Source: Armatimonadota bacterium (GTDB lineage: Bacteria; Sysuimicrobiota; Sysuimicrobiia; Sysuimicrobiales; Kaftiobacteriaceae). Taken from it: a DNA stretch of 42,422 nt. The stretch lies in assembly GCA_016193565.1 (NCBI GenBank), contig JACPRY010000004.1:1-42422 (forward strand). The letters are read 5' to 3'. Shown one piece after another: positions 1 through 42,422 of this stretch (the stretch's first letter is position 1; each line of letters begins with the position of its first letter). The notes beneath the pieces were generated by a model that ran no database searches, was not told the DNA's origin, and worked only from the letters and a program-made list of their open reading frames with translations. Position numbers and translations under genes: made by a program.

Positions 1-216
1 CGCAATGCGTTCCCCGGCGGCGATGCGCAGTGTGGCGGCAATGTCGTCCTCGTCGCGTGGGATCACGACGCCGACCGGCATGATCTGATAGATGCTGGCG
101 TCGGTGCTGTAGAGGACGCGGGAGAAGGCGTCGAAGCGCACTTCGCCCCGTACGGCCTCGCGGAGGGCTCGTTCCAGTCGATCAGTTGAAACTGACGGGC
201 CTCGGGCTTCGGGCAT
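1..216 (-). CDS. FAD-linked oxidase, N-terminal part (runs off the window)
   Basis: Partial gene: only the first 72 codons are inside the window. The reading starts MPEARGPSVSTDRLERAL and continues with VRFDAFSRVLYSTDASIYQ and MPVGVVIPRDEDDIAA. This is the usual opening of GlcD/D-lactate-dehydrogenase-like flavoproteins of the PCMH-type FAD-binding fold, many of which carry a C-terminal Fe-S oxidoreductase part. Such enzymes oxidise 2-hydroxy acids; the substrate cannot be read from this fragment. The ATG at 216 lies inside the left arm of the repeat-rich hairpin at 191-293, so the start is uncertain. Family call is good; the gene symbol cannot be given. Confidence 0.72.
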   Translation of the reverse strand, partial: MPEARGPSVSTDRLERALREAVRGEVRFDAFSRVLYSTDASIYQIMPVGVVIPRDEDDIAATLRIAAGERIA

Positions 217-293
217 CGGGCGTCGGAAAAGACGTCGGAGCGCTATTTCTGTTTCGTGCTCCCGCGTTCCCGCGCTTCCGCGCTCCCGTCAGT
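191..293. repeat. Intergenic hairpin made of short tandem words (locus 1)
   Basis: Outer arms ACTGACGGG (191-199) and CCCGTCAGT (285-293) are exact inverted repeats. Between them the left side repeats a TCGGGC-type word four times (200-232) and the right side repeats a TTCCCGCGC-type word (257-284), loosely complementary to the left. It lies between the kelch gene, whose stop falls in the right arm, and the oxidase gene, whose start falls in the left arm; both are on the minus strand. Probably a terminator-like structure. It resembles the hairpins at 7004, 10033, 15844, 32021, 32455, 35694 and 41807 in design, but the word differs. Confidence 0.6.
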
Positions 294-1238
294 CAGGGGA
301 AAAGACCTCGTTGACGTTGCTGAAGCTGCCGCCCGGTCGCGGCCCGCCGCTGATCACGTAGATGCGGTCGCCGGCCGTGACGGCGGCGAGGCCGTGGCGC
401 GCGGTCGGCAGCGGGGCTTTCGACGACCAGGTGTTGCTCGCGGGATCGTAGGCCTCGTTCTCGGCGTACGTCGTCGGCTGGCCCAATTCGCCGCCGAAGA
501 CGTAGATGAGGCGAGACCGAGTGCGGCGGCCGCGATGCCGCTGCGCGGCGTGGGGATCGGCGTGCCCCGGCTCCACGTGTCGGCCGCGGTGTTGTAGATT
601 TCGGTCACCGCGAGGTTGCGCCCGCCGACCCGGCCTGCGAACGTATAGATCAGCTCGCCCATCGTGGCGGCGGCCAGATGGTTGCGCGCAGTGGGGACAC
701 GCGCGCGCCGGCGCCAGGTGTCGCTTGCGGGATCGTACTCTTCGTTGGCGGTCGAATCCCCGCGCCGCGTGTCACCGGCCATCACGTAGATCTTCCCGGC
801 CAACGTGGCGGCAGCAGGCGCGCCGCGGGCGGTGGGCATCGGGGTTCGCGTCCGCCACCGGTCCGCCGCGGGATCGTACTCGTACACGGTGTTCACCGGA
901 TCCCAAGCACCGGTGAACCCACCGATCACGTACAGCTTCCCCCCCACTGAGACCGCGGTGGTATGATGCAGCGCCTGCGGCATCGATGCCACCCGGCGCC
1001 AGATATTGGTGGCGACGTCGTATTCCTCAACAATCGAGGTCACGTCCCCGGGGACGAGCCCGCCGACAACGTAGATCTTCGTGCCGACCAGCGCCGCGGC
1101 GACCTCGGTCCGCATCGACGGCATTGGGGCTCGCATCTCCCACCGACCGGGACCGGCGGGCGCTGCGGTGACCGACCGCGGAACGATCGCGGCTGCGGCT
1201 GCAATCACACAGAGGCAGAAGATGACTATGGGACGCAA
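289..1238 (-). pseudogene. Secreted kelch-repeat beta-propeller protein, frameshifted
   Basis: The protein opens with a signal peptide (MRPIVIFCLCVIAAAAAI, then a likely Ala-X-Ala cleavage site) and reads as six kelch units: KIYVVGGL, KLYVIGGF, KIYVMAGD, LIYTFAGR, LIYVFGGE and RIYVISGG, each followed by a Tyr-Asp-Pro...Trp segment. Six units would close a complete six-blade propeller, an extracytoplasmic binding or scaffold domain. The first four and the start of the fifth are in one frame. At about 505-516 the frame shifts, and the rest of blade five and blade six continue in another frame to the stop at 289-291. The frame is restored by a single missing base near 510. This is either a recent inactivation or a sequencing or assembly error. 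Domain identity is strong; the partner or ligand is unknown. Confidence 0.8.
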
Positions 1239-1259
1239 TGGGATGCTCTGGGGGAGGAA

Positions 1260-1742
1260 CTACTGTTTCGGTTTGGCCACGATACCGCGGCGCCGTGAAG
1301 CAGGACGGCGGGCCGGCGCGCGCTGGCCGTCCACCGCCCGCTTGAGCAACTCTTCCTCCCAAGTCACGATGCTGTGGAAGAACACTTTGTCGCCCTCTTC
1401 CAGCCCGCGGGTGACCTCGGTGATGTGCACGTTGGTGGCCCTGAACTCCCGGAGGGCGTACTGAACGGCCTTCTCGGGCTTGGCCGAGTCGCCGCACGTG
1501 AAGATATCCACCGCAGTGTAGCCGTACTCCGGCCAGGTGTGGACAGAGAAGTGGGATTCCGAGATGACCACGACCCCGGAGACGCCGTTGGGATTGAAGC
1601 GGTGGAACGAGATCGACCAGACCTGCACGCCGGCGACCTCCGCCGCGCGCACCATGATCTGCTCGACCGTCTCTACCTTCCCGATAACCCCGGGATTGCA
1701 CCCGGAAGCTTCGACGATGTAATGGTGGCCGATCGTGTCCAT
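1260..1742 (-). CDS. speD: S-adenosylmethionine decarboxylase proenzyme (Thermotoga/Bacillus type)
   Basis: Makes decarboxylated S-adenosylmethionine, the aminopropyl donor for spermidine and longer polyamines, in the cytoplasm. The proenzyme self-cleaves before a serine that becomes the pyruvoyl cofactor. Here the motif SESHFSVHTWPE places that serine at residue 63, with His68 and Cys83 (in FTCGDS) at the catalytic positions known from the Thermotoga enzyme. The core is about 125 residues. A basic, proline-rich tail of about 30 residues follows, longer than usual. The ATG at 1742 has a strong ribosome site (GGGGGGAGG) with a short spacer. No spermidine synthase gene is adjacent. Confidence 0.96.
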   Translation of the reverse strand: MDTIGHHYIVEASGCNPGVIGKVETVEQIMVRAAEVAGVQVWSISFHRFNPNGVSGVVVISESHFSVHTWPEYGYTAVDIFTCGDSAKPEKAVQYALREFRATNVHITEVTRGLEEGDKVFFHSIVTWEEELLKRAVDGQRAPARRPASRRRGIVAKPKQ

Positions 1743-1941
1743 CTCACACCTCCCCCCACTCTATCTATCGACGCGCACGTGCCACATCGTAACATATACC
1801 TCAAATGCTGAGAAATACGTTCGCAGTGATCCTTCTGACCCCTTCATGACGCTTGCTGACTCCGTCCCGACGGGTGGTGCAGAGGAAACCGGCGCCAGCG
1901 CTGCGAATCAGACAGACTACAATTCCCAAGGAGGGATTGCT

Positions 1942-3507
1942 GTGCATAAACGTGTGTTTCCGATCCTTCTTGCCCTGTCAGTGGCGGCGATCATGGTATT
2001 GCCGTCCTTCGCGCAACAGACGGGCGGCACTCTCATCATCGGACGCGGTGCTGATTCGGTGACACTAAGCTTCTATGCCAGTGCCGCGCCCGACGCGGAA
2101 GTAATGGGTCACGTCGTGGAGACGCTGTTCAGGCTGACCCCCGACGGGAAAATTGAACCGCTGCTGGCCGAATCACAGCGGCTTTCAGCGGATGCGAAGA
2201 CGATGACCATCCGCCTGAGGCGGGGCATTCGGTTCCACGACGGCACAGCATTTGATGCGGCGGCATTGAAGTGGAACCTCGATTTCTTCCGGAATCCAGC
2301 GAACGCCGTGCCGTTCCGGGCGATTCTCCTCGGCGAGCTCAGCGATGTCACCGTGGTTGACTCGAACACTGTCCAGCTGTCGCTGGCTCGCCCGTTCGTT
2401 CCTCTGCTCTCCCACCTCACGCATAACTTCCTGGGGATCCACAGCCCCGCGGCGGTAGAGCGTGGCGGAGGCATGCGGCCGCCGACCGGTGAGCCGTACG
2501 GCCGGGCGCCGGTGGGCACCGGGCCGTTCAAGTTCAAGGAATGGGTGCGCGGCGATCGCATCGTCCTTGAGCGCAACCCCGACTATTGGGGCTCGGAGAA
2601 GCCGCGGCTCGACCAGATCGTCTTCCGCACGATCCCGGATTCCGGCGCCCGTGTGCTGGCCCTGGAGGCGGGACAAATCCATGTGGCGCGGGCCATCCCG
2701 CCGCGCGAGACCAGCCGGCTGGCCGTCAACCGCGCACTGCGGGTTGACCGCGCTCCCAGCGTGCGAACAATTTTCTTCGGCTTCAACGTCACGAAGAAAC
2801 CGTTTGATGACGTGCGCGTGCGCCAGGCCGTCAACTACGCCGTGAACAAACGAGCGATTGCCCAAACGATCCTGGGTGGGGCCGTGCGCGTCTCGGATGC
2901 CCCCATCTCGCCGGGCGTGTGGGGGTACGCGCAGACGATGACCTATCCGTATGACCTCCAGAAGGCCAAGCAGCTGCTTGCCGAGGCGGGGTACTCGTCC
3001 GGCATCTCCGTAACGATCCACCACCCGACCGGACGTTACCTTGAAGACGCACCGATCGCCGCGGCGATTCAAGCGCAGTTGCGCGAGGCTGGCATCAACA
3101 TGCGCCTGGCCACGCTGGAGTGGGCGACCTATCTGGCATTTACGGGGCGCCCTGTCGACCAGAACGAGGTCCAAGCGTACATGCTCGGCTGGGGTACCGT
3201 GACGGGCGACGCCGACTACGGACTCTTCAGCCTGTTCCACAGCAGCCAGTGGACCCCGGCGGGCTTCAACCGGGGTTTCTATAAGAACCCGCAGGTCGAC
3301 GCGCTTCTTGAGCAGGCGCGTGGCGAAACCGACGCCACCAAGCGTGCGGCGATGTACAAGCAGGCCATGGACATTATCATGAAGGATGCGCCGTGGCTTT
3401 TCCTACACAGCGAGTCGCAGCTCACCGGAGTCCGGCGCGAGGTGCAGGGGCTCATCGTCCACGTCACGGAACGGATGATGGCCCATTTCGCGTCGCTCAA
3501 CCGGTAG
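1942..3507 (+). CDS. ABC transporter substrate-binding protein, peptide/opine family 5
   Basis: Extracytoplasmic solute-binding protein of the DppA/OppA family, 521 residues, which captures peptides or similar ligands for the two permeases that follow. The GTG at 1942 is chosen because AAGGAGG lies just upstream and the product then begins with a clean signal peptide (VHKRVFPILLALSVAAIMV, ending near FAQQ). The open frame extends to 1735 but adds an implausible leader. Family landmarks are GGTLIIGRGAD, the LTPDGKIEPLLAE segment, FHDGTAFDAAALKWNLDFF, GTGPFKFKEWVRGDRIVLE and NPDYWG. The 199-base upstream region shared with speD holds no other gene. The ligand cannot be predicted. Confidence 0.93.
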   Translation: MHKRVFPILLALSVAAIMVLPSFAQQTGGTLIIGRGADSVTLSFYASAAPDAEVMGHVVETLFRLTPDGKIEPLLAESQRLSADAKTMTIRLRRGIRFHDGTAFDAAALKWNLDFFRNPANAVPFRAILLGELSDVTVVDSNTVQLSLARPFVPLLSHLTHNFLGIHSPAAVERGGGMRPPTGEPYGRAPVGTGPFKFKEWVRGDRIVLERNPDYWGSEKPRLDQIVFRTIPDSGARVLALEAGQIHVARAIPPRETSRLAVNRALRVDRAPSVRTIFFGFNVTKKPFDDVRVRQAVNYAVNKRAIAQTILGGAVRVSDAPISPGVWGYAQTMTYPYDLQKAKQLLAEAGYSSGISVTIHHPTGRYLEDAPIAAAIQAQLREAGINMRLATLEWATYLAFTGRPVDQNEVQAYMLGWGTVTGDADYGLFSLFHSSQWTPAGFNRGFYKNPQVDALLEQARGETDATKRAAMYKQAMDIIMKDAPWLFLHSESQLTGVRREVQGLIVHVTERMMAHFASLNR

Positions 3508-3527
3508 GAACTCCACCGAGACCTGCG

Positions 3528-3561
3528 CAATGGAGCTAGGGGTCTCCCCCTAGCTCCATTG
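3528..3561 (+). terminator. Strong hairpin between binding-protein and permease genes
   Basis: Perfect 14-bp arms CAATGGAGCTAGGG (3528-3541) and CCCTAGCTCCATTG (3548-3561) with a 6-base loop, followed only by TTT then mixed sequence. It sits in the 67-base gap between the binding-protein stop and the permease start. In ABC operons such hairpins commonly cause partial termination or 3'-end protection, so that more binding protein than permease is made; that role is inferred here. Confidence 0.8.
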
Positions 3562-3574
3562 TTTCGCTGACAGA

Positions 3575-4495
3575 ATGCTGCCCTACCTTGCGAAACGGAT
3601 CATGCTCGCGTTCCCCGTCTTGCTGGGAGTCTCCGTCGTTGTGTTCGTGATGATACGTCTCATTCCGGGCGACCCAGCGGAGCTCATGGCAGGGCAAGCG
3701 GCCACGGAAGAAGTCGTCCGTGGCATCCGGGAGTCACTCGGGCTTGACCGCCCCGTGATTGTGCAGTATGCCGTTTTCCTCCGCAACACGCTGCGCGCCG
3801 ACCTCGGCAAGTCACTGTTCAATGGCGCACCGGTCACTGAGGAGCTGGCGCAGCGCCTTCCGCGCACGGCGCGCCTCGCGCTGGCCAGTATCGTTGTCGC
3901 TATACTAATCGGGGTTCCGGCAGGGATTCTCTCTGCCACTCGCCATCTCTCTTGGGTCGATTCTGCCGTGATGGTGCTGGCGCTGGCAGGCGTTTCCATG
4001 CCGATCTTTTGGCTCGGGCTGAATCTCATTTTGGTCTTTGCCGTCCGGCTGCACTGGCTCCCGGCGATCGGCCATGAAACCTGGAAGCACTTGATCCTTC
4101 CATCGTTCACGCTAGGCGCCGCCTCGGCGGCGATCATCGCCCGCATGACGCGCTCGGCGATGCTTGAGGTTCTAAGGCAAGACTACGTGCGGACGGCACG
4201 CGCAAAAGGGGTCGCCGAGCAGACCGTGATCGGGCGCCATGCGCTGCGCAACGCCCTGATCCCCGTCGTGACCGTCGTCGGCCTGCAGTTGGGTACGCTG
4301 CTCTCCGGAGCCGTGCTGACTGAAAGCGTGTTCGCCTGGCCGGGTGTGGGGCGGTTGCTCGTGGACGCGGTTCTGGCACGCGACTACCCCATCATTCAGG
4401 GCACCGTGCTGCTCATCGCTACCACGTTCGTTCTGCTCAACGTCGTAGTCGACATGGCATACGCTGTCCTCGATCCCCGGATTCGGTACGAGTGA
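3575..4495 (+). CDS. ABC transporter permease, DppB/OppB type
   Basis: First inner-membrane subunit of the peptide-type importer, 306 residues, with about six membrane segments starting at MLAFPVLLGVSVVVFVMI. The N-terminal landmark IRLIPGDPAELMAG and the cytoplasmic EAA loop (VRTARAKGVAEQTVIGRHA followed by LRNALIPVVTVVG) identify the DppB family. The EAA loop docks onto the ATPase. The gene lies 67 bases after the binding protein and overlaps the next permease by 4 bases (GTGA), so the two permeases are translationally coupled. Confidence 0.95.
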   Translation: MLPYLAKRIMLAFPVLLGVSVVVFVMIRLIPGDPAELMAGQAATEEVVRGIRESLGLDRPVIVQYAVFLRNTLRADLGKSLFNGAPVTEELAQRLPRTARLALASIVVAILIGVPAGILSATRHLSWVDSAVMVLALAGVSMPIFWLGLNLILVFAVRLHWLPAIGHETWKHLILPSFTLGAASAAIIARMTRSAMLEVLRQDYVRTARAKGVAEQTVIGRHALRNALIPVVTVVGLQLGTLLSGAVLTESVFAWPGVGRLLVDAVLARDYPIIQGTVLLIATTFVLLNVVVDMAYAVLDPRIRYE

Positions 4496-5382
4496 CGATG
4501 GCTACCGACTCAGCCCTGCCCAGCGTTCCACGTGTTGTTCCACGCACGGGCGGAGTCGCGGTCTGGCGCCGCCTCCGCCGGAATCGAGGGGCGCTCCTCG
4601 GCATGATGGTCCTGGCCGTCTTCGCGCTGAGCGGGCTATTCGCATCATGGCTCGCGCCCTACGACCCATATCGGTCGGATCTCGAAGGCAGCCTGGCCCC
4701 GCCGAGTGGAATGCACTGGCTGGGCACAGACGAACTGGGTCGAGACATCCTCAGCCGCATCATCTACGGTGCGCGGCTGTCGATGGTAATCGGCAGCATC
4801 TCGGTGAGCATTGGTGTCGTGCTCGGCGTTCCCATCGGCCTGTTCGCGGGCTACTTTGGGGGGCGCGTCGATCTGTACTCGCAGCGCGTGATCGACGTGC
4901 TCCTGGGGTTCCCGAGCATCATTCTGGCCATCGTGCTGGTCACCGTGTTAGGCGTCGGACTGGTCAACGTCATGATTGCGGTCGGGATTGTGTCCGTGCC
5001 CACCTACGCGCGCCTCATTCGAGGACAGGTGCTATCGTTGAAGATCCAGGAGTTCGTCGAGGCCGCCCGCGCGCTTGGCGCCGGCAGCGGCCGCATCGTG
5101 TTCCGTCACATCTTCCCCAATACGCTAGCGGTGCTCATCGTGCAGACGACCCTCCAGGTCGCAAGCGCCATTCTCTCTGCAGCGGCGTTGGGATTTCTCG
5201 GGCTCGGGGTTCAGCAGCCCACGGCTGAATGGGGCGCGATGCTTTCCACTGCCCGCCAGTTCATCCAGCTGGCCCCTCATACGCTGATCTTTCCGGGGCT
5301 GGCGATCATGCTGACGGTGATGGGTTTCAACCTGCTGGGGGACGGTCTGCGCGACGCGCTCGACCCGCGGATGAAACTTTAA
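4492..5382 (+). CDS. ABC transporter permease, DppC/OppC type
   Basis: Second membrane subunit of the importer, 296 residues, with an OppC-type N-terminal segment (WRRLRRNRGALLGMMVLAVF), the LAPPSGMHWLGTDELGRDIL motif typical of DppC, and an EAA loop (EAARALGAGSGRIVFRHIFP followed by NTLAVLIV). The start is the GTG overlapping the upstream stop; an ATG two codons in (4498) is an alternative. No DppD/DppF ATPase genes follow: the next gene converges from the other strand and overlaps this stop by 4 bases at TTAA. The ATPases must be elsewhere, or a shared pair is used. Confidence 0.95.
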   Translation: MTMATDSALPSVPRVVPRTGGVAVWRRLRRNRGALLGMMVLAVFALSGLFASWLAPYDPYRSDLEGSLAPPSGMHWLGTDELGRDILSRIIYGARLSMVIGSISVSIGVVLGVPIGLFAGYFGGRVDLYSQRVIDVLLGFPSIILAIVLVTVLGVGLVNVMIAVGIVSVPTYARLIRGQVLSLKIQEFVEAARALGAGSGRIVFRHIFPNTLAVLIVQTTLQVASAILSAAALGFLGLGVQQPTAEWGAMLSTARQFIQLAPHTLIFPGLAIMLTVMGFNLLGDGLRDALDPRMKL

Positions 5383-6026
5383 GCCCGCTGCCGGCCGGAC
5401 AGGCGCCGGTGCCGGACAAACTCGATGAACGGCGGCACCAGTGAGATGACGATGATCGCCAGAATGACGAGCGTGAAGTTATCGCGCACGACCCGAAGGT
5501 TGCCGAAGAAGTAGCCGCCGAGCACGAACAGCACCACCCACACAATTCCCCCCACGACGTTGTACGTGAGGAATCGCCAGTACGTCATCCTGCCGATGCC
5601 GGCGACAAAGGGCGCAAACGTCCGCACGATCGGCACGAACCGTGCCAGGATGATCGTCATGCTGCCGTACTTCTCATAGAACTGGTGCGTCCGATCGAGG
5701 TGTCTTGGGTTCAGCCAGCGCGAGCGTCCTGCACGAAAGACGCGAGGGCCGACCGCCGCTCCGATCCAGTAGTTGACAGTGTCGCCCGCGATCGCCGCCG
5801 CCGCCAGCAACAGAATGAGGCCAGCGACATTGAGCGACCCGCGCGCGGCAAGCGCACCGACGGTGAACAACAGCGAGTCGCCGGGGAGGAACGGCGTCAG
5901 CACCAAGCCGGTCTCCGCGAAGATCACCGCAAACAGCAGCGCGTATGCGAACGTTCCGTACTGGACGACGACGGCATCGATGTGGCGGTCGAGATGAAAG
6001 ATGAACTCGAGGAGTGTATCGAGCAT
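5379..6026 (-). CDS. DedA family membrane protein
   Basis: 215-residue integral membrane protein of the DedA/SNARE-associated (VTT) superfamily; some members move lipids such as undecaprenyl phosphate or phosphatidylethanolamine across the membrane. Seen here are the signature FAETGLVLTPFLPGDSLLF, the segment GDTVNYWIGAAVG, and the conserved arginine-rich loop ARFVPIVRTFAPFVAGIGRM, followed by hydrophobic C-terminal segments. The ATG at 6026 overlaps the stop of the thioesterase gene by one base (TGATG), so the two are coupled. A longer frame runs upstream inside the thioesterase and is rejected. Confidence 0.93.
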   Translation of the reverse strand: MLDTLLEFIFHLDRHIDAVVVQYGTFAYALLFAVIFAETGLVLTPFLPGDSLLFTVGALAARGSLNVAGLILLLAAAAIAGDTVNYWIGAAVGPRVFRAGRSRWLNPRHLDRTHQFYEKYGSMTIILARFVPIVRTFAPFVAGIGRMTYWRFLTYNVVGGIVWVVLFVLGGYFFGNLRVVRDNFTLVILAIIVISLVPPFIEFVRHRRLSGRQRA

Positions 6027-6997
6027 CAGGACGTGCGGGGCGCCAGTCTGGCACGGCGCTCCATACGGTGTTGTCTCCGCCGCTCTGCGGCTTCCCAGCG
6101 TCGCCGCTCCGCAGGCGTCGTCGGCGTGAACCGCCGCACGGGCTTCGGTCCCTCCCTGTCGACGTGCACCAGCGTCAGGAATGCCGTGCACGTGTGGCGG
6201 CGGGCGCCGGTCAACGGGTGTTCGGCCAGCGCCTTGATGCCGACCTCCAGGGACGTCCGCCCGACGTGGTTCAGGGCAGCTTGGCAGACAACGATCTCGC
6301 CCACGCGGACCGGCGCATAGAATGACATCGCGTCGATCGATGCGGTGACGACCGGGCACCGGCAGAACCTCAGGGCCAGAATCGACGCGACCTCATCGAG
6401 TAGCATCATCAGACGGCCCGCGAACATCATCGTCCCTAGGACCGCGTCCTCGGGGAACACGATGCGCGACACTTCGATGGCATACGTCAGACTGGCAGCG
6501 TCCTCATCCGTCACCCGTGCGGCCTGCTGGTTGCGGTCGGTGATTCCCCGCTCACGCATCTGCTTCCGGGACTGCGCGGCGGCATAGATCGCGCGTTCGC
6601 GATCGTCCGCGGGCTGCATGCGCGTCCCCACCGGACGGGGCCGGGCCTGCTCGTCGACGGCCACCATGGCGAGATGCGAGGCGGTCGTCAGGCGCTGCTC
6701 GCCGCGCTTCGGATCCTCGGCGTAGACCTCGACGCCCACCTCCATCGACGACGTCCCTACGAACTCCACACGGGCGCGCAGCGTCACGACGTCGCCGATC
6801 GCCACGGGGTGCAGGAAGTCGAGGTCATCCATGCTGGCCAGCACCACCGATCCTCTCGCCAGGCGCATCGCGGGCATCGTCGCGGCCGTGGTGATCCAGT
6901 CCATCATGCGGCCGCCGTACAGTGTGCCGCGCACGTTGGCGTGCTCGGGCAACACTAACTGAACCATCTCGAGCTCAGTGTCTTTGATCGATGGCAT
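6026..6997 (-). CDS. Double-hotdog acyl-CoA thioesterase
   Basis: 323-residue cytoplasmic protein with two hotdog domains in tandem (about residues 10-130 and 165-290), the arrangement of the BFIT/ACOT-like acyl-CoA hydrolases. Domain one has NVRGTLYGGRMMDWITTAA and LASMDDLDFLHPVAIGD. Domain two has TMMFAGRLMMLLDEVASI and ASIDAMSFYAPVRVGEI. These enzymes split acyl-CoA to free acid and CoA. The ATG at 6997 (MPSIKDTELEMV) is chosen; an in-frame extension to 7039 would read into the repeat hairpin at 7004-7083. The C-terminus is Arg-rich. Coupled to the downstream DedA gene. Confidence 0.9.
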   Translation of the reverse strand: MPSIKDTELEMVQLVLPEHANVRGTLYGGRMMDWITTAATMPAMRLARGSVVLASMDDLDFLHPVAIGDVVTLRARVEFVGTSSMEVGVEVYAEDPKRGEQRLTTASHLAMVAVDEQARPRPVGTRMQPADDRERAIYAAAQSRKQMRERGITDRNQQAARVTDEDAASLTYAIEVSRIVFPEDAVLGTMMFAGRLMMLLDEVASILALRFCRCPVVTASIDAMSFYAPVRVGEIVVCQAALNHVGRTSLEVGIKALAEHPLTGARRHTCTAFLTLVHVDREGPKPVRRFTPTTPAERRRWEAAERRRQHRMERRARLAPRTS

Positions 6998-7003
6998 GGA
7001 GAG

Positions 7004-7083
7004 ACGGGGAACAGCGAACGGGGAACAGGGAACGGTCAAGACATGCAGTTACGGTTCCCCGTTCCCAGTTCCCCGTTCCCGGT
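7004..7083. repeat. Tandem-word hairpin (GGGGAAC word)
   Basis: Left arm 7004-7036 and right arm 7051-7083 are imperfect inverted copies, each built from repeats of ACGGGGAAC or AGGGAAC and their complement GTTCCCCGT. The loop is 14 bases. It fills the gap between the M20 peptidase stop (7085) and the thioesterase start (6997), both on the minus strand, and would fold in RNA from either strand. No U-run follows. Confidence 0.75.
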
Positions 7084-7084
7084 G

Positions 7085-8446
7085 TCAAGCACTCACCTGC
7101 TGGAGGAATCGAATGACGGTCTCGATTCCCCTGTAGAAGTTGGGAATGTGGAACTTCTCATTGGGCGCATGGAGGTTGTCGTCGGGCAGACCGAAACCGA
7201 AGAGGACGGTCGGTACCTTCAGGACGCGGTCGAACTTGGTGACGATCGGCACGCTCCCGCCCTCGCGGGTGAAGACGGGCTCCGCGTCCCAGACTTGTCG
7301 CGCCACCGTGGCCGCAACCTGCACCGGTTTGGCCTTCGGGTTCACCAGGACCGGATCACTGCTCGCCAGTTCCCGAACCTCGACCTCGACACCCTGCGGC
7401 GCGAGCTTCGCGACCTTCTTGGAGAAAGACCGGTAGATCGTCGACGCCCGCTGGTCCGGCACGAGGCGCATGCTGATCTTTGCGGTCACGCGGGCAGGAA
7501 TCACCGTCTTGGCGCCAGCGCCCGTCCACCCGCCCGCGATACCATGGACCTCGAGCGTCGGCCGCGTCCACCGGCGTTCCAGAATGCCGAATCCCTGCTC
7601 ACCCGGCGCAGCTGGGATGCCGAGCTCCTTCAGATACGCCTCGTCGCTGAACGGCAGCCGCTCCCACGATGCCTTCTCTTCGGGTGATGGATCACGCACC
7701 GCCGCATAGAATCGCGGCACGGTCACGCGACCACGCCGGTCCTTCAACCCGGCAATGATCGACGCTATCGCGTTGACGGGGTTGGGGGCCGCGCCGCCAT
7801 AAATCCCCGAGTGCAGATCGTGCGAAGGACCGCGTACCTCGACCTCGGTGTACACGAGGCCACGGAGCCCCGTGACGATTGTCGGCAGCCCGGGGGCAAA
7901 GAGCTGCCCATCGGATACCCAGGCGAAGTCGCATGCCAGCTTTCTCGCGTGGCGGTCGATCCACTTGTACATCCCGGGGCTGCCGATCTCTTCTTCACCT
8001 TCGACGATGACCCGGACGCTCAGCGGCAGAGTGCCGTCCGTACGCAGCAGGGACTCTAGCGCCTTGATGACGGCAAACACCTGCCCCTTGTCGTCCCTGG
8101 CCCCGCGGGCGTAGAGATCGTCGCCGCGGATCGTCGGCTCGAACGGAGGCGACGTCCACTCGTGGAGCGGGTCTACCGGCTGTACGTCATAGTGGCCGTA
8201 GATAAGCACAGTCGGTTTGCCGGACGCCTGCATCCACTCGGCGTACACCATGGGATGTCCGCCCTCGATCGGGATCAACTCGCCGGTCATCCCCAGCCCG
8301 CGCAGGTGCTCAAGGAGCCAGTCTGCCGCCCGGCGGACGTCGTCCTTGTGCTGTGGGAGCGTGCTGATGCTAGGAATGCTGACAAACGCCTTCAGTTCGT
8401 CTAGGAACCCAGCCCGGTGTTCTTGAGCGTACGAGAGCGCGGTCAC
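7085..8446 (-). CDS. M20 family dipeptidase / metallopeptidase
   Basis: 453-residue zinc peptidase of the M20/ArgE/DapE/CPG2 superfamily, closest in look to the CNDP-type dipeptidases. Metal and catalytic motifs: VLIYGHYDVQPVDP (His ligand and catalytic Asp), YARGARDDKGQ (bridging Asp), VEGEEEIGSPG (catalytic Glu and Glu ligand), FAWVSDGQ (Asp ligand), and a late NEKFHIPNF His. The dimerisation 'lid' domain begins near GLRGLVYTEVEVRG. The GTG at 8446 is preferred because GGAGG lies 6 bases upstream; the frame to 8485 runs into the YceI gene. It could act on dipeptides or N-acyl amino acids. Confidence 0.93.
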   Translation of the reverse strand: MTALSYAQEHRAGFLDELKAFVSIPSISTLPQHKDDVRRAADWLLEHLRGLGMTGELIPIEGGHPMVYAEWMQASGKPTVLIYGHYDVQPVDPLHEWTSPPFEPTIRGDDLYARGARDDKGQVFAVIKALESLLRTDGTLPLSVRVIVEGEEEIGSPGMYKWIDRHARKLACDFAWVSDGQLFAPGLPTIVTGLRGLVYTEVEVRGPSHDLHSGIYGGAAPNPVNAIASIIAGLKDRRGRVTVPRFYAAVRDPSPEEKASWERLPFSDEAYLKELGIPAAPGEQGFGILERRWTRPTLEVHGIAGGWTGAGAKTVIPARVTAKISMRLVPDQRASTIYRSFSKKVAKLAPQGVEVEVRELASSDPVLVNPKAKPVQVAATVARQVWDAEPVFTREGGSVPIVTKFDRVLKVPTVLFGFGLPDDNLHAPNEKFHIPNFYRGIETVIRFLQQVSA

Positions 8447-8481
8447 ACTAGACCTCCGTGAATGGTGAATGGTGAGGTATT

Positions 8482-9042
8482 TCATTTCTGCCCAAAGCGC
8501 ACCTTCAGGGTAATGGTGACCGGATCTTCTGCGACGAAGATAAGCAATCGCGGGATGGGGATCTTGAACTCCGACAGGCGGATGGTCACCTGCCCCTCCG
8601 CCAGATATGAATCTCGGAGGGCAGTGATCCGAACCGGGATCTCCACCTGCTGCGTGACCTGTTTGATTGTCAGCATTCCTTTCAAGAGGGCGCGGAATGG
8701 GAGTGCGCCGATCCGGTCGGTGGGCGCGACGCTACCCCGAAACGTGATGAACGGGAATGTGTCCGTCTCGAGGAAGTCGCGCCGCATCTGCCGGTCGCGC
8801 AGGCCGATGCCCGTGGTGATCGTCCTCGCATCGATCTGCACCTGGATGTCGCCGGCGAAACTGTCTCCTTGCTCCCGCACCGTCGCGGACGCGCTGACGT
8901 CATGCACGACGCCGGTAAAACCGCCGCGGTTGTCTTGGACGAAGAACTCGATGCGGCTCGGCGCCCGCAGCAGTTCAAACGCGCCGGTCGGCACCAGCGA
9001 GAGCGCCGCCGCCACGATGAGTGACACGCTGCGAACGAGCAT
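8482..9042 (-). CDS. YceI-like lipocalin-fold secreted protein
   Basis: 186 residues with a signal peptide (MLVRSVSLIVAAALSLVP). The body matches the YceI domain: SRIEFFVQDNRGGFTGVV near the N-terminus, then DIQVQIDARTITTGIGLRDR, RRDFLETDTFPFITFRG and a C-terminal ITLKVRFGQK strand. YceI proteins are beta-barrels that hold a long isoprenoid or fatty amide; the ligand here is not known. The ATG at 9042 starts the signal peptide; the open frame continues to 9201 through the repeat element at 9111-9197, which I take to be non-coding. The gene is 35 bases upstream of the M20 start and divergent from the gene at 9201. Confidence 0.9.
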   Translation of the reverse strand: MLVRSVSLIVAAALSLVPTGAFELLRAPSRIEFFVQDNRGGFTGVVHDVSASATVREQGDSFAGDIQVQIDARTITTGIGLRDRQMRRDFLETDTFPFITFRGSVAPTDRIGALPFRALLKGMLTIKQVTQQVEIPVRITALRDSYLAEGQVTIRLSEFKIPIPRLLIFVAEDPVTITLKVRFGQK

Positions 9043-9110
9043 ACGGATTCCCCCGAACCGTGTTTCGCTAGGGAACGCTGAATACCCGCGCGAAGTGTCG
9101 AAGCGAGATC

Positions 9111-9197
9111 GGCCCGACCACTTGGGTTGCCCGCGGAGCGGGCCGGCGGCGCAAGAGGCCGAGCCGGGGGCGAGGCCGATAGATATTGCTTGTTGCT
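9111..9197 (+). repeat. Dispersed structured repeat, full copy A
   Basis: About 87 bases in the divergent gap between YceI and the gene at 9201. It contains the hairpin GCCCGC-GGA-GCGGGC, then AGGCCGAGCC and GGGCGAGGCCGAT, and ends in ATTGCTTGTTGC. The same order of blocks is found on the minus strand at 37027-37112 and, more diverged, at 21177-21307. The hairpin arms differ between copies but stay complementary. Confidence 0.8.
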
Positions 9198-9200
9198 TCA

Positions 9201-10067
9201 ATGATGAACTTCCGACTGGCGCTCAGCAGATTGGAACGCACTGACGCGCGCGCCGCCGCGGCACGTACGCTGGCGGTCCTCTGCGCCGCCGGCTACATCG
9301 TGACGCTGGCCGTCCTCGTTGCGACCGGGGTCGGCCTCCGACGGTGGCTGTTCGCTCTGCTGGTCTGGGCGCTGTTCATCTACCTGCCGATGCGGATTCT
9401 CCTTGAGGCCTTTCAAACGATCGCGCCCGCCCTACGCCGCTCCCTCGTCGCCCGGGCATCGATCGATCCGGCCCGATACGGAAGCCGCGCATCGATTGAG
9501 CTGATCGTCGACGGCCTGTTCGAAGCGCAGGTGCTCATGCCGCGCATTGCCACGCCGCTGCAGAGCCTCAAAGCCAAAGAGGCCTCTGCGGCCGTGCTGC
9601 GGGCGGCGAACAGGACACCTCGGGTGGATCTGAGCGCCGTGGCTCATCGCTGCCTCAGCACCGTGGAGCGGTGGACTGCCGACCTGTCGAGTTGGGCGCA
9701 GAGCGAAGCGCCGCAGGACATTCAGGTGCGCTGGGCAGGGCTCCGCTCGCTCGCGTCGTTCGCAGCGATGTGCAGAGTGCTGACGGCGGCGGTCGCGGAC
9801 CAAACGGGTCGGCAGATGCTTCGATCCGCTGAATATCTCGACGCCTGCCTGGACTACTACGACCGGCTGGCCCTCGAAGTAGACGTGGAGCCCTGGAATG
9901 AGCCTCCACTCGATATCCAGATGAACGACGATGATGCGGCGGCGATCCGTCTCGCCTGGACGGCCTACGCTGATACCCCCCCGCCCGCCATCGACGCCCG
10001 CAATACCTTCGTGAAGACACTGCTAAACACGGCAACGGGACAACGCGACAACGGGACAACGCAGTGA
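9201..10067 (+). CDS. Unrecognised membrane-anchored protein
   Basis: 288 residues, no family recognised. After a short basic N-terminus (MMNFRLALSRLERTDARAAA) come two hydrophobic helices (about residues 23-44 and 49-68, containing LAVLCAAGYIVTLAVLV and LFALLVWALFIYLPMRI). A soluble, Ala/Arg-rich, mostly helical domain of about 210 residues follows. ATG at 9201 or 9204; an in-frame TTG at 9186 lies in repeat copy A and is disfavoured. The last residues (GQRDNGTTQ) are encoded by the left arm of the tandem-word hairpin at 10033-10115, so that hairpin trims or extends the C-terminus. Confidence 0.7.
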   Translation: MMNFRLALSRLERTDARAAAARTLAVLCAAGYIVTLAVLVATGVGLRRWLFALLVWALFIYLPMRILLEAFQTIAPALRRSLVARASIDPARYGSRASIELIVDGLFEAQVLMPRIATPLQSLKAKEASAAVLRAANRTPRVDLSAVAHRCLSTVERWTADLSSWAQSEAPQDIQVRWAGLRSLASFAAMCRVLTAAVADQTGRQMLRSAEYLDACLDYYDRLALEVDVEPWNEPPLDIQMNDDDAAAIRLAWTAYADTPPPAIDARNTFVKTLLNTATGQRDNGTTQ

Positions 10068-10115
10068 TGTGAGAGGGGTATTGCGTTGTCGCGTCATCGC
10101 GTTGTCGCGTTATCG
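10033..10115. repeat. Tandem-word hairpin (GGGACAACGCG word) between convergent genes
   Basis: The left arm (10033-10064) repeats CAACGGGACAACGCG; the right arm (10081-10115) repeats the complement, TTGCGTTGTCGCG. It straddles the stop of the gene at 9201 and reaches the stop of the methyltransferase at 10110, so it could act as a two-way terminator. The same word is used at 35694-35786. Confidence 0.78.
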
Positions 10116-10910
10116 TTTCCTTCCTACTAGGACTGCCCACCGCTTCAGGAACGACCGCTCCGGCGTCGCCTCATAGCCGATCTGCCTTCGCGCCTCAGGT
10201 GGAGCGTCCGCCAGCGCCTGCTCGATCGCGCGCCGTCGATCGATCTCGGTGTCGGCCAGATCCAGCCAGCCTTCAAATGCCTGAGCGGACTCCACGACGT
10301 CAAGAAACGTTAGGGCAATCTCGTGGCGCTCAAAAACCGCGCGCCACTCATTCACCGTCAGCGCATGAACGTGGCTGGCATCGCGCAGGGCCTCCAAATC
10401 CTCCATCAGCCTTAGACCCACCGCTTCCTCGGGGCTGATCTGGTCCACGATGCCGATCCGCCCGTCGGGCTGAAGCACGCGGAGCATCTCGCCGATCCCC
10501 CGGTCGAGGTGCACAAAATGGTGCGGCGCCCGGCGGCACGTCACAACGGAAAACGCTCCGTCTCGGAACGGCAACGATTCCACATCGCCTTCAACCCACT
10601 GGATACCGGGCGTATCGGCGAGGCCCTGGGCCGCAGACCGTGAGGGAGCCGCGGATGCGGCGAGTCGAATGGCTTCGAGCAGCATGCGGTGCGTGAGATC
10701 CAGCCCGACAACGGAGTGGACGTCAGACCGCAGGGCAATCGCGGTGAACCCCGTGCCGGTCGCCACATCCAGCGCTCGATCCTCAGGACGCAGTCGAAGA
10801 TGCTCCAGCAGGAGTTCGAGGTCCCGGTCCCGCGCGTGACTCTCGCTGCGCGCGTACGCGCCCGCCCTGCGACCAAATTGGGCTCGAACCGAACTTTTCT
10901 TCCGTTCCAT
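10110..10910 (-). CDS. Class I SAM-dependent methyltransferase (UbiE/COQ5-like)
   Basis: 266 residues. SAM-binding motif I is ALDVATGTGFTAIAL, motif II is VVGLDLTHRML, the acidic-loop/post-II region reads WVEGDVESLPFRDGAFSVVT, and motif post-III reads MLRVLQPDGRIGIVDQISPE. These are typical of UbiE/MenG-like C- or O-methyltransferases. RAPHHFVHLDRGI follows motif II as in that group. The acceptor is unknown; no quinone pathway genes are nearby. ATG at 10910; an in-frame TTG one codon upstream is possible. Convergent with the gene at 9201 and divergent from the cyclodeaminase-family gene at 11012. Confidence 0.9.
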   Translation of the reverse strand: MERKKSSVRAQFGRRAGAYARSESHARDRDLELLLEHLRLRPEDRALDVATGTGFTAIALRSDVHSVVGLDLTHRMLLEAIRLAASAAPSRSAAQGLADTPGIQWVEGDVESLPFRDGAFSVVTCRRAPHHFVHLDRGIGEMLRVLQPDGRIGIVDQISPEEAVGLRLMEDLEALRDASHVHALTVNEWRAVFERHEIALTFLDVVESAQAFEGWLDLADTEIDRRRAIEQALADAPPEARRQIGYEATPERSFLKRWAVLVGRKR

Positions 10911-11011
10911 CAATAAACTTCGCCCTTCCCGCCAATCAGTAAGTAGTCTAAGCCCCTCATGCCTTCGGTGTAGAGGATGGCTCTTTGTGGTCGAGAAATC
11001 TGAGGTGCGTC

Positions 11012-11989
11012 ATGGCTCTCTTCATTCGAGAAGATGATATCGCACGCGTGCTTCGAATGCCCGACGTCGTGGCTGCCGTCGAGGACGCGTTTCGCCAGGC
11101 GGGACTGGGCACAGCCGTAAACCGTCCGCGACAGCGCGCATCCTCAGGCGGCACGATTCTCCACGTGATGTCTGCAGCCATTCCTGCCCTCGGCGTCATG
11201 GGGTTGAAGGCGTATTCCAGCGCCCGAGACGGCACCCGGTTCCTGGCCATGCTGTACAGCACTGAGACCGGCGAACTGCTGGCGGTGATGGAGGCCGACC
11301 GGCTGGGGCAGATGCGCACCGGCGCGGCGAGCGCGGTGGCGACGAAGTACCTCGCCCGGCCGGATGCCGGAACCGTAGGCATCATCGGCACGGGCTGGCA
11401 GGCCCGCAGCCAGCTCGCCGCGGTCGCGTGCGTGCGGCCGGTCGCGCTCGTCAAGTGCTACAGCCGCGACGAGCGCCGGCGGGCGGCGTTCGCCGAGGAG
11501 ATGATCCAAGAATTGGGTGCCGAGGTCGTGGCCGCGGAGCGCGCCGAAGAGGCCGTCGAAGCGGAGATCATCATCACGGCCACCACGTCGAGTGAACCGG
11601 TGCTGTCCGGGGCCTGGCTGAGGCCCGGCATGCACGTCAACGCAATCGGCTCAAACTGGCGGCAGAAGCGCGAGCTCGATACAGAAGCGGTCACCCGCGC
11701 CAGGCGAATCGTCGTGGATGATCTCGAACAGGCGAAGCTCGAGGCAGGCGATCTCATTCAGCCTGTTGAGGAAGGCGTACTCGACTGGGAGCGCGTGGTC
11801 GAACTCGGACCGGTCGTCGCGGGGACAGAACCCGGGCGAAGGTCGGCGGATGAGATCACGCTCTTTGAATCGCAGGGGATTGCCCTGGAAGACGTGGCGG
11901 CCATGAAACTCGCCTACGACCGGGCACGAGAACTCGGCGTGGGTGAGCCGTTCAGGCGGAGCGCGAGCCTGAAAGGTATCACGGGGTGA
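11012..11989 (+). CDS. Ornithine cyclodeaminase / mu-crystallin family dehydrogenase
   Basis: 325 residues. The Rossmann fingerprint GIIGTGWQARSQLAAVACV and the N-terminal substrate-site segments (VMGLKAYSS and TGELLAVMEADRLGQMRTGA) are characteristic of the OCD/mu-crystallin family. The family includes ornithine cyclodeaminase, alanine dehydrogenase and ketimine reductases; the exact reaction is unclear. ATG at 11012 with GAGGTG just upstream. It is followed after 20 bases by leucyl aminopeptidase, so the two probably share a transcript and an amino-acid catabolic role. Confidence 0.9.
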   Translation: MALFIREDDIARVLRMPDVVAAVEDAFRQAGLGTAVNRPRQRASSGGTILHVMSAAIPALGVMGLKAYSSARDGTRFLAMLYSTETGELLAVMEADRLGQMRTGAASAVATKYLARPDAGTVGIIGTGWQARSQLAAVACVRPVALVKCYSRDERRRAAFAEEMIQELGAEVVAAERAEEAVEAEIIITATTSSEPVLSGAWLRPGMHVNAIGSNWRQKRELDTEAVTRARRIVVDDLEQAKLEAGDLIQPVEEGVLDWERVVELGPVVAGTEPGRRSADEITLFESQGIALEDVAAMKLAYDRARELGVGEPFRRSASLKGITG

Positions 11990-12009
11990 GGAGATAACCT
12001 AACAGGGCC

Positions 12010-13503
12010 ATGGACTTCATGATCTCGACGCAGGCGCCGGAAAGGTGCGCGTGTGACGCCCTTGTGGTCGGCGCGTATGCAGAGGGAGCGCCGCTTGAAG
12101 GCGCCGCGGCTAAAGTCGACCAGGCGCTCGGCGGGCTGCTGTCCTCCGTGCTCGCCGAAGAGCGGTTCAAAGCGAAGCCAGGCCACACGTTCGTCCTGCA
12201 TACGCACGGAAAGACTCCGGCCAAGCGCATCATCGCGACAGGGCTGGGACCCAAAGTCGAAGCGAACCTCGAGCGGCTGCGCGTCGCGGCAGGGGCGGCG
12301 GCACGCCGCGCGGCCGACGCCCGGGCGAAGCACATCGTCCTTCCCGCAGTTACTCTCCCGCCGCATCACCCCGATGCGGTCACCCAGGCCCGCGTCGAAG
12401 GTGTCGCGCTTGGGTTGTACCGGTTTTCCCGGTACAAGCAGCAGGAGGATGGAATGACCGTGGAACGGGTCGAGCTGCTGGCCACAGACGCCTCACACCA
12501 GAAAGGGGTCGAGGAGGGTCTGCGACGCGGCCTGCTGTTTGCGGACGCCACCACGCTGGCGCGCGATCTCGTCAACGAACCGCCGAACCAGTTGAACCCG
12601 ACCCGCCTTGCCGAGATCGCCGGCGAGACCGCCCGCATCGCCGGGCTGCGCTGCTCGGTGCTCGATGTCGATGCGATGCAGGCCCAGGGCATGGGTGCGA
12701 TCCTCTCGATCGGGGGCGGCAGCGCCGTGCCGCCGCGGCTCATCGTCCTGGAGTACACGCCGCCGAAGGCCAAGCGCACCGTCGCCATCGTCGGGAAGGG
12801 CGTCACATTCGACAGCGGCGGGATCAACCTGAAGAAAGATGAAACGATGCTGGAAACGATGAAGGCGGACATGGCCGGCGGCGCGGCGGTCATCGCGACG
12901 ATGCAGGCCCTGCCGGCGTTGAAGTCGCCGGTACGGGTGCTCGGCGTCGTGGCCGCGGTGGAGAACCTGCCGAGCGGCACCTCGGTCAAGCCCGGCGATA
13001 TCGTGCGCGCGATGAACGGCAAGACAATCGAGATCAATAACACGGACGCCGAGGGACGGGTCATTCTCGCCGACGCGCTCGCCTATGCGGCGCAGCGCAA
13101 TCCCGACGAAATCATCGACCTGGCCACGCTGACCGGGTCGGCGATGATTGCGTTCGGGTATCTGGCCGCTGCGGTCATGAGCAACAATCAGCGTCTCGTG
13201 AACCGGCTGCTGGATGCCGCCGAGCGGACGGGTGAGCGGATGTGGCAGCTGCCACTCTATGAGGAATACCTCGAGAAGATGCGCAGCCCGGTGGCCGACC
13301 TGCAGAACTCCGGCGGCCGGTACGGGGGAGCGCAGAAGGGCGCCATCTTCCTGCGGGAGTTCGTCGACAGCCGGCCCTGGGCGCACATCGACATCGCACC
13401 GACGGCGTTCCTAGAAACCGACGAAGGCACCGGCCCGTACCTGCCGAAGGGCGGGACAGGGTACGGCGTCAGGACGTTGCTCACCTACTTGTCAGGCAGT
13501 TAG
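12010..13503 (+). CDS. pepA: Leucyl aminopeptidase (M17)
   Basis: 497-residue cytoplasmic exopeptidase with two metal ions, removing N-terminal residues from peptides. The catalytic C-terminal domain carries VGKGVTFDSGGINLKK (Lys and Asp ligands), MKADMAGGAAV (Asp) and the family signature NTDAEGRVILADAL (Asp and Glu ligands, catalytic Arg). The N-terminal half is the regulatory macro-like domain. Length is normal for the family. The stop overlaps the convergent UPF0173 gene by 12 bases. Confidence 0.96.
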   Translation: MDFMISTQAPERCACDALVVGAYAEGAPLEGAAAKVDQALGGLLSSVLAEERFKAKPGHTFVLHTHGKTPAKRIIATGLGPKVEANLERLRVAAGAAARRAADARAKHIVLPAVTLPPHHPDAVTQARVEGVALGLYRFSRYKQQEDGMTVERVELLATDASHQKGVEEGLRRGLLFADATTLARDLVNEPPNQLNPTRLAEIAGETARIAGLRCSVLDVDAMQAQGMGAILSIGGGSAVPPRLIVLEYTPPKAKRTVAIVGKGVTFDSGGINLKKDETMLETMKADMAGGAAVIATMQALPALKSPVRVLGVVAAVENLPSGTSVKPGDIVRAMNGKTIEINNTDAEGRVILADALAYAAQRNPDEIIDLATLTGSAMIAFGYLAAAVMSNNQRLVNRLLDAAERTGERMWQLPLYEEYLEKMRSPVADLQNSGGRYGGAQKGAIFLREFVDSRPWAHIDIAPTAFLETDEGTGPYLPKGGTGYGVRTLLTYLSGS

Positions 13504-14151
13504 CACCCAAAATTCGGTTTCTTTCGGCAGAGCCGAGGCGTCGAACGTCGCGCTGCGGCCCACCTGCTTCACACGGGCCTTCCCCTTGACGAATTCATCC
13601 AGCGGGCCGATCGGCCAGCTCTGCGTGACCGGTGTCTTGTAGTGCATCGGGACGATGACTCGTGGCCTGAGCTGGTCGATGACCGCGTCCGCTTCCTTTG
13701 GACCGATCGTGTAGAATCCGCCCACCGGCACGAGCAGAACGTCGACCTTCCCCAGCGCGTTCGCCTGCTCATTTGACAGCGTGTGTCCCAGGTCGCCTGA
13801 GTGGACCAGCCGGATGCCGCCGCTGTCGAAGATGAGCATCACGTTTCTGCCACGCTGCGACCCTTCGGTAGGATCGTGGTAGGTGCGCACGGTCGTGATC
13901 GCCACCGGCCCAACCTTCTCATTGACCTGGGCCCAGTCTTTACCGCCGTTTTTGAGCCCGCGGATCACCCTCGGCGATCCTTTGGCCATCTGCACGTAGT
14001 TGTGATCAAAGTGCTCGTGGGAGACTGCGATCGCGGTCGGGCTGATGTCCGGCATCGGATACCCGCACGTGTCATTGAACGGGTCGATGAGGATGGTCGT
14101 CCCGTCCGCTTCAATGGAAAAGCAGGCGTGGCCATGGTACGTGAGTTTCAT
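13492..14151 (-). CDS. UPF0173 metal-dependent hydrolase (metallo-beta-lactamase fold)
   Basis: 219 residues. Opens with MKLTYHGHACFSIEADG and the ILIDPFN segment; the zinc motif is SHEHFDHN (HxHxDH form), with later His/Asp ligands in RTYHDPTEGSQRG, VHSGDLGH and VPMHYKTPV. This family of small single-domain metallo-hydrolases is widespread, but its physiological substrate is not established. It is 16 bases downstream of the aquaporin gene on the same strand. Confidence 0.93.
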   Translation of the reverse strand: MKLTYHGHACFSIEADGTTILIDPFNDTCGYPMPDISPTAIAVSHEHFDHNYVQMAKGSPRVIRGLKNGGKDWAQVNEKVGPVAITTVRTYHDPTEGSQRGRNVMLIFDSGGIRLVHSGDLGHTLSNEQANALGKVDVLLVPVGGFYTIGPKEADAVIDQLRPRVIVPMHYKTPVTQSWPIGPLDEFVKGKARVKQVGRSATFDASALPKETEFWVLTA

Positions 14152-14167
14152 CCTGACGATTCACCCC

Positions 14168-14845
14168 CTAGGGTGCCGAGAAGACCCGGTGATACACAAG
14201 GGCTGCCAGCATCCCGCCGATCGCTGGCCCAATCCAGTAGACGTAGTGCCCCTCCCAGAAATTCGAAAACAGGGCCGGTCCAAACGCGCGCGCGGGATTC
14301 ATCGCCGCTCCCGTCAGCGCGCCGCCGGCCAGAATGTCCATCGCGATCACCAGACCGATGATGAGTCCCGCAACTGCCCCCGGACCGCGAGGATCGACGG
14401 CCGCCCCGAAGATGACGAACACAAGCAGGAATGTCAGCACGGCTTCGACGACGATGCCGACGCCGGCTGTCACGCCCGCCCCCAGTGCCGGCGTGCCGAG
14501 GCGCGCGCTCTGGCGGATCGCCTCCGGAAAGACCGCAGTCAGGACGAACGCGGCAACAGAAGCGCCGGCCAGCTGCGCAACAATGTACGTGATCCCGCGT
14601 CCTGCCGGCTGCCGGCCGGTAATCAGGAACCCCACGGTCACTGCAGGATTGAAATGGCCGCCGGAGAGATGGCCGGCCGCCGAGACCATGGTCGCGATCG
14701 CCAGTCCGTGCGCGAGCGCGACGCCGGTCATGCCGACCTTCCCCCCGGTCAGGGCATCGGCCAAGATCGATCCGGCCCCGATGAACGTGAGCGTGAACGC
14801 GCCGATGGCTTCCGCCAGTGCGGCTTTCCACAACGGCTGAGGCAT
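14168..14845 (-). CDS. Aquaporin / MIP family channel
   Basis: 225-residue membrane channel of six segments plus two half-helices. The two pore signatures are present: GGHFNPAVTVGFLI and GAAMNPARAFGPAL. The Arg after the second NPA and the small Ala/Gly residues fit a water or glycerol pore; the selectivity class is not settled. The ATG at 14845 has GGGAGGAG 6 bases upstream and is preferred to the GTG at 14848. In line with the TGS GTPase and UPF0173 genes. Confidence 0.95.
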   Translation of the reverse strand: MPQPLWKAALAEAIGAFTLTFIGAGSILADALTGGKVGMTGVALAHGLAIATMVSAAGHLSGGHFNPAVTVGFLITGRQPAGRGITYIVAQLAGASVAAFVLTAVFPEAIRQSARLGTPALGAGVTAGVGIVVEAVLTFLLVFVIFGAAVDPRGPGAVAGLIIGLVIAMDILAGGALTGAAMNPARAFGPALFSNFWEGHYVYWIGPAIGGMLAALVYHRVFSAP

Positions 14846-14863
14846 CACCGGCTCCTCCCAGAG

Positions 14864-15832
14864 TCACGCATGTATCTCGATAATATCTCCGTCCTCGAGG
14901 ACGTGATCCCGGCCCACCATCTGTCCCTGATAGTGCTCGCGCCCCCAGAGCCGTGCGTACTTGAGCTTCTCCACGAAGTCTTTGTGGATCGCCTCGGCGG
15001 CGTCCAGCACCGTTGCCCCGCGCCTGAGGATGAAGGGCGTCCCTCGATCGGCCTTCTTGCCCGGCGGCTTGCTGTAGACGCGGATGACGTGGAGAAGGTC
15101 GAACATCACCTGCCGCAGTCCGTCCAGACCGGTGCCGGCGGCGGCCGACACCGGGATCACCGCCAACTCGCCGATGAACTCGCGGAACCGTTCAAGCCGC
15201 CCGCCCGCGCCCAGCACGTCGAGTTTGTTCGCGATGACGACCGCACGTTTCTCCCCAGGCTGGCCCGGTGAGCGGACGAGCCGGATGTTCGCCTCCGACA
15301 GCAGACTGAGGACGGTCTCGGTCTGAGAGAGCAGATCTTCCGACGAGAGATCTACGACCAGCGCGGCAACATCGGCGGTGCGGATGATGCCGTACAGCCA
15401 CCCTTCCCGAAACTCTACCGTGATGGGCGGCAGGTCGACCAGCTGGACCTGCACATCCTCGAACTCGACCATGCCGGGCAGCGGAACACGTGTCGTGAAC
15501 GGATAGTCCGCGACCTCGGGCTCGGCGTGTGAGAGAGCCCGGAGCAACATCGACTTGCCCACATTCGGCGCACCGATCAGCACGACCTGGCCGGCGCCTT
15601 CTTTGTCCACGTGGTAAAAGGGCTTGCCGCGCGCCGCGCCCTTCCTGCGCTGCATCTCATCACGGAGTTTGGCGATGCGGCGCTTGAGGTCGGCCTGCAT
15701 CTTCTCCGTGCCCTTGTGCTTGGGGATCGTCGCCAGCATCTCTTCAAGCGCGGCCAGTTTGTCCTGCGGCGTCGCGGCCGCCTTGAACTTTTTGTCGGCG
15801 GCGAGGTAGTCGGGGGTCAGGTTGGCAGGCAT
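14864..15832 (-). CDS. DRG/Obg-like GTPase with TGS domain
   Basis: 322 residues. A helical N-terminal region (about 1-70, containing LKRRIAKLRDEMQRRKGAA) precedes a G domain with G1 GAPNVGKS, G4 NKLD and G5 SAA. A C-terminal TGS domain follows (about 250-322, ending RDHVLEDGDIIEIHA). The G3 position reads LVDLPPI instead of DxPG, losing the usual glycine. Related DRG/Obg proteins bind ribosomes; the role here is inferred from that. The gene is 18 bases upstream of aquaporin. Confidence 0.92.
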   Translation of the reverse strand: MPANLTPDYLAADKKFKAAATPQDKLAALEEMLATIPKHKGTEKMQADLKRRIAKLRDEMQRRKGAARGKPFYHVDKEGAGQVVLIGAPNVGKSMLLRALSHAEPEVADYPFTTRVPLPGMVEFEDVQVQLVDLPPITVEFREGWLYGIIRTADVAALVVDLSSEDLLSQTETVLSLLSEANIRLVRSPGQPGEKRAVVIANKLDVLGAGGRLERFREFIGELAVIPVSAAAGTGLDGLRQVMFDLLHVIRVYSKPPGKKADRGTPFILRRGATVLDAAEAIHKDFVEKLKYARLWGREHYQGQMVGRDHVLEDGDIIEIHA

Positions 15833-15843
15833 GGTTCAAAACT

Positions 15844-15937
15844 GCGGAAACGAGGTATCAAGGAAACGAGGAAACGAGTAACTGCCCTCGTTTCCTAGTT
15901 CCCTCGTTTCCTAGTTTCCTCGTTTCCTAGTTTCCGC
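15844..15937. repeat. Tandem-word hairpin (GGAAACGAG word)
   Basis: Outer arms GCGGAAA and TTTCCGC enclose a left arm with three GGAAACGAG-type words (15844-15880) and a right arm with several CTCGTTTCCTAGTT words (15885-15937). It fills the whole gap between the enolase-superfamily gene (stop at 15942) and the GTPase start (15832) on the minus strand. Confidence 0.75.
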
Positions 15938-15941
15938 TTTT

Positions 15942-17066
15942 CTATGTTAACTCAAACTTCCTGATGATCCGCTGGTCCAACTCCAACCCTAGGCCGGGTC
16001 TTTGGGGGACGGGGATGACGCCGTTGTCGGGCTGCGGGAACGGCTCGGCGAACAGATCGCGCAGGGGGTTGGGGGCGAAGAAGTACTCATAGGTCATGAG
16101 GTTAGGCACGCTGGCCGCGACGTGGAGGGAGGCCAGGTGCGAGATGCCCGCGCTGAAGCCTGTGTGCGGCGCGTAGCGAAGGTTGTGGGCATGCACGAGC
16201 GCGCCGACGCGGCGCGCGCCGGTGAATCCCCCAACGCGAGCGACATCGGGCTGCAAGATGTCGATCGCGTTCCGCGTGATGAGCTCTCGGAAGCCGAAGA
16301 CGCCGAATTCACTTTCACCTGCGGCCACGGGGATGTGCTGTCCCTTGCGCACGCGTTCATAGCCATCCAGATCATCAGGCGGCACCGGCTCCTCGATCCA
16401 GGTGATGTCATCGGCTTCCAGCTGGCGGCAGACCTTGATGGCCGTCGCGGCATCGTAGGCGCTGTTCACGTCGAGCATGATGTCCACGTCGGGACCGACC
16501 GCGTTCCGGATCGCCTTCACGCACGCCACGTCCATCCGCCGCCCACCGAGTTGCGCGCTCCGGCCGATCTTCATCTTGATCGCCGTGTGTCCGGCCCGGA
16601 TCTGTTCCTGCGCCTGCGCCACCATCTCCGGGAGGTCGGCAAAGTACAGGGAAGACGCGTAGCACGGCACGCGATCCCGGCCGGCGCCACCCAGCACCTT
16701 GTAGACGGGCAGCCCTGCCGCTTTGCCGAGGATATCCCACAACGCCGTGTCGATCCCGCTCACGGCCTCAAACACGAAGCCTCGGTAATGTCCCCAGCCG
16801 CGCAGCAGCTGGAACATCTCGTCCCACAGGGCCTCGGCATCGTGCGGGTCGCGACCGGTGATGACTGGGGCCAGCATCTGCTCGACCACCGTCTTGGTGA
16901 CCTGGGGCGCCTTGCGGACGATGCACTCGCCGACGCCGGTGATGCCGTCGTCGGTCGTGATCTCGACGAGCGTCGCGGAAAACGTCGGAAACGCGCCGAT
17001 ACCGAACTGAATCGGTTTTTCGAGTGTACCGGCCAGCATCCGGCACTTGATGCTCGTGATCTTCAT
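15942..17066 (-). CDS. Mandelate racemase/muconate lactonizing enzyme family protein
   Basis: 374-residue enolase-superfamily enzyme. The capping domain is followed by a barrel with AIKMKIG (Lys164/Lys166), metal ligands in LDVNSAYD (Asp199), WIEEPVPPDD (Glu225) and GESEFG (Glu251), and a His-Thr-Gly motif (PHTGFSAG, His301). The His on the barrel marks the mandelate racemase-like subgroup, acid-sugar dehydratases or racemases, rather than the OSBS subgroup. Substrate unknown. ATG at 17066 follows GGGAGG. It trails cofE by 44 bases; a functional link with F420 is not evident. Confidence 0.92.
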   Translation of the reverse strand: MKITSIKCRMLAGTLEKPIQFGIGAFPTFSATLVEITTDDGITGVGECIVRKAPQVTKTVVEQMLAPVITGRDPHDAEALWDEMFQLLRGWGHYRGFVFEAVSGIDTALWDILGKAAGLPVYKVLGGAGRDRVPCYASSLYFADLPEMVAQAQEQIRAGHTAIKMKIGRSAQLGGRRMDVACVKAIRNAVGPDVDIMLDVNSAYDAATAIKVCRQLEADDITWIEEPVPPDDLDGYERVRKGQHIPVAAGESEFGVFGFRELITRNAIDILQPDVARVGGFTGARRVGALVHAHNLRYAPHTGFSAGISHLASLHVAASVPNLMTYEYFFAPNPLRDLFAEPFPQPDNGVIPVPQRPGLGLELDQRIIRKFELT

Positions 17067-17110
17067 GAGTCCTCCCTATTGCCTACTGCTTTCTGCCTTC
17101 GTCGTTCGGT

Positions 17111-17869
17111 TTAGCGGAACATGTCCTTCTTCGGCTCCCGCAACAGCTCGACGAGACTCCCAATCCCTGGTTTGAACCGCCCGCCGCGGATCAATACCAT
17201 CGGAGTCCCCTCCGCTCCCTGCCCCTGGAGCAGGCTGGCAGTGGCGGCGAGTTCATCCGCGACCCCCTCAATCGACGTGCGCAGCACGTAACCGAACAGA
17301 TCTTGCTGCCCGACATAGCTGAAGAGGGGCTCCAATCCGGCCACACCGATCGCCACGCCGACGGCGCCTTCGCGAAACGGCCGGCCGTGCGTATCGTTGA
17401 TGATCACTCCGACGTGCACGCGGAACGTCTCTTCCATCCGGCTCCGGATCGCCTCGGCAGAGGCGTCGGGATCCTTGGGGAGGATCGTGACCCAGTTTTC
17501 GCCGAGGCCGACATTGCTGTGGTCGACGCCGGCATTCGCGCAGATGAACCCCAGCCGGTGCTCGGCGATGATCAGCCCTGGGCGCACCCGCATCACGGCG
17601 CTCGACTCGTTGAGAATCACCTGCACCAGGCGCGGATCCTTGTGCGCCTGCGCCGCCAGTTCCTTCGCGGCAGGCGTGGGCGTGATCTCGCCGAGATTGA
17701 TCACGCTGCCCTCGGCTTTCGAGATGACCTTCTGCGCGATCACAAGGACGTCGTGATCTTCCGGCGCGACGTCGTTGAAGCGGAACATATCCAGCACCAT
17801 CGACCCAATGTCATCACCGGGCTGGACGTCGGGAAATCCCACCGGGACCCACGCCGTGAGTGTTCTCAT
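17111..17869 (-). CDS. cofE: Coenzyme F420-0:L-glutamate ligase
   Basis: 252 residues. Adds gamma-linked glutamates to F420-0 using GTP. Family landmarks: VLVIAQKVISKAEGSVINL, LVQVILNESSAVMRVRPGLI, GFICANAGVDHSNVG, and INDTHGRPFREGAVGVAIGV (the Asp-Thr-His-Gly-Arg loop of the active site). The start ATG overlaps the npdG stop by 4 bases (ATGA). No FbiB-type nitroreductase domain is fused: the protein ends soon after the CofE domain. Together with npdG this indicates an F420-using organism. Confidence 0.95.
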   Translation of the reverse strand: MRTLTAWVPVGFPDVQPGDDIGSMVLDMFRFNDVAPEDHDVLVIAQKVISKAEGSVINLGEITPTPAAKELAAQAHKDPRLVQVILNESSAVMRVRPGLIIAEHRLGFICANAGVDHSNVGLGENWVTILPKDPDASAEAIRSRMEETFRVHVGVIINDTHGRPFREGAVGVAIGVAGLEPLFSYVGQQDLFGYVLRTSIEGVADELAATASLLQGQGAEGTPMVLIRGGRFKPGIGSLVELLREPKKDMFR

Positions 17870-18513
17870 AGCCCTGCAATCGTAATGCCCAGGTCGCGTC
17901 GCTTGTATCGCCGGTTCATCACGAGGAGCAGTCCGGCCAGTTGCTCCAGCGCGTGCGCCTCTGCCAGCCCGCCGACGTCTACCGGCCGCATGCCGATGGC
18001 ACGGGCGAGTGTGGCGGCAGCCTCTTTTGCGGCTGGTTCATCGCCGCAAATGAGCACGTCGCCATGGATCGGGCGGCTCACGTCGCTCAGCATCGGCGCG
18101 CTCACCGTGTGAAACGCTGCGGCCACTTTCGCTCCGGACAGGATCTGTGCCGTCTCCTGCGCCAGCGAGCCGGCCTGCACGCGATTCACACGCAGACCTC
18201 CGGCGAATTCAACGGGCACCGCGGTGTCGACGACCACCTTGCCCGCGACGGCCGCGGCCAGGGACTCGAGCGTCGTCCGGTGCGCCTCGTAGGGCACGGC
18301 GATGATGATGAAATCGGCCGCTTCCGCCGCATCGTCGTTCACAGCGCCCCGGATGTTGCCGACCAGGGACTGGGCCGCCGCCCGGGCTTTCGCGGGGTCT
18401 CGGGAGCCGATGACGATCGGCACACCTGCCTTCGCGAGCCGCCTGGCCAGTCCCATCCCGAGCCGGCCCGTGCCCCCGATGATCGCCACCGTTCCAATCG
18501 GAATCGCCGGCAT
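17866..18513 (-). CDS. npdG: NADPH-dependent F420 reductase
   Basis: 215 residues. Transfers hydride between NADP(H) and F420. The N-terminal Rossmann motif AIIGGTGRLGMGLARRLAKA is followed by VIGSRDPAKA, whose Ser-Arg is the NADP phosphate site of Fno enzymes. Further family segments are FIIIAVPYEAHRTTLE, VDTAVPV, and AAFHTVSAPML. The gene overlaps cofE by 4 bases and is 17 bases downstream of the M16 peptidase remnant. Confidence 0.93.
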   Translation of the reverse strand: MPAIPIGTVAIIGGTGRLGMGLARRLAKAGVPIVIGSRDPAKARAAAQSLVGNIRGAVNDDAAEAADFIIIAVPYEAHRTTLESLAAAVAGKVVVDTAVPVEFAGGLRVNRVQAGSLAQETAQILSGAKVAAAFHTVSAPMLSDVSRPIHGDVLICGDEPAAKEAAATLARAIGMRPVDVGGLAEAHALEQLAGLLLVMNRRYKRRDLGITIAGL

Positions 18514-18530
18514 GGGCGGTGATCTGAGCC

Positions 18531-19708
18531 CTAGGGAGGTCCCTGCGGCGGGCCGGCAATAGCCACGTAGTACTCGTCCGGTGAAAGCCGCCCCGCGGCG
18601 CGCCGGACCGACTCTGCCGTGATCCGGCGAATGATCGCGGGGTATCGTTCCAGGTGATCCAGCCCCAGACTGAACAGTTCGATGTCGGCGAGCGTCTGCG
18701 CGATCCCGGCGTTGGTTTCCAGCCGGACCGCCAAGGATCCGATGAGGTGATCACGAGCATCACCGAGTTCGGATTCATCCGGACCCTGCTCCTGAAACCG
18801 GCGCAGCTCTTCCACGATGCTCGCGATCGCGGGTTCTTCGTTCTTGGGATTCACTCCGGCACGTACCCACCATGGACCAGCCAGCAGGCCGGCACGAAGA
18901 TCGCTGTAGGCGTAGTACGCCATCCCCTGCCGTTCCCGCACGCTGTCACCCAGGCGTCCCATCAGGCCGATCTGTCCCAAGATCAGGTTGGCGACCATCG
19001 CCTCGTAGTAGCCCGCCTCGGTCCTCGCCACGCCGGGGGAGCCCAGCACGAGATCGGACTGCATCTTCCCGGTCATCCGCACGTCGCGTCGCACGGGTTC
19101 GTCGGGTCGCTGTACGGGAGGAGTGGGCGGCAGCGCCCAGACGCCGCGCCGGGACCAGCCGCTGAAGCGTTCGCCGATCAATCTCCGTCAGGAGTCCGTG
19201 AGTGCGGGTGGCCGGCTGGGAACATGAGACCACGAAACGCCCGCTCCGCGACGTGACGAGTGTCCTGCATCCCCACGCGGATGGCGGTCAGGATTTCGCC
19301 CCGCGCCTTCTCGACCTCGTCAGAGGGAAACGTCGGCTCGATCAGGACGTCACTGAAGATCTCAACCGCGGCACGGAAGTCTTCTCGCAGGGCGCGGAAG
19401 GTGATGGAGATCCACTCGACGTCGAGCCGGAAGCTGAGCGCGGCACCCATCCCCTCCAGCGCATCCGCAATTTCCTGTGACGACCGCGTGCGCGTCCCGC
19501 GCGGCAGCACGGCGGTGGCAAACCGCGCCACACCGCTGCGGTCACCGTCGTACATGGCGCCGGCCTTCACGAACCCCTGGACGGCGACCATGCCGCTTGC
19601 GGGCTGCTCGCGGACCAGCACCACAAGACCGTTGTGCAGCTCGGTCCGGGTGACGGTCTGCGGGGTGATCGGCGGCGGCGCAGCGGTCGTGCGTTCGGGA
19701 CGCATCAC
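18531..19708 (-). pseudogene. M16 peptidase, non-catalytic partner, interrupted
   Basis: Two pieces of one M16 protein in different frames. The N-terminal piece (19708-19178) reads TELHNGLVVLVREQPASGMV and SGVARFATAVLPRGTRTRSS and ends HPHSRTPDGD then a stop; the position of the zinc motif HxxEH is ARFAT, so this was the inactive subunit. The C-terminal piece resumes from about 19181 with LIGERFSGW and contains DSVRERQGMAYYAYSD, the conserved Arg...Tyr segment. In intact relatives about 45-50 residues lie between these points, so an internal deletion with frameshift is likely. The start overlaps the catalytic gene by 4 bases (ATGA). A two-protein expression or an assembly error cannot be excluded. 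Confidence 0.8.
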
Positions 19709-21039
19709 GACTCCTGGCGAGTCGCCGGGTCATATGCGGCGGCGGGTGCGGCTGCCCCGACGGCGGCGGCTTCCGGCAGGTAGATCCCGGTCGTGCGGTT
19801 TTTTGGATGGAAGTATGCCGCCGCAACGCGCACGATGTCCTCGGGCGCCACCTGTTCGATCCGCTGCAAGATGAGGTCGATCGTGTCGGCGCGGTCCACC
19901 ATCGCACCCGCGCCCAGGCCCATCGCGAGGCGGAAGACACCGTCGCGTGCGTACACGATCTGTGCCTTGGCCTGCTTTTTCACCTTCGCCAGCTCGACGA
20001 GATCTATAGGTTCAAGCGCGAGGCGGTTCAGTTCGGCGCAGGCCCGCTCTTCAACCTCACGGGCGTCGACGCCCGAGCGCACCGTCGCCGTGACCCAGAA
20101 CAATGTGGGATCGATGCTGGGGATCACTGACGAACCGGCGTCGGCGGCCAGGCCCCGCTCGACAAGCGCCCGGTACAGCCGTGAGGACCGGACGCCGACC
20201 GGACCGTCAAACGGGATGACGTTCTTGAATCCAGACAACACGCCGTCCGCCAGCAGCAGCGCGGCCAGGTCAGGGTGGGACGCGCCCGGGACGTGCTGCG
20301 CGATCTGCACGTAGGCCGTCGCGCCGCCCGGCCGCTGCAGCACGACGCGGCGCTCCCCCTCTTGGACCGGCTCGGAGATCTTGAGCGGCGGCGGCGGTAC
20401 AGGCGGGATCGCATCGAACGCGTCGCGGATCAGATCCAGTGCCGCCGGCGGATCGAAGGCGCCCACGGCCACCGCGACGGCATTATTGGGCGCGTAATAG
20501 GTGCGGTAGTGGCGCACCAAGTCGTCTGTGGTGATGGCCCGGAGGTCGTCCTTCCATCCGATTACGGGAAACCGGTACGGATGCGTCTTGAACGCGGCGG
20601 CCTCAACGTCTTCTCGCAGCAGGTACGAGGGAAAGTTCTCGCTGCCTTCGCGTTCGGAAATGATCACCGTCCGCTCGCGCTCGACGTCGACCGGATCGAA
20701 AATCGTGTTGCCCATTCGGTCGGCCTCGAGCCGGACGGCGACCTCGAGGTGCTCCGCCGGCAGCACTTCGTGGTACGCCGTGTAGTCCTTCCAGGTGAAG
20801 GCATTCCACCGGCCTCCGAGACGATCAATGTACCGCGTGAGCTCCCTGCCCGAACGGCTCGCTGTTCCCTTGAACAGCATGTGCTCGACCCAGTGCGAGA
20901 TGCCGGTCAGCCCCGGAACTTCGTTGCGGCTTCCAACCCGGTACCAGACCCAGAACGTTGCCACCGGCGCGATGTTCCGGGGAAGCAGTAGCACGGAGAG
21001 GCCATTGGGAAGACTGTGAATTTGAAGCTCCTGCATCAT
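19705..21039 (-). CDS. M16 zinc metallopeptidase, catalytic subunit
   Basis: 444 residues, the normal size for a two-domain M16B peptidase. The inverted zinc motif is HWVEH (in ISHWVEHMLFKG), and the distal Glu lies in EVAVRLEADRMGN. The second domain starts near ERRVVLQRPGGATAYVQIAQ. Such enzymes degrade short peptides, often as a heterodimer with an inactive partner; that partner gene follows directly but is broken. A Pro/Ala-rich tail ends the protein. ATG at 21039 or 21036; no strong ribosome site is seen. Confidence 0.93.
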   Translation of the reverse strand: MMQELQIHSLPNGLSVLLLPRNIAPVATFWVWYRVGSRNEVPGLTGISHWVEHMLFKGTASRSGRELTRYIDRLGGRWNAFTWKDYTAYHEVLPAEHLEVAVRLEADRMGNTIFDPVDVERERTVIISEREGSENFPSYLLREDVEAAAFKTHPYRFPVIGWKDDLRAITTDDLVRHYRTYYAPNNAVAVAVGAFDPPAALDLIRDAFDAIPPVPPPPLKISEPVQEGERRVVLQRPGGATAYVQIAQHVPGASHPDLAALLLADGVLSGFKNVIPFDGPVGVRSSRLYRALVERGLAADAGSSVIPSIDPTLFWVTATVRSGVDAREVEERACAELNRLALEPIDLVELAKVKKQAKAQIVYARDGVFRLAMGLGAGAMVDRADTIDLILQRIEQVAPEDIVRVAAAYFHPKNRTTGIYLPEAAAVGAAAPAAAYDPATRQES

Positions 21040-21134
21040 CCCAGCGATTCTCCTCTGCGGTTGCTATCCCCTTGCCACCGAAAAATGCCCCAAACAGACC
21101 ATCTCTGGCTGGGGTCAGACCCCGGGGTCCGAAG

Positions 21135-21167
21135 AAAGGCTGTGCTCTCAGAGCAGAAGAAGATTAA
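21135..21167 (+). repeat. Direct repeat, copy 1 (palindrome GCTCTCAGAGC)
   Basis: Contains GAAAGG, then the 11-bp palindrome GCTCTCAGAGC and AGAAGA..ATTA. The second copy is at 21314-21347 with the same core. The two copies bracket the dispersed repeat copy C. Confidence 0.75.
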
Positions 21168-21176
21168 TTGCAGGTG

Positions 21177-21307
21177 GCGACCCACCGGGATGCCTGCGCA
21201 GCAGGCTCGGCGGCGCAGCGAGGCCGAGACGCAAACAGCCTATCGGTCGAGGCAGCCAGGGATGTCTCTTGTGGGCAGGCGGCGAGGCCGGGGATCTCGC
21301 TTGTGGA
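21177..21307 (+). repeat. Dispersed structured repeat, diverged copy C plus extra unit
   Basis: The first part (21177-21229) matches copies A and B in order: GGCGACC start, hairpin GCCTGC-GCA-GCAGGC, then GGCGGCGCA and GAGGCCGAG. The second part (about 21250-21307) repeats the tail unit, with GGCGGCGAGGCCGGGGATC and GCTTGTGG. The hairpin arms here (GCCTGC/GCAGGC) differ from copy A (GCCCGC/GCGGGC) by a compensated base change. Confidence 0.65.
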
Positions 21308-21313
21308 GGCATA

Positions 21314-21347
21314 GAAAGGAAGACTGCGCTCTCAGAGCAGAAGATTA
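21314..21347 (+). repeat. Direct repeat, copy 2
   Basis: Second copy of the GAAAGG...GCTCTCAGAGCAGAAGATTA repeat, ending 5 bases before the GTG start of the AlkZ-related gene. It therefore contributes the leader of that gene. Confidence 0.75.
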
Positions 21348-21352
21348 CTGGT

Positions 21353-22174
21353 GTGACCTCCGCCTTGACCTGGCGCCTGGTAGAGCGCTACCGGCGCCAG
21401 ACGCTCACCCGCCACCGCATTCGCACGAAGCGGCAGGCCCTGCGGTTCGTTGACACGCTCGGCTTCTGCTACGCCTTCACGGCAGGGCCCGGGCATCTTC
21501 CCGGTCTGTTTGATGTCCTCGCCACACGCAGCATCGACCGGATGTGGTCGTGGGCGTGGCAGTGGAAGGATGAGCTGGCCACCGAGCGCTGTCTCTTCTA
21601 TGGAAAGGTCCTGCGGCGCAAGCCGACCTACGTTGCACTCGCCTTCCTGCCGCAATTTTTCGCGCTGAGCGGCAACGCCGGCGAGCCCGACGACTATCTC
21701 CAGGCCTACCGGGAAGGACGCCTCAGCCGGCTCGCCAGGGACGTGTACGAATACGTGCGCGCGCACGGTCCCTGTTCTACGTGGGTGCTGCGCAGGCAGT
21801 TCGTCACCCGCGGGGACAGGGGCAGCGCATTCCACAGAGCTCTCGGCGACCTTCAGGGAAGGTTCCTGCTCGCCAAGGCCGGCGAACTAGAAGAAGGCAG
21901 CTATAGCTTCATCTGGGACACGTTCGATCGCTGGATGCCGCAGGTCGTCCGCGCGGCCCACCGTATCAGTACGGCGGATGCCGGAGCCGCCGTGCTCGAC
22001 CGGTATCTGCAGACGGTCGGCGCCATTGCCCCCGGTGTAGTGACGGACCTGTTTCACTGGCCGCCCAGGATACTTCAGGAGGCGAGGCGGTCGCTCGAGG
22101 ATCGGATCATGGACGGCCAGATCGACCACGCCTCTGTCGGGACGCACGCAGAATTCCAACGATGGAGAAGTTAG
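21353..22174 (+). CDS. AlkZ-related winged-helix protein (putative)
   Basis: 273 residues from the GTG at 21353 (an in-frame extension to 21269 would translate the upstream repeats). Segments such as RTKRQALRFVDTLGFCYAF, FYGKVLRRKPTYVALAFLP, and DYLQAYREGRLSRLARDVYE followed by a helix-turn-helix-like stretch (HGPCSTWVLRRQFV) resemble the AlkZ/YcaQ-related winged-helix group. Members of the YcaQ/AlkZ family proper are DNA glycosylases that unhook interstrand crosslinks. The catalytic Gln-X-Gln of AlkZ is not visible here, so enzyme activity is uncertain. The stop directly abuts the start of DNA polymerase IV, which supports a DNA-damage role. The family call is from memory of sequence style and is moderate. 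Confidence 0.5.
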   Translation: MTSALTWRLVERYRRQTLTRHRIRTKRQALRFVDTLGFCYAFTAGPGHLPGLFDVLATRSIDRMWSWAWQWKDELATERCLFYGKVLRRKPTYVALAFLPQFFALSGNAGEPDDYLQAYREGRLSRLARDVYEYVRAHGPCSTWVLRRQFVTRGDRGSAFHRALGDLQGRFLLAKAGELEEGSYSFIWDTFDRWMPQVVRAAHRISTADAGAAVLDRYLQTVGAIAPGVVTDLFHWPPRILQEARRSLEDRIMDGQIDHASVGTHAEFQRWRS

Positions 22175-23230
22175 GTGGCGTCCCACCAGCGTCGCACGAT
22201 CCTCCACGTCGACATGGACGCGTTCTTTGCTGCCGTGGAGCAGCTGCGCCGCCCCGAGCTACGGGGCAAACCCGTCGTCGTCGGCGGCGACGGCAACCCG
22301 CACAAGCGCGGCGTCGTTTCGACCGCATCGTATGAAGCACGGGCGTACGGCATCCATTCCGCGATGCCGCTCCGCACCGCGTACAAGAGGTGTCCCCACG
22401 CCGTCTTTTTGCCGGTCGACTTCGCGGCGTACGGTGAGTCCGCGCGGAAGATCCGGGAGATTCTCCGCGAGTACTCGTCGCTGATCGAGACCTTCGCGGC
22501 GGACGAGGCATTTCTCGACGTGTCCCACCGCCCCGAAGATCCGCTGGCGCTGGCCGAGGAGATCCGCCGCAGGATCAAAGAGGAGACGGGACTCACGGCG
22601 TCAATCGGCATCGGCCCCAACAAACTCCTCGCCAAGATCGCCTGTGGCCTGCGGAAGCCCGACGCGGTGACGGAGATCACGACTGGAACGGTCGTTGAGC
22701 AGTTGCGCGACCTGCCGGCGACGGTGCTGTGGGGCGTTGGGCCGAAGACGGCCGCAAGGCTCGAAGCATCCCTGGGCGTCCGCACCGTAGGTGATCTGCA
22801 GTCGCTGTCGCTCGAGGCGCTGCAGGAAGAACTGGGCCCGCGGCACGGCGAGTACCTGTACCACACCTGCCGGGGGGAAGATGACACTCCCATCATCACA
22901 GAGTGGGAGCCGAAATCATTGAGCCGCGAAACTACCTATCAGTTTGATGCACGCAGGCGAGAGACGATCCTTAAGACGATCAGCGAGCTGGCGGCGGATG
23001 TGACCGGGGAGCTGAGGGAGGAAGGTTACAGCGGCCGGACGATCACCGTGAAGATCCGCTATCGCGATTTCAAGACGCACACGCGGGGACTCACCCTGGC
23101 CGATCCCACGGACGACGAAGCCACGATCCGGCAGACCGCCGTCTCGCTGCTCGATCGCTTCACCATGGACCGCCCTATCAGGCTGGTCGGCGTGCGTGTC
23201 TCGGGATTGATCAGCCTTCGTCGTTGCTAG
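22175..23230 (+). CDS. dinB: DNA polymerase IV (Y family)
   Basis: 351-residue translesion polymerase. Active-site motifs are ILHVDMDAFFAAVEQLR (first metal Asp residues) and FAADEAFLDVS (Asp-Glu pair). SIGIGPNKLLAKIA and the helix-hairpin-helix region LWGVGPKTAARLEASLGV are also present, with a little-finger domain at about 235-345. The GTG at 22175 follows the upstream stop with no gap. The C-terminus shows no clear beta-clamp-binding peptide. The stop overlaps the convergent peroxiredoxin stop by 4 bases (CTAG). Confidence 0.96.
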   Translation: MASHQRRTILHVDMDAFFAAVEQLRRPELRGKPVVVGGDGNPHKRGVVSTASYEARAYGIHSAMPLRTAYKRCPHAVFLPVDFAAYGESARKIREILREYSSLIETFAADEAFLDVSHRPEDPLALAEEIRRRIKEETGLTASIGIGPNKLLAKIACGLRKPDAVTEITTGTVVEQLRDLPATVLWGVGPKTAARLEASLGVRTVGDLQSLSLEALQEELGPRHGEYLYHTCRGEDDTPIITEWEPKSLSRETTYQFDARRRETILKTISELAADVTGELREEGYSGRTITVKIRYRDFKTHTRGLTLADPTDDEATIRQTAVSLLDRFTMDRPIRLVGVRVSGLISLRRC

Positions 23231-23703
23231 TTCGAGAGTTTCTGTACCGCGGCCGCGACCTCATCGTAGTTCGGCTCAACGCCGGGATTGTCGGAGACCC
23301 ACCGATAGGCCACCTTCCCGTCGCGCCCCACGACGAAGACCGAGCGCTTCGCCACGCCCGGGAGCATCCCGTTCGCAAAATTCGGATCCTCGATGCCGAA
23401 CGCCCGCACCGCCTGCCGGTTGAAGTCGCTGAGCATCGAAAAGTTTAAGCCGTGCTGGTCGGCGAACGCCTTCTGGGCAAAGGGGCTGTCGATACTGATC
23501 CCCACGACCTGCGCGTTCATGTCCTTGAACCGCTCCATGCGGTCGCGGAACGCACACGCCTCCTTCGTGCAGACCCCGGTAAAGGCGCCGGGAAAGAACG
23601 CCAGCACCAGCGGCTTCCCCACCAGCTCCGAGAGCTTCGCCGGCTTCCGTTCGAGACTGACCAGCGTGACGTCCGGCACGCGCTGGCCGACATCGACAGG
23701 CAT
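23227..23703 (-). CDS. Peroxiredoxin (Bcp/AhpE-like redoxin)
   Basis: 158-residue thiol peroxidase. The active site FFPGAFTGVCTKEACAFRD gives the peroxidatic Cys45 in the Pro-X3-Thr-X2-Cys motif, with a second Cys50 at the Bcp spacing. The conserved Arg is in GVAKRSVFVVGRDG. It reduces peroxides in the cytoplasm. The ATG is preceded by GGAGG and an extended -10 promoter (TGGTATAAT on the minus strand, 23739-23747). Confidence 0.94.
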   Translation of the reverse strand: MPVDVGQRVPDVTLVSLERKPAKLSELVGKPLVLAFFPGAFTGVCTKEACAFRDRMERFKDMNAQVVGISIDSPFAQKAFADQHGLNFSMLSDFNRQAVRAFGIEDPNFANGMLPGVAKRSVFVVGRDGKVAYRWVSDNPGVEPNYDEVAAAVQKLSN

Positions 23704-23738
23704 GAGACACCTCCGTCATTCCCTGTGTGACGCGGCCA

Positions 23739-23747
23739 ATTATACCA
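23739..23747 (-). promoter_or_regulatory. Extended -10 promoter for the peroxiredoxin gene
   Basis: Minus strand reads TGGTATAAT, a consensus -10 with the TG extension, about 35 bases before the ATG. No good -35 is seen, as is common for extended -10 promoters. Confidence 0.6.
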
Positions 23748-23770
23748 GTGATTGCGATCTTTGGGATGCG

Positions 23771-23800
23771 GGCAGCGAGGCCGGTGAATCTGCTTGCACC
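23771..23800 (+). repeat. Dispersed repeat, tail fragment E
   Basis: GGCAGCGAGGCCGGTGAATC followed by TGCTTGC. It matches the tail unit seen at 27499-27533 and in copies A, B and C. It lies in the gap upstream of corA and argues against the longer corA reading frame. Confidence 0.6.
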
Positions 23801-23858
23801 ACAGAATGGGAGGAGAGGCCTGCCTCCGGACGAACTTACTGACGATTCCCACCGACCC

Positions 23859-24824
23859 GTGAAGATCAGCCGATACAGCTCAGGGGAAATCAGCGAGCAT
23901 CCTCCCTCCGCGCTCCAAGGTCTCCTGGCAAAGAAGGAGGGAGCCCTGTGGCTGGATCTGCCGGGCCCGGCCGACGAAGACGTGCGCGTGTTGCGCGACA
24001 TCTTCAACTTCCATCCCCTGGCCATCGAAGACTCGACCAAGCAGGGCCAGCGTCCGAAGATCGAAGAGTACGAAGGCTATCTCTTCATTACCATTCACGC
24101 GGTGCGCGGTGGGAGCAAGCGCAGCACCGACGTGTCGCTCGACGAGATTGATATCTTCTTCGGTCCAGGCTACGTCGTCACGACCCACCGCGGCGGCGTT
24201 CCCGCGCTTGATGAAGCGCGGGCCCGGCTCGTCCGGGCGCCTGCCGCGCAGCGGAGCGGCGGTGACTACGTGCTCTACACGATCCTCGATACGACGGTGG
24301 ATTCGTACTTTCCAGTCATCGACGCGCTCGACGAAGCCCTGGACCGCCTCGAGGATCGGCTCTTCGCCCATCCGAGCGCAGCCACGCTCGACCGCCTGTT
24401 CGCGTTGAAGCGTTCGCTGCTCCACATGCGTCGTGTGGTCGCGCCGATGCGTGATTTCTTCAATGTCCTGACCCGCCGCGACATCCCCCTCGTGTCACCT
24501 CAGACACTCACATACTTCCGTGACGTCTACGACCACCTGCTGCGGATCACCGACCTCATCGACACGCACCGCGACCTCCTGACCGGTGCGATGGACATCT
24601 ATCTCTCGGTTACCAGCAACCGGCTGAACGAGGTGGTGCGCAGGCTGACGATGATCACCGCGGTCTTCGCGCTGCTGGCGGTGATCACCGGCGTCTACGG
24701 CATGAACTTCGCGCGCGCGTACCCATCGTTTGAGTGGCGGTACGGCTTTCCGTTCACCATCGGGGTGATGCTCGTCCTCGTCGGCGCCCTTCTCACGCTG
24801 TTCCGACGCATGCGCTGGTTCTAA
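23859..24824 (+). CDS. corA: CorA family divalent metal transporter
   Basis: About 321 residues. A cytoplasmic N-terminal domain (WLDLPGPADEDVRVLRDIFN, then FHPLAIEDSTKQGQRPKIEE) leads to the long stalk helix and two C-terminal membrane segments. The pore signature YGMNF follows the first of them (VFALLAVITGV). It forms pentameric Mg2+/Co2+ channels. The start is uncertain: GTG at 23859 is taken because the open frame further up (to 23727) passes through a dispersed repeat fragment. No clear ribosome site supports it. The stop is 25 bases before the next gene. Confidence 0.9.
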   Translation: MKISRYSSGEISEHPPSALQGLLAKKEGALWLDLPGPADEDVRVLRDIFNFHPLAIEDSTKQGQRPKIEEYEGYLFITIHAVRGGSKRSTDVSLDEIDIFFGPGYVVTTHRGGVPALDEARARLVRAPAAQRSGGDYVLYTILDTTVDSYFPVIDALDEALDRLEDRLFAHPSAATLDRLFALKRSLLHMRRVVAPMRDFFNVLTRRDIPLVSPQTLTYFRDVYDHLLRITDLIDTHRDLLTGAMDIYLSVTSNRLNEVVRRLTMITAVFALLAVITGVYGMNFARAYPSFEWRYGFPFTIGVMLVLVGALLTLFRRMRWF

Positions 24825-24849
24825 TCGTGATTGGTGACTCGGAAGAACA

Positions 24850-26259
24850 ATGATGAGTCCTTATCCGTCATTCGGATTTGTTACCCCCCGCAACATGGGT
24901 CTGCTCGTCGACCTCTACGAACTGGTCATGGCAGACAGCTATCTCCGTCAGGGTATGAACCAACCGGCGACGTTCGATCTGTTCATCCGGCAGTTGCCCC
25001 CGCACCGGTCATTCCTGGTGAGCGCGGGACTGGAATCCGCCCTGTACTATCTCGAGCACCTCCGCTTTGATGACGAGGCGATCGATTACCTCGCCGGGCT
25101 CGATCTCTTCAGCGGCGCATTCCTCGAGTACCTGCGCGGGTTCCGATTCTCCGGCGACGTGCGCGCGATCCCTGAAGGGGAGATCTTCTTCCCGCCCGAG
25201 CCGGTGATGCAAGTGACCGCGCCGCGTATCGAGGCACAGATCGTCGAAACGTTTCTGCTGAACACGATAAACTTCCAGGTCATGGTGGCCTCAAAAGCCG
25301 CCCGGATCATCCTCGCAGCGCGGGGCCGCGGCGTCGTCGACTTCTCGCCCCGCCGCGATCACGCCGCGGACGCAGCGATGAAGGCGGCGCGCGCTTCATC
25401 CATCGCCGGCTGTGTCGGCACCTCGAACGTCCTCGCCGGCAAGGAGTACGGGATCTCGGTCTACGGCACGATCGCGCATTCATACATCATGTCCTTTGCC
25501 GACGAACTGTCGGCGTTCCGCGCGTACGCGCGGGACTTTCCGCACAACGCCATCCTGCTGATCGACACGTACGACACGGTGCAGGGTGCCAGGCACGCAA
25601 TCATCGTGGCGCGCGAGATGGGCGCGCGGGGCGGGAAGCTTCGGGGCGTGCGCATCGACAGCGGGGATCTTGCGTCACTCAGCCGGCAGGTCCGGGCGGT
25701 GCTCGATGAGGCCGGGCTGCACGACGTACAGATCGTGCTGACCGGAGAGCTCGACGAGTACAAGATCGAACGGCTCCTGGCCGGTGGCGCCGCGGCCGAT
25801 ACCTTCGGCGTCGGCACCGAGTTGGGGACGTCGGGCGACGCGCCGTCCATCGGCGGCGTCTACAAACTGGTCGAAGATGAGCGCGGCCCGCGCGTGAAAC
25901 TGTCGACCGGCAAGGCGACGCTGCCGGGGCGCAAGCAAGTGTGGAGGATGCGGCCGGCCGGCGGCGGGGTGCGCGACGTCATCGTGCTCGAAGACGAGCC
26001 GCCGCTGCCAGACGCCGAGCCGCTGCTCGTGTCCGTGATGGCGGCGGGCGCCACGACGCACCAGGAAGATCTCGTGGAGATGCGCGCCCGCTGCAAAGAG
26101 CGGCTGGCCACGCTACCGGCAGCGTTCACGCACCTGCACAGCACACCGGAACCACCGGTCAGTCTCAGCCCCAAGCTCGAAGCGCTGAAAGCACAAATGT
26201 ACGAGCAGGCTGCGCAGGCCGAACGGCGGGATGGGGACCTTGGACAAAGGGACCCGTAA
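24850..26259 (+). CDS. pncB: Nicotinate phosphoribosyltransferase
   Basis: 469 residues. Converts nicotinate and PRPP to nicotinate mononucleotide for NAD salvage. Family motifs: NMGLLVDLYELVMADSYL, VDFSPRRDHAADAAM, GCVGTSNVLAGKEYGI, YGTIAHSYIMSF (the phosphorylated His), and RGVRIDSGDLASLS. ATG at 24850 or 24853. The last residues (ERRDGDLGQRDP) are encoded by the left arm of the terminator hairpin at 26225-26313, so the C-terminal tail seems to be a by-product of the hairpin. Confidence 0.95.
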   Translation: MMSPYPSFGFVTPRNMGLLVDLYELVMADSYLRQGMNQPATFDLFIRQLPPHRSFLVSAGLESALYYLEHLRFDDEAIDYLAGLDLFSGAFLEYLRGFRFSGDVRAIPEGEIFFPPEPVMQVTAPRIEAQIVETFLLNTINFQVMVASKAARIILAARGRGVVDFSPRRDHAADAAMKAARASSIAGCVGTSNVLAGKEYGISVYGTIAHSYIMSFADELSAFRAYARDFPHNAILLIDTYDTVQGARHAIIVAREMGARGGKLRGVRIDSGDLASLSRQVRAVLDEAGLHDVQIVLTGELDEYKIERLLAGGAAADTFGVGTELGTSGDAPSIGGVYKLVEDERGPRVKLSTGKATLPGRKQVWRMRPAGGGVRDVIVLEDEPPLPDAEPLLVSVMAAGATTHQEDLVEMRARCKERLATLPAAFTHLHSTPEPPVSLSPKLEALKAQMYEQAAQAERRDGDLGQRDP

Positions 26260-26313
26260 CTAAGTCACTCCTTAGCCGATCTTCGGGTCCCTGGTCCAAG
26301 GTCCCGTCCCGCC
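26225..26313. terminator. Long terminator-like hairpin overlapping the pncB end
   Basis: Left arm 26225-26256 (GGCGGGA, then GGGGACCTTGGAC, then GGGACCCG) pairs with right arm 26284-26313 (CGGGTCCC, GTCCAAGGTCCC, TCCCGCC) with few mismatches. The stop codon lies just past the left arm. No U-run follows. It is symmetric enough to act on both strands. Confidence 0.8.
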
Positions 26314-26352
26314 GCGAGCGCGGTCGGCAGATCGACGTGATCACACATGAAC

Positions 26353-26402
26353 GCGGCGGCGATCACTGTGACCGCCGCCGCGCGCGAGCGATTCCTCGCT
26401 CG
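26353..26402 (-). terminator. Double hairpin downstream of the tiny lysine-rich ORFs
   Basis: Two adjacent stems: GCGGCGGCG/CGCCGCCGC (26353-26381) and CGAGCG/CGCTCG (26385-26402). On the minus strand they come 9 bases after the stop of the second tiny ORF and so look like the 3' end of that transcript. No U-run. Confidence 0.55.
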
Positions 26403-26410
26403 TCGGTCCG

Positions 26411-26443
26411 TTACCGCTTCTTCTTCTTACCCTTCTTCTTCAC
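26411..26443 (-). CDS. Tiny lysine-rich ORF, 10 residues
   Basis: GTG start with GGGAGGAG 4 bases upstream and a TAA stop; the product would be MKKKGKKKKR. It follows the similar ORF at 26497-26532 by 53 bases. Both have Shine-Dalgarno sites at normal distance, which makes chance less likely. No downstream gene on this strand needs an attenuator. It could be a nucleic-acid-binding micropeptide or part of a regulatory RNA; translation is unproven. Confidence 0.45.
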   Translation of the reverse strand: MKKKGKKKKR

Positions 26444-26496
26444 TGGACTCCTCCCTTGCGCAATCTGCGCCGGTGAGTCGAAGCGTTAGGGTAAGG

Positions 26497-26532
26497 TTAC
26501 TTCTTCTTCTTGGCCTTCTTCTTCTTCGCCAC
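26497..26532 (-). CDS. Tiny lysine-rich ORF, 11 residues
   Basis: GTG start preceded by AAGGGGGGA, encoding MAKKKKAKKKK and ending TAA. All lysines use AAG. It is paired with the ORF at 26411-26443, in the 444-base region between pncB and the GNAT gene, on the strand opposite both. Too short for standard gene finders. Existence as a peptide is inferred from the ribosome site and the parallel second copy. Confidence 0.45.
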   Translation of the reverse strand: MAKKKKAKKKK

Positions 26533-26703
26533 TGAGATCCCCCCTTCGCGCTCCCGCGCGTGTGATCGCGCCGGAGTCACCCAGCGCGCCTGGTGCAACC
26601 TTCGTGCACCGTGCCACACGCCAACGTGCGTTAGACGTATGGTTGTCCAATGCATGCGACATTGAGAGCGGATTTTCCTGCTTCATCGCGAAAATTTTTG
26701 GCG

Positions 26704-27519
26704 ATGACCCACACGACAGAGATCAGACTGATCACCGAGCTCGACGAACTGCGCGCCGTTGAAGATCTGCAACGCGTGGTGTGGGGGATGTCCGACCGCG
26801 AGATCGTCCCCGCGACCCTGATGCTCGCGGCCTCGCGCGCCGGCGGCGTCACACTCGGCGCGTTCGTCGAGCGCGCGCTCATCGGATTCTGCTACGGATT
26901 TCTCGGCGTACGCGACGGCGCGCTACTCTTTGTCTCTCACATGGCCGGCGTCGAGGCATCTCATCGCAGCAGCGGCATCGGCTTTCTCCTCAAACGCGAG
27001 CAGCGGCAGGCCGCGCTCGCGCGCGGAGCCGACCGGATGGTGTGGACGTACGACCCGATGGCCAACGTGAACGCCCACTTCAACCTTCACAAGCTGGGCG
27101 CAGTCGCGGCCCGATACTACGTCAACTATTACGGCGAGATGGATGATGACCTCAACCGCGGCTTGCCGAGCGACCGCCTTGAGGTCGACTGGTGGCTGCG
27201 CGATCCGCGCGTCGAAGCATTGATGCACGGGGAGGCGACCGCACAGGCATGGACAGGACCCGCCGCGCTCACTCGGGCGGCGGTGGCCCCGCGGAAGCCC
27301 ACATTGCTGCTCGACGCTCCCGTTGTGCGGGTAGAGATTCCCGCATCATTTGGCGAACTCAAGCGAGCCGACCACGCCCTCGCGCTGGACTGGCTGCTGG
27401 CGGTCAGGTCCACCCTCCAGCACTACTTCGCGCGCGGGTATCAGGCCGTGGACTTCGTGGTCGCCGCAGCGGCGGGGAGCTACATCCTCCAACGGGGAGG
27501 CAGGCGGCGAGGCCGATGA
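26704..27519 (+). CDS. GNAT-type N-acyltransferase (COG3375-like)
   Basis: 271 residues from ATG at 26704 (MTHTTEIRLITELDELRAVE). The acyl-CoA-binding region reads HMAGVEASHRSSGIGFLLKR, the Arg/Gly-X-X-Gly pyrophosphate loop of GNATs. WTYDPMANVNAHFNLHKLGA is characteristic of the COG3375 group, which often neighbours N-acylamino acid racemase/OSBS genes. Here that gene follows after 21 bases. Likely role: acylation (for example succinylation) of amino acids. The stop codon and last residues (GGRRRGR) are supplied by dispersed repeat fragment D. Confidence 0.85.
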   Translation: MTHTTEIRLITELDELRAVEDLQRVVWGMSDREIVPATLMLAASRAGGVTLGAFVERALIGFCYGFLGVRDGALLFVSHMAGVEASHRSSGIGFLLKREQRQAALARGADRMVWTYDPMANVNAHFNLHKLGAVAARYYVNYYGEMDDDLNRGLPSDRLEVDWWLRDPRVEALMHGEATAQAWTGPAALTRAAVAPRKPTLLLDAPVVRVEIPASFGELKRADHALALDWLLAVRSTLQHYFARGYQAVDFVVAAAAGSYILQRGGRRRGR

Positions 27520-27533
27520 ATTTGGCTTGTTGC
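27499..27533 (+). repeat. Dispersed repeat, tail fragment D
   Basis: GGCAGGCGGCGAGGCCGATG followed by AATTTGGCTTGTTGC. It closely matches the tail of copy A at 9170-9197 (GGCGAGGCCGAT...GCTTGTTGC). It overlaps the 3' end of the GNAT gene and the gap before the racemase gene. Confidence 0.7.
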
Positions 27534-27540
27534 GAATAAT

Positions 27541-28653
27541 ATGAGGATCGATCGGGCGGAACTGCGACAGGTAGAACTTCCCTTGGTCTTCCCTTTTGAA
27601 ACCAGCTTTGGCCGCGAGGAGATCAAGGCGTGCCTGCTGGTCCGCTTGTTCGCGGATGGACTCGAGGGCTGGGGTGAGGTCCCTGCCGGAACGGCCCCTC
27701 TCTATAATGAAGAAACGGTCGGAACAGCCTGGCACGTGCTGGAAGCGTTCGTGCTCCCTGCCGTTCTGGGCCGGGAGATCGCCCATCCTGCCGCGTTCCC
27801 CCCACTGGTACGCCATCTCAGGCGCCACCATATGGCGAAAGCCGGCGTCGAGGCCGCCCTGTGGGACCTGCACTGTCAGCGGGAGCGGATCTCTCTCGCC
27901 ACGGCACTGGGGGGAACGCGAGACCGGATCGAGGTCGGTGTCAGCCTCGGGATCGAGCCAACCATCGACCGCCTCCTCACGCGGATCGAGGAGTTTCTCG
28001 GACGCGGGTACCGCCGGATCAAGGTGAAGATCAAGCCCGGATGGGATGTGGGGGTCGTGCGTGTGATCCGGGAGCGCTTCGGCACGATCCGTCTCCAGGT
28101 CGATGCCAATTCCGCGTTCACCCTCGAACAGGCGGAGGTCTTCAGGCAGATGGACGAGTTCGACCTCCTCCTCATCGAGCAGCCGCTCGGCGAGGATGAC
28201 ATCGTGGATCACGCGGCGCTGCAGCAGCAACTCCGGACGCCGATCTGCCTCGATGAATCGATCATCACACCTGACGACGCGCGCAAGGCGATCGGCCTCG
28301 GCAGCTGCCGCATCATCAACATCAAGGCCGCCCGGATGAGCGGTCTGACGGCGGGACGTGCGACGCACGACCTCTGTCGTGCGTCGGGGATCCCGGTGTG
28401 GTGCGGCGGGTTGCTCGAGACCGGCATCGGGCGCGCAGCCAACATCGCGCTCGCGTCACTGCCCAACTTCTTGCTGCCCGCTGATCTCTCCTCAAGCGAC
28501 CGCTATTTCCATGAGGATGTGATCGATCCACCGGTCGTGCTGAACTCCGACAGCACGATTACCGTGCCGTCGACCCCGGGGCTGGGCTTTGCGGTAAAGA
28601 CGAAACGCGTGGAACGGTGTACGATGCGGAAGGAGATCTACTCGTCGCGGTGA
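27541..28653 (+). CDS. N-acylamino acid racemase / o-succinylbenzoate synthase family enzyme
   Basis: 370-residue enolase-superfamily enzyme of the OSBS/NSAR group. Catalytic Lys161 and Lys163 (RRIKVKIKPG), metal ligands Asp188 (VDANSAF), Glu213 (LIEQPLGEDD) and Asp238 (CLDES), and Lys262 (INIKAARMSG) are all in place. The pairing with a GNAT acyltransferase favours N-succinylamino acid racemase in a D-to-L amino acid conversion route, as described for Geobacillus. OSBS activity for menaquinone cannot be excluded, but no other men genes are present. The stop overlaps a convergent small ORF by 16 bases. Confidence 0.9.
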   Translation: MRIDRAELRQVELPLVFPFETSFGREEIKACLLVRLFADGLEGWGEVPAGTAPLYNEETVGTAWHVLEAFVLPAVLGREIAHPAAFPPLVRHLRRHHMAKAGVEAALWDLHCQRERISLATALGGTRDRIEVGVSLGIEPTIDRLLTRIEEFLGRGYRRIKVKIKPGWDVGVVRVIRERFGTIRLQVDANSAFTLEQAEVFRQMDEFDLLLIEQPLGEDDIVDHAALQQQLRTPICLDESIITPDDARKAIGLGSCRIINIKAARMSGLTAGRATHDLCRASGIPVWCGGLLETGIGRAANIALASLPNFLLPADLSSSDRYFHEDVIDPPVVLNSDSTITVPSTPGLGFAVKTKRVERCTMRKEIYSSR

Positions 28654-28784
28654 TCAGAGCGAGAGCGATCTTCTTCCACTGAGGCAGCGGGGTGCTCGGC
28701 CAGCCACCGAGTTTCCCGATCGATCACGTCCTCGGGCACCCACGTACCCACCCACAACTCCATCGGGTCCTTGTCCCGCGGCAT
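28638..28784 (-). CDS. Small hypothetical protein, 48 residues
   Basis: ATG at 28784 with GGGG about 6 bases before it. The product begins MPRDKDPMELWVGTWVP and has an acidic, charged tail (EEDRSRSDHRDE). Codon third positions are GC-rich like the neighbouring genes, and the Trp-rich N-terminal half looks protein-like. No family recognised. An attenuator-like terminator ends 10 bases before its start. It converges on and overlaps the racemase stop by 16 bases. Confidence 0.5.
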   Translation of the reverse strand: MPRDKDPMELWVGTWVPEDVIDRETRWLAEHPAASVEEDRSRSDHRDE

Positions 28785-28794
28785 CCTGCACCCC

Positions 28795-28851
28795 AAAAAA
28801 CGTCGACGCCCCCGCAACGTAGCGGAGGCGTCCCGGCCTCGTGGATGAGGC
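28795..28851 (-). terminator. Intrinsic terminator with upstream hairpin (possible attenuator)
   Basis: On the minus strand: hairpin GCCTC-ATCCAC-GAGGC (28851-28836), then stem GACGCCTCCGC/GCGGGGGCGTC with loop TACGTT (28832-28805), four bases, and TTTTTT (28800-28795). The stem pairs fully only on the minus strand (a G-U where the plus strand has A-C). The GAGGC of the first hairpin can also pair with GCCTC in the terminator stem, giving a possible antiterminator. It ends the UPF0182 transcript or controls the 48-aa ORF. Confidence 0.75.
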
Positions 28852-28948
28852 TATGTCGTTACCGCTATCTTACCATTGAATGTGCCGCAAGCAAGAGCCC
28901 CCCTCGCTCTGCGGGCAACAGTGGTGCGTCGCCACCTACGATCTCGTG

Positions 28949-31645
28949 TCACTTGGACTGCTCGAGCTGCCGGAGGATCTGTCCGAGCCGTTCGATCTCT
29001 CGCGCATATCCGGCGAAATCGCTCTGCCGCAACAGCTGCTCGGCGCGGTCGTAGCTCTCCAGCGCCTGAGCGATGAGCTCATCGCGCGTTGACGGACCCG
29101 GCGCGGGCGGTGCTCCCGGCGACGGTTGCGCCGGTGGCGCGCGTCCCAGCAGCCGGGCGATCGCGCCGTCGAGCGTCTCGTCCATCACGATCCTCGGCCC
29201 GCTGGCCACGATGACACGCTTCAGTTCCGGCAGCTGGCTGCGCTCCGCCTGCAGGAACAGCGGTTCGACGTACATCAGCGCGTCTTCCATCGGGATGACC
29301 AGCAGATTGCCCCGGATGACCCGCGACCCTTCCTGGTTCCACAGCGTCAGCTGCTGCGAGATGACCGGGTCCTGGTTGATGCGTGACTCGACTTGCATCG
29401 GCCCGAAGGCCAGGCGGTCTTTGGGGAACCTGTAGACCACCAGCTCGCCGTACCGGGGACCGTCGTTGCGCGCGGCCATCCAGGCGATGAGGTTGTCGCG
29501 CCCGGCCGGGACGAATGGCAGGATGAGGATGAACTCCGGCCGTGGATCATTCGCTAACCGCATCGTCACGTAGTATGGCTCCACGAGGACGGTCTCGTTC
29601 CCAAACAGTTCCGTGGGCACCGCCCACACGTCTTCCCGGTTGTAGAAGACGCGCGGGTCCTTCATGTGGAACGTCGCGTACATCCGCGCCTGGATCTCAA
29701 AGAGGTCGACCGGATAGCGCAGGTGCGCCACCAGCTCCGCCGGCATCTGCGATGCCGGTTTGAACAGTTCCGGGAAGATCGAAGCGAAACTCCGCGCAAG
29801 GGGATCCGCCGGATCGACCACATAGAAGTCCGCGGTCCCGTCGTAGGCGTCGATGATGACCTTTACCGAGTTGCGGATGTAGTTGACGCCGACCTCAGGC
29901 GCCGGCGTCGCATACGGGTAGCGGTTCGACGTTGTGTACGCATCGATCACCCACTTCAGGCGACCACCGGCCAGCACGACGTACGGATCGCGGTCATAAG
30001 ACAGGAACGGCGCCAGGCGGCGCACGCGCGTGGTGATCTCCCGCGCGAACATCAGCCGGCTGCTGCTCGTGACGTCAGAGGAGAGCAACAGCCTCATGTC
30101 ACCGAAGCGATACGCAAAGGCAGCTCGGCGCAGCCGCGTCAGCGGGATGCCTCCCCGCCCGGCATACGAGGTATAGACGTTCTCGTCGCCCCTGGGATAG
30201 TCGAGCTCCTGTACCCGCGTATTCACGATGACATACCGGCCGGTGTGCTCCCCGAAATAGATGGCGGGCTGCGACACCCGCAGCCCGGCTTCTCCCACCG
30301 GAGGGATGTCCTTGAGAAAGAACTCCGGCATCCCCTCTTCCGACGCGCGGTTGACCGGGCTCATCACGAGGCCATACCCGTGCGTGAACACTAGATGCTC
30401 GTTCACCCAGGTGCGCGCCTGCGGGGCCAGCCGGCCGGGGTCCAGTTCCCGCGCGGACAGCATCACTTGGCGCTGCACGCCGGCGATACGGTACCGGTCG
30501 ATGTCCACGTCGCCGAACAGGTAATATGGGCGCAGGGTCTGCAGCTGCCGGTAGGCGCTCAACAGCGGCCGGTAGTCCCACAACCGGACATTGTCCACCG
30601 TCGGACGGTTGCGGGACACGAGTTCCGCTGTAACCGGCTCGGCCGAGAACACCTGCTCGCGAACGCGGTCCAGCCCAAAGGCCTTCAACGTCGACGCGAT
30701 GCCGTACCGGATATACGGCGTCTCCACCGTCAACTCGTTGGGGGAGACGCGGAACTGCTGGACGAACCGCGGGACGACGCCGAGACCAATCACCCAGGCG
30801 AGGGCGATGACGAGGATCACGCCGACGGCCGGCCGCAGCGTGCGTCGCCGCACGTTGATGAACAGCAGAGCGGCGCAGACCACAAAGAGCACCGTGAGCA
30901 GACGCAGCGCCGGCAGGACGGCGCGCACGTCGGTATATCCGGCGCCGACGATCGCGCCGCGCTGAGAGTACTCGATTGAAAACGCGTCGAGCCAGAACCC
31001 CCATCCGCGCACCAGGACGATCGCGCCGGCCAGCAGGCTGAGGTGCGCGCGGACCTGAGCAGGAAGCGACCACACGCCGCGCAGCATCATAGGCGTGTAC
31101 CTGAGATAGTACGCCGCCGCGGCCGCCAGGAAGATGAGCATGAGCCACCCAAAGAGCCACGACTCCACAAACTGGTACACAGGGAGCCGGAAGACAAAGA
31201 AACCGACGTCACGACCGAAGATCGGATCGGTGACGCCGAAGGGCTGGGCGTGGACGAACTGCTGGAACATCGGCCACTGCGCGGACGCGGCCAGGCCGCT
31301 GAGGAACGCGATCAGAGCCAGGACGGCGATGACGATCCCGCCGAACCACGGGCGCCGGATGACCCGCTTGAACTCGCGGCCGCCCCGGCCGCGCGGCTCC
31401 AGATCGATGATGTCGTCCAGCGGCGGCCGGCGCAGCAGCGGCCGCAGGTTCACGATGAACAGCGCAAATAGCGTGCCGCCCACGACCACCGTCACGCCGA
31501 TCCGCGAGAGCAGCGGCACCCAAAACACGCGGCGGTAGCCGACTTCCCCAAACCACAGCCAGTCGGTGTACCAGCGCGACAGCGTCGGCGCCAGAATGAA
31601 GAACACGAAAAGCAGGATCAGCAGGCTCAGTCGAATTCGCATCAT
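28949..31645 (-). CDS. UPF0182 family membrane protein
   Basis: 898 residues, the usual length for COG1615/UPF0182. The N-terminal third has about seven membrane segments, beginning LSLLILLFVFFILAPTLSRW and including the family stretch WYTDWLWFGEVGYRRVFW. A large soluble domain follows, with VETPYIRYGIASTLKAFGLD and NEHLVFTHGYGLVMSPVN, and a Pro-rich linker leads to a helical C-terminus. Function is unestablished in the family. ATG at 31645 (MMRIR) or 31642, with GAGG upstream. Divergent from the DUF59 gene with only 38 bases between starts. Confidence 0.95.
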   Translation of the reverse strand: MMRIRLSLLILLFVFFILAPTLSRWYTDWLWFGEVGYRRVFWVPLLSRIGVTVVVGGTLFALFIVNLRPLLRRPPLDDIIDLEPRGRGGREFKRVIRRPWFGGIVIAVLALIAFLSGLAASAQWPMFQQFVHAQPFGVTDPIFGRDVGFFVFRLPVYQFVESWLFGWLMLIFLAAAAAYYLRYTPMMLRGVWSLPAQVRAHLSLLAGAIVLVRGWGFWLDAFSIEYSQRGAIVGAGYTDVRAVLPALRLLTVLFVVCAALLFINVRRRTLRPAVGVILVIALAWVIGLGVVPRFVQQFRVSPNELTVETPYIRYGIASTLKAFGLDRVREQVFSAEPVTAELVSRNRPTVDNVRLWDYRPLLSAYRQLQTLRPYYLFGDVDIDRYRIAGVQRQVMLSARELDPGRLAPQARTWVNEHLVFTHGYGLVMSPVNRASEEGMPEFFLKDIPPVGEAGLRVSQPAIYFGEHTGRYVIVNTRVQELDYPRGDENVYTSYAGRGGIPLTRLRRAAFAYRFGDMRLLLSSDVTSSSRLMFAREITTRVRRLAPFLSYDRDPYVVLAGGRLKWVIDAYTTSNRYPYATPAPEVGVNYIRNSVKVIIDAYDGTADFYVVDPADPLARSFASIFPELFKPASQMPAELVAHLRYPVDLFEIQARMYATFHMKDPRVFYNREDVWAVPTELFGNETVLVEPYYVTMRLANDPRPEFILILPFVPAGRDNLIAWMAARNDGPRYGELVVYRFPKDRLAFGPMQVESRINQDPVISQQLTLWNQEGSRVIRGNLLVIPMEDALMYVEPLFLQAERSQLPELKRVIVASGPRIVMDETLDGAIARLLGRAPPAQPSPGAPPAPGPSTRDELIAQALESYDRAEQLLRQSDFAGYAREIERLGQILRQLEQSK

Positions 31646-31670
31646 CTGCCTCGTCCCTTCGTCCCTATGC

Positions 31671-31676
31671 TACAAT
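31671..31676 (+). promoter_or_regulatory. -10 element for a leaderless transcript
   Basis: TACAAT lies 7 bases before the GTG at 31684. Transcription would start at or next to the start codon, giving a leaderless mRNA; no ribosome site is visible between them. A -35 is not clear. A similar layout occurs at 40419-40424. Confidence 0.55.
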
Positions 31677-31683
31677 CGAACGC

Positions 31684-32016
31684 GTGAGCACGACTGCAGA
31701 TTCCGACACCGTGACCAGAGATCAGGTCATCCAGACTCTGCAGGCCGTCTTTGATCCCGAGATCCCGGTGAACGTCTGGGACCTCGGCCTCATCTACGAT
31801 CTGCAGGTGCTGGAGAACGACGTCGCGATCAAGATGACCCTCACAGCCGTCGGCTGCCCGATCGGCCCGCAGATCGCCGGGGAGATCGAAAATAAACTGC
31901 AGTCGATCGGTGCCGAGACGGTGAAGGTGGAATTTGTGTGGAGTCCCCCCTGGACGCCGGCCCGTCTCACCGACGATGGCCGCCTGGCGCTGCAGAGCAT
32001 GGGCTATCCTGTCTAA
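31684..32016 (+). CDS. DUF59/MIP18 family protein (SufT/PaaD-like)
   Basis: 110 residues. The motif DPEIPVNVWDLGLIYDL and the conserved Cys segment VGCPIGPQIAGEIE define the DUF59 family, members of which help iron-sulfur cluster assembly or maturation of Fe-S enzymes. The C-terminal WSPPWTPARLTDDGR stretch is also typical. It stands alone, without suf genes. The GTG start is supported by the -10 element just upstream. Confidence 0.93.
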   Translation: MSTTADSDTVTRDQVIQTLQAVFDPEIPVNVWDLGLIYDLQVLENDVAIKMTLTAVGCPIGPQIAGEIENKLQSIGAETVKVEFVWSPPWTPARLTDDGRLALQSMGYPV

Positions 32017-32020
32017 CGGC

Positions 32021-32102
32021 CGTGAATCGTGAATCGTGAATGGTGAATAACTGCAAAGATCCCTTCAGGTTCTGATTCACCATTCACCATTCACCATTCA
32101 CC
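32021..32102. repeat. Tandem-word hairpin (GTGAATC word)
   Basis: Left arm 32021-32050 is four copies of CGTGAAT/TGGTGAAT; right arm 32073-32102 is four copies of ATTCACC. It fills the gap between the DUF59 and pseudo-receiver genes. The word is shared with the hairpin at 32455-32552, and single-arm remnants of it are seen at 8458-8476. Confidence 0.78.
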
Positions 32103-32105
32103 AGC

Positions 32106-32474
32106 ATGCTCGTCCTGATCTTCGACGATAACCTTCTCTCCTCGGCCTCACTGTTGAATCAGCTGCAGTCCGCCGGCCACGACGGCATCGTGGCCGGAAC
32201 GACCCAGGAAGCCATGCGCTCGGTCCCCCGCCGGCCAGATGTGGCGCTGGTCAATCTCATGGCCCGATCCTTCGAGCCGCCCGCCCTGATCCGACAGCTG
32301 CGCACCGAGCCGGTGGTGCGCGGGATCACGGTCGTGGGCTTCTGCGGTCATCTCGACCAGGCGCGCAGGACGAAGGCGCTCGAGGCGGGGTGTCATCACG
32401 TCATCAGCAACGCGCAGGCGCACAAACAGCTCGTCCCCACCCTGGAGCAACTGCTCGTGATTCGTGATTCGTGA
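32106..32474 (+). CDS. Degenerate response-regulator receiver (pseudo-receiver)
   Basis: 122 residues with the receiver fold order. MLVLIFDDNLLSS gives the acidic pair Asp7-Asp8, but the phospho-acceptor position reads ALVNLMA with Asn50 in place of Asp. The conserved Lys near the end is also lost (HHVISNAQAH). It therefore probably works without phosphorylation, as a structural or binding module. No output domain or kinase is nearby. Both flanks are tandem-word hairpins, and the last residues (VIRDS) are encoded by the second one. Family call moderate to good. Confidence 0.75.
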   Translation: MLVLIFDDNLLSSASLLNQLQSAGHDGIVAGTTQEAMRSVPRRPDVALVNLMARSFEPPALIRQLRTEPVVRGITVVGFCGHLDQARRTKALEAGCHHVISNAQAHKQLVPTLEQLLVIRDS

Positions 32475-32552
32475 TTCGTGATTCGTGACTACCAATTGCT
32501 GAAGCCCCTGCAATTCCATTCACCATTCATCATTCACTATTCACGATTCACG
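32455..32552. repeat. Tandem-word hairpin (CGTGATT word) between convergent genes
   Basis: Left arm 32455-32488 is five direct copies of CGTGATT; right arm 32512-32552 repeats CATTCAC/ATTCACT/GATTCACGG. It covers both the stop of the pseudo-receiver gene and the stop of the cobyrinate synthase gene, so both C-termini are written in repeat sequence (VIRDS and ETVNRE). Confidence 0.78.
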
Positions 32553-33922
32553 GTTTCCTGATATCGGCGGCATGCCTCAACGAAGCGCTCCGCCAGGACA
32601 GGCGTTCCGGCGAAGTGGAGGTGGGTGTAGGACGCCAGCAGGTTCGCGCGGGAGATGCCGTCCCGTCCGTCCCGCAGCCCGCGTCCCTCGTGGGACCGGA
32701 ACGCGAGCGGCTCAGGCTCATCGAAGTGGATCGTGGAGAAGTGGAACTCGTGGCCGCGGGCGGACTCACCCCTACGCAGCAGGAGTGTGTCGTCCTCGGC
32801 TTCAAGCGTCACATAGCCCAGCGCCATCAGCTGGGGCTGCATTGTGGCCGTCGCGGCGAGTGTCCCGACCATTTCGTGGCGCGTCCCGGCCTGATCGATC
32901 AGGTCGCGGCATAGATACATAAGCCCACCGCACTCCGCGTAAACCGGCATGCCTGCATTAATTGCACGTCGGATGCTGTCTCGCATCCAGCGGTTTGCGC
33001 TGAGCCGCTCCGCGTGCGCCTCGGGAAATCCGCCCCCCAGGTACAGGCCTTGCACATCGGGAATCGCGCGATCCCCAATCGGGCTGAATGGTACGATCTT
33101 CGCCCCGCGCGATTCGAGGAGATCGAGCGCGTCTTGGTAATAGAACGTAAACGCCGCGTCTCGCGCGACACCGATTCGAATCCCCGCCTGAATCGGCATC
33201 AGCGGAAACACGAGCGGGCCGGGCACGACCAGCGGCGGAGACTGCTTTGCCGCCCGGAGGATCGCGTCAAGATCGAGATGCGCCTCGGCCGCGTCTGCCA
33301 GCGCGGCGATCGTCCTCTCAGCGGACTGTTCCTCGGCGGGCACGAGACCCAGGTGGCGCTCGGGCAACTGCAGCCGCGAATCCCACGGCAGCATGCCCAG
33401 CAGCGGAATCCCGGCCGCTTCCAGCGCCTCCTGCAACCACGTGAGGTGGCGGCCGCTCCCCACTCGCGTGACGATCACGCCGGCGATCGTCAGATCCGGA
33501 TCGAACGCGGTGAATCCCATGGCTATTGCCGCGACGCTGCGCACGGCACCTGCGGCATCGACGACCAATACGACCGGCGCGCCCAGCCACTTGGCGACTT
33601 CTGCGGTGCTGCCTTCCTCACCGCCCCCGCGATACCCATCGAAGAGCCCCATCACTCCCTCGACCACCGCCAGATCGGACCCTTCTGCGGCGCGCGCGAA
33701 AAGTTCGGTCACGGTCGGCCGCGGCAGCAGCCATGAATCAAGGTTTCGCGATGCGCGCCCGGCGGCCGCCGTATGGAGCGACGGATCGATGAAGTCGGGC
33801 CCCGCCTTGAAGGGCTGCACCTGCAGGCCGCGGCGCTGCAGCGCGCGGAGCATTGCCACGGTGACCGAGGTCTTGCCGGACCCGCTGTGGGTCCCGGCGA
33901 TGACGATTCGCGGGATGCGCAT
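32537..33922 (-). CDS. cbiA: Cobyrinate a,c-diamide synthase (CobB/CbiA)
   Basis: 461 residues. ATP- and glutamine-dependent amidation of the a and c carboxylates of the corrin ring in cobalamin synthesis. The N-terminal dethiobiotin-synthetase-like domain has IAGTHSGSGKTSVTVAML and FKAGPDFIDPSLH. The C-terminal glutaminase-like domain has LYLGGGFPEAHAERLS, the nucleophile Cys in PVYAECGGLMYL, and GHEFHFS. No other cob genes and no cobalamin riboswitch are seen nearby, so the pathway or salvage genes lie elsewhere. ATG at 33922. Confidence 0.95.
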   Translation of the reverse strand: MRIPRIVIAGTHSGSGKTSVTVAMLRALQRRGLQVQPFKAGPDFIDPSLHTAAAGRASRNLDSWLLPRPTVTELFARAAEGSDLAVVEGVMGLFDGYRGGGEEGSTAEVAKWLGAPVVLVVDAAGAVRSVAAIAMGFTAFDPDLTIAGVIVTRVGSGRHLTWLQEALEAAGIPLLGMLPWDSRLQLPERHLGLVPAEEQSAERTIAALADAAEAHLDLDAILRAAKQSPPLVVPGPLVFPLMPIQAGIRIGVARDAAFTFYYQDALDLLESRGAKIVPFSPIGDRAIPDVQGLYLGGGFPEAHAERLSANRWMRDSIRRAINAGMPVYAECGGLMYLCRDLIDQAGTRHEMVGTLAATATMQPQLMALGYVTLEAEDDTLLLRRGESARGHEFHFSTIHFDEPEPLAFRSHEGRGLRDGRDGISRANLLASYTHLHFAGTPVLAERFVEACRRYQETVNRE

Positions 33923-33961
33923 GGGAATAACGTGGGCTTCGACGGCCTGCGGGCTTCGCCC

Positions 33962-33990
33962 TTGACAGGCCGACAGGTGCCCGGTATCCT
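33962..33990 (+). promoter_or_regulatory. Near-consensus sigma-70-type promoter
   Basis: TTGACA (33962-33967), 17-base spacer, TATCCT (33985-33990). The start point would be near 33997. It drives the structured leader RNA and, by readthrough, the gene at 34310. The -35 lies inside an inverted repeat GGCCTG...CAGGCC (33944-33971). Confidence 0.7.
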
Positions 33991-33996
33991 GGACGC

Positions 33997-34199
33997 GTTT
34001 CCAGCCATCGCCACCCCAGAAATTCGCTGACGCGAATTTCCCGGGGGCCCCGGCAACAGCTTAAGTGGCTGAGAAGAAAGGGGGTGAGGCCGACGATGCG
34101 TAGACTGACCCCGGCCCACCAGAAAGGATTGGCTAATTAGGGACGGACACCGTGTCCGTTCCGGCGTCCTGGCTTGTGGGCCGGGGCGCCTTTCTTTTT
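33997..34199 (+). ncRNA. Candidate structured leader RNA / riboswitch, class unknown
   Basis: About 200 bases between a near-consensus promoter and an intrinsic terminator. Stems seen: GAAATTCGC/GCGAATTTC with loop TGAC (34019-34040), CAGC/GCTG near 34056-34071, GGGGT/ACCCC enclosing ACG/CGT (about 34082-34112), and CGGACA/TGTCCG (34144-34158). Then comes the terminator stem. The downstream gene encodes a wall-associated phosphodiester glycosidase, a context where c-di-AMP riboswitches occur, but the ydaO core blocks do not line up. It could be a new riboswitch class, a known class too diverged to recognise by eye, or an independent small RNA. Confidence 0.5.
34163..34199 (+). terminator. Intrinsic terminator in the leader of the glycosidase gene
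   Basis: Stem GGCGTCCTGGC/GCCGGGGCGCC (34163-34173 and 34180-34190, 11 pairs counting G-U) with loop TTGTGG, followed by TTTCTTTTT. It lies about 110 bases before the start at 34310. Confidence 0.85.
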
Positions 34200-34309
34200 C
34201 GCCTCGTTGCAGAGTTCGAACGTCTTTTGCGCTGTACTCTAGGGCAAATACTTAACATCGAAGAGTAGACAAACTCCGGGCCGCTCCGAGCGGTCCAAAC
34301 GGAGCGAAA

Positions 34310-35698
34310 ATGTTGCGCTGTCGGCACCTGATCCTCTGGTTTGGCATCGCCGTCCTGCTCACTCCTTCACTTGCTGCGGAATCCGCACCGACTCAGGTGA
34401 CGGATGTCTCGTGGGAGGCAGATGGGCTGGTCGGCAAGGTCGTCATACGCCTCAGCGGCGCGTTCGCATACCGGACCACCGCGTCGCAATCCAGCATTCG
34501 GATCGATCTCTGGCGCGCTCAGCACACCAAATGGCAAGACCTGCCGGTGAACCACCCCTATGTCCGCCGCGTCTATGTGAACCAGATCACCAGTGACGTC
34601 GCGCGCCTACGCATCTACCTGAAGAAGCCCGTCCGGTACAAGACGTTCGTGCGAACCGACCCTGCTATGCTGGCCGTGCAGATCATCCCGCCCTGGATGG
34701 CGACGACAGGGCTGCCCTCCAGTCTTGCCTACGAAAAACTCCGTCTCGCCACGGGCGCCGGCACAACGGCCGTCCACGTGCTGCGGGTCAATCCGCAGGA
34801 TCCCAATCTTGAGATCCGGCCCGTGCTCGCGTCGGATATGGTGGCGGGAAAGGAAACGACGAGCATCATCGCAACCCGCCACGACGCGGTCGCCGGGATC
34901 AACGGGGGGTATTTTGCGGGAGCGGGTCTGCCGCTCGGCATGGTGGTGATCAAGGGTAAATTGATATCGGCGCCACTGCCGCGGCGGTCGGTATTTGCGA
35001 TCTCAAGCGACGGCAAAGCGGTCATCCAATCGTTCGACTTCCACGGCCGCATCGTCACATCCGACAACGACGCCTTGTCGATCTCAGCCGTGAACCGTCC
35101 TCCCCAGGCGGCGGGAGTCGCCGTCTACACCGCGGCGTACGGCCCGCTCACGCCACCGTTTCAGCTCGCGGCCGTCGTGAGGAACGGCGTGGTGGAAAGC
35201 CTGACCTCCGGGCGAATCCTCATCCCTGAAGACGGATACGTGCTCGCGGTCAACGAGGCGGATGCTGGTCTCCTCCTGCAGCTGCACGCCGGAGAGCGGG
35301 TGTGGATGAAACTCGATCTCACGCCCGACCTCGAGGTGATCAGCGCCCTGGGCGGCGGCCCGAGACTCGTCAAGGAGGGGCGCGAGTTCATTCCGTTCGA
35401 CTGGGAATGGTTCTCCCATCGATTGCACCAGAAACGCGCGCCGCGAACCGCCGTCGGCATCACCGAAGCCGGAAAACTGCTGTTGGTCACCGTGGATGGA
35501 CGCAGCCGCCAGAATACCGGGATGACGCTGCGGGAGCTCGCGCAAGTGATGATCAGCCTCAGTGCCCGCGAGGCGATGAATCTCGACGGCGGCGGGTCAG
35601 CCACGATGGTCGTCGGCGGCCGGATCATGAATGAACCTTCCGATGGCCGGGAGCGCCCGGTCGCGTCCGCTCTCATCATCCTCTACCGATCTAGATAA
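34310..35698 (+). CDS. Secreted AMIN-domain phosphodiester glycosidase (NAGPA family)
   Basis: 462 residues. Signal peptide (HLILWFGIAVLLTPSLAA). An AMIN-like domain (about 30-125; VTDVSWEADGLVGKVVIRLS, then IRIDLWRAQ) may bind peptidoglycan. A C-terminal phosphodiester glycosidase domain (about 150-460) has GINGGYFAGAGLPLGMVV, RTAVGI and the signature MNLDGGGSATMVVGG. The family cleaves sugar phosphodiesters and includes exopolysaccharide- and wall-linked members; the exact substrate is unknown. ATG at 34310 with GGAGCG upstream. Preceded by the structured leader and terminator. Confidence 0.92.
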   Translation: MLRCRHLILWFGIAVLLTPSLAAESAPTQVTDVSWEADGLVGKVVIRLSGAFAYRTTASQSSIRIDLWRAQHTKWQDLPVNHPYVRRVYVNQITSDVARLRIYLKKPVRYKTFVRTDPAMLAVQIIPPWMATTGLPSSLAYEKLRLATGAGTTAVHVLRVNPQDPNLEIRPVLASDMVAGKETTSIIATRHDAVAGINGGYFAGAGLPLGMVVIKGKLISAPLPRRSVFAISSDGKAVIQSFDFHGRIVTSDNDALSISAVNRPPQAAGVAVYTAAYGPLTPPFQLAAVVRNGVVESLTSGRILIPEDGYVLAVNEADAGLLLQLHAGERVWMKLDLTPDLEVISALGGGPRLVKEGREFIPFDWEWFSHRLHQKRAPRTAVGITEAGKLLLVTVDGRSRQNTGMTLRELAQVMISLSAREAMNLDGGGSATMVVGGRIMNEPSDGRERPVASALIILYRSR

Positions 35699-35786
35699 CA
35701 GGACAACGCGAAGACGCGACGACGAACGACACTCGTCGTTCTCGCGGTATCCAGTTATCGCGTTGTCCCGTTGTCGCGTTGTCGTC
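35694..35786. repeat. Tandem-word hairpin (GACAACGCG word)
   Basis: Left arm 35694-35730 (GGACAACGCGAAGACGCGAC and following) and right arm 35734-35786 (GTTATCGCGTTGTCCCGTTG and following). Same word family as 10033-10115, 25 kb away. It begins at the stop of the glycosidase gene and precedes the oxidoreductase gene at 35854. Confidence 0.75.
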
Positions 35787-35853
35787 TTCTTGCATCTTGT
35801 GTTACGCTGTCGTCACATCCCCGTAGAAAAAATATCTTCAGGGTCCCGATGGA

Positions 35854-37041
35854 ATGAGCATCGATGCCGACGTTCTGATTGTCGGAGCCGGACCGGCGGG
35901 AAGCGCGGCGGCGATTCTCCTGGCCCGCCGGGGTGTCAGGGTCATCCTCGTCGACCGCGCGAAGTTCCCGCGGGACAAGCCCTGCGGCGACTACTGTGAC
36001 CCGGGTGCCGTCCGAGTGCTGGAAGAACTGAGGTGCCTTCCAGATATCCTCGCCGCGGGGGGAGTAGCGATTTCCGTCATGCGCGTAGTGGCGCAGGATG
36101 GCACTGAGTTCACCGCCCCGTTCCCGAACGGAAGCGGAGTGCTCTGGCCGAGAATCCAGCTGGATGCGGTGCTGATTGAGCGGGCCGCGCGCGCCGGCGC
36201 GACGATCGTGGAAGGCTTCCGGGTGGACCATGCCGCCCGCACCGACGACTCTGTTGAGATCTACAGCGATCGCAGTCGATCGATGACGGGCCGCCTGCTC
36301 ATCGTGGCCGACGGCATGCGCTCCATGACGGCACGGCGTCTAGGACTCTATTCGGAACTCTCAGGCGGCCGATTCACGGTGGGAGCGTATTTTTCCGTCT
36401 CCGGCGCAGGACCGGCTGGTGAGCTGCATCTCGGCCGGGGATTGTACGGCGGGGTGGCGCGGTTCGCATCCGACGTCGCGAACGTCTGCCTGGCCCTGCC
36501 GCGCGATCGTCTCAAGCGGCACACGCCCGACCAGGCCTTTGCGCGAGCGGTGGCAGAGCTACCTCGCCTGGCGGACGAACTCGCCGGAGCGCGCCGGCTC
36601 TCCGCGTTTCGCTGCAGCGGGCCGGTCGGATTCCGTGCGTCGCGGGTCACAGCCGACCGCGTGCTGCTCGCCGGAGATGCCGCGATGCAGATCGATCCGA
36701 TGACCGGCCAGGGCATCTTCTTCGCCCTGCGGTCGGGCACGCTGGCGGCAGAGACGGCCGCAGCGGCGCTGTCGTCCGGCGACCTGTCCTCGAATGCGCT
36801 GGTCCCGTATCTGCGCCGCCGCGCTGAGGAGTTCGGACGGAAGCTCACGGTCGCGAAACTGCTGCAGCACCTCTCGCTGCGGCCTCATCTGACGCCGCGG
36901 CTGGTCGGGAGACTGCGCGCGCAACCTAATCTGGCCACACAGTTGCTCGGCGTGACAGGCGATGCGCTCGACCCGGGGCGGATCCTGATGCCGCAGTACG
37001 TGTGGAGGCTTCTATTCTCACCATCCACGCAACGAGCATGA
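35854..37041 (+). CDS. Geranylgeranyl reductase family FAD-dependent oxidoreductase
   Basis: 395 residues. FAD-binding motif VLIVGAGPAGSAAAILLARR, the family's KFPRDKPCGDYCDPGAV (Pro-Cys-Gly loop), RIQLDAVLIERA, and the second FAD motif VLLAGDAAMQIDPMTGQGIF. This group includes isoprenoid reductases and tailoring oxidases of aromatic polyketides. With the SRPBCC cyclase and ketosynthase that follow, a role in a lipid or polyketide pathway is likely. The ribosome site is weak; start from the family alignment position. Confidence 0.93.
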   Translation: MSIDADVLIVGAGPAGSAAAILLARRGVRVILVDRAKFPRDKPCGDYCDPGAVRVLEELRCLPDILAAGGVAISVMRVVAQDGTEFTAPFPNGSGVLWPRIQLDAVLIERAARAGATIVEGFRVDHAARTDDSVEIYSDRSRSMTGRLLIVADGMRSMTARRLGLYSELSGGRFTVGAYFSVSGAGPAGELHLGRGLYGGVARFASDVANVCLALPRDRLKRHTPDQAFARAVAELPRLADELAGARRLSAFRCSGPVGFRASRVTADRVLLAGDAAMQIDPMTGQGIFFALRSGTLAAETAAAALSSGDLSSNALVPYLRRRAEEFGRKLTVAKLLQHLSLRPHLTPRLVGRLRAQPNLATQLLGVTGDALDPGRILMPQYVWRLLFSPSTQRA

Positions 37042-37112
37042 CCCATCGGCCTCGCCCTCGGCTCGGCCTAATGCGGCGTCGGCCCGCTTCGCGGGGACCT
37101 AGGTGGTCGCCC
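37027..37112 (-). repeat. Dispersed structured repeat, full copy B
   Basis: On the minus strand it reads GGGCGACCACCTAGGT, the hairpin CCCGC-GAA-GCGGG, GCCGCATTAGGCCGAGCCG, then GGGCGAGGCCGAT. It aligns block for block with copy A at 9111-9197. It fills the gap between the oxidoreductase and SRPBCC genes, in the opposite orientation to them. Confidence 0.8.
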
Positions 37113-37114
37113 TA

Positions 37115-37594
37115 ATGCATCTCGTCCATGAGACCGTCATGCAGGCGCCGCTGGACGCGATCTTCTCGCTGGCGGCTGATGTGGAACGCTGGCCGCAATT
37201 GCATCCGGCGTACCGATGGTGCCGCATCCTCGAGCGGCGGCCGGGGGGCATCACCTTTGAGATGGGCGGGCGCATCCGCGGCTGGCCGGCGCGCTGGACG
37301 GCGGTGCAGGAACAGTTCCCGGACGACGGCCGGATCGTCTTCCGGCACATCCGCGGCATCACCACCGGCATGGTGGTCCGGTGGCATCTGCAGCCCGAGC
37401 CTCAGGGCGTCCGCGTGCAGCTCGTGCACGACCTCGTGCTGCGGTGGCCGGTCATTGGCCGGCTGGCGTCCGATCTCATCGTCGGCCCACTCTTCATCGA
37501 CTGGATCGCATCGAAAACCCTAGCAAGTGTCAAACATGAGGTGGAACAATGGGTGAGCACCGGCGAGTCGTCGTCACAGGCATCGGCGCGATAA
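37115..37594 (+). CDS. SRPBCC / polyketide cyclase family protein
   Basis: 159 residues. Starts MHLVHETVMQAPLDAIFSLA and has DVERWPQLHPAYRWCRIL, the normal opening of START/SRPBCC cyclase-type domains; a long C-terminal helix closes the pocket (WIASKTLASVKHEVEQW). Such proteins cyclise or aromatise poly-beta-keto chains or carry hydrophobic ligands. ATG at 37115. The last 46 bases overlap the ketosynthase gene, an unusually long overlap that implies tight coupling. Confidence 0.88.
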   Translation: MHLVHETVMQAPLDAIFSLAADVERWPQLHPAYRWCRILERRPGGITFEMGGRIRGWPARWTAVQEQFPDDGRIVFRHIRGITTGMVVRWHLQPEPQGVRVQLVHDLVLRWPVIGRLASDLIVGPLFIDWIASKTLASVKHEVEQWVSTGESSSQASAR

Positions 37595-38793
37595 CGCCGA
37601 TTGGTTCAAGCAGCGCGGGGCTGCTGGCGGGCATGCGGAGCGCACGCTCGGCCGTCGACCGGATCACCCGGTTCGATGCGTCGCCATTCAACAGCCGGAT
37701 CGCGGCTGAAGTTCGGGACTTCGATCCCCTGCACTACCTGGACGCCAAGCGGGCGCGCCGGCTCGACCGTTTCGCGCAGTTCTCAGTCGCCGCGGCCAGG
37801 CAGGCCGCGGACGATGCTGGACTGCACCTGGAAGATGCGGACCGCGATCGGTGCGGCGTCTTTATCGGCGCCGCGCTGGGCGGGGGCGCATTCGCCGAGG
37901 AACAGCATGAAATTTTCCTCCGAGAGGGCATCCGCCGGGTCAAACCCACGCTCGCCTTGGCCGTCTTCAGCGGATCGGCGTCCTGCAACATCGCGATCGA
38001 TCTCGGTCTCACCGGGCCGACCAGCGCCAACTCCGACAGCTGTACCTCGGCGGCGATCGCCATCGGCGAAGCGTTCCGGTCTATTCAGCGCGGGGATGCG
38101 GACGTCATGCTCGCCGGCGGTGTAGAGTGCCCGCTGGCGCCGCTGATCTTCGGTGCCTTTGACATCATCCGGGCCATGTCCACGCGCAACGACGACCCGG
38201 CCAGGGCGTGCCGGCCGTTCGAGAGGGACCGGGACGGATTCGTGATGGCGGAGGGCGCCGCGGTCCTGGCGCTGGAGGAACTCGGGCATGCGGTGCGCCG
38301 CCATGCGCCCATCTACGGAGAGCTCCTCGGATACGGCACGAGCAACGACGCCTATCACATGACGGCGCCGCTCCCGACGGGCATCCAGGCCGCGCGGTCG
38401 ATGCGGATGGCGATGGCGGACGCGGGGCTCGTCCCCGACCAAATCGGCTACGTCAACGCACATGCCAGTTCGACGCCGCTCAATGATGGAGTCGAAACGA
38501 AAGCCATCAAGATCGCGCTCGGCGAGCAGGCGTACCAGATCCCGGTCAGCGGCACGAAGGGGATGCACGGCCATTCGCTCGGCGCGGCAGGCGCGATCGA
38601 AGCGGCGATCTGCTTCCTGGCGCTGCGGCACAACTATCTACCGCCTACGGTCAATCTGGATGTGCCGGACCCGGAGTGTGACCTCGATTACATCCCGCAC
38701 GAGGGCCGCGAGGCCGAGGTCAACCATATCCTCAGCAACTCGTTCGGATTTGGAGGAATTAACGCGACCTTGGCCTTCGGAAGATACCCATAG
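37549..38793 (+). CDS. FabF-like 3-oxoacyl-ACP synthase (ketosynthase)
   Basis: 414 residues, FabF/KAS II size. Catalytic Cys165 (NSDSCTSAAIAIG), His305 (NAHASSTPLND) and His342 in KGMHGHSLGAAGA, with NSFGFGGINATL near the end. It condenses acyl chains with malonyl-ACP. Because it sits with a cyclase and a tailoring oxidase, and not with fab genes, ACP or malonyl transferase, it may serve a specialised pathway. ATG at 37549 with GAGGTGG upstream. Confidence 0.94.
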   Translation: MGEHRRVVVTGIGAITPIGSSSAGLLAGMRSARSAVDRITRFDASPFNSRIAAEVRDFDPLHYLDAKRARRLDRFAQFSVAAARQAADDAGLHLEDADRDRCGVFIGAALGGGAFAEEQHEIFLREGIRRVKPTLALAVFSGSASCNIAIDLGLTGPTSANSDSCTSAAIAIGEAFRSIQRGDADVMLAGGVECPLAPLIFGAFDIIRAMSTRNDDPARACRPFERDRDGFVMAEGAAVLALEELGHAVRRHAPIYGELLGYGTSNDAYHMTAPLPTGIQAARSMRMAMADAGLVPDQIGYVNAHASSTPLNDGVETKAIKIALGEQAYQIPVSGTKGMHGHSLGAAGAIEAAICFLALRHNYLPPTVNLDVPDPECDLDYIPHEGREAEVNHILSNSFGFGGINATLAFGRYP

Positions 38794-38810
38794 AGAGGGT
38801 CATCCCCTCT
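38794..38810 (+). terminator. Short hairpin after the ketosynthase gene
   Basis: AGAGGG (38794-38799) and CCCTCT (38805-38810) with a 5-base loop, immediately after the stop. No U-run, so a weak or Rho-assisted end. The following 175 bases up to the AbiEi stop hold no gene. Confidence 0.5.
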
Positions 38811-38985
38811 TAAGACCCACCGGAGAACGTTCCGCGCAGGTTGTGCCACGATCTTGCTTAAGCTTGGGACCTTACCCATCGCTGTCTGCATCTAACACCA
38901 AAATGGCTGGGCGATGTAAGATTTCGTCGCGTGTGAAACCATCTCTTCGGACATCAGCCAAGTAGGCACGATTTATGTAAGGCGT

Positions 38986-39642
38986 TCATTTGAGGGAAGA
39001 TGATACTTTACGCATTTCTCGAGCATGGGATGTGATCTTCCGGAGTCTCTCCAGGACATACTTTCGAATGATTGGATCAGAGATGAGCTCAACCCATTTC
39101 TTAGCGCGGACAGTAGAAAAATGCTGAGGCAGTTCAATTTCAGGAAAGAACCGAAATCGCTTCCCTTTCCTGCTGGAGAGGTAGAGCGCGTCTATAAGCG
39201 CCTTCTCCGAGGTCGCCACAAGGAAGGCGCGTTGATCCCCATACCAATCGAATCCGCCAAACAGCTTAGGGGTGATCCGATGGAAGGAAAATGACCCAAC
39301 CGTTGTCCGAATGGATCGTGAATGGCCTGTTGTCGCTGCATAAATGACCTGCGGGATCTGCTCGATGAGTCCATGAATGTGCAGGGCGGATAGAAACGAG
39401 ACATAGGATCGATCACCCCGACTTAGGTGGTGAACGAGAGCAAATGGCGTAAAGCGCGAATCAGTAGGCACGCACCAGAGTCCTCTGATAACGTTCTTGA
39501 TTAGCCCCTTGCGTTCCGTTTGCTGAAGAACTCGAGTTGTTACCGATAGCGACCCACCACTCAAGCTGGCGATCTCTCTCGTTGTGAAGATCGGGCGATC
39601 AACTTGCCTGACAGCTTGGGAAGTGGAAAGCCTACGTGTCAT
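38986..39642 (-). CDS. AbiEi-type antitoxin (type IV toxin-antitoxin)
   Basis: 218 residues. N-terminal winged helix (FTTREIASLSGGSLSVTTRV, then QQTERKGLIKNVIRGLWCVP) followed by the AbiEi C-terminal domain (HGLIEQIPQVIYAATTGHSR; TSEKALIDALYLSSRKGK). The antitoxin represses its own promoter and neutralises AbiEii without stable binding. It lies downstream of the toxin gene with an 11-base overlap, the reverse of the usual order. Base composition is clearly lower in GC than the surroundings, a sign of transfer. Confidence 0.87.
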   Translation of the reverse strand: MTRRLSTSQAVRQVDRPIFTTREIASLSGGSLSVTTRVLQQTERKGLIKNVIRGLWCVPTDSRFTPFALVHHLSRGDRSYVSFLSALHIHGLIEQIPQVIYAATTGHSRSIRTTVGSFSFHRITPKLFGGFDWYGDQRAFLVATSEKALIDALYLSSRKGKRFRFFPEIELPQHFSTVRAKKWVELISDPIIRKYVLERLRKITSHAREMRKVSSSLK

Positions 39643-40411
39643 GTGATGGCATCTTTTCTAGCAGAGAAACCACTTTGAGTCGAATCTCATCCCAGACTTC
39701 AGGTGAATCGAATGATGGCATATCATCGGGGCCCAAGAATGCGACAACTGTGTCGCGATACTGATCGTATTCCATGGCCAGAACCCTTTCTCGTGCTTCT
39801 CGCAACTGGCTTCGCGTCAACTTCCAATGAGCCGGCTCTCGTGCCTCGGGCCGTCCGCTCAGAATGTAGAGGTCAAAGACATCTCGTGCCTGCGGCTCTG
39901 GCCGCGAAAGCAGGGCGGTGATCTTCTGCTGCACTGCCGCGGCCCCTACATAGTGGGGGACGATCAAGGGTGGCATCTGATAGGTTGCGGTGATGACAGC
40001 CGAGACCGACTCCGCGCGGGCATCACCGCTGAAGCCCCTCCGCGAAAACTCGATCTTCGTGGACAAATCCTCTCCAGCTGTCGTGATGAGGTGGACCTTA
40101 AATCTCTGGACCGTCTCGGTCTGCTTCGCATGTCGGAGATCCGGAGGAACGATCCGGGCGATGCCATATGTCCGCAAGGTGTCGACCAAAGTCCGTGACT
40201 GCAGGAAGGACATGACCTTCTCTCGCAGCACATGGACTGCGATCTTGCGCGTGTCGAGATCCATGTCCTCAGAGTATCTGATGCTGCCGAAGAAGAACCT
40301 CAAGTTCGTTCCTCCCTTGAGGGCAAGCGTATCCCCAGGCACGCTGCGCACGAGTGCCCGAAGAGCAGAAAGGTGGAAGACCTCCCTTTTCTGCAAAGCA
40401 TCGGTATTCAT
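39632..40411 (-). CDS. AbiEii nucleotidyltransferase toxin
   Basis: 259 residues. The DUF1814/AbiEii motifs are present: LKGGTNLRFFFGS and RYSEDMDLD (GG...S-X-D-X-D active site), STKIEFSRRG, and a late KITALLSRPEPQARDVFDLY stretch. Such toxins transfer nucleotides onto tRNA acceptor ends or other targets and cause growth arrest, often against phage. The ATG at 40411 lies 7 bases after a -10 element, so translation is probably leaderless. AT-rich for this genome. Confidence 0.9.
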   Translation of the reverse strand: MNTDALQKREVFHLSALRALVRSVPGDTLALKGGTNLRFFFGSIRYSEDMDLDTRKIAVHVLREKVMSFLQSRTLVDTLRTYGIARIVPPDLRHAKQTETVQRFKVHLITTAGEDLSTKIEFSRRGFSGDARAESVSAVITATYQMPPLIVPHYVGAAAVQQKITALLSRPEPQARDVFDLYILSGRPEAREPAHWKLTRSQLREARERVLAMEYDQYRDTVVAFLGPDDMPSFDSPEVWDEIRLKVVSLLEKMPSHDT

Positions 40412-40456
40412 GTTATGTATTCTAGTTTACATATAATGTAAAATCAAGTACATAAC
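40412..40456 (-). promoter_or_regulatory. Promoter with nested operator palindromes for the AbiE operon
   Basis: Outer inverted repeat GTTATGTA (40412-40419) / TACATAAC (40449-40456) encloses an inner one TTTACAT (40426-40432) / ATGTAAA (40436-40442). On the minus strand the -35 is TTGATT (40447-40442) and the -10 TAGAAT (40424-40419) with a 17-base spacer filled by the inner palindrome. A repressor bound here, presumably AbiEi, would block transcription. Confidence 0.75.
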
Positions 40457-40530
40457 GTAAGGTCAGGCCGTGCCAGGAGTTGTCCTTGTCACCAGGATCG
40501 TTCGGCCCAACCGCGCCAGCGCCTAGACCA

Positions 40531-40550
40531 GCTGCTCAGGCATGAGCAGC
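40531..40550 (-). terminator. Hairpin downstream of the MFS gene
   Basis: Perfect arms GCTGCTCA/TGAGCAGC with a 4-base loop, 17 bases after the MFS stop on the minus strand. No U-run. Confidence 0.55.
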
Positions 40551-40566
40551 GCCCCACTTGCTTATC

Positions 40567-41811
40567 TCATTCGAAGTGGCGCAGCCTTGGTAGAAGGAAG
40601 AACGCCAGGATCACCACGATGAGCCCGCCCAGTGACAGCGCCCGGCCAACACCGATGCGGGCGGCGAGGGCACCGACCGGCAGGCTCCCGAGCGCAAAAC
40701 CGCCGAAGGCCACCATGCTGTACAGGCCCATCAATCGCCCGCGCGCGTGCGGCGGGGTGGTGAGCTGCACGAGCGTGTTAGCCGAGGCCATGGCCAGCGT
40801 CTGCGCTGTGCCCATCAGGATCAGCAGCGGCATCGCCAGCACAAACGAGCGCGTGAGCCCAAACAGGGCGACGGCGACGCCCAACGTCAGCATCGCCCCG
40901 CCGAGCACCGCGCCTTTCCCCCGTCCGGATGCCAGCGCGCCCACCAGCAACGCCGCGCAGATCGTGCCGACGCCGGGGGCGGACTGCAGGAGCCCAAGCC
41001 CGCGCGCGTCGACGTGCAGCACCTCTCGCGCAAAGGTCGGCATCATGCGAATGTAGGGCCGTCCGAAGAAGCTCAATGCCGCCACCGAGGTCAGAAACAG
41101 CACGAGCCCCCGGTGCTCACGCAGCAGTTGCACGCCTTCCTTGAGATCCTCTGAGAGCCGCACCCGGCCCACCGCTTCCCTTCGGGGGAGCTTCATCATG
41201 ATGAGCGCCCCAAGCGTCGCCAGGTAGGAGGCCGCGTTGACAAAGAAACAGCCCGCTTCGCCGATCGCGGCGATGATCACACCGCCGAGTGACGGCCCGA
41301 AGATCCCGGCGCCGTTGAACGCCACTGAGTTGAGACTGACTGCCGCGAGCACCTCCCGCTCTTCCACAAGCGAGGGCACCATCGAATGACGCGCTGGAAT
41401 GTCGAACGAGTGCACCAGCGAGTTGATCGCCGCGATCACAAAGACGTGCCAGATTTGGATCCGGCCGGTGACGGTCAGCAGGGCCAGCAAGAACGCATTC
41501 ACCATCTCGACGGCGTTAGTCAGCATCAGCAGCCGGCGGCGATCTACCCGATCGGCTGCGGCGCCGGCCAGAAACGCAAAGATGAGCCGGGGAACGGCCT
41601 GGGTGGCCGCGAGGATGCCGAGGTATAGGGGAGACTGGGTGAGGCGGTCAATGAGATAACCAAGTGCGACGAACTGCATCCACGTTCCGGTGTTGCTGAC
41701 GATGAGCCCCGTCCACAGCAGCCGGAAGTTCCGGTGGCGGAGCGGGGTCAGGGCGGAAACACGAGGTTGTGAGAGCGAGGCGCTGGTGACGGCGTCGTCC
41801 GGCACGTACAC
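40567..41811 (-). CDS. MFS transporter (EntS/MFS_3-like exporter)
   Basis: 414 residues, twelve membrane segments. N-terminal RHRNFRLLWTGLIVSNTGTW and the loop GAAADRVDRRRLLMLTNAVE (the MFS loop 2-3 motif) match the MFS_3 family of drug or siderophore exporters. The start is uncertain: the GTG at 41811 lies in the tandem-word repeat and an in-frame GTG at 41805 is an alternative. It is divergent from the iron permease gene; a link through iron or siderophores is possible but not shown. Confidence 0.9.
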   Translation of the reverse strand: MYVPDDAVTSASLSQPRVSALTPLRHRNFRLLWTGLIVSNTGTWMQFVALGYLIDRLTQSPLYLGILAATQAVPRLIFAFLAGAAADRVDRRRLLMLTNAVEMVNAFLLALLTVTGRIQIWHVFVIAAINSLVHSFDIPARHSMVPSLVEEREVLAAVSLNSVAFNGAGIFGPSLGGVIIAAIGEAGCFFVNAASYLATLGALIMMKLPRREAVGRVRLSEDLKEGVQLLREHRGLVLFLTSVAALSFFGRPYIRMMPTFAREVLHVDARGLGLLQSAPGVGTICAALLVGALASGRGKGAVLGGAMLTLGVAVALFGLTRSFVLAMPLLILMGTAQTLAMASANTLVQLTTPPHARGRLMGLYSMVAFGGFALGSLPVGALAARIGVGRALSLGGLIVVILAFFLLPRLRHFE

Positions 41812-41917
41812 AATCTACACGATCTACATAATCTACACCATCCTGGGAGTTGCTCCGAGATCGGGAGAGCAAGAAGATTGGATAGTAAGTAGATTGTGAA
41901 GATTGTGTAGTTCGTGA
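41807..41917. repeat. Tandem-word hairpin (AATCTACAC word) between divergent genes
   Basis: Left arm 41807-41849 repeats CAATCTACAC/GATCTACAT; right arm 41876-41917 repeats GATTGTGTAG/GATTGTGAA. Unlike most of the set it lies between two divergent starts (MFS and iron permease), so it is transcribed as a leader rather than a tail, or it contains the promoters. Confidence 0.75.
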
Positions 41918-41945
41918 AGCCTGTGGAGATTCGGGGAGGTGCGCC

Positions 41946-42365
41946 GTGCATCATAAAGGCCCGTTTGCTCATTTTGCGCTGTGGACGTCCCGCGCCGCCG
42001 GGCATCCGATCGCATTTGTGACGGCAGTGCTGGTCATCCTCATCTGGGCCGTGACAGGCCCCCTGTTCGGCTTCAGCGACACGTGGCAACTCGTCATCAA
42101 CACTGGGACCACGATCGTCACCTTCTTCATGGTGTTCCTCATTCAGAACACGCAAAATCGGGAGAGCACGGCCATGCAGCTGAAGCTCGACGAGTTGATC
42201 CGGGCCCTGGAAGGCGCGCACAACGCGCTGCTCGACCTGGAGGAACTGACCGAGCGCGACCTGGACAGCCTACGGGCACGATATGAGGAACTGGCCCGGC
42301 TAGCGCGGGAAGACCTGCGGAAGGGGCATCGCGATACCGGACGCCCGCAGGTGAAGGTGGATTAG
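41946..42365 (+). CDS. Low-affinity iron permease family protein
   Basis: 139 residues. Two membrane segments (AFVTAVLVILIWAVTGPLFG and QLVINTGTTIVTFFMVFLIQ) with the family signature FLIQNTQNRESTAMQLKLDE, then a coiled-coil, charged C-terminal helix (ELIRALEGAHNALLDLEELT and onward). Related to the fungal Fet4 fold by name; bacterial members are uncharacterised small membrane proteins. GTG at 41946 with GGGGAGG upstream. Confidence 0.92.
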   Translation: MHHKGPFAHFALWTSRAAGHPIAFVTAVLVILIWAVTGPLFGFSDTWQLVINTGTTIVTFFMVFLIQNTQNRESTAMQLKLDELIRALEGAHNALLDLEELTERDLDSLRARYEELARLAREDLRKGHRDTGRPQVKVD

Positions 42366-42368
42366 CGC

Positions 42369-42389
42369 TCAGCGGCTAGCGGCCGCTGA
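42369..42389. terminator. Inverted repeat between convergent genes
   Basis: TCAGCGGC (42369-42376) and GCCGCTGA (42382-42389) with a 5-base loop just after the iron permease stop and covering the stop of the next minus-strand frame. No U-run. Confidence 0.5.
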
Positions 42390-42422
42390 CGACGGCGCGC
42401 ACGAGCAGGAGAAACGACATCG
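42376..42422 (-). CDS. C-terminal end of an unidentified protein (runs off the window)
   Basis: An open minus-strand frame enters from the right edge and ends SFLLLVRAVVSGR then TAG at 42376-42378. The hydrophobic end suggests a membrane protein. Too short to identify; the frame itself is uncertain. Confidence 0.3.
   Translation of the reverse strand, partial: MSFLLLVRAVVSGR

Follow-up and report, generated by a model that had tools for sequence, protein, structure and literature searches.

The question raised by this locus is what kind of RNA is transcribed between a promoter and a glycosidase gene in the window, that is, in the whole stretch of 42,422 nucleotides that was analysed. A preliminary description had proposed a structured leader RNA of unknown class with the layout of a terminating riboswitch. 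We find that the element is real, conserved and not in Rfam, and that it has been found convincingly in one phylum only; judging from its sequence, the description that fits it best is that of an element working in the manner of a leader-peptide attenuator. The parts of the locus are the following.

33962-33990, + strand: promoter of the leader transcript, TTGACA (33962-33967), 17 bases, TATCCT (33985-33990)
34010-34056, no strand assigned: dispersed palindromic repeat inserted in the transcript's 5' portion and found five more times elsewhere in this genome
34077-34087, + strand: extended Shine-Dalgarno sequence AAAGGGGGTGA of the mini-ORF (AAAGGAGGTGA in most relatives)
34083-34092, + strand: region 1, GGTGAGGCCG, which pairs with region 2 to form an anti-antiterminator hairpin enclosing the start codon
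34096-34140, + strand: 14-codon ORF MRRLTPAHQKGLAN, with the stop codon TAG at 34138-34140
34109-34120, + strand: region 2, CCCCGGCCCACC, within the ORF, which pairs with region 1 or region 3
34141-34157, + strand: candidate hairpin right behind the ORF stop, GGACGGACACCGTGTCC, read from sequences and folds
34163-34199, + strand: intrinsic terminator, with a stem of 12 pairs and a 4-base loop at 34163-34190 and the T-run TTTCTTTTT at 34191-34199
34176-34186, + strand: region 3, GTGGGCCGGGG, comprising terminator loop and 3' strand, antiterminator partner of region 2
34310-35698, + strand: gene of a secreted-looking NAGPA-family phosphodiester glycosidase (PF09992 NAGPA, E 1.9e-45)

The promoter TTGACA-17-TATCCT was found as proposed earlier: a pattern scan of the leader region gives one promoter-like site in 800 bp versus 0.1 in shuffles, and 16 of the 20 copies of the element have an upstream promoter-like site, which scores 8.5-10.5 of 12 when bonuses and penalties are counted. 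The terminator stem and its T-run were located likewise. By itself, the terminator pattern is at chance level (0.8 expected per shuffle of this composition); nevertheless, we consider it real because it is conserved with compensatory changes among relatives, all of its cells (100%) being paired in 19 copies and three pairs having changed on both sides. The leader transcript folds better than 200 of 200 dinucleotide shuffles (z = -4.2); within the about 200 stem-rich bases described earlier, 34010-34056 is a dispersed repeat. The hairpin behind the ORF stop can be drawn in the glycosidase-linked copies despite its variable sequence, on the basis of reading and not of covariation.

One could suppose an ordinary intrinsic terminator and a promoter with a chance ORF between them and no regulation, the more so as sequences of this composition often show terminator patterns (the 0.8 expected by chance). 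We regard this as extremely improbable: conservation across families is strong, the end of the ORF is fixed in one frame only, and the terminator carries compensatory changes.

The repeat (GCCACCCCAGAAATTCGCTgrCGCGAATTTCCCGGGGgCCCCGGCA) occurs in six copies in this genome, at 34010-34056 of the window and in L002-L006. The leader of a congener (L008) passes from the promoter to the element without it, and the leaders of relatives also lack it. As a dispersed repeat missing from relatives' leaders, it lies outside the conserved RNA, and the view of the whole leader as a single structured RNA is thereby ruled out. Three copies from one genus of family f3 (L085, L086 and L117) have an additional hairpin-rich stretch between promoter and element, situated where the window has its repeat insertion.

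The search with the leader DNA reached the family and the order of the window, and covariance models built from those copies extended the range; in total, the element was found in 20 of the 43 genomes of the phylum, across families. The order-level and phylum-level searches covered the identical set of 43 genomes; this fits Sysuimicrobiota (CSP1-3), probably the phylum concerned, whose description comprises a single class with a single order (PMC11604079). Among the 343 genomes outside it (386 searched, strict filters) there is no convincing copy, three weak matches of 23.6-26.7 bits being left uncounted, two of which span the terminator part only; viral contigs gave zero matches to the core pattern. 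The weak model matches L118-L123 were excluded on reading as having no Shine-Dalgarno/ORF core, and L021 from the leader-DNA search as an unrelated short match. The leader is present at orthologous loci, as the preliminary description had expected of a genuine element.

No family of Rfam 15 matches at its gathering score across the whole window, in agreement with the unknown class assumed earlier. At a permissive E-value, the leader yields no riboswitch, only BjrC68 (RF02353) on the two 3' hairpins and two matches at chance level. BjrC68 scores 26.2 bits there against a gathering score of 39; it resembles the leader in having two hairpins in succession and a 3'-terminal T-run, but has nothing that corresponds to the part with the ORF and the Shine-Dalgarno sequence.

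The other half of the preliminary description, a small-molecule-binding, terminating riboswitch of a new class, draws support from the expected order of promoter, structured leader, terminator and gene as well as from the absence of an Rfam match. We nonetheless abandon it as very unlikely, because the conserved positions map elsewhere: the core is a Shine-Dalgarno sequence with a 14-codon ORF, and the invariant positions are explained by this sequence, the start and stop codons, the switch strands and the terminator. A separate conserved complex core resembling an aptamer was not seen, and the neighbouring genes have no common metabolite theme.

The extended Shine-Dalgarno sequence, which we take to be complementary to the 3' end of 16S rRNA, is present and nearly invariant in 20 of 20 copies and is followed by a short spacer and the start codon. 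The mini-ORF has 14 codons in 19 of the 20 copies and 15 in one; it starts with ATG (14 copies) or TTG (six) and stops with TAG (11) or TAA (nine). Only in the reading frame set by the start codon is the position of the stop fixed, the first stops in the other frames being scattered; the one outlier in this frame test, probably L086, stems from the frame anchoring of the script. TGA is found at none of the 20 mini-ORF stops versus 30 of 76 (~39%) stops of neighbouring genes; this may hint at a preference for release factor 1 stops and, the copies being related, is only suggestive.

In the encoded peptide, P-A-H is retained save for one P-T-H, and most other codons vary. The substitution test for selection on the peptide gives P = 0.18 over all positions and 0.014 when RNA-paired codons are left out, so a strongly selected peptide is not supported by it. 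Considering this weak support and the variability of most codons, the mini-ORF looks, as far as its sequence tells, more like a place for the ribosome than a functional protein. The ORFs share no run of regulatory codons, and an amino-acid-starvation attenuator was rejected for this reason.

The alternative antiterminator stem envisaged in the preliminary description exists: it is the pairing of region 2 with region 3 (2:3), which uses the 3' half of the terminator and thus destroys it, and which is exclusive with the pairing of regions 1 and 2 (1:2). RNAalifold on 14 copies recovered 1:2 and the terminator, the nine 1:2 pairs all being invariant. For 1:2, 94.6% of the cells are paired in 19 copies with zero compensatory changes; for 2:3, 95.7% of the cells are paired, and three copies show a two-sided change at a single pair. 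The covariation asked about earlier is seen at three pairs of the terminator and one pair of 2:3, and not in 1:2.

The energy difference between the two enforced folds has a mean of -0.1 and an sd of 3.8 kcal/mol over 19 copies, i.e., the folds are near-equal. In chimeras with the variable middle segment swapped between copies, the mean absolute difference is 3.6 versus 2.9 in native copies. Since this balance is similar, it belongs to the conserved helices, and fine-tuning by a co-adapted variable segment is not supported. Three tRNA-linked copies of f3 have partly lost 1:2 and 2:3 and clearly prefer the terminator fold; in the same copies an alternative hairpin, GGUGCG:CGCACC, encloses the start codon.

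Concerning the gene behind the element, the ATG of the glycosidase (34310) lies 110 bases past the T-run; the distance and the NAGPA family agree with what was said earlier, while the AMIN part claimed along with them is a sub-threshold Pfam match at the N-terminus (17.4 bits versus a cut-off of 20.5). A NAGPA ortholog is directly next in 13 of the 20 genomes with the element, often with about 50-60 bases from terminator to start codon and no clear promoter between; the family member G007, where the stretch is masked, is not among the 13. Before the NAGPA gene, one congener (G038) has the promoter and the element (~209 nt), and another (G017) lacks the whole unit. Further upstream, the window contains a large gene for a UPF0182 family membrane protein (28949-31645, - strand, E 4e-292), which other genomes of the family also carry close to the element.

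The remaining seven copies are differently placed. In five genomes of f2 and f3, tRNA-Met comes next, followed by tilS and ftsH where this could be read. A -10 box resembling TATAAT or TATACT stands at a similar distance before tRNA-Met in most genomes without the element too, so tRNA-Met probably has its own promoter. A sixth copy beside these five, that of G031, is truncated where its contig ends. The orphan copy of G020 (L100, 5595-5723) is intact and stops a few bases short of a BNR-repeat gene in convergent orientation, the NAGPA gene of this genome being 9 kb away; both G011 and G020 have an element-free NAGPA gene elsewhere in the genome. By same-strand downstream gene, the 20 copies are thus distributed as 13 NAGPA, 5 tRNA-Met, 1 with a convergent gene instead and 1 cut by the contig end. 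A different small unit was observed upstream of tRNA-Met in family f7 (L137, ~1120-1230, and L138, minus strand). It is common to two genomes, reads CAGCGAGCGCC...AGGATGAGAG-GAGGTAGCTCTTCGGAGCCAACCCGGCTTAACC...GCTCGCTG, has no Rfam match at gathering score and contains a possible 4-codon ORF (ATG AGA GTG/GAG AGG TAG).

Such neighbourhoods raise the possibility that the element is a small RNA gene in its own right, complete with promoter and terminator, and at the same time a mini-mRNA for the 14-codon peptide. It would act in trans via base pairing or the peptide, the adjacent gene being incidental, and the alternative pairing of 5' and 3' parts would control how the finished RNA is translated or how stable it is; this reading is compatible with attenuation. 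Promoter and terminator signals such as the discrete transcript of a dual-function small RNA would need are present in the sequence. The element is found in three unrelated neighbourhoods, one of them without any co-directional downstream gene; the -10 box of tRNA-Met is retained with or without the element; G011 and G020 carry their NAGPA gene apart from it; and rnTrpL/peTrpL is a precedent (PMC7298713). On the other hand, 13 of 20 genomes have the NAGPA linkage at short spacing, the overlap of terminator and antiterminator has an obvious purpose only with something downstream, the peptide sequence is under weak selection, and the orphan copy could be recent. We therefore hold this as a tentative and somewhat improbable alternative; given that the glycosidase follows no more than 13 of the 20 copies, a role of the terminated transcript as a stand-alone small RNA may come in addition. 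A still more speculative combination, which we think rather unlikely, is a phylum-specific small RNA family built on a bistable ribosome-reading module, with its extended Shine-Dalgarno sequence and fixed 14-codon ORF, that would be both an attenuator before a gene and a free-standing trans sensor of the state of translation initiation.

We lean, with modest confidence, towards a ribosome-dependent (leader-peptide) transcription attenuator before the glycosidase gene, with the anatomy of the trp or vmlR type, because the conserved core, an extended Shine-Dalgarno sequence with a 14-codon ORF, points to it. The locus has a short leader ORF with a ribosome-binding site, an intrinsic terminator before the gene presumed to be regulated, and an exclusive antiterminator that uses bases of the ORF (weakened in three tRNA-linked copies). 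Across 20 copies the ORF keeps its length, start and stop although most of its codons vary, the two exclusive pairings are conserved at near-equal energies, and NAGPA is directly next in 13 genomes. Against this, seven of 20 copies have no demonstrated NAGPA gene downstream, one being beside a convergent gene and five before a tRNA with an apparent promoter of its own; 1:2 has no compensatory changes and 2:3 has them at one pair only; the energy balance is no better than that of the chimeras; and 2:3 is weakened in the three tRNA-linked copies. We say that the element works like an attenuator rather than assign it full membership, because the dependent gene is missing in one copy and doubtful in the tRNA-linked ones.

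What the element senses, which way it switches and how it affects NAGPA we infer as follows. If the ribosome is absent, the 1:2 hairpin and the terminator would form, and the transcript would stop near 34199. A normally running ribosome would sit on region 2 during synthesis of the terminator, and termination would follow again. If the ribosome is held on the first codons, region 1 would be covered and most of region 2 free, so that 2:3 could form; by analogy with the vmlR leader, the terminator would then be lost and the polymerase would run on into the glycosidase gene. The reversed logic, with readthrough in the absence of translation, is also possible. Since the amino acids encoded by the early codons are not conserved, the attenuator probably reads initiation or early elongation generally, rather than one amino acid.

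The observation adds an uncatalogued RNA element for a phylum that has seen very few experiments, and presents a leader-peptide module that is retained from family to family next to changing genes. If it is true that the module works with no fixed gene behind it, this would support the view that terminated attenuator transcripts have roles of their own, for which there are so far few demonstrated cases, rnTrpL/peTrpL among them.

Several known systems can be compared. Spot 42 RNA of Escherichia coli, a short stand-alone dual-function RNA encoding a peptide of about 15 residues, resembles the element as a short RNA that also codes for a small peptide; we know of no overlap between a terminator-antiterminator and its ORF. 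The duf1127_1 leader of Sinorhizobium meliloti contains a uORF that reports ribosome availability through its C-rich early codons; Rho presumably brings about termination there, whereas the element has an intrinsic terminator (PMC12218461). In the same species, rnTrpL/peTrpL is an attenuator transcript that encodes a leader peptide of 14 aa, both RNA and peptide acting in trans (PMC7298713). It is like the element in being an attenuator-type transcript with a 14-residue ORF; it differs in regulating trp genes and in beginning directly at the ORF start codon, and the element has no clustered tryptophan codons. Trans action is established for rnTrpL/peTrpL, and the element is known here from its sequence. 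The vmlR leader of Bacillus subtilis combines a uORF within an anti-antiterminator hairpin, a pause hairpin, a terminator and an alternative antiterminator (PMC9226507). It controls an antibiotic-resistance ABCF factor in another lineage, whereas the element precedes the NAGPA glycosidase in 13 of 20 copies, has its Shine-Dalgarno strand as one arm of the hairpin and a 14-codon ORF, and includes copies without a fixed target gene; the order of the parts is the same in both.
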